The notes below the pieces were generated by a model. The model ran no database searches, was not told the DNA's origin, and saw only the letters and a list, made by a program, of their open reading frames with translations. This document shows positions 1 to 35,742 of a DNA stretch of 35,742 bases, one piece after another. Origin of the DNA: a virus; IMG/VR virus record IMGVR_UViG_3300034631_000069, positions 1 to 35,742 of that record; one strand, given 5' to 3'. The position numbers and the translations under genes are program-made. Positions within the stretch are counted from its first letter, which is position 1, and the number at the start of each line of letters is the position of its first letter.

Positions 1-857
1 GGCACCACCTCCGCGAAGAGCCCGCCGTCCGACCGCTCCAACGACTCCGCGCATGCGGCATTCATCCACAGGGCTTCCGTGCGCTCCCGTGCGCCGTCTG
101 CCAGCGCAGCACGGGTGCTGACTCTCCATCCCGCGTACAGCTCATCGTAAAGCGCGCTCGGATACCCGGACACGATCACCATTCCCTGCAGCTGACGCAG
201 CGTACCGGCCAGATTCCGGTGGTCATCGTCGCTCATTTCGTGACGGTACCCCTTTCCCGGGCGCACGACGTGGACGGAACGCGTGTCATGCACATAGGGC
301 GGATCGCAATAGTGCAGCGTCTGCGGGCTGTCGTGCTGCTCCATCAACTCCACTGCATCGCGGTTCTCGATCACGACACCCTGCAGGCGCTGGCAGAAGG
401 AAGCCACGGCTGCCGGGTAGTTGGCCCAATCGCGTGCAGGGTGCGCGGTTTGGCGGTTGCCGTTCGCTCGGAAGCCACTCTTGGCGCCGCTGGCCGTCGC
501 ACTTCCAAAGCCCATAAACGAGCGGCCAACGGTGCGCCGGGCCTGTTCCACCGGATCCCCGCATGGCTGATATGCCAGCTGGAATTCTTCGCGGGCAAAC
601 GGAGTGAATTGCAGCAGCTCGGCCAGCCGGCTGGATTTTTCAGGGCACCGCAGCACCTCGAAAAGGGAGACGATTTCGCGGTCGAGGTCGTTGTACACCT
701 CCACCATCGCGGCGCGCGGCTTCCTGAGCAGCACCGATGCCGCGCCGCCGAACGGCTCGGTGTACACACGATGCGGTGGGAAGTGCTGAATGATCCACGG
801 CGCCAGCCGGAATTTTCCGCCGTGGTAACGCAGTGCGGGACGTGCGATTTCATGCAT
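1..857 (-). CDS. Dam-type (D12 class) N6-adenine DNA methyltransferase, 3' end outside window
   Basis: This gene probably methylates adenine in double-stranded DNA using S-adenosylmethionine. The first 285 codons are visible and the gene runs off the left edge. Near the N-terminus is the family signature LRYHGGKFRLAPWI (residues 9-22), then TEPFGGAASVLL (SAM-binding motif I region), YNDLD, and the catalytic motif CDPPY at about residues 184-188. A second in-frame start is not apparent, so the ATG at 857 was chosen; it overlaps the stop of the upstream ASCH gene by 8 bases, suggesting coupled translation. It is the last visible gene of the early operon. In phages such enzymes usually protect DNA from host restriction or mark it for replication or packaging; which applies here is not shown. 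Identity is firm, sequence specificity unknown. Confidence 0.9.
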   Translation of the reverse strand, partial: MHEIARPALRYHGGKFRLAPWIIQHFPPHRVYTEPFGGAASVLLRKPRAAMVEVYNDLDREIVSLFEVLRCPEKSSRLAELLQFTPFAREEFQLAYQPCGDPVEQARRTVGRSFMGFGSATASGAKSGFRANGNRQTAHPARDWANYPAAVASFCQRLQGVVIENRDAVELMEQHDSPQTLHYCDPPYVHDTRSVHVVRPGKGYRHEMSDDDHRNLAGTLRQLQGMVIVSGYPSALYDELYAGWRVSTRAALADGARERTEALWMNAACAESLERSDGGLFAEVV

Positions 858-1194
858 TTGCACCCCCTGGGGTCAGTAGATCGAGCTGCCTTGCGGCGGA
901 CACTTCGATGGCGAATACCTCCACCGGCTCGGTGCCGAACTTGGGATGCGTGATGCGCTTGATCTTGTAGCCGCGCCACGGCAGCACGACGCGGCGCGCT
1001 GTGTCGCCGGCCTTCGGATAGCCCAACGTGAGCACGATGGCATCGAAGGTTCGACCCTCGATGCGGGTGCGCCAGTGCTTGCTGCACTCGCGATATTCCT
1101 CGGTCTTCGTGCCGGCCAGGATGGCGTGAAAGTATTCCGCTTCGAGCGGCAGGTGCAGGGCGTTGACGCGCCCGGGTTGCGTCTTCGGTTTCAT
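850..1194 (-). CDS. ASCH-domain protein
   Basis: A 114-residue protein whose opening (ALHLPLEAEYFHAILAGTKTEEYRE) is the typical ASCH-domain start: a beta strand followed by a helix with the GxKxxEYR signature at about residues 28-35. The rest (VLTLGYPKAGDTARRVVLPWRGYKIKRI) fits the closing beta-barrel. ASCH domains are related to PUA domains and are thought to bind RNA or modified nucleotides; no catalytic role can be assigned here. It starts 12 bases after the DUF4406-like gene and overlaps the start of the Dam-type methylase. The company of two methylases and a nucleoside-processing-like protein suggests a role in nucleic-acid modification or in taking over the host, which is inference. Confidence 0.8.
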   Translation of the reverse strand: MKPKTQPGRVNALHLPLEAEYFHAILAGTKTEEYRECSKHWRTRIEGRTFDAIVLTLGYPKAGDTARRVVLPWRGYKIKRITHPKFGTEPVEVFAIEVSAARQLDLLTPGGANA

Positions 1195-1206
1195 GGGTTC
1201 TGAGCC

Positions 1207-1884
1207 TCAAGCTGCGGCACGCGGCGCGCGGGCGGCCACGGCCGGGCGCGTGCGCTTCGCCCCGCTTTTGCGCGCCGGACGCTGGGCCTTGTCTTCGAGA
1301 TACTTTTTCCGGCGGTCCGCCACGACCTGGGCCCACGCGTCGCCGTACATCTTGACGCGCTCGCGATAGGCACGCACGGCCTCGGCCATGCTGCTGCCGC
1401 ATGCCATCCGCGCGCCGGATACCGCGTCGGTGACGGTCCATGCGTCGTCGCTGAACTGGCGGTATTTTTCTCCGGCCAACGGCGAGCGATGCAGCACGGC
1501 GCCGCATGCCAGCGTCCACCCGGGCACCGCCACTTCGCCGTAGTGCCGGCAGTCGCATCGGGCCACCGTGCGACGGCGGGCCCGGTCCTGTGGTTGCCGG
1601 GCATGCATCACCTGCAGGCCCAGGCCGGTGGCCAGCGTGTGTTCCACGAGGGCACCGCGCGAGTTCTGCCAGCCGGGCAGCATGTAGACGGCATCGCACG
1701 TCACTAGCCGGGCGATGTCCATGCGCATGCAGTCCAGCCACTGCGCAGCGGGGTCGGCGTTGATTTCGGCGGGGTTCTCGACGTGGTGGCCCTTGGCCCG
1801 CAGCGCAGCGGCGGCTGCGTGGAAGGCGGGGAAGTTCAGCTCCGGGATTCCCGTCATCGGGCCCGCTATGTAGATGCGTTGCAT
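1207..1884 (-). CDS. DUF4406-like (nucleoside 2-deoxyribosyltransferase-like) protein with basic C-terminal extension
   Basis: 225 residues. The N-terminus MQRIYIAGPMTGIPELNF, followed by a helix, a 'HHVENPAEIN' strand and 'ARLVTCDAVYMLPGWQNSRGALVEHTLATGLGLQV', is the Rossmann-like fold of DUF4406 proteins, relatives of nucleoside deoxyribosyltransferases. The conserved IAGPMTG and the GWxxSxGAxxE motif (a catalytic-type Glu) are intact. About 110 further residues follow that are not part of DUF4406 and end in a Lys/Arg-rich tail (KSGAKRTRPAVAARAP), suggesting a fused nucleic-acid-binding segment. The ATG at 1884 begins the conserved domain. The gene follows the adenine/cytosine methylase by 2 bases. 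Substrate is unknown; a role in nucleotide metabolism or DNA modification is inferred. Confidence 0.78.
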   Translation of the reverse strand: MQRIYIAGPMTGIPELNFPAFHAAAAALRAKGHHVENPAEINADPAAQWLDCMRMDIARLVTCDAVYMLPGWQNSRGALVEHTLATGLGLQVMHARQPQDRARRRTVARCDCRHYGEVAVPGWTLACGAVLHRSPLAGEKYRQFSDDAWTVTDAVSGARMACGSSMAEAVRAYRERVKMYGDAWAQVVADRRKKYLEDKAQRPARKSGAKRTRPAVAARAPRAAA

Positions 1885-1886
1885 GC

Positions 1887-2693
1887 TCAAGTTCCTTGGA
1901 TGGTGGTTTGCTCTTGTGGCGAAGGGCTGCTGAAGGCGCCCATCAGCGCTGTCTGCAGTTCGGCCTCGCGCAGTCGCGTGCGGGAGATTTCGGCGTAGGC
2001 CGCTTCCCGCTCGATGCCGATGAATCGGCGCCCCGTCATCACGGCCGCCACGCCAGTGGTGCCGCTGCCGGCGAACGGATCGAGGATCAAGCCGCCCGGT
2101 GCCACCGGCCTGACCAGCTCGCACATGAGCGCTGTCGGCTTGCCCGTCATGTGGTGCTTGTCGTCCTGGCGCACCGGCGCGTGGATGCATCCATCGAATG
2201 GCCCGTCGTGGCTGATCTGCAGGGATGGCCCCTTGGTACCCCATACGACGTACTCGCACTGGTGGCGGAAGTAGCCCTTGTGCGGAGCGCGGGAGCCGCG
2301 CCCCTTGTTCCATGCCACCACGCCGCGCCAGTAAACGCCGCCCGCCTGCACTGCGTCGCTCAGCACGGGCAGCTGCCGCCAGTCTGTGAACGCCATGAAG
2401 TAGCCGCCAGGCTTAAGTACTCGCACGCACTCGGTGATCCACAGCGCGCACCATGCGAGGTAGCTACGCTGGTCTCGAGAGTCGCCGCCGAAGGTGGGGT
2501 ACTTGTCCTCAAGGCCGTTCTGCTGATACTTCAATTCCGGCGCCTTGCTCTTGTCGTCCCGGGTGAATCCGCCGCTGCTGTAGGGCGGATCGGTGATGAC
2601 GGCATCGACGCTGCCGTCGACCATGCGGCCCAGCAGCGCGAGGCTTTCGCCCTGCATCAGCTGCCATGCGGGCGGCTGCGCATCAGCCTGCAT
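1887..2693 (-). CDS. Site-specific DNA methyltransferase (N4-cytosine/N6-adenine, beta-type motif order)
   Basis: 268 residues. The catalytic motif TDPPYSSGG lies near the N-terminus (about residues 34-42) and the SAM-binding motif LDPFAGSGTTGVAA near the C-terminus (about 208-221). That order is typical of the beta group of amino-methyltransferases. Between them are LKPGGYFMAFTDWRQLP and the 'RAPHKGYFRHQCEYVVWGTKG' segment usual in phage and solitary methylases. No restriction endonuclease gene is adjacent, so it looks like a solitary enzyme. Its ATG lies within the 3' end of the small gene upstream (11-base overlap). It likely alters phage DNA to escape host restriction; target sequence and modified base cannot be read from the sequence. 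Confidence 0.88.
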   Translation of the reverse strand: MQADAQPPAWQLMQGESLALLGRMVDGSVDAVITDPPYSSGGFTRDDKSKAPELKYQQNGLEDKYPTFGGDSRDQRSYLAWCALWITECVRVLKPGGYFMAFTDWRQLPVLSDAVQAGGVYWRGVVAWNKGRGSRAPHKGYFRHQCEYVVWGTKGPSLQISHDGPFDGCIHAPVRQDDKHHMTGKPTALMCELVRPVAPGGLILDPFAGSGTTGVAAVMTGRRFIGIEREAAYAEISRTRLREAELQTALMGAFSSPSPQEQTTIQGT

Positions 2694-2928
2694 CGCGGCC
2701 CCCCCTCATGACACGGCGGCCGGCAATGACGCTGGGGTACCGGTCCGCTTGGCTGCGGTGCTGCAGCTCAGGGCACGTGTAGGTGCCCTCGGTCTTCCAG
2801 GACATTTGCTGCGGCTGCGCGACACCGTAGGGGCCGCTGTAGCTCACGCGCTCGGCTGCGCGGATCTGGGCCCACTTCTCGGCGGCCACAGGATGGCCCA
2901 GGGCGGCGGGCTTGCTCTTGATGGCCAT
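2683..2928 (-). CDS. Small conserved phage protein of unknown function
   Basis: 81 residues, starting MAIKSKPAALGHPVAAEKWAQ. I do not recognise a domain. A central block (RVSYSGPYGVAQPQQMSWK) followed by TYTCPEL looks structured, and the C-terminus is basic (RRVMRGGRDAG). A single Cys argues against a zinc finger. It lies 3 bases after the 92-residue gene upstream and overlaps the methylase downstream by 11 bases, so it is translated within the early operon. Codon use matches its neighbours and the opposite-frame reading has no recognisable domain. Coding status is well supported by this tight packing; function is open. Confidence 0.68.
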   Translation of the reverse strand: MAIKSKPAALGHPVAAEKWAQIRAAERVSYSGPYGVAQPQQMSWKTEGTYTCPELQHRSQADRYPSVIAGRRVMRGGRDAG

Positions 2929-2931
2929 GTT

Positions 2932-3210
2932 TCAGGCCTCCACGCGGTCGGCGCGCAGCACGGCTTTGCCGCTCACGAGGTGCGCACGGTGCTGGGCCTG
3001 TTCGGCGTTGGCGGCCTTGACGCGGATCGTGGGCAGCAGGCCTTCGTCCGCGAGGTCTTCCACGTCGTCGGGGTGGACGTAATCGGGCACGAGGTGCACG
3101 CGGTAGCTGTGCAGGGCCTGGATGTGCGGAACGGGTTGCGGTGCCGGCGACACCGGGTTGTGCTTGGCGTGGTACTTCTCCACGTAGCGGCTGGCGGGGT
3201 TATGGTTCAT
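2932..3210 (-). CDS. Small hypothetical early protein
   Basis: 92 residues, starting MNHNPASRYVEKYHAKHNPV at an ATG preceded by a GAGAGAG ribosome-binding sequence. A longer reading upstream is open but begins inside neighbouring genes and was not chosen. The protein has a polar, proline-containing N-terminus, then a 'YRVHLVPDYVHPDDVEDLADEGLLPTIRVKAANAEQAQHRAHLVSGKAV' segment that reads as an alternating strand/helix fold and resembles small phage proteins that act as accessory binding factors. No family is recognised. It sits between two other small early genes, 29 bases after the first. Confidence 0.65.
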   Translation of the reverse strand: MNHNPASRYVEKYHAKHNPVSPAPQPVPHIQALHSYRVHLVPDYVHPDDVEDLADEGLLPTIRVKAANAEQAQHRAHLVSGKAVLRADRVEA

Positions 3211-3239
3211 GGTTGCTCTCTCTCGGTGGGTGGTGGGAA

Positions 3240-3446
3240 TCAGTGAAGGACGAATGGCTGCAGTTCGCGATGCGCCGCCGCGGCGCCGCATGCGTCTGCG
3301 CGGTCGCGCATCCAGCGCACCGGCTGCACGCCGTGGCGCTGCACCAACGGCGCGCAGAGGCACATCACGCGCTCCCCGTCGCTCCAGCCGTGCCGGCACA
3401 GCTCGCAGATCGGCGGCGTGGTGGGCGCGTGTGCGGATGCGGTCAT
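3240..3446 (-). CDS. Small hypothetical protein with Cys-rich N-terminal half
   Basis: 68 residues. The ATG at 3446 overlaps the stop codon of the upstream gene in a TGATG arrangement, typical of translational coupling, and was preferred over the GTG one codon earlier. The segment PPICELCRHGWSDGERVMCLCAPLVQ contains four cysteines (CxxC and CxC, 12 residues apart), which could bind a metal ion. The C-terminal half has a further Cys and several His residues. No named family is recognised. It is probably a small zinc-binding early protein, an inference from Cys spacing alone. Confidence 0.6.
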   Translation of the reverse strand: MTASAHAPTTPPICELCRHGWSDGERVMCLCAPLVQRHGVQPVRWMRDRADACGAAAAHRELQPFVLH

Positions 3447-3667
3447 CACGCGACCAGCTGCAACTGGGCCTGGTGGGGGTGGTCGGCCGGTGCCGGCTCG
3501 GCCCGGCGGCGGCGGCGCGCCGGCTTCGCGGCTTGGGCCAGGCGCTGGCGCTCGGCGTCGAACACCGCGCGCAGGTGGTTGGGCGTGGTGCCGCTGGATG
3601 GCACGTAGTCGCCATCGACGCGGCGCTTGAAGCAGTGCACGCGCGGTTCGGTTCGGGTGGCGGTCAT
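3446..3667 (-). CDS. Small basic hypothetical protein
   Basis: 73 residues. It starts MTATRTEPRVHCFKRRVDGDYVPSS, and the middle (AERQRLAQAAKPARRRRRAEPAP) is strongly basic with a run of arginines, suggesting nucleic-acid binding. It overlaps the end of the 94-residue gene upstream by 4 bases and the start of the next gene by one base, so it is an integral member of the early operon. I do not recognise a family. The position just downstream of the replication gene recalls small P2 early genes, but no specific homology is visible. Confidence 0.6.
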   Translation of the reverse strand: MTATRTEPRVHCFKRRVDGDYVPSSGTTPNHLRAVFDAERQRLAQAAKPARRRRRAEPAPADHPHQAQLQLVA

Positions 3668-3948
3668 GGGGTGGCGCTCCTTTCGGTGGTGGTGGTCGGG
3701 ATGAGGTCCGAGCGCGTGTAGCGCAGGGTGGTGAGGGCGGTGAGCAGATCGGCGAGCAGCTCGGGCGGCGTGGCCAGCACGTCGGCCTTCATGGCGGCGC
3801 GGGCCTCGGGCCCGTCGCCCACGTCGTCGCAGCGGCGGCGGGCGGCCTGCAGCACCATCGAGCGCAGCGGCGTGAGCTTTTCGCCCTCCGCGCCCATGCC
3901 GCGGCGCGCCTGGCTGGCGGTGGTCCGGGTGGTTGCCTGTTTTTTCAT
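3664..3948 (-). CDS. Small hypothetical early protein downstream of the replication gene
   Basis: 94 residues. The ATG at 3948 overlaps the stop of the replication gene (TGATG) and has a strong GAGGTGGG ribosome-binding sequence five bases upstream, itself inside the replication gene's last codons; a GTG three codons earlier was rejected for that reason. The N-terminus is basic (MKKQATTRTTASQARRGMG), and the rest is mostly helical, including a region rich in Leu (PPELLADLLTALTTLRYTRSDL). No family is recognised. Confidence 0.6.
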   Translation of the reverse strand: MKKQATTRTTASQARRGMGAEGEKLTPLRSMVLQAARRRCDDVGDGPEARAAMKADVLATPPELLADLLTALTTLRYTRSDLIPTTTTERSATP

Positions 3949-5900
3949 CAATCCCACCTCGCGAAGGTGGGCGCGGCGCGCATGGCCCGGAACTGCTGGA
4001 CGACTTCGGGGGTCGCCCAGTCGCTCATTTCGTGTTCTCCGCGGCCGAAAGCGGCCCGGGAAAGCTCGTGCGTGATGCGGGCCGTACAGTTATTGAAACC
4101 AGACCAAGCGCGCGGCAGAGCCGCGCGTGCCGGGGCCTCGGCCGGCGCCGGCTGTGCTGCATCGGCCGCATGCTCGGCCACGGCCTCGCCGACCACCGGG
4201 GACCAGACGATGCGGCGCGACACCAGCCACCGGCCGCACATGCGGCCCTGCTGGGCCTGCAGGCCGACGATGCGGCCCACGGTGATGGGCTCGGCGTATT
4301 TGTTGACCTGGCCTTCTTGCGGCGTGCGGTGCGCGGTGCGCAGGTGCCAGCGGTCGCGGCGCAGGGCGTGGCCGCCCATCGACTCCATGAAGATGCGCCA
4401 GTCCGCCCGAATGTCGCCGCGGCGGTGGCACGCGTGGAAGGCGCGGACCGTGGCCCGGTCGCCCTCGCGCGCGAACAGTTCCAGCTGATCGGGCGTCACG
4501 CGGCGCAGCTCACGCCAGACGGTGACGGACGGCATGCCGATGGTCTGGAATTGGCGGATGCCCCAGGTGGCAGCCCATGCGTCCACGCGGCGGAAGCCCA
4601 CGCCGGTTTCCTTCACATCGGGCTTTCCGGGCTTGGCGTCCGCGCCGAAGTCCAGGCTGATCTGCTGGCCGTCCACCACGTCGCGGTGCTCGGCGAGGGC
4701 GAGGTGGCCGACGCTCTTGGCGATGTACTTGGCGACGTAGCCGGCCGCGCCGCCGGCCGTCATGCGCTTGATGTTGACGCGGTTGGCAACGGCGCCGCGC
4801 TCCCCGCCGTCGTCGCTCAGCCAGTAGTGGCGGATGCGTTCCTCGATCGCCTGCGCGCCGGCCTCGTCCTCGGCCCATATGAGGGCATGCCAGTGGGGCG
4901 TGGCGTCGTGGTGCGGCTCTGCCACGCGCAGGCCGTACATGCGCACGCCGCGGCGTGCCAGGGCGGCGCGGGTCTTGCCCCACATGTCGCGCAGCCACAG
5001 CTGGCCATCACGCGGGGTGCTGCCGTCGTGGTTGCGGTTGGGGAACGGCCGGCCACCGCTGCCCAGCTTCATGGCGTGGTACCGGCTGGGCAATGTGAGC
5101 GTGACGAACAGGCCGACATGGCCGCGCGAGTCCGCATATTCCTCTGCGCCGCGGATGCGCGTCATCAGCTCGCCGCCGCGGATGATCGGGTTGGCAGTGC
5201 CCAGCTCGGCGAGGTCGCGCAGCGTGTAGACCTGGCCGGCCTCATTGCGATAGAGCGTGCGGCCCAGGGCTTCGGCGTTGCGCTTGATCTGCGCTTCCCG
5301 GCGCAGCAGGCCGTCGCCGCTGACGTAGCCGCCCGCGGCCTTGTGCACGAGGCCTAGACCCACGGCGCCGGCTTCCACCACGCGCGCAACGTGCACGCGC
5401 AGGCGGCGGCGCCACCATGCGGCATCCTGCGCGCGTAGGATGGCGGGCAGGCCTTGAATGGGTTTGTCTTCGGTGATGCCTGCGCAGCGAACCAACATGC
5501 GGATGGAATCCACACGGGCGGCCAGTTCGTCGCCGCGGCCGATGGCCAGGGCGTCGAGTTCTTCGGCCTCGGCGGCCAGCTTCTTGGCCATGGCGCATAT
5601 GTCGGCGTCCGGCAGGTTCCAGAGCGAGGCGGCGCCGTAGGCATCTTCGAAATCGGCGATGGACTGCATCAAGTCCCACGCCAACGCCCAATCCGGCGGG
5701 CTGGCCAGATACTCTTCCGGCGACTGCGGCGCGGTGGGTGTCGACTGCGGCGCGAAGCGGGAGCGGACCGCCGCCTGCCAGCTGGCGGGCGCGCACTTGA
5801 TGACCCGTTCCATGTGGCACCCCGCGGCGTACAGGGTGGGCTTGTTTTTCTCCCAGTCCGCCAGGCTGGCATTAGGTAGCTTGCGCAGGATGCGGGCCAT
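3948..5900 (-). CDS. A: P2 GpA-type replication initiator (HUH endonuclease)
   Basis: 650 residues. It nicks the phage origin on one strand and stays covalently attached to start rolling-circle replication. The HUH active site is visible in order: motif 1 'GLFVTLTLPS' (about 263-272), the metal-binding PHWHALIW with His336 and His338, and the catalytic pair in GYVAKYIAKS, Tyr388 and Tyr392, with the Y-x3-Y spacing of the two-tyrosine GpA family. A long N-terminal region (about 1-240) is the family-specific domain. In P2 the origin lies inside gene A; I could not locate the nick site here. It begins 3 bases after the upstream gene's stop and is co-transcribed with it. This is the central replication gene of the phage. 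Confidence 0.95.
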   Translation of the reverse strand: MARILRKLPNASLADWEKNKPTLYAAGCHMERVIKCAPASWQAAVRSRFAPQSTPTAPQSPEEYLASPPDWALAWDLMQSIADFEDAYGAASLWNLPDADICAMAKKLAAEAEELDALAIGRGDELAARVDSIRMLVRCAGITEDKPIQGLPAILRAQDAAWWRRRLRVHVARVVEAGAVGLGLVHKAAGGYVSGDGLLRREAQIKRNAEALGRTLYRNEAGQVYTLRDLAELGTANPIIRGGELMTRIRGAEEYADSRGHVGLFVTLTLPSRYHAMKLGSGGRPFPNRNHDGSTPRDGQLWLRDMWGKTRAALARRGVRMYGLRVAEPHHDATPHWHALIWAEDEAGAQAIEERIRHYWLSDDGGERGAVANRVNIKRMTAGGAAGYVAKYIAKSVGHLALAEHRDVVDGQQISLDFGADAKPGKPDVKETGVGFRRVDAWAATWGIRQFQTIGMPSVTVWRELRRVTPDQLELFAREGDRATVRAFHACHRRGDIRADWRIFMESMGGHALRRDRWHLRTAHRTPQEGQVNKYAEPITVGRIVGLQAQQGRMCGRWLVSRRIVWSPVVGEAVAEHAADAAQPAPAEAPARAALPRAWSGFNNCTARITHELSRAAFGRGEHEMSDWATPEVVQQFRAMRAAPTFARWD

Positions 5901-5903
5901 GGC

Positions 5904-6227
5904 TTAGACCTTCGCCGCCAGGGCGTACAGGGCGCCCAGGTGCTTTTTTGCGGAGCGCACCACGCCGCGCAGTTCGTCGCGCTCGGGTGGCGGCATTTCG
6001 AGCCAATCGCGTTCGGCCAGGTCGGCGAGGTTGTCGTGGTCCTGTCCGATGCCGGCAATCAAAAGTAGCGCCATGCGCCAGTTCATGGGCAGCCTCCGCC
6101 ACTCGCGGGATGCCGAATCGTTGAACCGGCCGCGGGTGGCCAGCGCCACGAACTCGTCGCGGAGCGTCATGAGGCGGGCCAATTCGTCGTCCTTCACGGT
6201 GCTGCTCGGCTCGGGCTGGTCGCTCAT
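5904..6227 (-). CDS. Hypothetical early protein preceding the replication gene
   Basis: 107 residues, starting MSDQPEPSSTVKDDELARLM. The ATG at 6227 overlaps the stop of the 51-residue gene upstream (ATGA). The protein appears all helical. A block 'LPMNWRMALLLIAGIG' in the middle is hydrophobic but too mixed for a confident membrane segment, and the C-terminus (GVVRSAKKHLGALYALAAKV) is an amphipathic helix. Its place directly before gene A is that of P2 gene B (the DnaB-loading helper), but no sequence resemblance to B is evident, so that equivalence is only positional. Confidence 0.65.
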   Translation of the reverse strand: MSDQPEPSSTVKDDELARLMTLRDEFVALATRGRFNDSASREWRRLPMNWRMALLLIAGIGQDHDNLADLAERDWLEMPPPERDELRGVVRSAKKHLGALYALAAKV

Positions 6228-6379
6228 GCACCACCCAGGCGGCGCAGGCCGAAGCCACGCACGTCGAGCTGCTGGCACAGGTCGAATGCCCGCTCCCACG
6301 CGGCGGCCATGTCGGGCGCCTGCACGGGCTGCATGCGCAAGCCCGAGGGCGTGCGGTAGGTCATGGCGTAGACGCTCAC
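6224..6379 (-). CDS. Very small hypothetical early protein
   Basis: 51 residues from a GTG at 6379 that overlaps the upstream stop (GTGA); an in-frame ATG at 6364 would give 46 residues. The protein reads MTYRTPSGLRMQPVQAPDM then AAWERAFDLCQQLDVRGFGLRRLG. This looks like a strand pair followed by a helix, as in small phage regulators. No family is recognised. Support comes mainly from tight overlap with genes on both sides. Confidence 0.5.
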   Translation of the reverse strand: MSVYAMTYRTPSGLRMQPVQAPDMAAAWERAFDLCQQLDVRGFGLRRLGGA

Positions 6380-6537
6380 GATCCGCCCCGCTGCGTGCCG
6401 AGGTCCGCGACGAGGGCCGCCAGGGCGATCAGGCCCAGCGCTGCAGCCAGCCACATCAACGGCTCGGCGTTGGCTGCCATGCCGACGGTGCCCAGCACGA
6501 AGGAAACGGGGAAGACGCGGAAGGCGATCAGGCGCAT
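6376..6537 (-). CDS. Small predicted membrane protein
   Basis: 53 residues, starting MRLIAFRVFPVSFVLGTVGM. Two hydrophobic stretches are visible: residues about 3-20 and about 25-44 (EPLMWLAAALGLIALAALVADL). It is therefore probably a two-pass inner-membrane protein with a short polar tail. It overlaps the 144-residue gene upstream by 10 bases and the GTG of the next gene by 4 bases. Small membrane proteins in early phage operons can act in superinfection control, but nothing in the sequence establishes that. Confidence 0.55.
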   Translation of the reverse strand: MRLIAFRVFPVSFVLGTVGMAANAEPLMWLAAALGLIALAALVADLGTQRGGS

Positions 6538-6962
6538 GCCTTGTCCTCCAGCACGCGGTTCAGGCGGTGGGCTTCCACCGTGATGGACACAGTGAGTCGG
6601 CCTTTTTTCAGCTTCACCGTGTAGGCGCCGGTCGGGCATGGCGTGCGCTCGATTTCTTCCATGCCCTGTTCGCGCAAGACCTTTTCCAGGATGGCATTGC
6701 GTCGCGGGTCCAGAACGGGGCCGCCTACGTAGAGGACGCTATGGGCGCTGGCGCCCCAGCAGTTGATTTCCTGGGCATGTACGTTGATGCCGGCGGCGCG
6801 GACGGCCGGCATGAAGGCGTCGAACATTCGCAGGCGGGCGTCCATGCGCGCGATGGCCGCAAGGCGGCAGACGTGCCGGTCCTCTTCGGCCTGCAAGGCC
6901 TGCTCGGCCAGCGTGGGCGCTGTGCCGCCGGCAGCGCGGCGGGCGGTGCTACGTGAAGACAT
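6528..6962 (-). CDS. Hypothetical early protein
   Basis: 144 residues from the ATG at 6962, preceded by a clear GGAGGT ribosome-binding site six bases away; a longer reading upstream is unlikely. The N-terminal 45 residues are polar and helical (LAEQALQAEEDRHVCRLAA). The C-terminal part (INVHAQEINCWGASAHSVLYVGG; ILEKVLREQGMEEIERTP; YTVKLKKGRLTVSITVEAHRL) alternates strands and helices like a compact alpha/beta fold. I do not recognise a family. It is the first gene after the 117-base gap that follows the Ogr-like gene, so it could be served by its own promoter or by readthrough. Confidence 0.65.
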   Translation of the reverse strand: MSSRSTARRAAGGTAPTLAEQALQAEEDRHVCRLAAIARMDARLRMFDAFMPAVRAAGINVHAQEINCWGASAHSVLYVGGPVLDPRRNAILEKVLREQGMEEIERTPCPTGAYTVKLKKGRLTVSITVEAHRLNRVLEDKACA

Positions 6963-7079
6963 GGCGATACCTCCGGTTTCTTCGGGCAAGACGAATCCCT
7001 GCAGGCGTTTCCGCCATGCAAATCAGTGGGGTGGTGGTGATGGGTGGCCGCTGCTATTCAGCGGCTCGGAAGCAGCGCG

Positions 7080-7391
7080 CTACGACGTGCCGCGGGGCCC
7101 GGCGAAGAGGTCGCCTGTGGTTGGCGCGGTGTACTGCGGCTGGTGGGCCGATTCGGCGGCGTGGTCGAGGACGATGCGCACCATGTCGCGGTTCACATGC
7201 GAGGACAGCGGGATGTTGACGGTGGGGTCTGGCGTGGCGCTCGGGCTCAGGGTACGGAGCACTTCGGTGGCGGCGACGAAGGTGTGGCCGCACTCGACAT
7301 TCGTGCAGGCGTAGATCAGCTCGCGCATCGTCTTGCTGACCACCCGACTGGTGCGGATTTCTGCCTGCGCATCGCAGTGGGGGCACGCCAT
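7080..7391 (-). CDS. ogr: Ogr/Delta-type zinc-finger activator of late transcription
   Basis: 103 residues. Ogr proteins bind upstream of phage late promoters and recruit host RNA polymerase through its alpha subunit. The zinc-binding pattern is intact: Cys3-x2-Cys6-x22-Cys29-x4-Cys34, with 'RTSR' after the first pair and 'ECGHTFVA' at the second, exactly the P2 Ogr arrangement. The C-terminus is longer than in P2 Ogr (about 72 residues), with an added tail of roughly 40 residues. The ATG at 7391 has a GAGGG ribosome-binding sequence. In P2, ogr lies beyond gene D at the late end; here it lies in the early operon near the repressor. Its likely targets are the three late promoter elements annotated below. 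A small hairpin (CCGCTG/CAGCGG, 7048-7064) follows the gene. Confidence 0.88.
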   Translation of the reverse strand: MACPHCDAQAEIRTSRVVSKTMRELIYACTNVECGHTFVAATEVLRTLSPSATPDPTVNIPLSSHVNRDMVRIVLDHAAESAHQPQYTAPTTGDLFAGPRGTS

Positions 7392-7520
7392 GCGCGTGCC
7401 CTCGTTTTTCAGCTTACGGCCCTGATGGCTTGTGCGCTGTCGCGCGCCTGCCGCATCGCGCGCGGCGCTGGTTTCTGGTTGCATCACGGCCCGTACCCCC
7501 GGTGTGTGTCTTGTGCTTTT

Positions 7521-7548
7521 GAGCGGCTCTTGAGCAGCTATTTGCGGC
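7521..7548 (-). promoter_or_regulatory. Intergenic dyad and repeated GAGCRGCTATTTGCGGC motif upstream of ogr
   Basis: The 160-base gap between ogr and the next gene holds GCTCTTGAGC (a near-perfect small dyad) followed directly by GAGCAGCTATTTGCGGC. The latter recurs, with one change, at 29440-29455 beside the capsid gene. It may be a protein-binding site or part of a dispersed repeat family of the host lineage. No promoter hexamers stand out. Confidence 0.35.
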
Positions 7549-7551
7549 GCG

Positions 7552-7821
7552 CTACTGCTGCACCGTGACCGACTCGCCGGCCGGCTGGTGCTCTGCGCGG
7601 TAGAGGGCAAGGCCCATCAGGTACACGCGGCGGAGGAAGTTGGCCGTGGGGCGTTCATCGGCGGCGGCCATGGCCTTGGCCTCGTCCATTTCTTCCGGGG
7701 ACAGGCGCATGCCCGCCAGGATCATGGTTTTGCGCTGCTCGGGCGCGGCCGGGGGCCGCAGGTTGCCCGCACGGCGGTTGGCGGCCACCAGGGCCTGGAA
7801 ACTCTGCTCTGCTTTAGCCAT
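7552..7821 (-). CDS. Putative ribbon-helix-helix DNA-binding protein
   Basis: 89 residues. The core GMRLSPEEMDEAKAMAAADERP followed by TANFLRRVYLMGLALYRAE has the Arc/MetJ-like pattern: a short strand, helix A, a turn, and helix B beginning with a Thr/Asn cap and carrying a LRR..LMGL face. The N-terminal part is basic and helical. It overlaps the 75-residue gene upstream by 8 bases. It may regulate the early operon or act as an excision/control factor equivalent to Cox, but P2 Cox has a different fold and nothing specific links them. Confidence 0.6.
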   Translation of the reverse strand: MAKAEQSFQALVAANRRAGNLRPPAAPEQRKTMILAGMRLSPEEMDEAKAMAAADERPTANFLRRVYLMGLALYRAEHQPAGESVTVQQ

Positions 7822-8041
7822 GCTGGCCCCCTTCGCGCCCCTCTGGCGCCTGCGTGTTGTCGATGGCCAGTTTTGGGCCTGGCCGGATGCCCGTCATCCG
7901 GTAAACGGTGTCATCGATGGCGGCGCTAATGAGCCGCTCCAGCACTGCCGTGGTGCTCGGCATGCCGTAGGCCTGCCTGAGCGCTTCCAGCCGCTCCTGC
8001 AGCTCGGCGGATACCTCCACCGTTCGTTCTTTCGTCCGCAT
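7814..8041 (-). CDS. Putative ribbon-helix-helix DNA-binding protein
   Basis: 75 residues from the ATG at 8041. The N-terminus RTVEVSAELQERLEALRQAYGMPSTTAVLERLISAAIDD is a clean ribbon-helix-helix profile: an alternating strand (RTVEVS), helix A, a turn with GMPS, and helix B capped by Thr. The C-terminal 25 residues are polar and probably disordered. It lies 17 bases downstream of the next gene up and overlaps the gene below. A role in regulation of the early operon is probable from family and position, though the target is unknown. Confidence 0.65.
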   Translation of the reverse strand: MRTKERTVEVSAELQERLEALRQAYGMPSTTAVLERLISAAIDDTVYRMTGIRPGPKLAIDNTQAPEGREGGQHG

Positions 8042-8058
8042 TGCGCATGGCTTTCGCG

Positions 8059-8286
8059 TCAGCGGTTGGCGGACATGCCGGAAGCGGTGCCGCGCTGGGC
8101 CGTGCCGGGCGCGGTGCACAAGGCCTGCAGTTCTGCTTCGGCCTGCCGAATCGCCATGTTCTCGATGAGCGTGGCTTTCTGCATGCCCAGGCGGTCGGCC
8201 AGCACCGAAATCAGCGCGTCGTCAGCCGCCTTAAAGCGCACGGTGTGGCGGACGTTTCGCCGATGCTCCGGGTTGTCGTAAGCCAT
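8059..8286 (-). CDS. First gene of the early operon, putative ribbon-helix-helix regulator
   Basis: 75 residues, starting MAYDNPEHRRNVRHTVRFKAADDALISVLADRLGMQKATLIENMAIRQAEAEL. The 'HTVRFKAADDALISVLADRLGM' segment resembles a strand followed by helix A, and 'KATLIENMAIRQAEAEL' resembles helix B, so a ribbon-helix-helix fold is plausible but less clear than in the next gene. It is the first gene opposite the repressor, the position of P2 cox, which controls the lysis-lysogeny switch and excision. A Cox-like job is therefore a reasonable positional guess. No Cox sequence similarity can be seen. Confidence 0.6.
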   Translation of the reverse strand: MAYDNPEHRRNVRHTVRFKAADDALISVLADRLGMQKATLIENMAIRQAEAELQALCTAPGTAQRGTASGMSANR

Positions 8287-8313
8287 GAGTGCTCCCTGCC
8301 AGAATTGGCGTGT

Positions 8314-8331
8314 ACCATCTTGTTAGATGGT
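8314..8331. promoter_or_regulatory. Operator-like palindrome in the lysis-lysogeny control region
   Basis: ACCATCT-TGTT-AGATGGT is a perfect 7+7 inverted repeat with a 4-base centre, placed between the divergent early operon (first ATG at 8286) and the repressor (ATG at 8393). A half-site GATGGT recurs at 8350-8355. Repressor binding here would cover the early promoter. Convincing -35/-10 hexamers could not be assigned on either strand, though AT-rich steps (TTATAT at 8333-8338) lie next to it. Confidence 0.55.
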
Positions 8332-8392
8332 GTTATATGTGGATGCACCGATGGTACGGCAATTTTCTGCCGGTCACAACAAAAATTTGCCT

Positions 8393-9097
8393 ATGTCCGA
8401 AAAAAACAAGTCAGAAACTTCCGATCGGGCGGCAATAGGAGAGCGGATGAGGGAAGAGCGCGAGCGTCTAGGGCTGAAACAGGCAGATTTCGGCCGGTAT
8501 GGAGATTGGCCGGTGCGAACCATCAGCAGCTGGGAAGCCGGCCGAACTTCGCCTAAGGCTGAGTTTTTTTCGGATGTGCATGAGCTGGGGCTGGACATCC
8601 AATACATCATCACGGGGCGGCGCTCTACTGCCCGCCTTTCCGGCCCTTTGCCAGAACCCGAATCTGTTCCCGACGCCATAGCGCTGCCGCTACTCAGCGC
8701 GACCGGCAGCATGGGCCCCGGCAATGACCTCATCACAGAAGACGTGATCCTCGGGAAGGTGCAGATTTCGCGGCGGTGGCTGGACGCGCACCTGCCGCGC
8801 AGCCGTCCCGAGGCTTTGCAGCTGGTGCACGCTTACGGCGACTCGATGGGCGACACCCTGCGATCCGGTGACTTCGCGATCGTGGACACGGACTACACCG
8901 TGGCCGACGTGAGCGGCGTCTACGTGCTGCAGGCCAACGGGCAGCTGTACATCAAGCGAGTTTCGAGGCGGCTGGATGGTCGGCACGAAATCACGAGCGA
9001 CAACCCGAACGTTCGCACCGTGGAAGTGCTGGACGGATCGCAGCCGGTGCGGATCTGCGGGCGCGTGGTGTTCGGGTGGAACGGGCGCCGGTTCTGA
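8393..9097 (+). CDS. Prophage repressor, HTH plus S24 (LexA/CI-type) peptidase domain
   Basis: 234 residues. The N-terminal part (about 13-75) is a helix-turn-helix domain: GERMREERERLGLKQADFG then TISSWEAGRTSP, as in XRE-family repressors. The C-terminal part is an S24 domain with the Ser/Lys pair Ser151 (HAYGDSMGDTLRSGD) and Lys188 (GQLYIKRVSRR). P2's own C repressor lacks such a domain, so this phage carries a lambda/LexA-style switch that may be SOS-responsive. No clear Ala-Gly or Cys-Gly autocleavage site is visible in the linker (LLSATGSMGPG), so inducibility is uncertain. The ATG at 8393 was chosen because the HTH starts soon after; in-frame ATGs at 8327 and 8351 are possible. It reads straight into the three accessory genes downstream. 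Confidence 0.88.
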   Translation: MSEKNKSETSDRAAIGERMREERERLGLKQADFGRYGDWPVRTISSWEAGRTSPKAEFFSDVHELGLDIQYIITGRRSTARLSGPLPEPESVPDAIALPLLSATGSMGPGNDLITEDVILGKVQISRRWLDAHLPRSRPEALQLVHAYGDSMGDTLRSGDFAIVDTDYTVADVSGVYVLQANGQLYIKRVSRRLDGRHEITSDNPNVRTVEVLDGSQPVRICGRVVFGWNGRRF

Positions 9098-9108
9098 GCG
9101 GAGACGAT

Positions 9109-9474
9109 ATGCAAAAAGTTCTGCTATCAGCTGCTGTGCTGCTCGCATGCGGTGGAGTTCACGCCGCAGCGTCCGAAGACATAGCGCTCGCGAAAACGGC
9201 TGCCTCGGCGATCGAGTTGGCCGCCATGACACTCCCCACTGCTGTGCGCCAGGGCGACATGGGCGATTTCAGGAAGTACATCAGCGGGCCTGTCACCGCC
9301 CAAATGGACGCGATTTCCAACCTACCGGGCCCGCGACGGTTGAACCTCATTGAATGCACCGCTGCAGGGAATGAGTTCATCAACCGCGCTACCGACAGCA
9401 TGCGTGCTCAATCCGTCAATCCTGCCGGAAGTCTCGAAAAAACAAGTCTCGCCGCGTGCAAGGCGTTGAAGTAG
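9109..9474 (+). CDS. Secreted (periplasmic) protein of unknown function
   Basis: 121 residues. A typical signal peptide opens it: MQKVLLSAAVLLACGGVHAAA, with an Ala-x-Ala cleavage site at about residues 19-21. The mature part is helical (EDIALAKTAASAIELAAMTLP; AQMDAISNLPG) and contains two cysteines (ECTAAG and AACKAL) that could pair in the periplasm. It starts 11 bases after the repressor stop, with GGAGA as ribosome-binding sequence, so it should be made in the lysogen. No family is recognised. A lysogenic-conversion role is inferred. Confidence 0.7.
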   Translation: MQKVLLSAAVLLACGGVHAAASEDIALAKTAASAIELAAMTLPTAVRQGDMGDFRKYISGPVTAQMDAISNLPGPRRLNLIECTAAGNEFINRATDSMRAQSVNPAGSLEKTSLAACKALK

Positions 9475-9512
9475 GCCGATTTTTTAACCACAACGAAGAG
9501 GGTTTCGTCATC

Positions 9513-9680
9513 ATGAGCAACGATCACAAGAAGTCGCCACCGCCACCGCCACCACCACCCCCGCGGAAATCGCCTGCGATTGAACGTCATAAACAGGGGC
9601 CTGCGGTGTCGCACGAGAGCTATGTGACTCGCAACACCAGCCCACCGCCGGCGCCGCCCGCACCCAGCCGGAATAAGTGA
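9513..9680 (+). CDS. Small proline-rich peptide
   Basis: 55 residues, with nine consecutive prolines near the N-terminus (SNDHKKSPPPPPPPPPRKSP) and a second proline cluster (SPPPAPPAPSRNK) at the C-terminus. It has no hydrophobic segment. A GAGGG ribosome-binding sequence lies 11 bases before the ATG. Polyproline stretches stall ribosomes and need EF-P, and they commonly act as protein-interaction tails. It sits between the secreted protein and the SLATT-like gene and probably belongs to the same transcript. Coding status is moderately supported because the reading frame is composition-driven; a partnership with the downstream membrane protein is a guess. Confidence 0.55.
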   Translation: MSNDHKKSPPPPPPPPPRKSPAIERHKQGPAVSHESYVTRNTSPPPAPPAPSRNK

Positions 9681-9758
9681 ATGTGGCGGCCGTTCTCAGA
9701 TTTAGCACGGGCTTTGGCACTGGCTTTGATTTGCCGATGGCCGCCCATACTCAGGTCT

Positions 9759-10298
9759 ATGAAAACCACCTCTGCAGACCCGAATCGCTGCGGTCCCAGC
9801 GATGACGAATGGAATCGCGTCTGGGCGTGCCGGTGCGAACTGTTGAACTGGGCACGCATCACCTACCGCTACCACCGCAAGCGGCAGAAGTTCTTTGACA
9901 TGGCCGACAAGCTCACACAGGTTGCCGCCGTCACGGGCGGCGTTGCGGTGCTGGGAAAAACCGTGAGCGAGTACCTGCCCTGGATCGGTGGCGGAATCTC
10001 GCTAGTTGGCTTGCTTGCGCTGGTATTTGGCTACAGCGACAAGCGCCAGTGTCACAAGGAAATCGCGGAGCGCGCAAACCGGCTTACAGGCGACATATGC
10101 AGCCTGTCCATCAATGCCCTCGATGAAAAGCAGATCAGCGTGTGGGAGCGCGTCCGCGCCGAGATTGATCTGAGCGAGCCGCCGAACCTTAAGACGCTCG
10201 TGCAGAAGTGCGAGTGGGAACAGGCTGTCGCGGACGGCCACCCGAACCACACGAAGGAGCCGCGCTGGTGGCAGCAGGCTCACATGCATTTTTTCTAG
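9759..10298 (+). CDS. Two-transmembrane SLATT-like membrane protein
   Basis: 179 residues from ATG 9759; ATG 9681, directly after the preceding stop, would add 26. After a polar N-terminus come a helix with aromatic/basic residues (WARITYRYHRKRQKFFDMADKL), two hydrophobic segments (LTQVAAVTGGVAVLGKTV and WIGGGISLVGLLALVFGY) joined by a short loop, and a long cytoplasmic helical tail (HKEIAERANRLTGDICSL). That layout matches SLATT domains, the two-TM pore-forming effectors known in CBASS-like and related defence systems. Homology is inferred from architecture, not shown. Its stop overlaps that of gene D on the other strand by four bases (CTAG). It is the third gene of the repressor-linked locus. 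Confidence 0.62.
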   Translation: MKTTSADPNRCGPSDDEWNRVWACRCELLNWARITYRYHRKRQKFFDMADKLTQVAAVTGGVAVLGKTVSEYLPWIGGGISLVGLLALVFGYSDKRQCHKEIAERANRLTGDICSLSINALDEKQISVWERVRAEIDLSEPPNLKTLVQKCEWEQAVADGHPNHTKEPRWWQQAHMHFF

Positions 10299-11344
10299 CC
10301 ATGCAGCCGGCGCTTTCGCAGCACGTGCGCGCGCTTCTTGGGCACTCCGCCGCGGCGCTCCATCTCCAGCCGCGTGGCCAGGCCTTCACCCTCGATGAAG
10401 TGCTCGACGGTCTTGCATAGCCAGTCCGTGCCGTCGATTTCTTCTTTCCAGCCCTCGACGTAGACGGGCGTCTGCGGGGCCAGCGCGGGCTGGCCTATCG
10501 CCAGCTGCAGTTCGAAGGTGGCCCCGCCGCGCTGGATGCGGCCTTGTTCTGCGCGCGCGGCGGCCAACGCGTCGGCCTCGGTGGCGTAGCTGTCCCGCAG
10601 CGTCTTCACGTTGCTTTCCTCGCCCGCGATCGCGGCGCGCTTGCTGGCGCTACCCGCGTCGTGCCAGTAGGCGCGCACGCCGGTGTAGCTGTCACGCGCC
10701 GCGGTGTGGTAGCGGTGGCGGTCGCCCTTGCTGCGGGTGATGGTGACGGCCTCGATTTCCTTTCCTGCGGCGTTCTTGGTGCTGCCCAGGGGGAGGAACA
10801 CCAGCCGGCCTTTCTTAACCGTAGCCACGGCGTCGTGCTGGCGGCCCAGGCGCGTGAGGAAGTGCACGTCCGATTCGTTGGTCTGGTCGATGTGCTGCAC
10901 GACGATGGCGGCCAGCGCCTCGTCCACCTTGGCAGTGAGCTTATTCCGCGCCGCGATGTCTCGCACGATGGTGCCGAGCGTGGCGCCGTGCCACGACTGG
11001 CTGGCGCGCTGGCGCAATGTGCTGCGCAGCTCGGCGGAGCGGCAGCGGAGGGAAACGGAGTCCGGCGCGCCGCTGTGCTCGATCTCGTCCACCGTGAACG
11101 TGCCCTTGTCCACCATGCCGGTGTGCGCGTAGCCGAGCTGTAGGGCGATGACGGCGCCCACGGGGGGCAACGCCAGATCGCCGCGGGAGTCGTCCAGCTC
11201 GATGTCGAGCTGGTCGGCTTTCTCCCCGCGGCTCTCGCGCAGGCGCAGGCGCTTGAGGCGCGGCCGCACGGCCTGGGAAACGTCCTTTCCGTTGATGATG
11301 AGGGTGTAGCGCACCTGGCGGTAGACGGCGGTGCTTTCGGTCAT
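10295..11344 (-). CDS. D: Late control/tail protein GpD (baseplate hub)
   Basis: 349 residues (P2 D is somewhat longer). GpD is the P2 gp27-like baseplate hub component. The sequence has the typical N-terminal beta domain (VRYTLIINGKDVSQAVRPRLKRLRLRES; LDIELDDSRGDLALPP), an alpha/beta region (ATLGTIVRDIAARNKLTAKVDEALAAI) and the 'IDQTNESDVHFLTRLGRQHDAVATVKKGRLVFLP' segment that is highly characteristic of this family. The start ATG at 11344 overlaps the U stop (ATGA). It ends in a basic tail (RRGGVPKKRAHVLRKRR). It is the last gene of the F-D tail operon, converging on the plus-strand accessory genes. Confidence 0.93.
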   Translation of the reverse strand: MTESTAVYRQVRYTLIINGKDVSQAVRPRLKRLRLRESRGEKADQLDIELDDSRGDLALPPVGAVIALQLGYAHTGMVDKGTFTVDEIEHSGAPDSVSLRCRSAELRSTLRQRASQSWHGATLGTIVRDIAARNKLTAKVDEALAAIVVQHIDQTNESDVHFLTRLGRQHDAVATVKKGRLVFLPLGSTKNAAGKEIEAVTITRSKGDRHRYHTAARDSYTGVRAYWHDAGSASKRAAIAGEESNVKTLRDSYATEADALAAARAEQGRIQRGGATFELQLAIGQPALAPQTPVYVEGWKEEIDGTDWLCKTVEHFIEGEGLATRLEMERRGGVPKKRAHVLRKRRLHG

Positions 11345-11847
11345 GGTGCGTCATCCTCCTGTCCACCGGCTTCGGCGCCTTCGCTGTCGGCCCACCAATC
11401 CCACTCGTCGCCTTCCCACCAATCGCCCCAGTCCTCGCCACCATCGGTGCCGCCCGCCGGGTCTGCGAGTTCATCTTCCACGCGGGCTAGCTGGATGCTG
11501 AATTCGACGCGGCGCGCGACGCCCTCGCGCACGAAGATGCTGCCGGTTTCCTCCAGGCTTTCGATGACCCAGCAGCCGAAGGGCTGGCCCGCGCCATTGA
11601 CCAGCGCGTAGGCCGCGCCGCGGTCGGCCATTTGGCGCAGGCGATCGAGGGCGCGGCGGTTGCCCATGAATTCGGGCGCCTGCAGGCCGGTGAGCGTGAT
11701 GGTGTCATCGCCCGGGCCGATGTACTGGCGCGCCGGCATGGCGCCCACGCGGCTATTGCTGGGGTGCCGCCAGGAGGTGCTGCGGCGCAGCTCTTGGAAG
11801 GCGATGGTGTCGAGGGCGAAGACGAATTGCCCGAGTGCTGCGAGCAT
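11341..11847 (-). CDS. U: Tail protein GpU with acidic, Trp-rich C-terminal tail
   Basis: 168 residues. GpU is a tail-tip assembly protein. The family pattern is clear: MLAALGQFVFALDTIAFQELRRSTSWRHPSNSRVG, then RQYIGPGDDTITLTG (often written Gly-x-Asp-Thr-Ile-x-Leu-x-Gly) and 'LDRLRQMADRGAAYALVNGAGQPFGCWVIESLEETGS'. The last ~35 residues are unusual: a run of Gly, Asp, Glu and eight tryptophans (about residues 137-155) ending in DDAP. That tail is not part of the core family and may interact with another tail-tip component. It starts 24 bases after T. Confidence 0.92.
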   Translation of the reverse strand: MLAALGQFVFALDTIAFQELRRSTSWRHPSNSRVGAMPARQYIGPGDDTITLTGLQAPEFMGNRRALDRLRQMADRGAAYALVNGAGQPFGCWVIESLEETGSIFVREGVARRVEFSIQLARVEDELADPAGGTDGGEDWGDWWEGDEWDWWADSEGAEAGGQEDDAP

Positions 11848-11871
11848 GTGCCGCGTCCTTTCGTGGTGGGG

Positions 11872-14484
11872 TCAGTCGATGTCGTCCATGCGGCTGTAGC
11901 GCCGGCTGGCGGCGTCGCGCTCGCGCCGGTCCAGCTCTGCGGACACTGCGCGGGCGATGGCCTGCGGGTCCATGCCCGGGGCCGCGTTGATGGTGACTTG
12001 GATGGTGCTGCGAGCCGCTGCGCCGGCTGCTGCGGGTGCCACCATGGTGGAGGGGCGCGCCGCCGCATACGGAGCGATGGCGGGCCCTGCAACCGCCGCA
12101 GGCACAGGCATGGGCACCATTGCAGCGGCGGCCATGCCCAGCGCGGCCGCGCGCACGCCTGCAGAGCCTTGCGCGATGCCGAGCGCGGCGCCCTCGCCGA
12201 CGTAGCTCCCCAGCTCCAGGAAAACACGGCTCGGGCTGTGGATGCCCAGCTTTTCCTTGAACCAATCGACCGCGTCGCCGGCCACCATGCTGATGGCATC
12301 GCGCACGGCCGAAGCCCGCCCCACGATGCCGTTCACCAGCCCGTCGATGAGGCTGTTTCCCAGCTCCACGAACTTCACGGGCAGCAGCACCAATTCGTTC
12401 AGCAGGCCGCCCAACACCTGCCCCACCAGCTCGCCGACGGAACGCACCTTGTCGAGGCCCTGCGCGGACATGTCCATCGGGCCTATCAAGTTGGTGAACC
12501 ACTGCCACGCGGCTTGCAGGCCGCCGGCTATGGCGTTCCACAACGGGAGCAGCGGCGCCAATGTGCCTTTCAGCGTTTCGATGGCCGGCTGCAGGGCCTG
12601 CACGATTCCTTCGGCCACACCTGCGAAGAATGCGGCGATCGGCTGCCAGTATTTCCACAGCAGGGCAGCGGCGAGGATGAGCCATCCCACCGGGCCGGCC
12701 AGCCGGAAAAGCCAGGGCGCGACCCGGGCCAGGACAGAGCCCAGGCCCGAGAAAGCGAACATCACACGCCCCCACATGAGCCGCAGCAGCATGCCCTTCA
12801 CCATCAGAAGGCCGATGGGGATGAGTAGCGCGCCCATGGCCGCCGACAGCACGCCAACGCCCACGACAAGTTTCAGGACGCCGCCGACCAATTGGGGATT
12901 GGCCTGCATCCAGGCCGTGAGCCTTTCGAGCAGTGGATTGACCGCCTTGAACAGATCCAGCAGGGGCGCTTTCAGCGTCTCCCCAGCCACGGAGAGGGCA
13001 TTGAATTGCCGATTGCGCTGCATCTGCAGCTGGGCGCTCAACGTGCTGTTGCGGGCCGCGGCCTCGCGCCCCATGCTGCCCTTCGCCTCGCCGCCGTTGG
13101 CCAGCTGCATCTGGCGCTGCAGTTCTTCCGGCTTGTCCACCAGCTTGGCGAGGGTGTCGCTGTGCTCCAGGCCGACAAGCTCCGCCATGACGCCGATGCG
13201 GCTGTCTTCCGGCAGCGCTCGGATGGCTTCGGCAACCTTCATCAGGGTTCCCGCCGCGTCTTTTGCCATGCCCTTCTGGATGAATTCGGGCGTCATGCCC
13301 ATTTCCTTCACAGCGGCCTTGAACTTCTTCGTTCCCTTGGTGGCGGCGGCGAACTTCGTGAAGATGGCATTGATCGCCGTCGAGGCGGTTTCAGCGCGCT
13401 CGCCGAGGGTGAGCAAGGTGCTGCCCAATGCCGCTGCGTTCTCGGCGGTGATGCCCACCGTGGACGCCACGCCGCTCACGCGGTTCAGCACGTCGATGAT
13501 GTCGGCGCCCTTGCTGATGGCGTTGTCGTCCAAGTAGTTGATGGCGTCCGCGAGGCCGCGAATTTCCGTGACCGGCCGTTTGAAGTTCTTGGCCACCTTG
13601 CCCATGCTCTCGGCGATGTGGTCCGGCACGGCGTCGAAGGCTGTAGCCATTTCGCTGGCCAGCTCCACGAAGGTTCCCAGCTCGCGCGTGGGCACTTCCA
13701 TGCGCGCCGCGGCGGTCATCATTTCCGCGATCTGAACGGTGGTCTGTGGGATGCGTGTAGACAGGTCGCGCACCTGAGCTTCGGCGTCTCGATACACCTT
13801 GGTCAAGTTACCCGCGTCGTCCCGCGCGCCTTGGACCTGGCGGGCAATGCCCAGCATCGCGTCCTCGTGCTGCATGAAGCTGCCGACCGGCGCCAGTCCG
13901 GTCTGGATGGTGCGCCGGCCTGCGGCTACGGCACCCGCGCCCCCGGCCGCCATCATGGCGCCGTGCATGGTGGCACGACCGTGGGCCTTCTCCAGCGCGG
14001 CCATGCGCTGGTAGGCGGCCTGTTTGCGCTGCAGCGCCTGGGTGGTCTTGTCGATCTGCGCGGCGAGCAGCGCCTCGGCGGTGGCCGGGTTGCTGATGCC
14101 GCGCGATTCCATCACGGCCCGCGCGCGCCGCGCCGCGCTGGTCTGCCGGTCGAAACTGGCGGCCAGTCGCTTCACGACGGCATCGGCCGCGGCGAGCTGC
14201 TTGGCGTGGTCCTTCTGCGCCGCCGCGCTGGTGTGTGTCTGCGCAGCGAGTTCGGCGTAGCCCTGGCGGGCCGCCTGCAGCTGGGTGCGGGTCTGCCGCA
14301 GTTGATCTGTGGCGCGGCGGAATCCTTCCAGGGCGCGCTGCTGGCCCTCCAGCTTCTTGAGCGCGGTTTCTGCGGTGCTGACTTCTCCGGCCAGCGCCCG
14401 GGCGCCGAGGCCGATGCGCTTGAGCGGGGCGGTTACCTTGTCCACCGCCGCCAGCAGCACTTCCAGGCGCAGCTTATCGGCCAT
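11872..14484 (-). CDS. T: Tail tape-measure protein GpT
   Basis: 870 residues (P2 T about 815). Sets tail length and passes through the tail tube during infection. The N-terminal 220 residues are a coiled-coil (VDKVTAPLKRIG; STAETALKKLEGQQRALEG; ASFDRQTSAARRAR). A TP901-type core region follows (about 240-460), with 'ALGSTLLTLGERAETASTAINAIFTKFAAATKG' as the diagnostic segment. Hydrophobic segments at about 545-580 (VLKLVVGVGVLSAAMGALLIPIG) and 610-640 (PWLFRLAGPVGWLILAAALLW) are the usual membrane-active elements. An Ala/Pro-rich linker and an acidic end (YSRMDDID) close the protein. It lies 36 bases after the small membrane gene. Confidence 0.95.
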   Translation of the reverse strand: MADKLRLEVLLAAVDKVTAPLKRIGLGARALAGEVSTAETALKKLEGQQRALEGFRRATDQLRQTRTQLQAARQGYAELAAQTHTSAAAQKDHAKQLAAADAVVKRLAASFDRQTSAARRARAVMESRGISNPATAEALLAAQIDKTTQALQRKQAAYQRMAALEKAHGRATMHGAMMAAGGAGAVAAGRRTIQTGLAPVGSFMQHEDAMLGIARQVQGARDDAGNLTKVYRDAEAQVRDLSTRIPQTTVQIAEMMTAAARMEVPTRELGTFVELASEMATAFDAVPDHIAESMGKVAKNFKRPVTEIRGLADAINYLDDNAISKGADIIDVLNRVSGVASTVGITAENAAALGSTLLTLGERAETASTAINAIFTKFAAATKGTKKFKAAVKEMGMTPEFIQKGMAKDAAGTLMKVAEAIRALPEDSRIGVMAELVGLEHSDTLAKLVDKPEELQRQMQLANGGEAKGSMGREAAARNSTLSAQLQMQRNRQFNALSVAGETLKAPLLDLFKAVNPLLERLTAWMQANPQLVGGVLKLVVGVGVLSAAMGALLIPIGLLMVKGMLLRLMWGRVMFAFSGLGSVLARVAPWLFRLAGPVGWLILAAALLWKYWQPIAAFFAGVAEGIVQALQPAIETLKGTLAPLLPLWNAIAGGLQAAWQWFTNLIGPMDMSAQGLDKVRSVGELVGQVLGGLLNELVLLPVKFVELGNSLIDGLVNGIVGRASAVRDAISMVAGDAVDWFKEKLGIHSPSRVFLELGSYVGEGAALGIAQGSAGVRAAALGMAAAAMVPMPVPAAVAGPAIAPYAAARPSTMVAPAAAGAAARSTIQVTINAAPGMDPQAIARAVSAELDRRERDAASRRYSRMDDID

Positions 14485-14520
14485 GGCGCGCCCCTGCAGT
14501 GGGGAGCGCCGGGCGGCGGC

Positions 14521-14727
14521 TCAGTTGATGGGCGGCAGGCCGGCGGCCTTGCGGGTGCGGCGGATGAGCGCTGCGATGCGTGCCGCGTCGTGTGATGCCT
14601 GCACCTCGGGCTGGGCCGGGCGAAACACGCGCCGCGCCACCGACGCGCACAGCCAGGCGAAGCCGCCCACGGCGCCCAAGAGCAGGAGGCCGAATGCAGC
14701 AAGCAACAGGAGGTAGCCGGGATTCAT
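14521..14727 (-). CDS. Small predicted membrane protein between E' and T
   Basis: 68 residues from the ATG at 14727. The first 35 residues are strongly hydrophobic (NPGYLLLLAAFGLLLLGAVGGFAWLC), followed by a basic, helical tail (ARRVFRPAQPEVQA; AARIAALIRRTRKAAGL). A longer upstream start would cross the E' stop and was rejected. Small membrane proteins of this sort occur in many beta-proteobacterial P2-like phages at this place, function unknown. It sits 11 bases after the E' stop (14739), so it is translated within the tail operon. Confidence 0.6.
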   Translation of the reverse strand: MNPGYLLLLAAFGLLLLGAVGGFAWLCASVARRVFRPAQPEVQASHDAARIAALIRRTRKAAGLPPIN

Positions 14728-14738
14728 GGGAATGCATA

Positions 14739-15211
14739 TTACCGCTCGGGTGGATGCAGTGCCTTGTGCCGCTCCACGGCGAGCTGCCGCCACTGCATCA
14801 GTTCAGCCAGGGACATGGCGTCCATCGTGGCCGGTGGCCAGTGCAGGAGGATGGCCACATCGGCCATCACCGCCTCTACGTGCTCAGGGATTCCATCGCC
14901 GACTTCGGCGCCAAAAAAGCAGCCACCTCGATGGAGAGGGCCACGAGGTCGGCGGGGTCCAGGTCTTCCACCTCGGCCGCGATGAGCGTGGGCACCGTGA
15001 TGCGGGGCAGCAGCTTGGCGATCACCTCCACCTTCATCTGGAGGATCTCCGCGAGCAGCAGGCCGCGCATATCGCCGACGCGGGGGCGCATGACCTGCAG
15101 CGTGGTGATGGTTTCAGCTTTCCGGACGATGGGAGTCTGCAGATCGACGGCAACGGTGGGGCGCCCTGCGGCTTGGGCAGGCGCGGTGCTGGTGGTCTTC
15201 TCGGTGGTCAT
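14739..15211 (-). CDS. E': E+E' fusion made by -1 ribosomal frameshift (tail assembly chaperone)
   Basis: A tail-assembly pair expressed by programmed frameshift, as in P2. Zero-frame gene E runs 15211-14876. At 14918-14912 the minus strand reads T-TTT-TTG, where slipping back one base enters a second frame that stays open to a TAA at 14739. The fusion is about 157 residues: 100 from E plus 57 from the other frame. The second-frame part contains MADVAILLHWPPATMDAMSL and AELMQWRQLAVERH, the hallmark of the GpE small-protein family. It may also be translated separately from the ATG at 14867 (42 residues). The arrangement and slippery heptamer match the P2 E/E' system. Confidence 0.85.
14876..15211 (-). 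CDS. E: Tail assembly protein GpE (zero-frame product)
   Basis: 111 residues (P2 E about 91). GpE is the chaperone that helps load tail-tube monomers around the tape-measure protein. The family features 'VDLQTPIVRKAETITTLQVMRPRVGDMRGLLLAEI' and 'LLPRITVPTLIAAEVEDLDPADLVALSIEVAAFL' are both visible, the latter ending at the slippery sequence. The N-terminus is a Thr/Ala-rich spacer. It lies 98 bases after FII, and a strong hairpin lies between them. Its 3' portion is also read in the fusion E+E' annotated separately. Confidence 0.92.
   Translation of the reverse strand: MTTEKTTSTAPAQAAGRPTVAVDLQTPIVRKAETITTLQVMRPRVGDMRGLLLAEILQMKVEVIAKLLPRITVPTLIAAEVEDLDPADLVALSIEVAAFLAPKSAMESLST
14912..14918 (-). 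promoter_or_regulatory. Slippery heptamer T-TTT-TTG for -1 frameshift
   Basis: Seven bases of the minus strand (T6 then G) are in the phase needed for a tandem -1 slip: zero-frame codons TTT TTG, new frame TTT TTT, then GGC. P2's frameshift between E and E' uses the same T6G type of site. The 58 codons that follow in the new frame, including a stop, encode a known family, which confirms the use of this site. Confidence 0.82.
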
Positions 15212-15241
15212 GGCGGTGCGGTGTGGTGCTGGTGAGAAAGC

Positions 15242-15289
15242 GCAGCGGGCGGGAATCGTGGTGAGTTGCGCTTACCGCCCGCCCGCTGC
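15242..15289 (-). other. Large intercistronic hairpin after the tail-tube gene
   Basis: Perfect 12-base arms, GCAGCGGGCGGG at 15242-15253 and CCCGCCCGCTGC at 15278-15289, separated by 24 bases. There is no strong T-run, so it is not a classical terminator. Placed just after the very abundant tube gene, it may stabilise the upstream mRNA 3' end or partly reduce readthrough into E and T. Confidence 0.6.
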
Positions 15290-15309
15290 TGGAAAAACTG
15301 GCGGCCGGG

Positions 15310-15819
15310 TCAGATGCCGAGCGCGGCGCGCATGGCGGCGAGGTTGTCCACGCCGTTGACGATTTCCACCATGTTCACGAGGTCGATCTCGATTTCCACG
15401 CGGCCGTCCACCACTTCCTTGTAGTAGGACAAGTGGAACTTGTACGTGCGTTCGGTGTTGTCGCCGGCCTTGGCGGTGCCGGGGTCGATTTCCTGCAGGC
15501 GGCCACGCATGGCGACTTCGACGGGGATCACGGCGCCGTCGTCGTCGGCCTGGATGCCGCCGACGAAGCGCAGCTGGTTCGCGTCGTGCGTGCGCGCCCC
15601 CCACTTGTCGGCCATCCCCTTGATCCAGCCGGCGGCCTTGATTTCGGCTTCCATCTTTTCCTGGCCGAAGTCGAGGCCCACCGGGCCGTTCATGCCGCCG
15701 GAGCGGTATTCCTCCAGCTTGCGCGAGAGGGTGGGCAGCTTCACTTCCGGCACCTCGCCCCGGTAGTTGTTGCCGTCGCCGAACACGGCGAAATTCTTCA
15801 AGACGCGGGGCAGTCCCAT
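15310..15819 (-). CDS. FII: Major tail tube protein GpFII
   Basis: 169 residues (P2 FII 172). Forms the inner tube of the contractile tail. The start MGLPRVLKNFAVFGDGNNYRGEVPEVKLPTLSRKLEEYR is a hallmark of the family, as is GGMNGPVGLDFGQEKMEAEIKAAGW. The C-terminal beta region 'LQEIDPGTAKAGDNTERTYKFHLSYYKEVVDGRVEIEIDLVNMVEIVNGVDN' also matches. It follows FI by 37 bases with an obvious operon relationship. A strong hairpin lies directly downstream. Confidence 0.95.
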   Translation of the reverse strand: MGLPRVLKNFAVFGDGNNYRGEVPEVKLPTLSRKLEEYRSGGMNGPVGLDFGQEKMEAEIKAAGWIKGMADKWGARTHDANQLRFVGGIQADDDGAVIPVEVAMRGRLQEIDPGTAKAGDNTERTYKFHLSYYKEVVDGRVEIEIDLVNMVEIVNGVDNLAAMRAALGI

Positions 15820-15856
15820 GGCGTTTTCCTTGGTGTGTGGTCAGGTGGTGCCGGGC

Positions 15857-17053
15857 TCAGTTGCCGGCGGCGACGCGGACGGCCCAATCGGCGTAGTAGC
15901 GATCGGTGATGCGCTGGACGAATCCCAGGTCTTCCAGCGGCGGCAGCGGCGTGTAGTCGTAGTCGATGATGAGTTTTCCGGACTTGAGGCTTTCCGTGGT
16001 GTTCACCTCGTAGTCGATCCAGGCGCTGCCGTCGAGGATGTAGCCGCCGGCCTTGAGCGAGCGGAAGCGCGCATTGATGCCTTCGAGGATGTCTTTCACC
16101 AGCGCGGGCGTCAGCGGCTTGTCGATGAATTCGAAGTGGCCCTCGGCCATGGTGTCGGCGAGCACGTGCGCGGTGCGCGTGGCCGTTTCGAAGGAAAACT
16201 GCTCGATGGCGCTGCACGTGCGGTTGCCCCAGAAGCGGAAGCCGTTCTTGCGGATCAGCGTCGTGACGTGGCCGTCGTTGAGCAGCGTTGCATCGCTGGC
16301 GGGGTTCTGCAGGTCGAAGAAGACGTCTTTGCTGATGCCGGTAGGGCCGTTCACGGGGACGTTCGAAAGGCTCTTGTGCCAGCCTTGCGTCTGGTCGATG
16401 GCAGCGCGCAGACCCAGGGCGTGGGCCACCGCAGGCACTTCCACCACCTTCTTTTCGGCGGTGCTCCACTGCGTGAAGTTGGGCCAGAGCACCATGGTTT
16501 CGCGCTTGCCGAAGCCTTCGGCGTAGGCCAGGGCTTCGCTCACGTCCTCGGCGCCGTGGGCATGCACGTAGGCCATGGCGCGGAGCTTTTCGGCCACGGC
16601 GGTGAGGGCCTCGGCCACGGGCTTGCCGTCCAGGCCGGGCGCGCCCAGGATGCGCGGCTTGACGCCCATCTGCTGTTCTGCGGCCAGCAGGGCCTGGATG
16701 CCGGTGCGCGTGCCGCCCACGTAGTCGCCCACCACCTTGCTGGTCTGGTCTGCCTCTTTCTCGGCTTCGGTGGCGCCGACGCCATCGGCCACGCGCACGA
16801 TGACCAGTACGGGCCGCGCCTGGTCGGCGATGGCCGCCAGGGCGGTGGACAGCGTGCCCTTCGTGCCGGCCTTGGCCTGGGCCTTGGCAATGCTGGTGAA
16901 CAGCACCGGCTTGTTCAGTGGGAAGGCTGCGGCGTCGGCGTCGCTGGCAGTGGCGACCAGCCCGATGATGGCGGTGGAAACGAGGCGCAGGGTGTTGGTG
17001 CCCTCGGTCACTTCGGTGACGCGCACGCCGTGGTGGAAATCTGCGATGGCCAT
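15857..17053 (-). CDS. FI: Contractile tail sheath protein GpFI
   Basis: 398 residues, close to the P2 FI length of about 396. It forms the contractile outer sheath. Family segments: 'FHHGVRVTEVTEGTNTLRLVSTAIIGLVATA' at the N-terminus, 'GILGAPGLDG'-type turn (seen as PRILGAPGLDGKPVAEAL), 'NVPVNGPTGISKDVFFDLQNPASDATLLND', 'ITLIRKNGFRFWGNRTCS'-type (TTLIRKNGFRFWGNRTCS), and the C-terminal 'IDYDYTPLPPLEDLGFVQRITDRYYADW'. The ATG at 17053 was chosen over a more upstream in-frame start because it begins the conserved domain and leaves room for the promoter. It is the first gene of the F-D tail operon, preceded by the late promoter element at 17086-17143. Confidence 0.95.
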   Translation of the reverse strand: MAIADFHHGVRVTEVTEGTNTLRLVSTAIIGLVATASDADAAAFPLNKPVLFTSIAKAQAKAGTKGTLSTALAAIADQARPVLVIVRVADGVGATEAEKEADQTSKVVGDYVGGTRTGIQALLAAEQQMGVKPRILGAPGLDGKPVAEALTAVAEKLRAMAYVHAHGAEDVSEALAYAEGFGKRETMVLWPNFTQWSTAEKKVVEVPAVAHALGLRAAIDQTQGWHKSLSNVPVNGPTGISKDVFFDLQNPASDATLLNDGHVTTLIRKNGFRFWGNRTCSAIEQFSFETATRTAHVLADTMAEGHFEFIDKPLTPALVKDILEGINARFRSLKAGGYILDGSAWIDYEVNTTESLKSGKLIIDYDYTPLPPLEDLGFVQRITDRYYADWAVRVAAGN

Positions 17054-17085
17054 GGGGTGGAGCCCTTGAAACGGTGTTGGCTCCA

Positions 17086-17143
17086 ATGTGCCGCCGGGCT
17101 CGCGCGAAGGCCAGCAGGTGCTGCTGTGGGGGGCGCGGGGAGA
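17086..17143 (-). promoter_or_regulatory. Candidate Ogr-dependent late promoter upstream of FI
   Basis: On the minus strand a TCT-N13-ACA dyad (17125-17143; one base from the TGT-N13-ACA seen at O and V) is followed by CACAGC, then 33 bases, then ACAT (17086-17089). Around CAGCAG..CTGCTGGC the sequence is nearly identical to the V site. If ACAT is the -10 core, transcription starts near 17079, leaving a leader of about 26 bases before the FI ATG. Confidence 0.6.
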
Positions 17144-17169
17144 AAAAGAAAGGCCCGCGCGCGGCGGGC
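17142..17169 (-). terminator. Intrinsic terminator of the fibre/baseplate operon
   Basis: On the minus strand a GCCCGC stem with a five-base GCGCG loop and GCGGGC closing stem (17153-17169) is followed by CTTTCTTTTTCT. This ends the operon running V to the fibre-assembly-like gene (ending 17192) and separates it from the FI promoter that begins a few bases on. Confidence 0.75.
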
Positions 17170-17191
17170 TGGTGTGGTGGGCAGGCGTGGG

Positions 17192-17515
17192 CTACAGCTC
17201 GACGGAATCAGCCATGGCGAAGAGCGCGTCGAGCTGCTCATCGGTGATGCCCAGCGCCTGTGCTGCCGCGGCCAGGAACGGCGAACTCCGTTTCCAAGTC
17301 AATGTGTCGTGCAGCGCGACGTTTGCCAGCGCCCGCTCCGTCTCGTCGGGGATGGCGGCCACAAAAGCCTCCACGCCGGACCAGAGCCCCGCCTGGATCA
17401 GCGCGGCCTTTCCCTGGGCGCGGGTGATGGACTGCGGCACGGACGGGGCCACAGGCAATTCAGGGTAGGCCGAGATGACCAGGCCGCCAAAAATCTGCTC
17501 AACCATCTTAGTCAT
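17192..17515 (-). CDS. Small phage protein at the end of the tail-fibre module (fibre-assembly-like)
   Basis: 107 residues. The start ATG at 17515 has a GGAGG ribosome-binding site eight bases upstream and was preferred over the TTG two codons earlier. The sequence SITRAQGKAALIQAGLWSGVEAFVAAIP then 'LTWKRSSPFLAAAAQALGITDEQLDALFAMA' matches a widespread small family found next to phage tail fibres, with a KRSSPF-type motif and a helical end. It is thought to assist the fibre or its tip, though its biochemical role is not known. It ends the operon and is followed by a terminator. Confidence 0.72.
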   Translation of the reverse strand: MTKMVEQIFGGLVISAYPELPVAPSVPQSITRAQGKAALIQAGLWSGVEAFVAAIPDETERALANVALHDTLTWKRSSPFLAAAAQALGITDEQLDALFAMADSVEL

Positions 17516-17517
17516 AT

Positions 17518-18141
17518 TCAAGCCTCCGACTGCACGGAATACCCGATGAAATCATTCGCCCCGATCCACGATCCAAGAGTGGGAGTAAAAAGAACCACAA
17601 GCGAGCGCTTGAACTCGATTCCATAGGTTTTCGGCGTTGAAATATCAGCTCCGCCGCTGAAGTCGCTTCGGATTGCGCTTCCAAAATGGACCGCATAGTG
17701 ACTGGCTGTGAAGTTAAATTCATTTTCGTATTGCCTTCGTCCATCTACGAATAGTTCTATATTGCAGCCTTTGGAGCCAGCGGGCGCGCTTCGATAGTGC
17801 CCCAGGTGCAGCAGTCGCCCGCGACCTGCAACGGAAAGTGCGGTGTACTTATTTCCTACTGCGGCATCAAACTGTGCAGTCTTGGTGATTCCTCTGATAT
17901 TTTCAGGGTAAGAAGTTGGGATGTAGTAGCCGCGCGGTATCGCGGTTACTCGCGTGTAGCTTGCTGCAACATAGTTAGTGAGGTCGTCCGCCGGATCGGT
18001 GCTGCTAGTCCCCGAATCCGTTACGCGGCGATAGATTTCACTATCCGCAGGGCTGACAACATACCAGCCGCGCCGGACAAAAAGCCCAGCGCTCCAAATC
18101 GGAGTGATGCCCCCGGCCGGTCTGAAAGTGGAATCAAACAT
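17518..18141 (-). CDS. Putative receptor-binding tip of the tail fibre, low-GC
   Basis: 207 residues. The sequence is mixed beta-rich (GYYIPTSYPENIRGITKTAQF; TALSVAGRGRLLHLGHYRSAP; KGCNIELFVDGRRQYENEFNFTASHYAVHF) with no clear family. Its base composition is visibly lower in GC than the neighbouring tail genes, as are parts of the next fibre gene, which is usual for recently exchanged host-range determinants. It overlaps the fibre gene upstream by 8 bases and is followed by the small assembly-like gene. Most likely it binds the host surface. The role is inferred from position and composition. Confidence 0.62.
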   Translation of the reverse strand: MFDSTFRPAGGITPIWSAGLFVRRGWYVVSPADSEIYRRVTDSGTSSTDPADDLTNYVAASYTRVTAIPRGYYIPTSYPENIRGITKTAQFDAAVGNKYTALSVAGRGRLLHLGHYRSAPAGSKGCNIELFVDGRRQYENEFNFTASHYAVHFGSAIRSDFSGGADISTPKTYGIEFKRSLVVLFTPTLGSWIGANDFIGYSVQSEA

Positions 18142-18931
18142 AAATAGTCCATCCCAATGCGGAATTATAGTAAATGAATGTGCGGCCCTGGCCCTTCTGG
18201 TCCAAGACGTAATTCTCGGGCTGAAAGTAGAATGGATTTCCGTTGCCGTTGAGAGTCAGCGGATAGGCGTCGAACGCGCCATCCATGTCGATGAAAGTAA
18301 CGATGCTGCCAATCCTTGGATTTGCTGGCATGAACGCGTAAAACGGACCGCCGCCTGTTGCGCACAAATACACTCCGCCGTCTTGAGCGGTAAATGGCGC
18401 TGAGACAAATTCCGGCGGCAATCGCTTTGCTCCGTCCGCGATGCCGTATCCGGCCAGCGTCGTGGACTTCGCCGCGCCATCCGTGATGCCGTAACCTGCC
18501 AGGGTGTTGGGCTTGCCACCCAGGTCCGCAAAGACCGGGGCGACGTCGCCCTTCTTCCCCGCCCACGACTTCACCACCGCATTCGCATCTGCTTTCAGGC
18601 CCAGCGAGTTGCGCAGCTCGGCGGCGATGTCCTGCAGGTCTTTTGCGGCAGCTTTCAGGCCCAGCGCGTTGCGCAGCTCGGCCGCGGTGTCCTGCAGTTC
18701 CTTCGCGCCAGCCTTGAGGCCCAGGGCGTTGCGCAGCTCGCCGGCAAGGGCATTGAGGTCTGCTGCGCCGGCCTTTTCCGCCTGCAGCGCGGCAATGAGG
18801 AAGTCCAGTAACACCAACGCTCCGCGCAGCCGCGGCACGTCGTCGTCCTGCCAGTTGTCGAGGTGCGGGAGCGGCAGATTCAATGCCGTTGTCCGCTGGT
18901 CGATGGGCTGGCCCTTGATGGTCTGTGGCAT
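18134..18931 (-). CDS. Short tail fibre with tandem repeats
   Basis: 265 residues. The N-terminal ~50 residues (QTIKGQPIDQRTTALNLPLPHLDNWQ) probably attach to the baseplate. Then comes a helical region of three ~20-residue repeats (AGELRNALGLKAGAKELQ, AAELRNALGLKAAAKDLQ, AAELRNSLGLKADANAVV), matching a 60-base DNA repeat. Two TLAGYGI[TA]DGA repeats follow (about 165-195), common in myophage fibres. The C-terminus (PFYAFMPANPRIGSIVTFIDMDGAF) is beta-rich. It follows the DUF4815-like gene by ten bases. Confidence 0.78.
   Translation of the reverse strand: MPQTIKGQPIDQRTTALNLPLPHLDNWQDDDVPRLRGALVLLDFLIAALQAEKAGAADLNALAGELRNALGLKAGAKELQDTAAELRNALGLKAAAKDLQDIAAELRNSLGLKADANAVVKSWAGKKGDVAPVFADLGGKPNTLAGYGITDGAAKSTTLAGYGIADGAKRLPPEFVSAPFTAQDGGVYLCATGGGPFYAFMPANPRIGSIVTFIDMDGAFDAYPLTLNGNGNPFYFQPENYVLDQKGQGRTFIYYNSALGWTIYV
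18600..18779 (-). repeat. Three tandem 60-base repeats in the fibre gene
   Basis: Each unit begins GCCCAGCG/GCCCAGGG on the plus strand and keeps GTTGCGCAGCTCG. Units start at about 18600, 18660 and 18720. They encode the 20-residue helical repeats of the fibre. Units 1 and 2 are most similar, unit 3 has drifted. Such repeats allow the shaft length to change by slippage or recombination. Confidence 0.75.
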
Positions 18932-18941
18932 GGTCAGCCTT

Positions 18942-21900
18942 TCACAGCGTGGCGCCGCGCAGGTTGCGCACGTAGGGGCGGGCCGTGGTGCTGCCGGTGA
19001 GGGTCAGCCGCACGCGGACGGCCGCGGCCTGCAGTCCGGACAGCTCGCAGGTGATTTCCCGCACGCCCCGGGTGTTGGCGGACGCGGAGAGGTACGGCAC
19101 CAGCACCCACGGAGCGCCGTCGTAGGCGGCCTGGGCGTGCACCTGCACCGCCGCGCCGCCAGGGATGTCGCCCTCATAGACGACGCGCAGGCGGCTCGCG
19201 CCCGTCGCGTTCACTGTGCGCGATACGTATGTGGCCGCTTCCTCGATGTGGCCGGCGATGAGCTGCACGCCGTTCTGCATCACCGCGGCCAGCTTCGCGT
19301 CCCCGGTGATGCGCGCGCGCACCTTGAGGCGGCCGGTGAACGGGGCGGCGAGCCAGACGATTTGCCCATCGTTGAGGCGCACCACCTCGCTCTTCATGGA
19401 CTCCGGGAACTGCACCTCGAACACCACACCGGATGCCGCCGATGGACGCTCCGCGAAGCCCAGCACCATCAAGTCGGTCATGCCCACCACGTCGGCCGTG
19501 CCGAGGTCGATTACCCGTTCGCTCGCGGTGTAGCTGGCCGCGAGCAGCTGGAACCACTGGTCTACGTCCTGGTGCACGGTCCATGCGCTGTTGTTCGACG
19601 AGGTGGAGAACACGCCCACCTGGTAGGGCTGCGCCACAACGTAGCCGCGCTGGGGGTCTTGCTTGCCCAGCTCGGCTACCGCGATGGCGGTCTGCGCTTC
19701 GTCGCACAGCGTCACGATGCAGTATTCCCGGCCGGCAAGCAACAGGGCCGGCGTCCACGTGATGGTGGTGGGCGCGTCGATCTGGATGCCGGCCTTGGGC
19801 ACCCGGGCTTCGGCGACGACTGCGGGCGTCGGCACTCCGGCAGCGGCCTCGCGGATCTGCACCGTGACCGGGCCGCCCGCTGCCGTGAACAGCAGGCGCA
19901 CGCCGCTGCACTGGGTGTCCTCGTCCAGCACGAAGGACTGGGCCGAGGGGTCGAAATAGCCGTCGTACAGCCACCGCGCGCAGGCCGAAGTGTTCTGCGG
20001 CGCGGTGGTGCCGCTGCTCGCCGGGCCCCACACAGCGCCGCCGCCCGTGCTGATTGGGGTGTAGACCGGGATGCTCGGCCCGGGGCCCCACACGGCGCCG
20101 CCGCCGCTGGATGCCTCGGGCTGCGGTACAGGCTTGTTCCAGCGGGAATAGCTTTCGGTGACCACGTTTTGCTGCGACCGCAGGATGTTCGTTCCCTGCC
20201 CGTAGAAGGTCTGCGACCCGCGGCTGCCCAGCGGCCCACGGAAAACCACGGCCTTTGCACCCGCCGTGACCTTCTCGGGCACGGTGAAGGTGCCAGACAG
20301 CTTGCCGGCGGCGTCGCCCTTCAACGTGCCGCCCTCGATCGGCTGCGCTGCGACGGCGATACCGTCGAAGGTAATGGACTGGAGCCCTTCACCCGGCCCC
20401 CATCCCGAGATGTCGAAGCGCACCGCGATGGATCGCAAGTATTCGATGGGGCGCGACTCTTCGGACAGCGTGCGCACTGCGGTCGCCGTCGCCGTGAGCG
20501 TGCTTTCGCTGCCTGCGCCGGTGTAGAGGCGTTCCGTGATGGCCGATTGCCACGTCGTGTCAACGGTAGTCCAGCGGTCCACGTTCGGCGCCAGCGCGAT
20601 GGCGGCCGGCACCGGGTCGAATGCCATGTAGGGGTTCACCTGCCGCGATCCAGTGCGCCAAGTCTGCTCCAACACCACGCGGTGGGTGTGCTCGATGGGC
20701 ATCCGCTCGGGAAGTGCGGTGCCGAGCTGGTGCACAGTCGTGGTGATGGGGAGCTGCAGCGCGCCGTTCACGATCGCGCCGGTCTGCGCGATGCCGGCAT
20801 CGCGCTGCCGGTCGGTCAGGAAGGGGTCCGCGATCAGGCCTTTCTTGATCCCCGAGTCCATGCCCTGCGCGCTGGTGGCCAGGCGCAGCTCCGCAAGGTC
20901 GATCATCACGGCGTCCATCCGTTGTTCCTGCAGCGCGATGCGGTGCGGTGACTGGATCTTCACGCCGTCGCTGACCACCTGCCGGCCGCCGTCCCAGGTC
21001 TGAAAGACGCTGGCAAGCGCGAGCATGTCGTCGGGCACCTGCGGCGGCGCGGGGGTCCAGGCGCTGGACACACCGCGCAGCCACTCGAAGGCCCCTTCGC
21101 GGTTGATGCAGAGGCGGTCCACGCGGCGCAGCTGCTGCTTGTAGCTGGTCAGGATCGTGGAGTCCTTGATCGCGCCTTCCACCGTGGCGCCGCGCGGGTC
21201 GGCGGCGGTGGCCTCGGCGCGCTTGATGTAGAGGTACGTCACCAGGTACGACGAACCGGGCGCGGGCTCTGCGCCCTGCGGGCTCCAGTCCACTTGCCCG
21301 GCGGTGAGGCGGTAGTCCGCGTCCTTCGCGAAGTTGGTGCTGCCCTGCTTCACGGCCTCGATGGAAATCACGCTGGCATCGGGGAGCACGTCGGCCACGC
21401 CGGAGTAGCCGCCGTGCACGATCGTGACCGTGCGGCGCGCGGTGATGCGGAATTCCGGCACGCCCTTGCACGGTGGACGGCCGATGTCGATTCGTTGCGG
21501 GCCTTCGGTGGTAGACAGGTGCGGTTCGCTGTCCACCGCGAACAGCTCGGGCGTGGCCAGGGTGACGAGGCGCCGCCCGGCCTGGAAGATGCGGCTGCGG
21601 CCGGCGACGCGGGCGGCCCCTTCGGCCACGGTGTAGACCTGCTCGCCCGTGGGCAGGTCGGGCGCCATGGCAACCTGCAGGCCCTCCACGATGTAGGAGC
21701 CGCCGCCGGTGCTGGCCACATCGTAGTCCTCGATCGCGCGGGTGATGGCGGATAGGTGCGGGGGCGCGGCCTTCGCGCGCAGCACGCCGTCTTCCACGAC
21801 GTAGACCCCGAAGAATGTGCCGGCCTGGCCGTCGCCCTGGAACCCCCAGGCGGTGCTGACTTCGCGGCGCGCGGCGCCGGGCTTTTTGTAGCTGGGCGTA

Positions 21901-22265
21901 CCCTTGGCGGGGTTGAGCAGTGATGGGTCTTCCGCCGCCGTGACGATCCGGGTGCGCAGGTACACACCCACGGCCACATTGCCCTGCACCGGGATGACAA
22001 ACGAGGCCGGTGGGATGCCGCGCACGGCACCCTGCAGGTAGATTGCGCCGCTTTCTGCCACGGCCTCCCCGGTCTGTGGGTTGACCGTCAGGCGCGCATC
22101 GCGCACCACGTCGCCGTTCGCATAGATGCCGTCGGCGATGCCCTTGATCCGGTGGGCCAGAATCTCCTGCGCATCGATCAGCTCCCGCGACTGAATTACG
22201 CGGTCCGCTTCGAACAGCACGGAGTCGTGGTTCTTCGTCTCGTCGAAATAGTTGTAGATGGTCAT
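18942..22265 (-). CDS. Large DUF4815-like tail/baseplate-associated protein
   Basis: 1107 residues. The N-terminus MTIYNYFDETKNHDSVLFEADRVIQSRELIDAQEILAHRIKGIADGIY is the DUF4815 hallmark, continuing through beta-rich domains (AGIYANGDVVRD-type turns, 'GTFFGVYVVEDGVLRAKAAPPHLSAI', 'YIVEGLQVAMAP'). A Gly/Trp-rich linker near residues 715-755 contains two copies of GGGAVWGP. The C-terminal part (YDGYFDPSAQSFVLDE; VTVQIREAAAGVPTP; IVWLAAPFTGRLKVRARI) looks like several beta-sandwich modules. It probably joins the fibre to the baseplate, replacing P2 H and G, for which no homologue is visible. The ATG at 22265 lies nine bases after the previous gene. Confidence 0.85.
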   Translation of the reverse strand: MTIYNYFDETKNHDSVLFEADRVIQSRELIDAQEILAHRIKGIADGIYANGDVVRDARLTVNPQTGEAVAESGAIYLQGAVRGIPPASFVIPVQGNVAVGVYLRTRIVTAAEDPSLLNPAKGTPSYKKPGAARREVSTAWGFQGDGQAGTFFGVYVVEDGVLRAKAAPPHLSAITRAIEDYDVASTGGGSYIVEGLQVAMAPDLPTGEQVYTVAEGAARVAGRSRIFQAGRRLVTLATPELFAVDSEPHLSTTEGPQRIDIGRPPCKGVPEFRITARRTVTIVHGGYSGVADVLPDASVISIEAVKQGSTNFAKDADYRLTAGQVDWSPQGAEPAPGSSYLVTYLYIKRAEATAADPRGATVEGAIKDSTILTSYKQQLRRVDRLCINREGAFEWLRGVSSAWTPAPPQVPDDMLALASVFQTWDGGRQVVSDGVKIQSPHRIALQEQRMDAVMIDLAELRLATSAQGMDSGIKKGLIADPFLTDRQRDAGIAQTGAIVNGALQLPITTTVHQLGTALPERMPIEHTHRVVLEQTWRTGSRQVNPYMAFDPVPAAIALAPNVDRWTTVDTTWQSAITERLYTGAGSESTLTATATAVRTLSEESRPIEYLRSIAVRFDISGWGPGEGLQSITFDGIAVAAQPIEGGTLKGDAAGKLSGTFTVPEKVTAGAKAVVFRGPLGSRGSQTFYGQGTNILRSQQNVVTESYSRWNKPVPQPEASSGGGAVWGPGPSIPVYTPISTGGGAVWGPASSGTTAPQNTSACARWLYDGYFDPSAQSFVLDEDTQCSGVRLLFTAAGGPVTVQIREAAAGVPTPAVVAEARVPKAGIQIDAPTTITWTPALLLAGREYCIVTLCDEAQTAIAVAELGKQDPQRGYVVAQPYQVGVFSTSSNNSAWTVHQDVDQWFQLLAASYTASERVIDLGTADVVGMTDLMVLGFAERPSAASGVVFEVQFPESMKSEVVRLNDGQIVWLAAPFTGRLKVRARITGDAKLAAVMQNGVQLIAGHIEEAATYVSRTVNATGASRLRVVYEGDIPGGAAVQVHAQAAYDGAPWVLVPYLSASANTRGVREITCELSGLQAAAVRVRLTLTGSTTARPYVRNLRGATL

Positions 22266-22274
22266 AGTGTGAGG

Positions 22275-22766
22275 TCAGAACGGAAGGACGAAGCCCTGGC
22301 CTTCCAGGGTGTTGCCGACGCGCTTGAACGGCTCGGCCAGGTGCTCCAGCGTGTAGAGGTCACCGGGCGATGTGACCTGTTCCGCCGGGAAGTAGCGCTG
22401 GCCCGCGGGGAGGCCCGCGGCGACGGTGCCGCCGAGGAAGACGCCCAGCTCCCGCACGGTTTCGCCCGCCGCGTCGTCATACCGGAAATCCCAGCTCACG
22501 TAGAGCCACTGTGTGGGCACCGCACTGAGGGCGTAACGATTGCCGCCGGGCATCTCGATGGCTCCCGCGTCGTCGGGCACGACGAACTGGACCGACGTAG
22601 CGATGATCCGGCCGATTTCGCTGATGAGGCCCGTGTGGGTGGTGGTTTCGGGCTCAGGGCCCGCCGCGTCCCACGCCGGGCGCCCGCGGCCCCAGGCAAG
22701 GTAGATGGGCTGCGTGGCGACGAGGCGGGCGACCTTGATACGCCCGGCGTCCTGCAAAACGGCCAT
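22275..22766 (-). CDS. Small tail protein between I and the DUF4815-like gene
   Basis: 163 residues, starting MAVLQDAGRIKVARLVATQPIYLAWGRGRPAWD. It is beta-rich, with 'TGLISEIGRIIATSVQFVVPDDAGAIEMPGGNRYALSA' and 'QWLYVSWDFRYDDAAGETVRELGVFLGG' as prominent segments, as in phage proteins that bridge baseplate and fibre. No named family is certain. It starts three bases after the I stop and lies nine bases before the large protein, so it is co-translated with the module. A structural role is inferred from position. Confidence 0.7.
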   Translation of the reverse strand: MAVLQDAGRIKVARLVATQPIYLAWGRGRPAWDAAGPEPETTTHTGLISEIGRIIATSVQFVVPDDAGAIEMPGGNRYALSAVPTQWLYVSWDFRYDDAAGETVRELGVFLGGTVAAGLPAGQRYFPAEQVTSPGDLYTLEHLAEPFKRVGNTLEGQGFVLPF

Positions 22767-22769
22767 GGG

Positions 22770-23702
22770 TCAATCCTTCCGGAATCGGTTGATGAAGTAG
22801 ATGGAGGTGCGCCACGGGCCGCCCCACGGGCCGCCCCAGCGCCGCGGCGGGCTGACCGGCACGGGCGCCAGCGCCACGCGCAGGCGGCGAGCTGCAGCGG
22901 TGGGTGCCGCCCTGAGCGCGGCCGGTGCGACCGCATTGCGCACGGGCTTGCGCCGGAACGTGCCGGCACCCAGCGGCGGCGCGCTTGTGGTGTTGGACCG
23001 TTGCTTGCGCAGGCCACCCGCCACGACTTGGAGCAACCGGGAGTCCAGGCGCCAGGTGTCCAGTACCGGCTGATCGTCGTAACGCGAAATGTCCATGCGC
23101 CGGTTCGTGCGCCGGCCTGCTGGTGCAGCCTGCATCGGCGCTGTGGTGGTCGCGGCGCGGTTGCGGCCGAAGGACAGCACCACCCCGTGCTCGGGATCGA
23201 AAACGCCGGAGTACCCATCCAGCAATCCTGTGTCCAGCGGTGGGCCCGCGTCGAGCACGACGGGCCGCAGATCCAGACCGTGAACGATGCGGTACAGCGC
23301 GACGTGCGCGGGCATGGATGCGCGCACCACGTGCACGATCTGGCGCACGCCCTCGGGCGTGGGCAGGCGCCCCGGGTGGATGTGGAGGTAGGGGCCGTCC
23401 TCTTCGACACGCGCGGCGGCGAAGCCGATCCAGCGCAGCGCGCGCTCGGCGCCGGCCGCGGTGCCTCGCTCCATGAGCCAGGGCACAGCCTCTTCGAGCA
23501 GCGCGTCCACGGTGTCGAAATACGGGGCGAACTGTGCCACCTGCCACTGCTGGGCCAGCCACGGGCGCATGGCCGAGTTGCGGCCGGTGGCAGCCGGCTC
23601 GGCGGCGTCGGCGAGCGCGCCCCATCCACGCGGAAACGTGGTGTCCAACACCACTTCCAGCGTGGTGGAGCCCGAGGGCAGGACGGTGCGCGGCACAGTC
23701 AT
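22770..23702 (-). CDS. I: Baseplate protein GpI, with C-terminal extension
   Basis: 310 residues against about 176 for P2 I, so the C-terminal ~130 residues are extra. The I core is clear: VLPSGSTTLEVVLDTTFPRGWGALADAAEPAATGRNSAMRPWLAQQWQVAQFAPYFDTVDALLEEAVPW and 'ALRWIGFAAARVEEDGPYLHIHPGRLPTPEGVRQIVHVVRASMP'. The extension (PVVLDAGPPLDTGLLDGYSGVFDPEHGVVLSFGRN; GLRKQRSNTTSAPPLGAG; GGPWGGPWRTSIYFINRF) has no known domain and is Pro/Arg-rich near the end. The ATG at 23702 overlaps the J stop (TAATG). Confidence 0.85.
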   Translation of the reverse strand: MTVPRTVLPSGSTTLEVVLDTTFPRGWGALADAAEPAATGRNSAMRPWLAQQWQVAQFAPYFDTVDALLEEAVPWLMERGTAAGAERALRWIGFAAARVEEDGPYLHIHPGRLPTPEGVRQIVHVVRASMPAHVALYRIVHGLDLRPVVLDAGPPLDTGLLDGYSGVFDPEHGVVLSFGRNRAATTTAPMQAAPAGRRTNRRMDISRYDDQPVLDTWRLDSRLLQVVAGGLRKQRSNTTSAPPLGAGTFRRKPVRNAVAPAALRAAPTAAARRLRVALAPVPVSPPRRWGGPWGGPWRTSIYFINRFRKD

Positions 23703-24553
23703 TACGCCATGCCCCCGTCGATGAGCTGCACGGTGCCGAGGGCCGGGAACTCGCCCACGGCGAGCGGCGTGAGTTCGGCGGGCGTGGTCGGGTCCGGGTA
23801 TTCGACCGCGTGCACCCCGCTGACGTGGAGCACGGTGGTGATGTAGGAGCGCGCGACGCTGCCGGCCAGCGCGTCGATGCCCTCGACGGCGGCGGCCAGC
23901 CGCGCGCGCAGCTGCGGCAACAGGTCGGCCGGCGCGCTGCGGGTGCGCACGATGCGCGCGGTGATGTCGATCGCGCGGGGCACGGCCACCTGCACATCCA
24001 CCGGCACGCCAAGGATGCGCACGCCGCGCGCGGCGATCGCCTGCACCACGGCGACGCGTGCCGCCTCGGCCTGCGCCTGGTCGGAGATCCACAGCATCAG
24101 CACCACGGCGCCGGGCTCGGCCTGGCTGGCGCGGGCGGTGCGCACCAGCGGCGAGGCTGACATGGCGTGGTATTCGTAGTGCTCGGCGGTGCCCTGGGCG
24201 CCGAGGGCGGCGATGCGGCGCTGCAGGCGCTCGCGCAGGCGGTCATCAGCTTCCCCGGCCATGCGCTCCACGCCGAACAGGGCGGCGAGCTGGTCGAGGT
24301 CGGAGCCGTTCGCGAACGCCAGCAGGTGGGCCCGGGCGGCGTCGTTGATGCGGGCGCGAATCAGCAGCTCGCGGAACGCGTGCGACTCCAGCAGCGTCAC
24401 CACCGGGTCGGACTCCAGCGCGAGGATGTCATCCACAGCCGGCAGGTGCGGGCGGATGCGCTCGGCGAAGTCGGCTTTGCCGGCGGCCAGGATCGCTTCG
24501 TAGGAGAGTTCCTCCACCACGCTGGGCGCGGGCAGGGCCTGCAAGTCGATCAT
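23702..24553 (-). CDS. J: Baseplate assembly protein GpJ
   Basis: 283 residues (P2 J about 302). GpJ forms the wedge of the baseplate with GpI and GpW. The N-terminus MIDLQALPAPSVVEELSYEAILAAGKADFAERIRPHLPAVDDILALESDPVVTLLE and the segment 'LIRARINDAARAHLLAFANGSDLDQLAALFGVERMAGEADDRLRERLQRR' are characteristic, with the 'YEYHAMSASPLVRTARASQAEPGAVVLMLWI' stretch after. The ATG at 24553 overlaps the W stop. Confidence 0.95.
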   Translation of the reverse strand: MIDLQALPAPSVVEELSYEAILAAGKADFAERIRPHLPAVDDILALESDPVVTLLESHAFRELLIRARINDAARAHLLAFANGSDLDQLAALFGVERMAGEADDRLRERLQRRIAALGAQGTAEHYEYHAMSASPLVRTARASQAEPGAVVLMLWISDQAQAEAARVAVVQAIAARGVRILGVPVDVQVAVPRAIDITARIVRTRSAPADLLPQLRARLAAAVEGIDALAGSVARSYITTVLHVSGVHAVEYPDPTTPAELTPLAVGEFPALGTVQLIDGGMA

Positions 24554-24915
24554 GCGCGCGCCCCCTGGCCGGTGAGCGGCACGGACAGTGCGATGGGTGC
24601 CGGGTCGCGCCCGTAGCTGCTCACGTAGCTGCCGGTGATGTGCAGGTGCGCGCGGCCGGGGCGTTCCGCGTCGCGCTGCAGCTCCATCATGTCGATGCGC
24701 AGGCGCGGTTCCCACCGCATGAGGGCCGAGGCGCTGGCGGCGAACACGCGCGTTTGCGTGTCGGCGTTGAGCGGCTTGTCGATGAGCGCCGGCACGAGGC
24801 TGCCGAATTCGCGGCGCATCACGCGGCTTCCGATGGGCGTGGCCAGGATGGTGGCGATGCTCTGCTGCAGGTGCTGCATGGCGGTCAGGCGCCCGCCGGT
24901 GTTGCGGTCCATCAT
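24550..24915 (-). CDS. W: Baseplate wedge protein GpW (gp25/lysozyme-like)
   Basis: 121 residues (P2 W about 115), from the ATG at 24915 with an AGGAG ribosome-binding sequence nine bases upstream. The second ATG one codon later is possible. The family pattern is 'LTAMQHLQQSIATILATPIGSRVMRREFGSLVPALIDKPLN' followed by 'ASASALMRWEPRLRIDMMELQR'. It overlaps V at its start and J at its end. It belongs to the gp25-like wedge family. Confidence 0.95.
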   Translation of the reverse strand: MMDRNTGGRLTAMQHLQQSIATILATPIGSRVMRREFGSLVPALIDKPLNADTQTRVFAASASALMRWEPRLRIDMMELQRDAERPGRAHLHITGSYVSSYGRDPAPIALSVPLTGQGARA

Positions 24916-25508
24916 CGAAGCGGCTCCTGCGTCGGGTCGGTGCCGCGGCGCACGCCGCCATGGACGTGGTGCACGGCGCTGACGCCCTCCGCGTGAATGT
25001 CCACGGTGCTGGTGATGCCGTCCGGGCCGATGTGCAGCACGGCACCGGCCACCTGCAGGGTGATGCCGTCCGGTCCCATGGCGATGCGGCAACCGTCGCC
25101 GGCCTCCAGCACGATGGCGCGTTCCGTCCGGATGGTGAGCTGCTCGCGGCGGTATTCGGCGAAGGCGTCGGCCGTCCACTGCGTGCGGTTTACGCCGGGC
25201 TCTTGGGCGGGTGCCGGCATGGCGTCGCTGTATGTGCCGAGCATGACGACGCCCTGCGCGAGGTCGCCGCCGGGAGCGAGCACCACGCACTGCTCGCCGG
25301 GCTCTGGCGGCCACCAGCAGCTGCCGCGGCTGCCCGCGGCGCGGCCGGCGATCCAGGGGAGCCAGTCGGTGGTGTTGTCGCCCAGGCGCACGCGGCAGCG
25401 TGGGCGGCCCGAGTGCCGCACCTCGGTGATGGTGCCGACACGCGCGAGGTTTTCTAGCCGGCGGATGGTTTCCTGCGGGCTGTCTTGCTGTGGCGTGTCG
25501 TAGTGCAT
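24912..25508 (-). CDS. V: Baseplate spike protein GpV
   Basis: 198 residues (P2 V 211). The membrane-piercing spike at the tail tip. The OB-like N-terminal domain is visible as 'VGTITEVRHSGRPRCRVRLGDNTTDWLPWIAGRAAGSRGSCWWPPEPGEQCVVLAPGGDLAQGVVMLG', and the C-terminal triple-stranded beta helix as 'IVLEAGDGCRIAMGPDGITLQVAGAVLHIGPDGI'. It ends with HHVHGGVRRGTDPT: a HxH pair that could bind the apical iron. The ATG at 25508 was chosen for alignment with the family; the promoter found upstream leaves almost no leader. Confidence 0.94.
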   Translation of the reverse strand: MHYDTPQQDSPQETIRRLENLARVGTITEVRHSGRPRCRVRLGDNTTDWLPWIAGRAAGSRGSCWWPPEPGEQCVVLAPGGDLAQGVVMLGTYSDAMPAPAQEPGVNRTQWTADAFAEYRREQLTIRTERAIVLEAGDGCRIAMGPDGITLQVAGAVLHIGPDGITSTVDIHAEGVSAVHHVHGGVRRGTDPTQEPLR

Positions 25509-25515
25509 GCCCTGG

Positions 25516-25574
25516 ATGTTGCTGCCGCGCGCGCGCGGAAGCCAGCAGGGCCTGCTGTGGGGAAGCGGGTCACA
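25516..25574 (-). promoter_or_regulatory. Candidate Ogr-dependent late promoter upstream of V
   Basis: On the minus strand TGT-N13-ACA (25556-25574) is followed by CAGC, 34 bases, and ACAT (25516-25519). A CAGCAGG/CCTGCTG palindrome (25543-25557) abuts the dyad and is almost the same as at FI. If ACAT is the -10 core, transcription would start at or within a base or two of the V ATG, giving a leaderless message. Confidence 0.6.
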
Positions 25575-25583
25575 TTTCCGCGC

Positions 25584-26057
25584 TTACGCGAGGTGCCGCA
25601 GCACCACGTCGCGCACGGTCTGCAGGTCGGCTTCGGTGATGCCGAGCAGCGGGCGGGCCGGGTATTGGTAGCGCGGGCCGCCGGGCTTCACCGCGTCGCT
25701 TTCGCCGAAATGGTGGACCCGCGCGATGCGCTCGGCGCGGCCGGCGAATTCCACCACGGCGGCGGCGCCGCCTTCGCTCTTGGCCTTGAGGTTCTTCTGC
25801 TGGCGCAGCTTGGCCATCATGGGTTGCCGCTGCTTCGCGGCCTGGCGAATGCGCTCGCGGCGGCTGCGCAGGGCCGGGCCGGGCGGCTTGCGCGGCTCCC
25901 AGGCCTGGCCCGCCGGGTCTTGCTGCGCTCGCATGCGTTGGGCGTTGGCGGTGCGCAGTCGGCGCGCCACGTCCACCAGCAGCCGGCGGCGCTGCACCGG
26001 CTCCAGCTTGGCCAGCAGATCGCCGGCCCAGGTTTCGAGGGCGGAGAGGTCGGCCAT
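25584..26057 (-). CDS. S: Tail completion protein GpS (virion morphogenesis family)
   Basis: 157 residues (P2 S about 150). Needed for the tail end that joins the head. Features: 'LSALETWAGDLLAKLEPVQRRRLLVDVARRLRTANAQRMRAQQDPAGQAWEPRKP' and the end 'HHFGESDAVKPGGPRYQYPARPLLGITEADLQTVRDVVLRHL', including the family's PAR.LLG(I/L) motif. The middle is basic and Lys/Gln-rich. It follows R by three bases. Confidence 0.94.
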   Translation of the reverse strand: MADLSALETWAGDLLAKLEPVQRRRLLVDVARRLRTANAQRMRAQQDPAGQAWEPRKPPGPALRSRRERIRQAAKQRQPMMAKLRQQKNLKAKSEGGAAAVVEFAGRAERIARVHHFGESDAVKPGGPRYQYPARPLLGITEADLQTVRDVVLRHLA

Positions 26058-26060
26058 GGG

Positions 26061-26570
26061 CTACAGCGCGAAGCGCGCTTTCTCGTCCGGCAGGGGGATG
26101 TCCCATTCGGCCAGCTTCACGTCTTTCAACCACAGCTCCCAATGCTCTGGCAGGCACTGCCCGCCCGGGTGGCAGGGCTCAGGCGGGTGGCTGACGTGGA
26201 ACCGCGTTTCGTGGTCCGGGTCGGCCTTGACGATTGCGCGTTCGGTGAGCGGCACGCGGATGCCGATGTCCACCGCTGCGGTGTTGAGGTGGTCCACGTC
26301 GAATTCGATGCGGCGGCCCGCCGGGTTGTCGAGCAGCTCGGATTGATGGACGCTGGCCCACGCGAGAATGGGCACGAAGAGGGCATCCGTGTGTCCGGTG
26401 TAGTCCAGCACCGTGATTGCCGCAGTGTATTGGTACACGAAGGACAGGCCACCCGCAAGGGTGGACACGGCGGCGCCCTCGGCGGCCATGACGATGAGGC
26501 GTTCCGGGTCGCGCGCAAGGTCGGGGACGGCGGCCTCGATCACGCGGCGCAGGCTGGCCAGCTTCCACAT
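26061..26570 (-). CDS. R: Tail completion protein GpR
   Basis: 169 residues (P2 R about 155). Works with S at the head-tail joint. Features: MWKLASLRRVIEAAVPDLARDPERLIVMAAEG, 'SFVYQYTAAITVLDYTGHTDALFVPILAWASVHQSELLDNP' and 'LKDVKLAEWDIPLPDEKARFAL', all typical of P2 R. It follows the Rz-type spanin gene by two bases. Confidence 0.94.
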   Translation of the reverse strand: MWKLASLRRVIEAAVPDLARDPERLIVMAAEGAAVSTLAGGLSFVYQYTAAITVLDYTGHTDALFVPILAWASVHQSELLDNPAGRRIEFDVDHLNTAAVDIGIRVPLTERAIVKADPDHETRFHVSHPPEPCHPGGQCLPEHWELWLKDVKLAEWDIPLPDEKARFAL

Positions 26571-26572
26571 GG

Positions 26573-27109
26573 CTACTCGCTCCGGGCCGCGTCGATCATC
26601 TTGCGGGCGCTGTCGTGCTCGCGCTCGCAGCCCTTGCCGCGCGCGCGGGCATCGTCAGCGATTGCCGCCAGCGCTCCCGCTCGATCGTCAGCGCTGCGCT
26701 GCAGCTCGGCGAGCATATCGAGGGCGCCGGTGTCTGCCGGGCAGCTTCCGGCAGCGGCTCGATTTTGGGCGGCTTCACGATGGGCGACGATGAAGGCGGC
26801 GAGGTCGCTGCGCAGCCGGTCGCGAGCAGCGAGGGCAGCATCAGCATCAGCGCGAGCGCCGGCAATGTCCGCCGCGCCCTTGGCGCGCGAGGTGTTGAGT
26901 TCTTCACGGTGGGTTCCTTCCAGCCCGCGGAGGCGTTCGGATTGTTCGCGCGCGGTGCGGTCGGCCGCGGCGCGTTCGGTCTGCAGATCGGCGTGGGCCT
27001 GCGCGGCGTCCACTTCCGCGTCGGCCAGCCGCAGCGTCTGCCACAGCAGCAGGCTGGCGAGGCCGAGGGCGGCCAGCTGCCAGGCGTAGCCCTTGATCGC
27101 GCCGATCAT
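26573..27109 (-). CDS. Inner-membrane spanin, Rz-type (DUF2514-like)
   Basis: 178 residues. Spanins fuse inner and outer membranes at the last step of lysis. Residues about 8-26 form one transmembrane helix (YAWQLAALGLASLLLWQTL); the rest is a periplasmic coiled coil (EVDAAQAHADLQTERAAADRTAREQSERLRGLEG; DADAALAARDRLRSDLAAFIVAH). The final stretch (DRAGALAAIADDARARGKGCEREHDSARKMIDAAR) is the DUF2514 signature. The lipoprotein partner is nested in another frame. Its ATG overlaps the lysozyme stop (27106) by four bases. Confidence 0.88.
   Translation of the reverse strand: MIGAIKGYAWQLAALGLASLLLWQTLRLADAEVDAAQAHADLQTERAAADRTAREQSERLRGLEGTHREELNTSRAKGAADIAGARADADAALAARDRLRSDLAAFIVAHREAAQNRAAAGSCPADTGALDMLAELQRSADDRAGALAAIADDARARGKGCEREHDSARKMIDAARSE
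26596..26907 (-). CDS. Outer-membrane spanin lipoprotein Rz1, nested in Rz
   Basis: 103 residues in an alternative frame inside the Rz gene. It has a lipoprotein signal: basic start (MKNSTPRAPRARR), hydrophobic core (TLPALALMLMLPSLLATG) and lipobox Cys33 (LLATGCAA). After the Cys it is proline-rich (SPPSSSPIVKPPKIEPLP), typical of Rz1 proteins, then a further helical segment. Nested Rz/Rz1 pairs are a known feature of phage lysis cassettes. The start ATG at 26907 is the only sensible one. Confidence 0.85.
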   Translation of the reverse strand: MKNSTPRAPRARRTLPALALMLMLPSLLATGCAATSPPSSSPIVKPPKIEPLPEAARQTPAPSICSPSCSAALTIERERWRQSLTMPARAARAASASTTAPAR

Positions 27110-27645
27110 TGCTGCATCTCCATGCAGGCGTCGTGCCGGCGCAGTTGGCGCAGCCACACGCCGCGGCATCCGGTCGGGCCCCAATTGCGCGGCTCGCGAC
27201 AGTCGCGGCCGGCCTGGAAGCGCCACTGCAGCAGATCGCGGCAGGCTCGCACGTAGTCGCCCCGCAGCAGCGATGTGCGCGGGCTTCCGGGCTTGCGCCA
27301 GTTGCCGATCCCGTACTGGCCGACGAAATCCATGTAGAGGTCGAATTCGCCCGGGTAGAGGGTGACGCCTGGCAGGGACGCGACGAACCTGCGTTCGTCT
27401 TCCTGCGCGAGGTTGCGGGCGAGCGCCGCCGCGCGTTGGCGCGAAATCGGTGGATCGCTCATGCGCACCGGGGTGCCGTCTTCGTAGCGGGTGGACCCGT
27501 GCCCGATGGTGGGCACGTCGCCCGCCACCGGGATGATGGGCGTAGCGCTGAATCCCTCGTTCGCCTGCCACGCGCCGAAGCCCGCGGCCGACAGGGTGAG
27601 GGCCGCGACTGCCACGCGCAGCGCTGATTGCTTCACCTGTTCCAT
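27106..27645 (-). CDS. Phage lysozyme (endolysin) with N-terminal signal-anchor
   Basis: 179 residues. It cuts the peptidoglycan sugar backbone. An N-terminal weakly hydrophobic, Ala-rich segment (ALRVAVAALTLSAAGFGAW, about 8-26) looks like a SAR (signal-arrest-release) anchor, so export may not need holin. Candidate active residues are Glu30, Asp43 and Thr46 in NEGFSATPIIPVAGDVPTIGHG. The Asp lies further from the Glu than in T4-type lysozymes, as in a known phage GH24 subgroup. The ATG at 27645 has GGAGGA four bases upstream; an adjacent ATG at 27648 abuts the ribosome site. It overlaps the holin stop and is followed by the spanin. Confidence 0.88.
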   Translation of the reverse strand: MEQVKQSALRVAVAALTLSAAGFGAWQANEGFSATPIIPVAGDVPTIGHGSTRYEDGTPVRMSDPPISRQRAAALARNLAQEDERRFVASLPGVTLYPGEFDLYMDFVGQYGIGNWRKPGSPRTSLLRGDYVRACRDLLQWRFQAGRDCREPRNWGPTGCRGVWLRQLRRHDACMEMQQ

Positions 27646-27851
27646 CATTCCTCCACGATGGAGCCGCCGCGTGCGGCGCGGTGCCAGCGCCAGAGCAACC
27701 ATGCAATCTGCAGCAGCAGATAGACGATGGTGAGCGCTGCTACCGTGTGGTTGATGGTCCAGTCCTTCGCGATGGACGTGCCCACCACTGCGATGGGGGG
27801 CGACGCCTTCGCGGCCTCTCCTGCAATGTCTTTCAGCATTTCTTTGCTCAT
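27645..27851 (-). CDS. Probable holin
   Basis: 68 residues. One strong hydrophobic segment spans about residues 31-52 (INHTVAALTIVYLLLQIAWLLW), preceded by a weaker one (SPPIAVVGTSIA) and flanked by a basic tail (RWHRAARGG). Size, charge and position, directly before the lysozyme and after X, fit a small holin. The ATG at 27851 follows the X stop by 5 bases. It shares the stop region with the lysozyme start (TGATG). The number of membrane passes is uncertain. Confidence 0.75.
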   Translation of the reverse strand: MSKEMLKDIAGEAAKASPPIAVVGTSIAKDWTINHTVAALTIVYLLLQIAWLLWRWHRAARGGSIVEE

Positions 27852-27856
27852 GGTCG

Positions 27857-28075
27857 TTAATCCCACAGGTGCACCATCGCCCGGGCGGGCTCGGGTGCTT
27901 GGACGAGGCGCACGGCCTGGCCCTCGGAGAGGTCGGCGGCCGATCGGGCCAGCCCGGGATTTGCGGCCAGGGTGGCTTCGACGTGGCCGGCCGTGGTGCC
28001 GAGCCGGCGCCACGCGAGCGCGTCGAGCGTGTCGTGTGCGGCGGCCCGCACGGTGATGCCGTCGCGCGCGGCCAT
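27857..28075 (-). CDS. X: Tail protein GpX (LysM-like)
   Basis: 72 residues (P2 X about 67). The sequence (ITVRAAAHDTLDALAWRRLGTTAGHVEATLAANPGLARSAADLSEGQAVRL) is a LysM-like fold with the 'DTLDALAWR' and 'ANPGLA' hallmarks, used at the tail end. The ATG at 28075 overlaps the L stop (TGATG). It is the last head-tail-joining gene before the lysis cassette, as in P2. Confidence 0.92.
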   Translation of the reverse strand: MAARDGITVRAAAHDTLDALAWRRLGTTAGHVEATLAANPGLARSAADLSEGQAVRLVQAPEPARAMVHLWD

Positions 28076-28557
28076 CACAGCAGCGCCGCGATGACGCGGG
28101 ACCGGCTCTGTACGTCCGCGATGGCCCAGCGCAGCTGCTGCTGGAAGCCTTCCACGCGGCCATCCAGTGCCGCCTGCACGCGGGCGCCCTTGCCGTCGCC
28201 CTGGGGTAGCGTGTCCATGTCGCGGTAGGCCTCGGCCAGCGCCGCCTGCACGTACCAATAGATGGCGTTGCGGTACTGCATCACCTTGATGCTCTTTCCG
28301 CCGACCTGCGGGGCGGGCACGTCGGCGAGCTTGGCGTGGCCGGCCGCGCGTTGCTCCGCGGCCCACTCCTGCAGCTCTGCATTCACGGAAGCCATGGCAG
28401 CTTCCACCGCGATCGCGAGGCGTTCAACGGTCGCGGTGCCGTCCAGACGGATGTCTTTGCGCAGCTGCTCGCGCTCGATGTCGGGGAACCATCCATCGTT
28501 GGCCACGGCCGGTTCGGCACCGCGGGCGGGGGGATTGGCGGTGGCGACGAAGGACAT
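28075..28557 (-). CDS. L: Head completion protein GpL
   Basis: 160 residues (P2 L about 169). Closes the head portal for tail joining. Features: 'NDGWFPDIEREQLRKDIRLDGTATVERLAIAVEAAMASVNAELQEW', 'YRNAIYWYVQAALAEAYRDMDTLPQGDGKGARVQ' and 'GRVEGFQQQLRWAIADVQSRSRVIAALL', the P2 L pattern. The ATG at 28557 fits the family start. A large hairpin lies upstream, between M and L. Confidence 0.94.
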   Translation of the reverse strand: MSFVATANPPARGAEPAVANDGWFPDIEREQLRKDIRLDGTATVERLAIAVEAAMASVNAELQEWAAEQRAAGHAKLADVPAPQVGGKSIKVMQYRNAIYWYVQAALAEAYRDMDTLPQGDGKGARVQAALDGRVEGFQQQLRWAIADVQSRSRVIAALL

Positions 28558-28576
28558 AGCTGTTTCTCGAATAGGT

Positions 28577-28634
28577 GTGGCGGTGGCCCAGGGCCTGCGG
28601 CGATGCATGCATGCCTCGGCCCTGGGGCCGCCAC
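28577..28634 (-). other. Large hairpin between M and L
   Basis: Arms at 28577-28595 and 28618-28634 (GTGGCGG...CCCAGGGCC paired with GGCCCTGGGGCCGCCAC), 17 paired bases with one small bulge and a 22-base loop containing GCATGCATGC. There is no T-run. It may stabilise or process the mRNA between head genes, like the hairpins after N and FII. Confidence 0.55.
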
Positions 28635-28669
28635 GGTGCGGGGGTACGCTCGGTTTGCAGCGGCTGGGC

Positions 28670-29380
28670 TTATTCCTGGTCTTTTCCTGCCAGGCGACGG
28701 TCCAGCCGCTCGATGTCTTTTTTCACGCCGGCCCGGGGGTCCAGCTCCATGGCGCGCTGCAGCAGCGGCAGCGCTTCCTTGCACGTCTTGAGGGGGCGAG
28801 TCTTCATGTCCACGTCGTGGGTGCCGGTCTTGCCCAGCACGGCCCAGCCGGCCGCCTTGTACAGCTTGCTCTTCGCCTGGTCTGGCGTGTCTGCCGCCTC
28901 GGTCAGGGCAATGGCCTGCGCGGCCAGCAGGATCGCCGCCGGGCCTTGCTGCTTGCCCGTCAGGATCGCTTCCGCGATCTCGTCCTGCACGATGGTGGGC
29001 AGGTTCCGGTTGTATTGGTCCGGAGGCTTGATGCCGCTGGCCATGGCGTATTCGGCGAGCTGCATGGCGCGTTCGTAGTTGCCCGCGTCGATGTGCCACA
29101 CGAGCACCGTGGCCAGCACGTCGTCCTGCGAGCCCGGCCGCGCTTCGAGCACGCCGTCCAGATAGGTGTCGTAGTCCGGCAGCATGGTGCGCTTCGCTTC
29201 AATCTTGCGCTCCACGCTGTGCATGTCTTTCAGGGCCAGCCGGTGCTGGTGCAGCTGCGCCAGCTGCAGTTCGTAGGCGGTCCCCACGGTCTGGCCATGG
29301 ACGTTCGAGGCCTCGGCCAGCGCGGCCTGCTGCAGGGCGAGGTGGTGCATTCGGTGGCGCTGTGCCGGGGTCTGTCGCAT
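28670..29380 (-). CDS. M: Terminase small subunit / endonuclease GpM
   Basis: 236 residues (P2 M about 247). Works with GpP to cut at cos and package DNA. The sequence shows 'NVHGQTVGTAYELQLAQLHQHRLALKDMHSVERKIEAKRTMLPDYDTYLDGVLE', then 'AGNYERAMQLAEYAMASGIKPPDQYNRNLPTIVQDEIAEAIL' and the helical C-terminus 'EALPLLQRAMELDPRAGVKKDIERLDRRL', all P2 M features. Hairpins lie upstream and downstream. Confidence 0.93.
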   Translation of the reverse strand: MRQTPAQRHRMHHLALQQAALAEASNVHGQTVGTAYELQLAQLHQHRLALKDMHSVERKIEAKRTMLPDYDTYLDGVLEARPGSQDDVLATVLVWHIDAGNYERAMQLAEYAMASGIKPPDQYNRNLPTIVQDEIAEAILTGKQQGPAAILLAAQAIALTEAADTPDQAKSKLYKAAGWAVLGKTGTHDVDMKTRPLKTCKEALPLLQRAMELDPRAGVKKDIERLDRRLAGKDQE

Positions 29381-29400
29381 GTCGGGTTCCTGGGGGTGTG

Positions 29401-29454
29401 GCGGGCAGCTGCCCGCAAATAGCGGCCCCTTTTTTTAAGAGCGGCTATTTGCGG
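29401..29454 (-). other. Hairpins between capsid gene N and M
   Basis: Two structures in the 90-base gap. GCGGGCAGCTGCCCGC at 29401-29416 is a perfect palindrome. CCGCAAATAGC (29413-29423) pairs with GCTATTTGCGG (29444-29454) around a T7-containing loop. The second arm is the repeated motif also found upstream of ogr. The T-run lies in the loop, so neither is a classical terminator. Confidence 0.6.
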
Positions 29455-29470
29455 CCGGTGGTGCTGTGGC

Positions 29471-30484
29471 TCAGGAAGCCACGATCTCGATGTTTTCGAC
29501 CAGACAGGCCTTGCCGAAATCTTCGACCACGAAGGCGTCATTGCTGCTTTCGTAGGTCTCGATCTGGTCCCGCTTCGGGTTGTCCATCACGCTGCGGCGG
29601 CGCGCACCTTCTTGGTAGTAGATGGACAGGTTGTCCAGGCTGGTGATGAGCACCTTGTTCTCGGGGAAGAACGGCACGGAGAGGGCCTGCAGCTCGCCCA
29701 GCCGCATCTGGCTGACCACGATGCTGGCGGCCAGCATTTCGGTGGGTGCCTTCTGGCCGTCCACCAGGGGAAACAGCTTGTCGTGCATCAGCCCGCGGCC
29801 GACGATGGCCACGAGGTCGCCGGCACCGGCATGCCAGGGGTCCAGCAGCGATTTGTAGGCATCGAGCACGAGGCCGTCGAGTGACTTGTAATCGGGCGTG
29901 CCGCCCCCCACCACGACCTTGCCGGCCGTCTTCCCGCCAGTGAGCACGCGGTCTTCTGCCTGCTCACGCAGCTGCTGCAGCCACCCCTTGTTCACGTCCT
30001 GCAGGAGCGGCGCCGTGTCACGGTTCGTTTCGGGCAGCGCCTTGACGCCGTTGAAGCCGATCATGATGCGGTCCAGGGCGCACTGCTGCTGCACGGCGCG
30101 GGAAATGCGCAGCTGAAAGTCCTTGAACTTCGCCCACATGTCGAGCTTCGCATAGCGCAGGTGCGTGTCGTAGTTGGTCTGCTCGCAGCTGTAGCCGTGC
30201 TTGTCGATCGAAGACACGTCACGGGTGGCCCGGTCGTTCTTGGTCGTGTCGGTGCGGCTCGCCACCGGCCCGTCGGTGCCCAGGCCCAGCTTCTCGCCCT
30301 GCTTCTCGTCCACGGGGACGATGTTGATCAGCTTGAGAAAGCCGCTGCTCTCCTGAATGCGGCTTTCCAGGCGCTGCTGCACGCTGGGCGCAACGTTGAA
30401 TTTCACGTTGGCGTTGGGCACGCCGTTCAGTTTCGCCTGGTCTTCCAGATACTGGTTGAACAGGACGCGGGTTTCGTTCTTCAT
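29471..30484 (-). CDS. N: Major capsid protein GpN
   Basis: 337 residues (P2 N about 357). Forms the icosahedral shell. Features: 'TRVLFNQYLEDQAKLNGVPNANVKFNVAPSVQQRLESRIQESSGFLKLINIVPVDEKQGEKLGLGTDGPVASRTDTTKNDRATRD' and 'FKDFQLRISRAVQQQCALDRIMIGFNG', then 'FPENKVLITSLDNLSIYYQEGARRR'. A GAGGAT ribosome sequence precedes the ATG at 30484. It follows O by about 50 bases. The N-terminal stretch is the part normally cleaved by O during maturation. Confidence 0.96.
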   Translation of the reverse strand: MKNETRVLFNQYLEDQAKLNGVPNANVKFNVAPSVQQRLESRIQESSGFLKLINIVPVDEKQGEKLGLGTDGPVASRTDTTKNDRATRDVSSIDKHGYSCEQTNYDTHLRYAKLDMWAKFKDFQLRISRAVQQQCALDRIMIGFNGVKALPETNRDTAPLLQDVNKGWLQQLREQAEDRVLTGGKTAGKVVVGGGTPDYKSLDGLVLDAYKSLLDPWHAGAGDLVAIVGRGLMHDKLFPLVDGQKAPTEMLAASIVVSQMRLGELQALSVPFFPENKVLITSLDNLSIYYQEGARRRSVMDNPKRDQIETYESSNDAFVVEDFGKACLVENIEIVAS

Positions 30485-30534
30485 GGAATCCTCTGTGTGG
30501 TGCTGGTGGGTAGTCGATCGCGCCGCGCGCCGCG

Positions 30535-31350
30535 TCAGCAGTCCGCCTTCATGGAAGCGTCGGCGCCGGTGGCGTGGGGGCGCTGCGACGTGTTGCCGTC
30601 CTGGCTGCTCAGCCTTTGCGTGAGCGCGTTGAACTCGCCCTGCAGCTTTTCGAGCGCCGCCTTGTCGGCCGCCCGCTCGCGGGCTTGCTGTTGGATCACG
30701 GCGTCTGCGGCACCCAGCGCTTCCAGCGTGCGCGTGGCGAACGCCTCGGGCTTGTCGGGTGCGGGCGCCTGCTTGGGTGCGATCGCCGCGCGCAGCTCGC
30801 CCAGCATGTCGGTGAACTTCGCGAGCAGGCCAGCCGCGATGCTTTCCGCTTCACCTTCCAGGCCCAGGTCCGTTTCGACGGCGGCCGAGAACAGGGCACC
30901 TTCGCTGTGCTTCTTCCCTGCGAAGGGGTTGCCGGCGGGGTTGCCCGCGGCGAACTTGAGCACCTCGGTGCCCAGGCTGGCCGGGCTGTCGGTGACGGCC
31001 AGGCCCGTCATGTAGGCCTCGCCGGTCTTCGCGAAGTTCGGGTCCACCTCGATGCTGGAGAACAGCTTCTGCTTCGCTTTGTTCATGGCGACGAGGGACG
31101 GGAGCGCCTCGATCTGCGCGAAGAGAGCGAGCTTGCCGTCTTCCACCGTGCGCGCCTCCAGCGCCAGCACGTCGCCCAGCGCGGCGAAGGCGCTGTCCGC
31201 GGTGACGCCGCGGATGTGCTCCAGCCACACGCGGGCGCTGTACGTCGCGGGCTTGTAGTTCTTGGCCATCTGCTCGATCCAGTTGCGCTGAATTTCGCGG
31301 CCGTCGGTGGTGGCCCCCTCGGTTGCCACGCGGAAGAATTTGCTGGGCAT
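30535..31350 (-). CDS. O: Capsid scaffold and protease GpO
   Basis: 271 residues (P2 O about 284). N-terminal half is the maturation protease, C-terminal half the scaffold. The protease region (TEGATTDGREIQRNWIEQMAKNYKPATYSARVWLEHIRG) carries the likely catalytic Asp16 and His46; the Ser lies in either KLFSSIEV or VTDSPASLG. The C-terminal helices (RERAADKAALEKLQGEFNALTQRL) are the scaffold. The ATG at 31350 is preceded by the divergent late promoter that also serves P. Ends in a short acidic/basic tail. Confidence 0.95.
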   Translation of the reverse strand: MPSKFFRVATEGATTDGREIQRNWIEQMAKNYKPATYSARVWLEHIRGVTADSAFAALGDVLALEARTVEDGKLALFAQIEALPSLVAMNKAKQKLFSSIEVDPNFAKTGEAYMTGLAVTDSPASLGTEVLKFAAGNPAGNPFAGKKHSEGALFSAAVETDLGLEGEAESIAAGLLAKFTDMLGELRAAIAPKQAPAPDKPEAFATRTLEALGAADAVIQQQARERAADKAALEKLQGEFNALTQRLSSQDGNTSQRPHATGADASMKADC

Positions 31351-31385
31351 GTGCGGCTCGGTGCGGTGAAGTTGATCTGTTGCCT

Positions 31386-31483
31386 ATGTTCCGCACCCGG
31401 GCCTTGCGGCGCAATTTGCGCGCGCTGTGGGGGGGCGAAGCACACTTCGCCGCGCGTGCTTTCCGCGCGCGCGCGAAACACAC
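31386..31483. promoter_or_regulatory. Divergent candidate late promoters for O and P sharing one dyad
   Basis: A TGT-N13-ACA dyad (31426-31444), with an inner GGCGAAG-CACA-CTTCGCC palindrome (31434-31451), lies midway between O and P. On the minus strand CACAGC is followed 34 bases on by ACAT (31386-31389), leaving a leader of about 29 bases to O. On the plus strand ACAC lies at the matching distance (31480-31483), leaving only a few bases to P. Another palindrome GCGCAATTTGCGC lies at 31409-31421. Confidence 0.62.
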
Positions 31484-31492
31484 TGCCCAGGC

Positions 31493-33331
31493 ATGACCGA
31501 AGCAGCAGCCACGCCCACCACCAGCGCCCCCCGCCGCCCGAGGAAGCGGCCCAGCGCGAGCGCGGCGACCCAGCTCACCGACTCCATCGACGGCGGCGCG
31601 AGCAAACGCCGTGACGCGCGCACGCTGTTCTGGAGCGGCTGGAAACTCACGCACATCTCGGAGCACCTCGGCGTTCCGCGCGCCACCCTGCACGGCTGGC
31701 ACAAGGCGGAGAAATGGGCGGAGGCATCGCCCGCGCAGCGCGTCGAAGGCGCACTGGAAGTTCGCCTGGCCACGTTGATCGCGAAGGACTGCAAGACGGG
31801 CGGCGACTACAAGGAAATCGACTTGCTGGGCCGGCAGCTGGAGCGGCTTGCGCGCATTGGCAAGTACCAGCAGACGGGCCGCGAAGTGGATCTGAATCCC
31901 GCGATCGCGTCGCGCAACGCGAGCCCCAAGAAGCCGCCGGTAAAGAACTTCCTTTCCCCGGAACAGGTGCAGCAGCTCAAGTCCGCCTTCTTGGACTCGC
32001 TATTCGACTATCAGCGGGTGTGGTGGGACGAGCGCGATCAGCGCACGCGCGCGATCCTGAAAAGCCGGCAGATCGGAGCGACGTGGTATTTCGCTCGCGA
32101 AGCGTTGATTGATGCGCTGGAGACCGGCCGGAATCAGATCTTCCTGTCAGCCAGCAAGGCGCAGGCGTACATCTTCCGGCAGTACATCCGCGCGTTCGTT
32201 TTTCAGGTTCTGGGCGTCGAATTGAAGGGCGACCCCATCGTGCTGGCCAATGGCGCCGAGCTGTACTTTCTCGGGAGCAACGCGCGCACGGCACAGGGCT
32301 ACCACGGCAATTTCTACTTCGACGAGTTCTTCTGGGCCCAGGATTTCGAGCGGCTCAATACGGTGGCCAGCGGCATGGCCATGCACAAGAAGTGGCGCAA
32401 GACCTACTTCAGCACGCCCAGCAGCGTCCAGCACCCGGCCTACGCATTCTGGTCCGGCGAGCGGATCAAGAAGAAGACGAAGGTGGAGGTAGACATCACC
32501 CACGGGCGGCTGGCTGGAGGTTTCACCGGCGAGGACCGCGTATGGCGTCACATCGTCAACATCCTTGATGCGCTCGAAGGTGGCTGCAACCTGTTCGACC
32601 TGGAAGAGCTGCGCCTAGAGTATTCCGATGCGGCGTTCGCCAACCTGCTCATGTGCGGGTTCGTGGACGACTCGTTTTCCGTCTTCCCGCTCTCGATGCT
32701 GCAGCCCTGCATGGTCGATAGCTGGGAGGTCTGGAGCGACTTCAAGCCATTCAGCGAGCGTCCCTTCGGCTGGTCCCCGGTGTGGGTGGGGTATGACCCA
32801 TCGCACACCGGCGACAGCGCCGGCCTCGTGGTGGTCGCGCCGCCCGCTGTGCCCGGCGGCCCGCTTCGTGTGCTGCACACGGAGCAGTTCAAGGGCCAGG
32901 ACTTCGAGGCGCAAGCCAAAGCGATCAAGGCCATCACCGAACGCTACAACGTCGCCGCTATCACGGTGGATACCACCGGCATCGGCCAGGGCGTTTTCCA
33001 GCTGGTGCAGAAGTTCTTCCCGGCCGCGCGCGGCATCAATTACAGCGTCGAGAGCAAGACCATGTTGGTGCTCAAGGCGCAGCAAGTCATCAACGCCGGC
33101 CGGCTGCAGTTCGACGCCGGGAACCGCGACTTGGCCGTGAGCTTCATGGCCATCAAGCGCGAGCTGACGGCGAGCGGTCGCAGCGTGACCTATGCCGCGG
33201 GCCGAAGCGAAGACGCGGGGCATGCCGACCTGGCATGGGCCTGCATGAATGCGCTGTCGAACGAGCCGCTCGACGTGGGCACCGGCCTGGCCAACGTGCA
33301 GGGCCAATCCTTCCTTGAAATCTCCGAATGA
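31493..33331 (+). CDS. P: Terminase large (ATPase) subunit GpP
   Basis: 612 residues (P2 P about 590). Cuts and pumps DNA into the head. An N-terminal helix-turn-helix (WKLTHISEHLGVPRATLHGWHKAEKW, about 49-75) probably recognises DNA. The ATPase motor has the deviant Walker A KSRQIGAT (about 190-197), coupling segment 'QAYIFRQYIRAFVFQ' and Walker B FYFDEFF (about 274-280). The nuclease domain shows YDPSHTG, ITVDTTGIGQG and HADLAWACMNAL. Reads into Q with a four-base overlap. The promoter leaves nearly no leader; the short sequence CCCAGGCATG around the start resembles that at V. Confidence 0.96.
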   Translation: MTEAAATPTTSAPRRPRKRPSASAATQLTDSIDGGASKRRDARTLFWSGWKLTHISEHLGVPRATLHGWHKAEKWAEASPAQRVEGALEVRLATLIAKDCKTGGDYKEIDLLGRQLERLARIGKYQQTGREVDLNPAIASRNASPKKPPVKNFLSPEQVQQLKSAFLDSLFDYQRVWWDERDQRTRAILKSRQIGATWYFAREALIDALETGRNQIFLSASKAQAYIFRQYIRAFVFQVLGVELKGDPIVLANGAELYFLGSNARTAQGYHGNFYFDEFFWAQDFERLNTVASGMAMHKKWRKTYFSTPSSVQHPAYAFWSGERIKKKTKVEVDITHGRLAGGFTGEDRVWRHIVNILDALEGGCNLFDLEELRLEYSDAAFANLLMCGFVDDSFSVFPLSMLQPCMVDSWEVWSDFKPFSERPFGWSPVWVGYDPSHTGDSAGLVVVAPPAVPGGPLRVLHTEQFKGQDFEAQAKAIKAITERYNVAAITVDTTGIGQGVFQLVQKFFPAARGINYSVESKTMLVLKAQQVINAGRLQFDAGNRDLAVSFMAIKRELTASGRSVTYAAGRSEDAGHADLAWACMNALSNEPLDVGTGLANVQGQSFLEISE

Positions 33332-34407
33332 CCATGACGAAACGACAACGCCGGTCCGCCCCGCGGGCATTCAACGCACCGGCAACCGCTGCGCCTGCGG
33401 TGGCCACGCCCGCGCCCCCACAGTCCCAGTCCTTCACGTTCGACCTGGGCGAGCCCGAGCCCGTCATCGGTGGGCGGTCGGCGCTGCTGGAGTACGCGGA
33501 GTGCATGCAGTCCGGCGACTGGTACGAGCCGCCCGTGTCCCTTGCCGCCCTCGCGCGGCTGCTGCGGGTGGGCGCGCACCATGAATCGGCGTTGCGCTTC
33601 AAATGCAACGTGCTTGCCAGCACGCTTGTGCCTTCCCGGTGGCTCAGCGCCGCGGCCTTCCGCGGCTTCGCGCTGGATTTCCTGGTGCTGGGCAATGCCT
33701 ATCTGGAGCGGCGCCGGAACGCCCTCGGCGGCCTGCTGGAGCTGCGCCACGCGCTGGGCAAGTACGTGCGCCGCGGCGTCGATCTGGACCGCTTCTTCTT
33801 CGTCACGGACCTGCAGAGCCCGCATGAATTCCCACGCGGCGAGGTGCTGCAGCTGCGCGAGCAGGACATCCATCAGGAGGTGTACGGCCTGCCGCCGTAC
33901 CTGGGCGCGTTGCAGTCCGCCATGCTCAATGAGTCGGCGACGCTGTTCCGTCGCCGGTACTACAACAACGGCTCGCACGCGGGCTTCATCTTGTACGTGA
34001 CGGATGCGGCGCAGTCCCAGGGCGACATCGACAAGATGCGCGAGCAGCTCACGAAGACGAAGGGCGCAGGGAACTTCCGGAATCTCTTCTACTACGCGCC
34101 GAACGGAAAAAAGGAAGGCATCCAGCTGATCCCCATCAGCGAGGTCGCCGCCAAGGATGATTTCTTGAACATCAAGAACACGACACGCGACGACGTGCTG
34201 GCGGCCCACCGCGTGCCGCCGCAGCTGATGGGCATGCTGCCCAACAACGTGGGCGGCTTCGGCGACGTGGAGAAAGCGGCGACGGTCTTTGCACGGAACG
34301 AAATCGAGCCGCTGCAGGCGGCCATGGCACACGCGATCAACACCTGGGCAGGGCAGGAGGTGTGCCGCTTCCGCCCGTACCTGCTGCAGGCCGCCCAGGC
34401 TGCGTAG
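33328..34407 (+). CDS. Q: Portal protein GpQ
   Basis: 359 residues (P2 Q about 344). Forms the portal vertex through which DNA passes. Features: 'SFTFDLGEPEPVIGGRSALLEYAECMQSGDWYEPPVSLAALARLLRVGAHHESALRFKCNVLASTL', 'FALDFLVLGNAYLERRRNALGGLLELRHAL', 'VYGLPPYLGALQSAMLNESATLFRRRYYNNGSHAGFILYVTD' and 'DVLAAHRVPPQLMGMLPNNVGGFGDVEKAATVF', the P2 Q hallmarks. The ATG at 33328 overlaps the P stop. It is the last P2 structural gene on this side, near cos. Confidence 0.96.
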   Translation: MTMTKRQRRSAPRAFNAPATAAPAVATPAPPQSQSFTFDLGEPEPVIGGRSALLEYAECMQSGDWYEPPVSLAALARLLRVGAHHESALRFKCNVLASTLVPSRWLSAAAFRGFALDFLVLGNAYLERRRNALGGLLELRHALGKYVRRGVDLDRFFFVTDLQSPHEFPRGEVLQLREQDIHQEVYGLPPYLGALQSAMLNESATLFRRRYYNNGSHAGFILYVTDAAQSQGDIDKMREQLTKTKGAGNFRNLFYYAPNGKKEGIQLIPISEVAAKDDFLNIKNTTRDDVLAAHRVPPQLMGMLPNNVGGFGDVEKAATVFARNEIEPLQAAMAHAINTWAGQEVCRFRPYLLQAAQAA

Positions 34408-34453
34408 GCCCCATCCTGCGTGCACGCCCTGGCGGGCGCGCTACCCTGCGGGC

Positions 34454-34894
34454 ATGGAACCGCCTGCCATCCTCCGATCCGATTCCGCGCCCGGCAGCGC
34501 CGCCCGCCTGGCCGACACCGCGGCGACCGCTTGGCGTTGCCACGTTGCGCAGCTGCGCTTCTGCGGCGTGTACATGCCGGCTGCGCTGGTGTGGGAGCGC
34601 CATGCGTGCGCTGGGTGGCTCATCAGTCGCACCACCGGAGCGCAGGAGTGGAGCGCCGAGCTGTCGAGCGACCAGACAGGCCAGGACGCCCTGGCATTCC
34701 CGCTGTTTCGGATCGGCGCGGCGGGCGTCACGCATCGGGATGGGGTGTTCCTGCTGCGCGGGCAGCAGTGGGACGCCGGGCGCCTGCAGTGCTGGCCGCA
34801 GGATTGGCTGTGCGGCCCGACCGCCGAAGCCACGCGCGCGGCGTTGATGCCCCTGGATGGATGGCTTCGGGCGCGCTACACCGGCACGCTGTGA
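34454..34894 (+). CDS. Unknown protein between portal gene and cos
   Basis: 146 residues from the ATG at 34454; a longer overlapping reading inside Q was rejected. The sequence is alpha/beta (RLADTAATAWRCHVAQLRFCGVYMPAALVWERHACAGWLISRTTGAQEWSAELSS; PLFRIGAAGVTHRDGVFLLRGQQWDAGRLQCWPQDWL) with several Trp and Cys. I recognise no family. It lies 46 bases after Q and may be a moron or a packaging accessory. No homologue exists at this place in P2 as I know it. Confidence 0.6.
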   Translation: MEPPAILRSDSAPGSAARLADTAATAWRCHVAQLRFCGVYMPAALVWERHACAGWLISRTTGAQEWSAELSSDQTGQDALAFPLFRIGAAGVTHRDGVFLLRGQQWDAGRLQCWPQDWLCGPTAEATRAALMPLDGWLRARYTGTL

Positions 34895-35226
34895 CGCCTC
34901 CTACCCGGGCTCGCTCGGCGTGTCCTGTTCGGCCGCCATCGGCGCCCACTCTCCGAGCCCGGCGGGGAGCGCAGGGCACGCGAGTGCCGTGCGCCGGTTG
35001 ATCTGAAAGCGTGTCCGCGTAGGTGGAGCTGCCTACGCCCAGCTCTGCCCTGTGGCCCTCGGCCGGCACGTCCTGGGCCTCCGAGGACCGTGCACCCCTC
35101 CGCCCCCTGCCACGCCTCCGATCGTCCCTCTACGGCCTTCCTGGGGGCCTTCGCGACCCCCCTAGACGCCCCCTGACCCCCTCCCGCCCCCTGCCTCGTA
35201 GGGGTGGGTTTGACCCTCGGCGCGCG

Positions 35227-35245
35227 GTCGAGACCCCGCCGCGCC
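35227..35245 (-). other. Candidate cos site
   Basis: On the minus strand GGCGCGGCGGGGTCTCGAC. The P2 cohesive end as I recall it is GGCGAGGCGGGGAAAGCAC: 11 of the first 12 bases and the last two agree. It reads toward the 3' end of Q, as P2 cos does, about 820 bases from Q. High local GC makes chance similarity possible. Confidence 0.5.
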
Positions 35246-35408
35246 CGCTCGCTTGATGTGTCGATTTCGTCGGCAGTGCCGGCACAGCGCCCCGCGAGGC
35301 CCGGCGCGGGGCCGCGGGCGGTTCGAGGTTAGCTTTTCCTGTCGGGATTCGTCGGAATCTGACGCGGTTGCAGATGCGTGCATCCGCCCCGTCGCCGAAG
35401 GCTCGCGA

Positions 35409-35443
35409 AGGCCCTTTCCCGGCCCGTGGAGGGCCTATTTTTT
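35409..35443 (+). terminator. Probable intrinsic terminator near the right end
   Basis: AGGCCCT (35409-35415) pairs with AGGGCCT (35430-35436) across a 14-base GC-rich loop and is followed by ATTTTTTA. It may stop transcription coming from P-Q or from the other side of cos. It lies over 500 bases past the last gene. Confidence 0.6.
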
Positions 35444-35515
35444 ATGGCCCACGGTATGGCCTACAAATGGTTCATATCGCGCTCTAGGGCCCGTATTTGC
35501 TGATCCGATGGATGA

Positions 35516-35529
35516 CACCCTCTCCGCCA
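35516..35529 (+). other. attR: Candidate right attachment site, tRNA-Ser 3' end
   Basis: CACCCTCTCCGCCA matches the acceptor 3' end, with CCA, of serine tRNAs whose 5' end is GGAGAG. No tRNA body precedes it: the T arm is absent. This is what remains at the distal end after integration into a tRNA 3' end, as with φCTX. A tRNA-like terminator follows at once, suggesting host DNA beyond. Confidence 0.55.
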
Positions 35530-35536
35530 AATGAAC

Positions 35537-35567
35537 AAAGCCCTTGGATGATTCCAAGGGCTTTTTT
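35537..35567 (+). terminator. Strong terminator downstream of the tRNA-Ser remnant
   Basis: AAAGCCCTTGGA (35537-35548) pairs perfectly with TCCAAGGGCTTT (35553-35564) around a TGAT loop, followed by TTTTTT. It lies seven bases after the CCA of the tRNA-like fragment, as expected for the original terminator of the host tRNA gene. Confidence 0.85.
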
Positions 35568-35742
35568 CTTTGCATGGCATGGCTTCGAAGTGGTTGTCGA
35601 AACGCCCCGCAGCCACAAACTCAGCCGGGCTTCGACGCACTGGGATCCCGAGCCGGTGCCCTGGGCGGCCGGGGCCTGCGCTGGCTACCCGAACGTGGCG
35701 CTGAGCGACTTTGGCGCGTCAGCCACCGGCCACTCGGTCTGA
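35568..35742. other. Probable host chromosomal flank
   Basis: About 175 bases after the tRNA-type terminator. A plus-strand reading is open to a TGA at the very end of the window, but its in-frame start lies in or before the terminator and the peptide shows no domain. Nothing further can be supported. Confidence 0.45.

Follow-up and report, generated by a model that had tools for sequence, protein, structure and literature searches.

Why does a P2-like prophage carry three genes on the strand of its repressor, amid neighbours that are read from the other strand, and which of the three belong together? The window analysed here, a virus contig of 35,742 bases from IMG/VR, is P2-like, with Pfam or PHROG matches for its gpD, tape-measure-type, terminase and GpA-type replication genes. 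A CI-like repressor with HTH and peptidase S24 domains (8327-9097, plus strand; Pfam Peptidase_S24 3.9e-14, HTH_3 3.1e-7; PHROG transcriptional repressor 4e-33) heads a putative lysogeny operon. It is followed on the plus strand by genes for a secreted-type protein of 121 aa (9109-9474), a small proline-rich tail protein of 55 aa (9513-9680) and a SLATT-like two-TM membrane protein of 179 aa (9759-10298), with gaps, from the repressor through the two-TM gene, of 11, 38 and 78 bp. A sequence-only reading of this DNA had described such a closely spaced plus-strand trio, and the open reading frames bear it out. Its further statement that everything around lies on the minus strand holds for the immediate neighbours, namely small genes within 7552-8286, one of them Arc-like (PHROG 7e-10), and gpD (10295-11344) directly after the cassette, but fails further out, where the terminase gene (31427-33331) lies on the plus strand. 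No Rfam match was found in 8000-10600. A longer two-TM gene starting at 9681 was rejected as unlikely because the frame is closed at that point in L002, a relative whose two-TM protein is 92% identical to that of the window.

Do the three genes form a fixed module, as had been proposed? We rejected this arrangement, as only the tail protein and the two-TM protein travel together. Acidovorax phages Alfacinha1 and Alfacinha3 are the only records in which the secreted gene was detected (2 of 50,697 phage records, both 63.6% identical), and its slot otherwise holds unrelated proteins or nothing. The protein itself agrees with its first description: behind a hydrophobic N-terminus with one cysteine, judged by eye to be a signal peptide, two further cysteines lie in the mature part. 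No relatives were detected in viral contigs by a single-protein scan, which detects close relatives only, and the PDB held no match better than E 1.6. The counterpart in Alfacinha1 (Peduoviridae), an ORF without annotation, comes immediately behind the repressor. In L002 a tRNA_anti-like protein fills the slot, and in other loci a product with a hydrophobic N-terminus (by eye) is often found between repressor and tail gene; ten slot products were tested, with DUF4124 in three (one below cut-off) and a sub-threshold HNH match in one (L030). The slot is empty in L003, L033 and phage TC7. The secreted gene is a passenger of this variable slot. Could secreted, tail and membrane proteins jointly block the DNA entry of other phages without cell death? 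Such envelope superinfection exclusion would suit the frequent hydrophobic N-termini, but a slot that is filled by unrelated proteins, or by none, argues against it, and we consider it unlikely.

Two details of the slot were recorded on the way. In Alfacinha1, two successive secreted-type genes (by eye) follow the repressor (L005:6001-6363 and 6377-6817), the first of them unannotated. A secreted-type protein with an HNH-like domain is encoded at L030:4398-4715 (Pfam HNH 0.0036, below cut-off), and an HNH-like secreted-type ORF (by eye) lies upstream of the tail ORF of L129; both are possible nucleases in the lysogeny operon.

What is conserved across sequences is the pair of genes at the end, for the small tail protein and the two-TM protein. 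Viral contigs, genomes and phage TC7 supplied relatives of the two-TM protein, which were assembled into a set of 39 loci that includes the window and excludes L011 (a near-copy of L010), L012 (which starts inside the gene) and L039 (the same as L021); the repeats L006-L009, L016-L020 and L040 and the fragments L038, L046, L047, L057 and L058 were never part of it. By a mechanical rule, an ORF of 35-140 codons with at least six prolines in its last 20 residues was sought whose end lay between -300 and +40 from the two-TM start. Such an ORF is present in 29 of the 39 loci, the window included, against 598 of 21,881 control anchors (2.7%). By eye, a small proline-tailed ORF stands just upstream of the two-TM gene in 38 of the 39, a reading made once the tail had become clear and weakest for L053 and L055. 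Nine of the ten loci that the rule missed (L031, L033, L036, L043, L044, L049, L051, L053 and L055) have a similar tail with fewer prolines; in the tenth, L042, a different protein (CAP12/Pycsar TIR) occupies the place of the tail gene. Six genome loci added later have the tail in five cases (L071-L074 and L076) and lack it in the divergent L075. One motif match, L019, was dropped as chance, as it lies among apparent phage structural genes with no pair nearby.

A scan with a distant subfamily yielded 49 viral loci, 47 of which were used; L135 and L136, partial matches, were excluded, and L115 and L134 are weak cases. The tail motif [ND]T-x(1-3)-PP, chosen on these same loci, occurs in 32 of the 47 versus none of 15,740 control anchors. 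Any proline tail occurs in 38 of the 47 and in 1,770 of the 15,740 control anchors; with 11.2% of controls positive, only the narrower motif is telling in this set. Of the nine loci without a proline tail by this count, eight were inspected and each has an [ND]T tail; the ninth is L127. Throughout, counts across loci are not independent because the loci are related.

Is the tail ORF a gene? When the last 16 codons are compared between relatives, most differences fall at third codon positions. The differences at positions 1, 2 and 3 are 0, 0 and 7 for L034/L035, 0, 0 and 5 for L022/L024, 2, 0 and 13 for L028/L024, and 3, 1 and 8 for the window and L002; pairs of unequal length (for example L030/L034, with 5, 7 and 7) were compared out of register and are uninformative. 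By this excess at third positions, the tail ORF is a coding gene under selection. Its tail comes in three versions: TRN-x-x-P in the group of the window, V-x-[FY]-[ST]-P in the group around L022-L035 and [ND]T-x-PP in the distant group. We judged these to be one element by their position, C-terminal place and composition. Tandem copies, two or three in number, are present in L003, L004, L015 and L024. The 55-aa protein of the window has no domain match in Pfam/PHROG-type searches, and the tail ORF of phage TC7 is unannotated; the cassette allows annotation of small genes that are missing from some records.

What of the polyproline run that first drew attention to this gene? The 55-residue product of 9513-9680 does contain nine successive prolines, besides a proline-rich C-terminal tail (VTRNTSPPPAPPAPSRNK). 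A search of the 900 bases before the two-TM gene for CCN codons, whatever the frame, finds runs 8 to 33 codons long in 17 of the 39 loci. We rejected the run as a defining feature: many members that lack it keep the proline-rich tail, which is the more constant of the two, the run being optional. The run could in principle be a translation-attenuation device, in which ribosomes stalling without EF-P would control the membrane protein encoded close behind. The 17 loci would accommodate this, but a run absent from many tailed members, and membrane genes some of which apparently have a leaderless start of their own, make it very improbable.

In what settings does the pair occur? The linkage to the repressor seen in the window recurs in many relatives: upstream candidates picked by eye gave repressor-type matches (HTH, CI or S24) in 10 of 10 cases, eight of them over the curated cut-off. 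A P2-type gpD lies downstream of the cassette in L002, L003, L004, L033, L036 and L043; L023 is Mu-like (MuA match 2.9e-7); and Pseudomonas phage TC7, whose annotated NinG and replication P genes mark it as lambda-like, has repressor C, tail ORF and two-TM gene one after the other. Carriers of the cassette are P2-like and Mu-like phages and, probably, lambda-like phages. The two-TM family is uncommon in genomes, with 7 of 399, 9 of 399, 4 of 369 (A3) and 8 of 299 (A5) genomes in surveys that overlap, and 4 of 48 in the class of G1201 (A8). Since the repressor is so often close by, the membrane protein might anchor it or sense on its behalf, and so control the lysis-lysogeny switch. Against this stand L029 and L030, where no repressor was seen near the pair in the 2.2 kb inspected, and the relatives on plasmids L080 and L082, where none is annotated in the part fetched (the gene tables being incomplete); we think this reading quite improbable.

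Some 900-1,540 bases ahead of the two-TM gene, a candidate motif that resembles RHIM (G-x-[AS]-[IV]-Q-[IV]-G-x-V-x-G type) sits at the C-terminus of the repressor and in the N-terminal region of the next gene in L022, L023, L024 and L034, as well as in L027 (partly by eye); L035 has it in a single ORF. Such patterns also match unrelated frames. The bacterial amyloid signalling motif BASS3 is described as homologous to RHIM (PMC12261475).

What kind of protein is the conserved membrane partner? It matches PHROG 11791 (1.7e-19), a family without assigned function. The AlphaFold model of the window protein (pLDDT 83.3) predicts a hairpin of two long helices joined by a short loop, with three shorter helices. 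In 40 aligned members, there is a clear hydropathy peak centred at 82 (mean 1.8) and a weak one at 61-64 (about 1.06), with K/R on both outer flanks of the membrane segments. The two membrane segments of the earlier description stand as a predicted hairpin with one clear hydropathy peak, the first segment being weakly hydrophobic.

The likeness to SLATT proteins, also proposed at the outset, holds for the predicted fold and for weak sequence hints in distant members, but not for profile searches with the window protein. When the window model was compared with viral models by Foldseek, 11 among the best 30 rows listed were named SLATT (probability 0.99-1.00, E 2e-3 to 0.16, TM-score 0.41-0.61, rmsd roughly 6 to 15), the other rows being mostly uncharacterised proteins; no match fell under 1e-3, and against the PDB there was no match (best E 0.85). 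The model of a distant member, L045 (pLDDT 90.7), found largely the same targets, again with 11 of the best 30 named SLATT (probability 0.90-1.00). The SLATT structures matched are predicted, not solved. VIA-align Z values of up to 9.2 were left unused, as such values are common among long-helix proteins. A PDB sequence search with the family profile gave no match, and neither SLATT nor PADLOC profiles match the window protein; absence of a SLATT profile match was among the outcomes that the sequence-only reading had said would refute it. In the 40 members, Pfam SLATT_1 is hit in four (best E 0.062; three score 12.3-13.6 bits against a cut-off of 26.3), the PADLOC 2TM effector (CBASS) in three (best 2.2e-5) and the RT-associated SLATT profile in one (0.012). 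Alignment of the family with a thin SLATT_1 alignment of five sequences by hhalign gave a probability of 13.8 and E 0.002. The sequence link is weak and below threshold; we therefore call the protein SLATT-like, by predicted fold, and do not file it as a member of SLATT (SMODS and SLOG-associating two-TM effector; SLATT_1, PF18181).

The two have in common a two-TM hairpin with long flanking helices, viral SLATT proteins being the nearest named predicted folds; in L042 the two-TM gene has a TIR neighbour, a possible link to a defence partner. The family differs from SLATT in having no profile match over the Pfam cut-off, blocks of its own (YHxxRQxFFD and, later, PPxLxTLxxxCE) and the tail-protein partner. 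SLATT proteins have been predicted to be pore-forming effectors (PMC7159879).

A two-TM hairpin would also suit a holin or antiholin. Might the pair time lysis, with the small protein as regulator? In L023, the cassette stands directly before a T7-lysozyme-like amidase (T7 lysozyme 1.7e-14), and the annotation of L079 places a lytic transglycosylase one gene beyond it; both would also fit a lysis role. However, the lysozyme-like gene of the window (27106-27702; weak match, 8.2e-4) is a separate gene far from the cassette, which is followed directly by gpD, and a holin would not usually have such long helices outside the membrane part, nor a TIR gene next to it as in L042. On balance, we find lysis timing improbable.

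Which known systems does the pair resemble? Lambda RexAB, its Pseudomonas putida counterpart RexABpp and the pairs of Sbash, CarolAnn and Butters are two-gene prophage systems of one cytoplasmic and one membrane protein (PMC12894663, PMC7542560). RexAB and RexABpp lie downstream of a repressor, CI-like for RexABpp, and RexBpp damages membranes once activated (PMC12894663). The window has the same type of layout, with two genes downstream of the repressor, one of them for a membrane protein. However, the membrane parts of those pairs have four TM segments and RexApp binds DNA, whereas here there are two TM segments and a small proline-rich protein; the parts are unrelated and the resemblance is one of layout. 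DRT10 (PMC12632851) joins a reverse transcriptase, an ncRNA and repetitive cDNA to a SLATT protein that is needed for defence; its authors suggest that a repetitive polymer may neutralise that protein ahead of infection. The SLATT partner in DRT10 is RT plus ncRNA, in contrast to the small proline-rich protein of the cassette. In the P2-like phage AC1, TIR and membrane proteins at a P2-like locus give defence (PMC9122126). L042, which has CI repressor, CAP12/Pycsar TIR protein (3.8e-26) and SLATT-like gene in that order, resembles AC1 and the CBASS two-TM effectors, but no nucleotide-signal enzyme or defence partner was recognised at the window locus, and L042 is alone among the loci inspected in having a TIR. 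Type II toxin-antitoxin systems are similar in layout only, with a small partner beside a candidate toxic protein.

What, then, would the pair do? We propose, with an even balance of confidence and doubt, that the last two genes are a prophage, repressor-linked, RexAB-like abortive-infection pair in which the tail protein controls the SLATT-like effector. By analogy with other SLATT proteins, the hairpin protein would oligomerise and depolarise or permeabilise the inner membrane. The small protein, presumably disordered, would bind the cytoplasmic part of the membrane protein with its proline-rich C-terminal tail; in the lysogen, this binding would keep the membrane protein inactive or relay an infection signal. 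Superinfection would lift the restraint, the membrane protein would act, and cell death or growth arrest would precede the release of foreign phage. Sequence shows the pair, the coding selection, a repressor upstream in many of the loci read, a predicted fold like that of SLATT, the replacement by a TIR protein in L042 and two fusions of the tail; we infer disorder, binding, pore formation and defence. The same pair recurs in several kinds of related virus and may be a means, not described before, by which a resident virus protects its host. Among the matches listed from open-licence papers, none describes a tail protein paired with a SLATT-like protein. SLATT and RexAB-type systems are already known; new here is a SLATT-like, repressor-linked two-gene system with an undescribed partner. 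A cassette whose partner is recognisable by its tail, with fusions that name candidate baits, would give a direct route to how SLATT effectors are restrained and released, also for DRT10.

The two fusions hint at what the part before the tail might be for. In L071 (103-888), a TPR protein ending in a proline-rich tail lies directly before the SLATT-like gene. On plasmid pAtS4b (L082:3082-3999), an almost full-length ribosomal protein uS2 (query residues 4-256; best 2.1e-84) ends in a proline-rich tail, and its stop codon is 10 bases before the SLATT-like gene. These fusions suggest that the part before the tail can vary, as a bait would.

How does the effector gene start? In the window, a possible -10-like hexamer, CATACT (9746-9751, plus strand), is separated by a 7-base gap (up to 9758) from the ATG of the two-TM gene, with no Shine-Dalgarno sequence by the pattern used, a possible leaderless start. 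At the same distance, 6 or 7 bases before the two-TM ATG, a CACAAT box is found in 10 of the 39 loci against 3 of 4,895 control ATGs, and a relaxed -10-like form in 15 of the 39 against 155 of the 4,895; the start codons of L014, L026 and L027 had been moved upstream by hand before this count. By start type, the 39 loci divide into 15 with the -10-like string, six with an SD-like sequence and 18 with neither. A sigma-70 promoter scan found no promoter. The box fits a promoter that would possibly yield a leaderless two-TM message, and 10 to 15 of the 39 loci have an effector gene that looks leaderless.

These features allow a bolder and, in our estimate, unlikely version of the proposal: a bait-and-plug immune switch on prophages and plasmids, in which the proline-rich tail would hold the SLATT-like effector while the bait before the tail reports attack. 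Candidate baits would be the disordered chain, the polyproline run, which only a healthy translation apparatus could make, the TPR repeats of L071 and a decoy uS2 on the plasmid of L082. Infection would upset translation or strip the bait, and the tail would then release the effector. Ribosomes lacking S2 favour leaderless mRNAs, so that synthesis of an effector with a leaderless start may rise just as the bait fails. If true, the switch would be a bacterial counterpart of integrated-decoy guarding, one that watches the ribosome. With the uS2 and TPR fusions, the guarding of ribosomes or proteins becomes open to experiment.

The SLATT-like gene of L071 was flagged in the genome survey for one TGA inside the match, yet its frame (892-1431) is open. 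At L002:6643-7612 and G001:C22:58662-58799, the intact two-TM gene is followed after about 0.9 kb by a second, C-terminal fragment of its protein, and between the two a HicAB-like pair (by eye) sits on the other strand. The fragment is probably the remnant of an insertion or duplication.

What the first reader, a model, noticed from the sequence alone, without database searches (positions are those of the whole stretch)
31426..31444. Shared TGT-N13-ACA element with a fixed-distance ACAT at three late operons
Seen: upstream of O/P (31426-31444) and V (25556-25574) there is TGT-N13-ACA, and at FI (17125-17143) the same with one mismatch. In all three, 33-34 bases beyond CACAGC on the minus strand, comes ACAT. 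From ACAT to the dyad centre is about 47 bases, so with ACAT as -10 core the dyad sits near -55. Known: P2 Ogr binds TGT-N12-ACA centred near -55. Inference: these are the Ogr-dependent late promoters of this phage, with a spacer one base longer.
Basis: partly seen in the sequence, partly recalled or inferred. Interest (0 to 1): 0.65.

Follow-up and report, generated by a model that had tools for sequence, protein, structure and literature searches.

The report
Activator-controlled late promoters of P2-like phage
The repeated DNA element is real and marks the switches that turn on the structural genes of a P2-like phage late in infection; it is a member of a known promoter class, although the comparison also shows an exact spacing rule, two operons whose messages should start at the first codon, and an unexplained CG-repeat inside three of the four switches.

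Summary
The elements exist at the stated coordinates. TGT-N13-ACA alone is not rare (3 in the window, 3.2 expected). What makes it significant is position and conservation. A model trained on relatives' late promoters gives exactly four strong hits in the window: P (+), O, V and FI (scores 28.4, 24.9, 22.6, 15.7; next 3.4). Across relatives N13 is enriched, N12 hardly or not, and the dyad sits about 56 bp before the inferred start. The invariant -10 is not ACAT but A(-11) and T(-7), at one fixed offset in 71 of 76 promoters; at FI the ACAT is one base out of register. A weak -35 (TTG/TGG/GTG) lies 17 bp upstream. V and P start codons fall at the predicted start, so both mRNAs should be (near-)leaderless; P2's mapped V start already is. 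The window encodes an Ogr/Delta protein. N13 was already reported for Ralstonia phages phiRSA1/phiRSY1: a new member of a known kind. Not found described (limited search): the CG-alternating spacer of PV, PP and PF, and the near-leaderless P operon. Ogr binding and transcription starts are inferred.

The parts
31426..31444 (.). Dyad TGT-N13-ACA shared by the divergent promoters PO (-) and PP (+); proposed Ogr site, centre about -56 from both starts
   Evidence: conserved in Acica and Alfacinha; the P2 and 186 records annotate one shared activator site at the same place
31409..31414 (-). PO -35-like element TTGCGC (offsets 12-17)
   Evidence: T12, T13 100% and G14 95% in 19 O-promoter clusters
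31386..31391 (-).
   Evidence: A36 95%, A39 89%, T40 95% in 19 clusters; 17-bp spacer to the -35
31456..31461 (+). PP -35-like element GTGCTT
31464..31475 (+). CG-alternating tract (12 bp) in the PP spacer, one of the two longest in the window
   Evidence: 11/13 P promoters have such a tract, 0.08 expected
31479..31484 (+). PP -10 CACACT; inferred start about 31491, P start codon at 31493, so near-leaderless
25556..25574 (-). Dyad TGT-N13-ACA upstream of V; proposed Ogr site of PV
25539..25544 (-). PV -35-like element TGGCTT
25526..25537 (-). CG-alternating tract (12 bp) in the PV spacer, one of the two longest in the window
   Evidence: 22/26 V promoters outside the enteric and L094-L130 groups, 0.24 expected
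25516..25521 (-). PV -10 CAACAT; inferred start 25508-25509, at the V start codon (25506-25508), so leaderless
   Evidence: P2 record puts the V operon start on the A of V's ATG
17125..17143 (-). Imperfect dyad TCT-N13-ACA upstream of FI; proposed Ogr site of PF
   Evidence: Alfacinha and other relatives have TGT-N13-ACA here
17108..17113 (-). PF -35-like element TGGCCT
17085..17090 (-). PF -10 CACATT; inferred start about 17078, FI start codon 17051-17053
   Evidence: A36 100% and T40 95% in 19 FI clusters
17153..17169 (-). Terminator-like hairpin GCCCGCCGCGCGCGGGC followed by CTTTCTTTTT, just before the FI dyad; probable end of the V operon, its T-run adjoins the degenerate TCT half-site
   Evidence: 186 has terminator t45 just before its B site
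7080..7391 (-). ogr: 103-residue Ogr/Delta-like zinc-finger protein, CX2CX22CX4C
   Evidence: PHROG 603, Pfam PF04606 1.7e-19, sequence

Best explanation
These are the four late promoters (PP, PO, PV, PF) of a P2-like phage. The phage's own Ogr/Delta zinc-finger activator is inferred to bind the TGT-N13-ACA dyad centred about 56 bp upstream of each start and to recruit host sigma70 RNA polymerase to a promoter too weak to work alone: a TTG/TGG/GTG remnant of a -35, a 17-bp spacer, and a -10 reduced to A(-11) and T(-7). One dyad between O and P serves both divergent promoters. At V and P transcription should begin at or 1-2 bases before the start codon, giving (near-)leaderless messages. Shown here: sequence, spacing, conservation, genomic exclusivity and the presence of an Ogr protein. 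Inferred: binding, activation and exact starts.
For: Relatives' promoter model finds exactly these four sites (28.4, 24.9, 22.6, 15.7; next 3.4). TGT-Nk-ACA is enriched at k=13: O 19/43 clusters vs 1.15 expected, P 13/42 vs 0.7, V 52/97 vs 1.55, FI 19/84 vs 2.0, against k=12 at 0, 0, 6 and 7. A36..T40 in 71/76 promoters. T12, T13, G14 near-invariant at O. V start codon at offset 46-50 in 50/52 clusters, P at 47-50 in 11/13. P2 and 186 mapped starts and activator sites align. Dyad flanks are more alike between promoters of one phage than between phages (V-FI 7.6 vs 5.6 of 14, none of 5000 permutations as high). Dyad + CG tract + A..T + ATG pattern in the GTDB genome set: 13 hits, all before V (8) or P (5). 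In IMG/VR the N13 form gives 93 hits (66 V, 25 P, 2 unassigned), the N12 and N14 forms none. Ogr protein present.
Against: No binding, footprint or transcript data. TGT-N13-ACA alone is at chance frequency in the window. The FI site has only one intact half (TCT instead of TGT). The phiRSY1 authors state that no sigma70-type promoter is present in such regions. Promoters were selected by an exact N13 match, so conservation of TGT/ACA itself is circular; the -10, -35 and start-codon results are not. The permutation does not control for base composition.
Confidence: 0.93

Rival explanations
1. The dyads are chance matches in GC-rich DNA and the ACAT spacing is coincidence.
For: Three TGT-N13-ACA matches in the window against 3.2 expected.
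Against: Four-of-four placement with a large score gap, N13 enrichment across relatives, whole-collection specificity for V and P, and empty N12/N14 controls.
Confidence: 0.02
2. The dyads are operators of another regulator (a host protein, or the phage repressor or excisionase), not of Ogr.
For: Binding is not shown; no solved relative of this Ogr was found by sequence.
Against: Sites occupy the positions of annotated Ogr (P2) and B (186) sites, occur only at late operons, and their flanks vary from phage to phage but are shared within a phage, as expected for a phage-encoded reader.
Confidence: 0.04
3. The CG-alternating and palindromic spacer is a terminator of the operon upstream rather than a promoter feature.
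For: In several enteric relatives the V spacer is a perfect hairpin TGCCGCCGG-N6-CCGGCGGCA, and V lies downstream of the O operon.
Against: P promoters carry the CG tract (11/13) although they diverge from O and have no upstream operon running into them; at FI a separate terminator-like hairpin lies upstream of the dyad.
Confidence: 0.15

Closest known systems
Phage P2 late promoters PP, PO, PV, PF activated by Ogr
   Same: Four operons, one activator site shared by PO and PP, site centred about 55 bp upstream, leaderless V, position of -10 and T-N-G-C element
   Different: P2-type sites are quoted as TGT-N12-ACA (PMC3931495); here N13. P2's P message has a 23-base leader, here about 2. P2 itself has no long CG-alternating run in these spacers
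Phage 186 B-dependent promoters pV, p12, pJ
   Same: Shared site between the O and P homologues; terminator just before the site of the sheath operon; same offset of site and start
   Different: Different half-site sequence; p12 has a leader; no CG tract
Ralstonia phages phiRSA1/phiRSY1 late promoter regions (PMC5694545)
   Same: TGT-N13-ACA, four late regions, Ogr homologue
   Different: Longer half-sites TGTTGT...ACAACA there; here the halves are AAATGTG/GAAGTGT...CCACAGC. Those authors report no sigma70 promoter; the alignment here shows -35/-10 remnants at fixed spacing
Stenotrophomonas phage Smp131 putative late promoters (PMC3931495)
   Same: TGT-Nx-ACA proposed before late operons of a P2-like phage
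   Different: Three of four listed sites are 18 bp (N12) and one 19 bp (N13). They did not appear as exact matches at the printed coordinates in the GenBank sequence I read

Membership tests
Ogr/B/Delta-dependent late promoters of P2-like phages (broad class) | Phage encodes an Ogr/Delta C4 zinc-finger activator | tested here: met
   PF04606 1.7e-19, CX2CX22CX4C
Ogr/B/Delta-dependent late promoters of P2-like phages (broad class) | TGT...ACA dyad centred near -55 at each late operon | tested here: met
   Intact at O/P and V, one mismatch at FI; centre about -56 from inferred starts
Ogr/B/Delta-dependent late promoters of P2-like phages (broad class) | Sits before the PQ, O-S, V-G and F-D operons, with one site shared by O and P | tested here: met
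   PHROG and tblastn assignments of P, O, N, V and FI; model scan
Ogr/B/Delta-dependent late promoters of P2-like phages (broad class) | Transcription from these sites requires Ogr, which binds them | not testable with these tools
   needs transcripts and footprints
P2-type subgroup | 12-base spacer (TGT-N12-ACA) | tested here: not met
   N13 at every site; N12 form of the whole pattern absent from IMG/VR
phiRSA1/phiRSY1-type sites | 13-base spacer | tested here: met
   motif from PMC5694545
phiRSA1/phiRSY1-type sites | Extended half-sites TGTTGT...ACAACA | tested here: not met
   Window halves are AAATGTG, GAAGTGT and CCACAGC

The most novel reading that the evidence does not exclude
A distinct subclass of activator-dependent late promoter, found in P2-like prophages of Comamonas, Ralstonia, Cupriavidus, Massilia and Stutzerimonas/Pseudomonas as well as in this phage, in which a CG-alternating spacer (8-12 bp) between the -35 and -10 remnants is a functional part of PV, PP and often PF but not PO. 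It may act as a stiff, hard-to-melt or Z-form-prone segment that makes the promoter silent without Ogr, and it is coupled to (near-)leaderless messages for both the baseplate and the terminase/portal operons.
Probability: 0.35. Interest if true: 0.5.

Novelty: new member of a known kind. Interest (0 to 1): 0.35.

Why it matters
It gives an exact, searchable description of late promoters in P2-like phages outside the enterics: dyad spacing, -35 and -10 remnants, and start. That allows late operons to be predicted from sequence. The -10 reduced to A(-11) and T(-7), and the CG-alternating spacer that separates PV/PP/PF from PO, are testable features of how a small zinc-finger activator can drive a nearly consensus-free sigma70 promoter. 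Predicted (near-)leaderless messages for V and P would mean that two structural operons depend on leaderless translation.

Tried and rejected
Counting TGT-N13-ACA in the window alone: uninformative. The sigma70 consensus scanner finds nothing at PF, expected for a promoter this weak. A promoter-only model without the dyad still ranks PP first but loses the others among false hits, so the dyad carries most of the information. Inverted repeats in the spacer as a general rule: rejected, since O and the L094-L130 V promoters lack them and the scores at V, P and FI come mainly from CG alternation. Reading ACAT as the conserved element: rejected in favour of A36/T40. Rfam: no match in the window. 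No solved structure similar to this Ogr by sequence. phiRSA1 and phiCTX were looked up under accessions recalled from memory and not found. The original Julien and Calendar paper is not in the library.

Full report
What is in the window. The window is a P2-like (Peduoviridae) phage record. PHROG matches identify the sheath (FI), V, S, major capsid (N), scaffold (O), terminase (P), late-control D and an Ogr-type transcriptional regulator. The nearest named phage is Acidovorax phage Acica, 91% identical in DNA over the O/P region, followed by Alfacinha1 and Alfacinha3 at about 75%. The Ogr gene is at 7080-7391 on the minus strand: 103 residues, Pfam PF04606 at 1.7e-19, cysteines in the order CX2CX22CX4C.

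Checking the observation. The stated sequences are at the stated places. On its own TGT-N13-ACA is uninformative: three matches against 3.2 expected from shuffles. I therefore tested position and conservation instead.

Relatives. I collected IMG/VR loci related to P, FI and V of the window, FI of P2 and FI of Burkholderia phage AP3, took the regions upstream of O, P, V and FI, and clustered them so that near-identical copies count once. TGT-Nk-ACA is enriched at k=13: O 19 of 43 clusters against 1.15 expected, P 13 of 42 against 0.7, V 52 of 97 against 1.55, FI 19 of 84 against 2.0. At k=12 the counts are 0, 0, 6 and 7 against about 1 to 2.4 expected. V alone also shows a smaller excess at k=10 (12 against 1.85), which comes at least partly from enteric relatives.

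Leave-out scan. A position weight matrix built from 65 clustered promoters of relatives, excluding the window, the Acidovorax phages named above and the enteric and L094-L130 groups, was run over both strands of the window. The four best places are P on the + strand (28.4), O (24.9), V (22.6) and FI (15.7); the next is 3.4. P and O use the same dyad from opposite sides. More distant relatives with about 80% identical P proteins remained in the training set.

Anatomy. Count offsets from the last base of ACA as zero. In the 76 promoters outside the enteric and L094-L130 groups, A at 36 with T at 40 occurs in 71; no other offset between 20 and 55 exceeds 13. These are positions -11 and -7 of a sigma70 -10 element if the start is at 47. 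T at 12 with G at 14 occurs in 37; among O promoters T12 and T13 are invariant and G14 is 95%. The distance from a hexamer at 12-17 to one at 35-40 is 17 bases. In the window the -10 elements are GAACAT (O), CAACAT (V), CACATT (FI) and CACACT (P). ACAT itself is at offset 37 in only 11 of 76, and at FI it is one base out of register. The dyad centre is about 56 bases before the start.

Agreement with mapped promoters. The P2 record marks one activator site for pO and pP and gives starts for all four operons; the 186 record marks B sites and the pJ start. Aligned on those starts, the window's inferred promoters show the same layout. P2's V operon starts on the A of V's ATG.

Leaderless messages. 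In relatives the V start codon lies at offset 46-50 in 50 of 52 clusters and the P start codon at 47-50 in 11 of 13, whereas O and FI starts are scattered, mostly between 60 and 107. V and P messages should therefore be leaderless or nearly so. For V this agrees with P2; for P it differs, since P2's P message has a 23-base leader.

CG-alternating spacer. Runs of at least eight alternating C and G within offsets 15-36 occur in 22 of 26 V, 11 of 13 P and 10 of 18 FI promoters of the main group, but in 1 of 19 O promoters and 0 of 24 V promoters of the L094-L130 group; 0.07 to 0.24 were expected from the same contigs. The two longest such runs in the window (12 bases) are those of V and P; the window's own FI spacer has only a six-base run (and sequence). 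I have no demonstrated function for this tract.

Specificity in whole collections. The dyad plus G14, eight alternating bases, A36..T40 and ATG at 47 was searched in the GTDB genome set (84,980 species): 13 matches, in Cupriavidus, Ralstonia, Stutzerimonas, Pseudomonas, Massilia and Comamonas, 8 before V and 5 before P. With ATG at 48 and T at 13, IMG/VR gave 93: 66 before V, 25 before P and 2 unassigned. Of those two, one is cut by the contig end and the other (L400) precedes a CHAP-like protein inserted ahead of FI. The same pattern with N12 or N14 gave none.

One reader per phage. Bases flanking the dyad are more alike between V and FI of one phage than between phages (7.6 of 14 against 5.6; none of 5000 permutations as high). 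This fits a phage-encoded factor that reads all sites of its own phage, although base composition was not controlled.

What was known. The literature states TGT-N12-ACA for P2 (PMC3931495) and TGTTGT-(X)13-ACAACA for Ralstonia phages phiRSA1 and phiRSY1, with the remark that no sigma70-type promoter is present (PMC5694545). The extra base is therefore not new. Within a limited open-access library I found no description of the fixed -35/-10 remnants, the near-leaderless P operon or the CG tract.

Limits. Hosts of IMG/VR contigs were not established, so groups are named by locus numbers. Promoters were selected by an exact dyad match, which makes TGT/ACA conservation circular but not that of the other elements. 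The whole-collection pattern includes the CG tract and the start codon, so it covers only V/P-type promoters, not PO. Ogr binding and transcription starts are inferences.

Noticed in passing
window 17153-17169 (-): Terminator-like hairpin with a T-run directly before the FI dyad; its tail adjoins the degenerate TCT half-site, as with terminator t45 before the B site in phage 186.
   Followed up: partly
L094-L130, upstream of V: A second group of loci has long, nearly perfect palindromes CTTGTAGAAA-N-TTTCTACAAG with the same N13 core, CATGGT as -10, and a second copy about 4-9 kb upstream in several loci.
   Followed up: partly
enteric relatives, e.g. L150, L200, L212, L218, L223, upstream of V: The spacer between -35 and -10 of PV is a perfect inverted repeat TGCCGCCGG-N6-CCGGCGGCA; many loci with AT-rich DNA upstream of V lack it.
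   Followed up: partly
L400:2904-3611 (-): A CHAP-like protein (weak Pfam match, below cut-off) is inserted between a late promoter with this signature and FI; looks like an extra cargo gene under late control.
   Followed up: no
Smp131 (L308) 4381-4398, 10964-10981, 14928-14946: Published late-promoter coordinates do not coincide with exact TGT-N12/13-ACA matches in the GenBank sequence; one published interval is 19 bp (N13).
   Followed up: partly
L310 (Burkholderia phage KL3), upstream of V near 21195 (-): TGT-N13-ACA with A36, T40 and ATG at offset 48: the same leaderless layout in a named Burkholderia phage.
   Followed up: no
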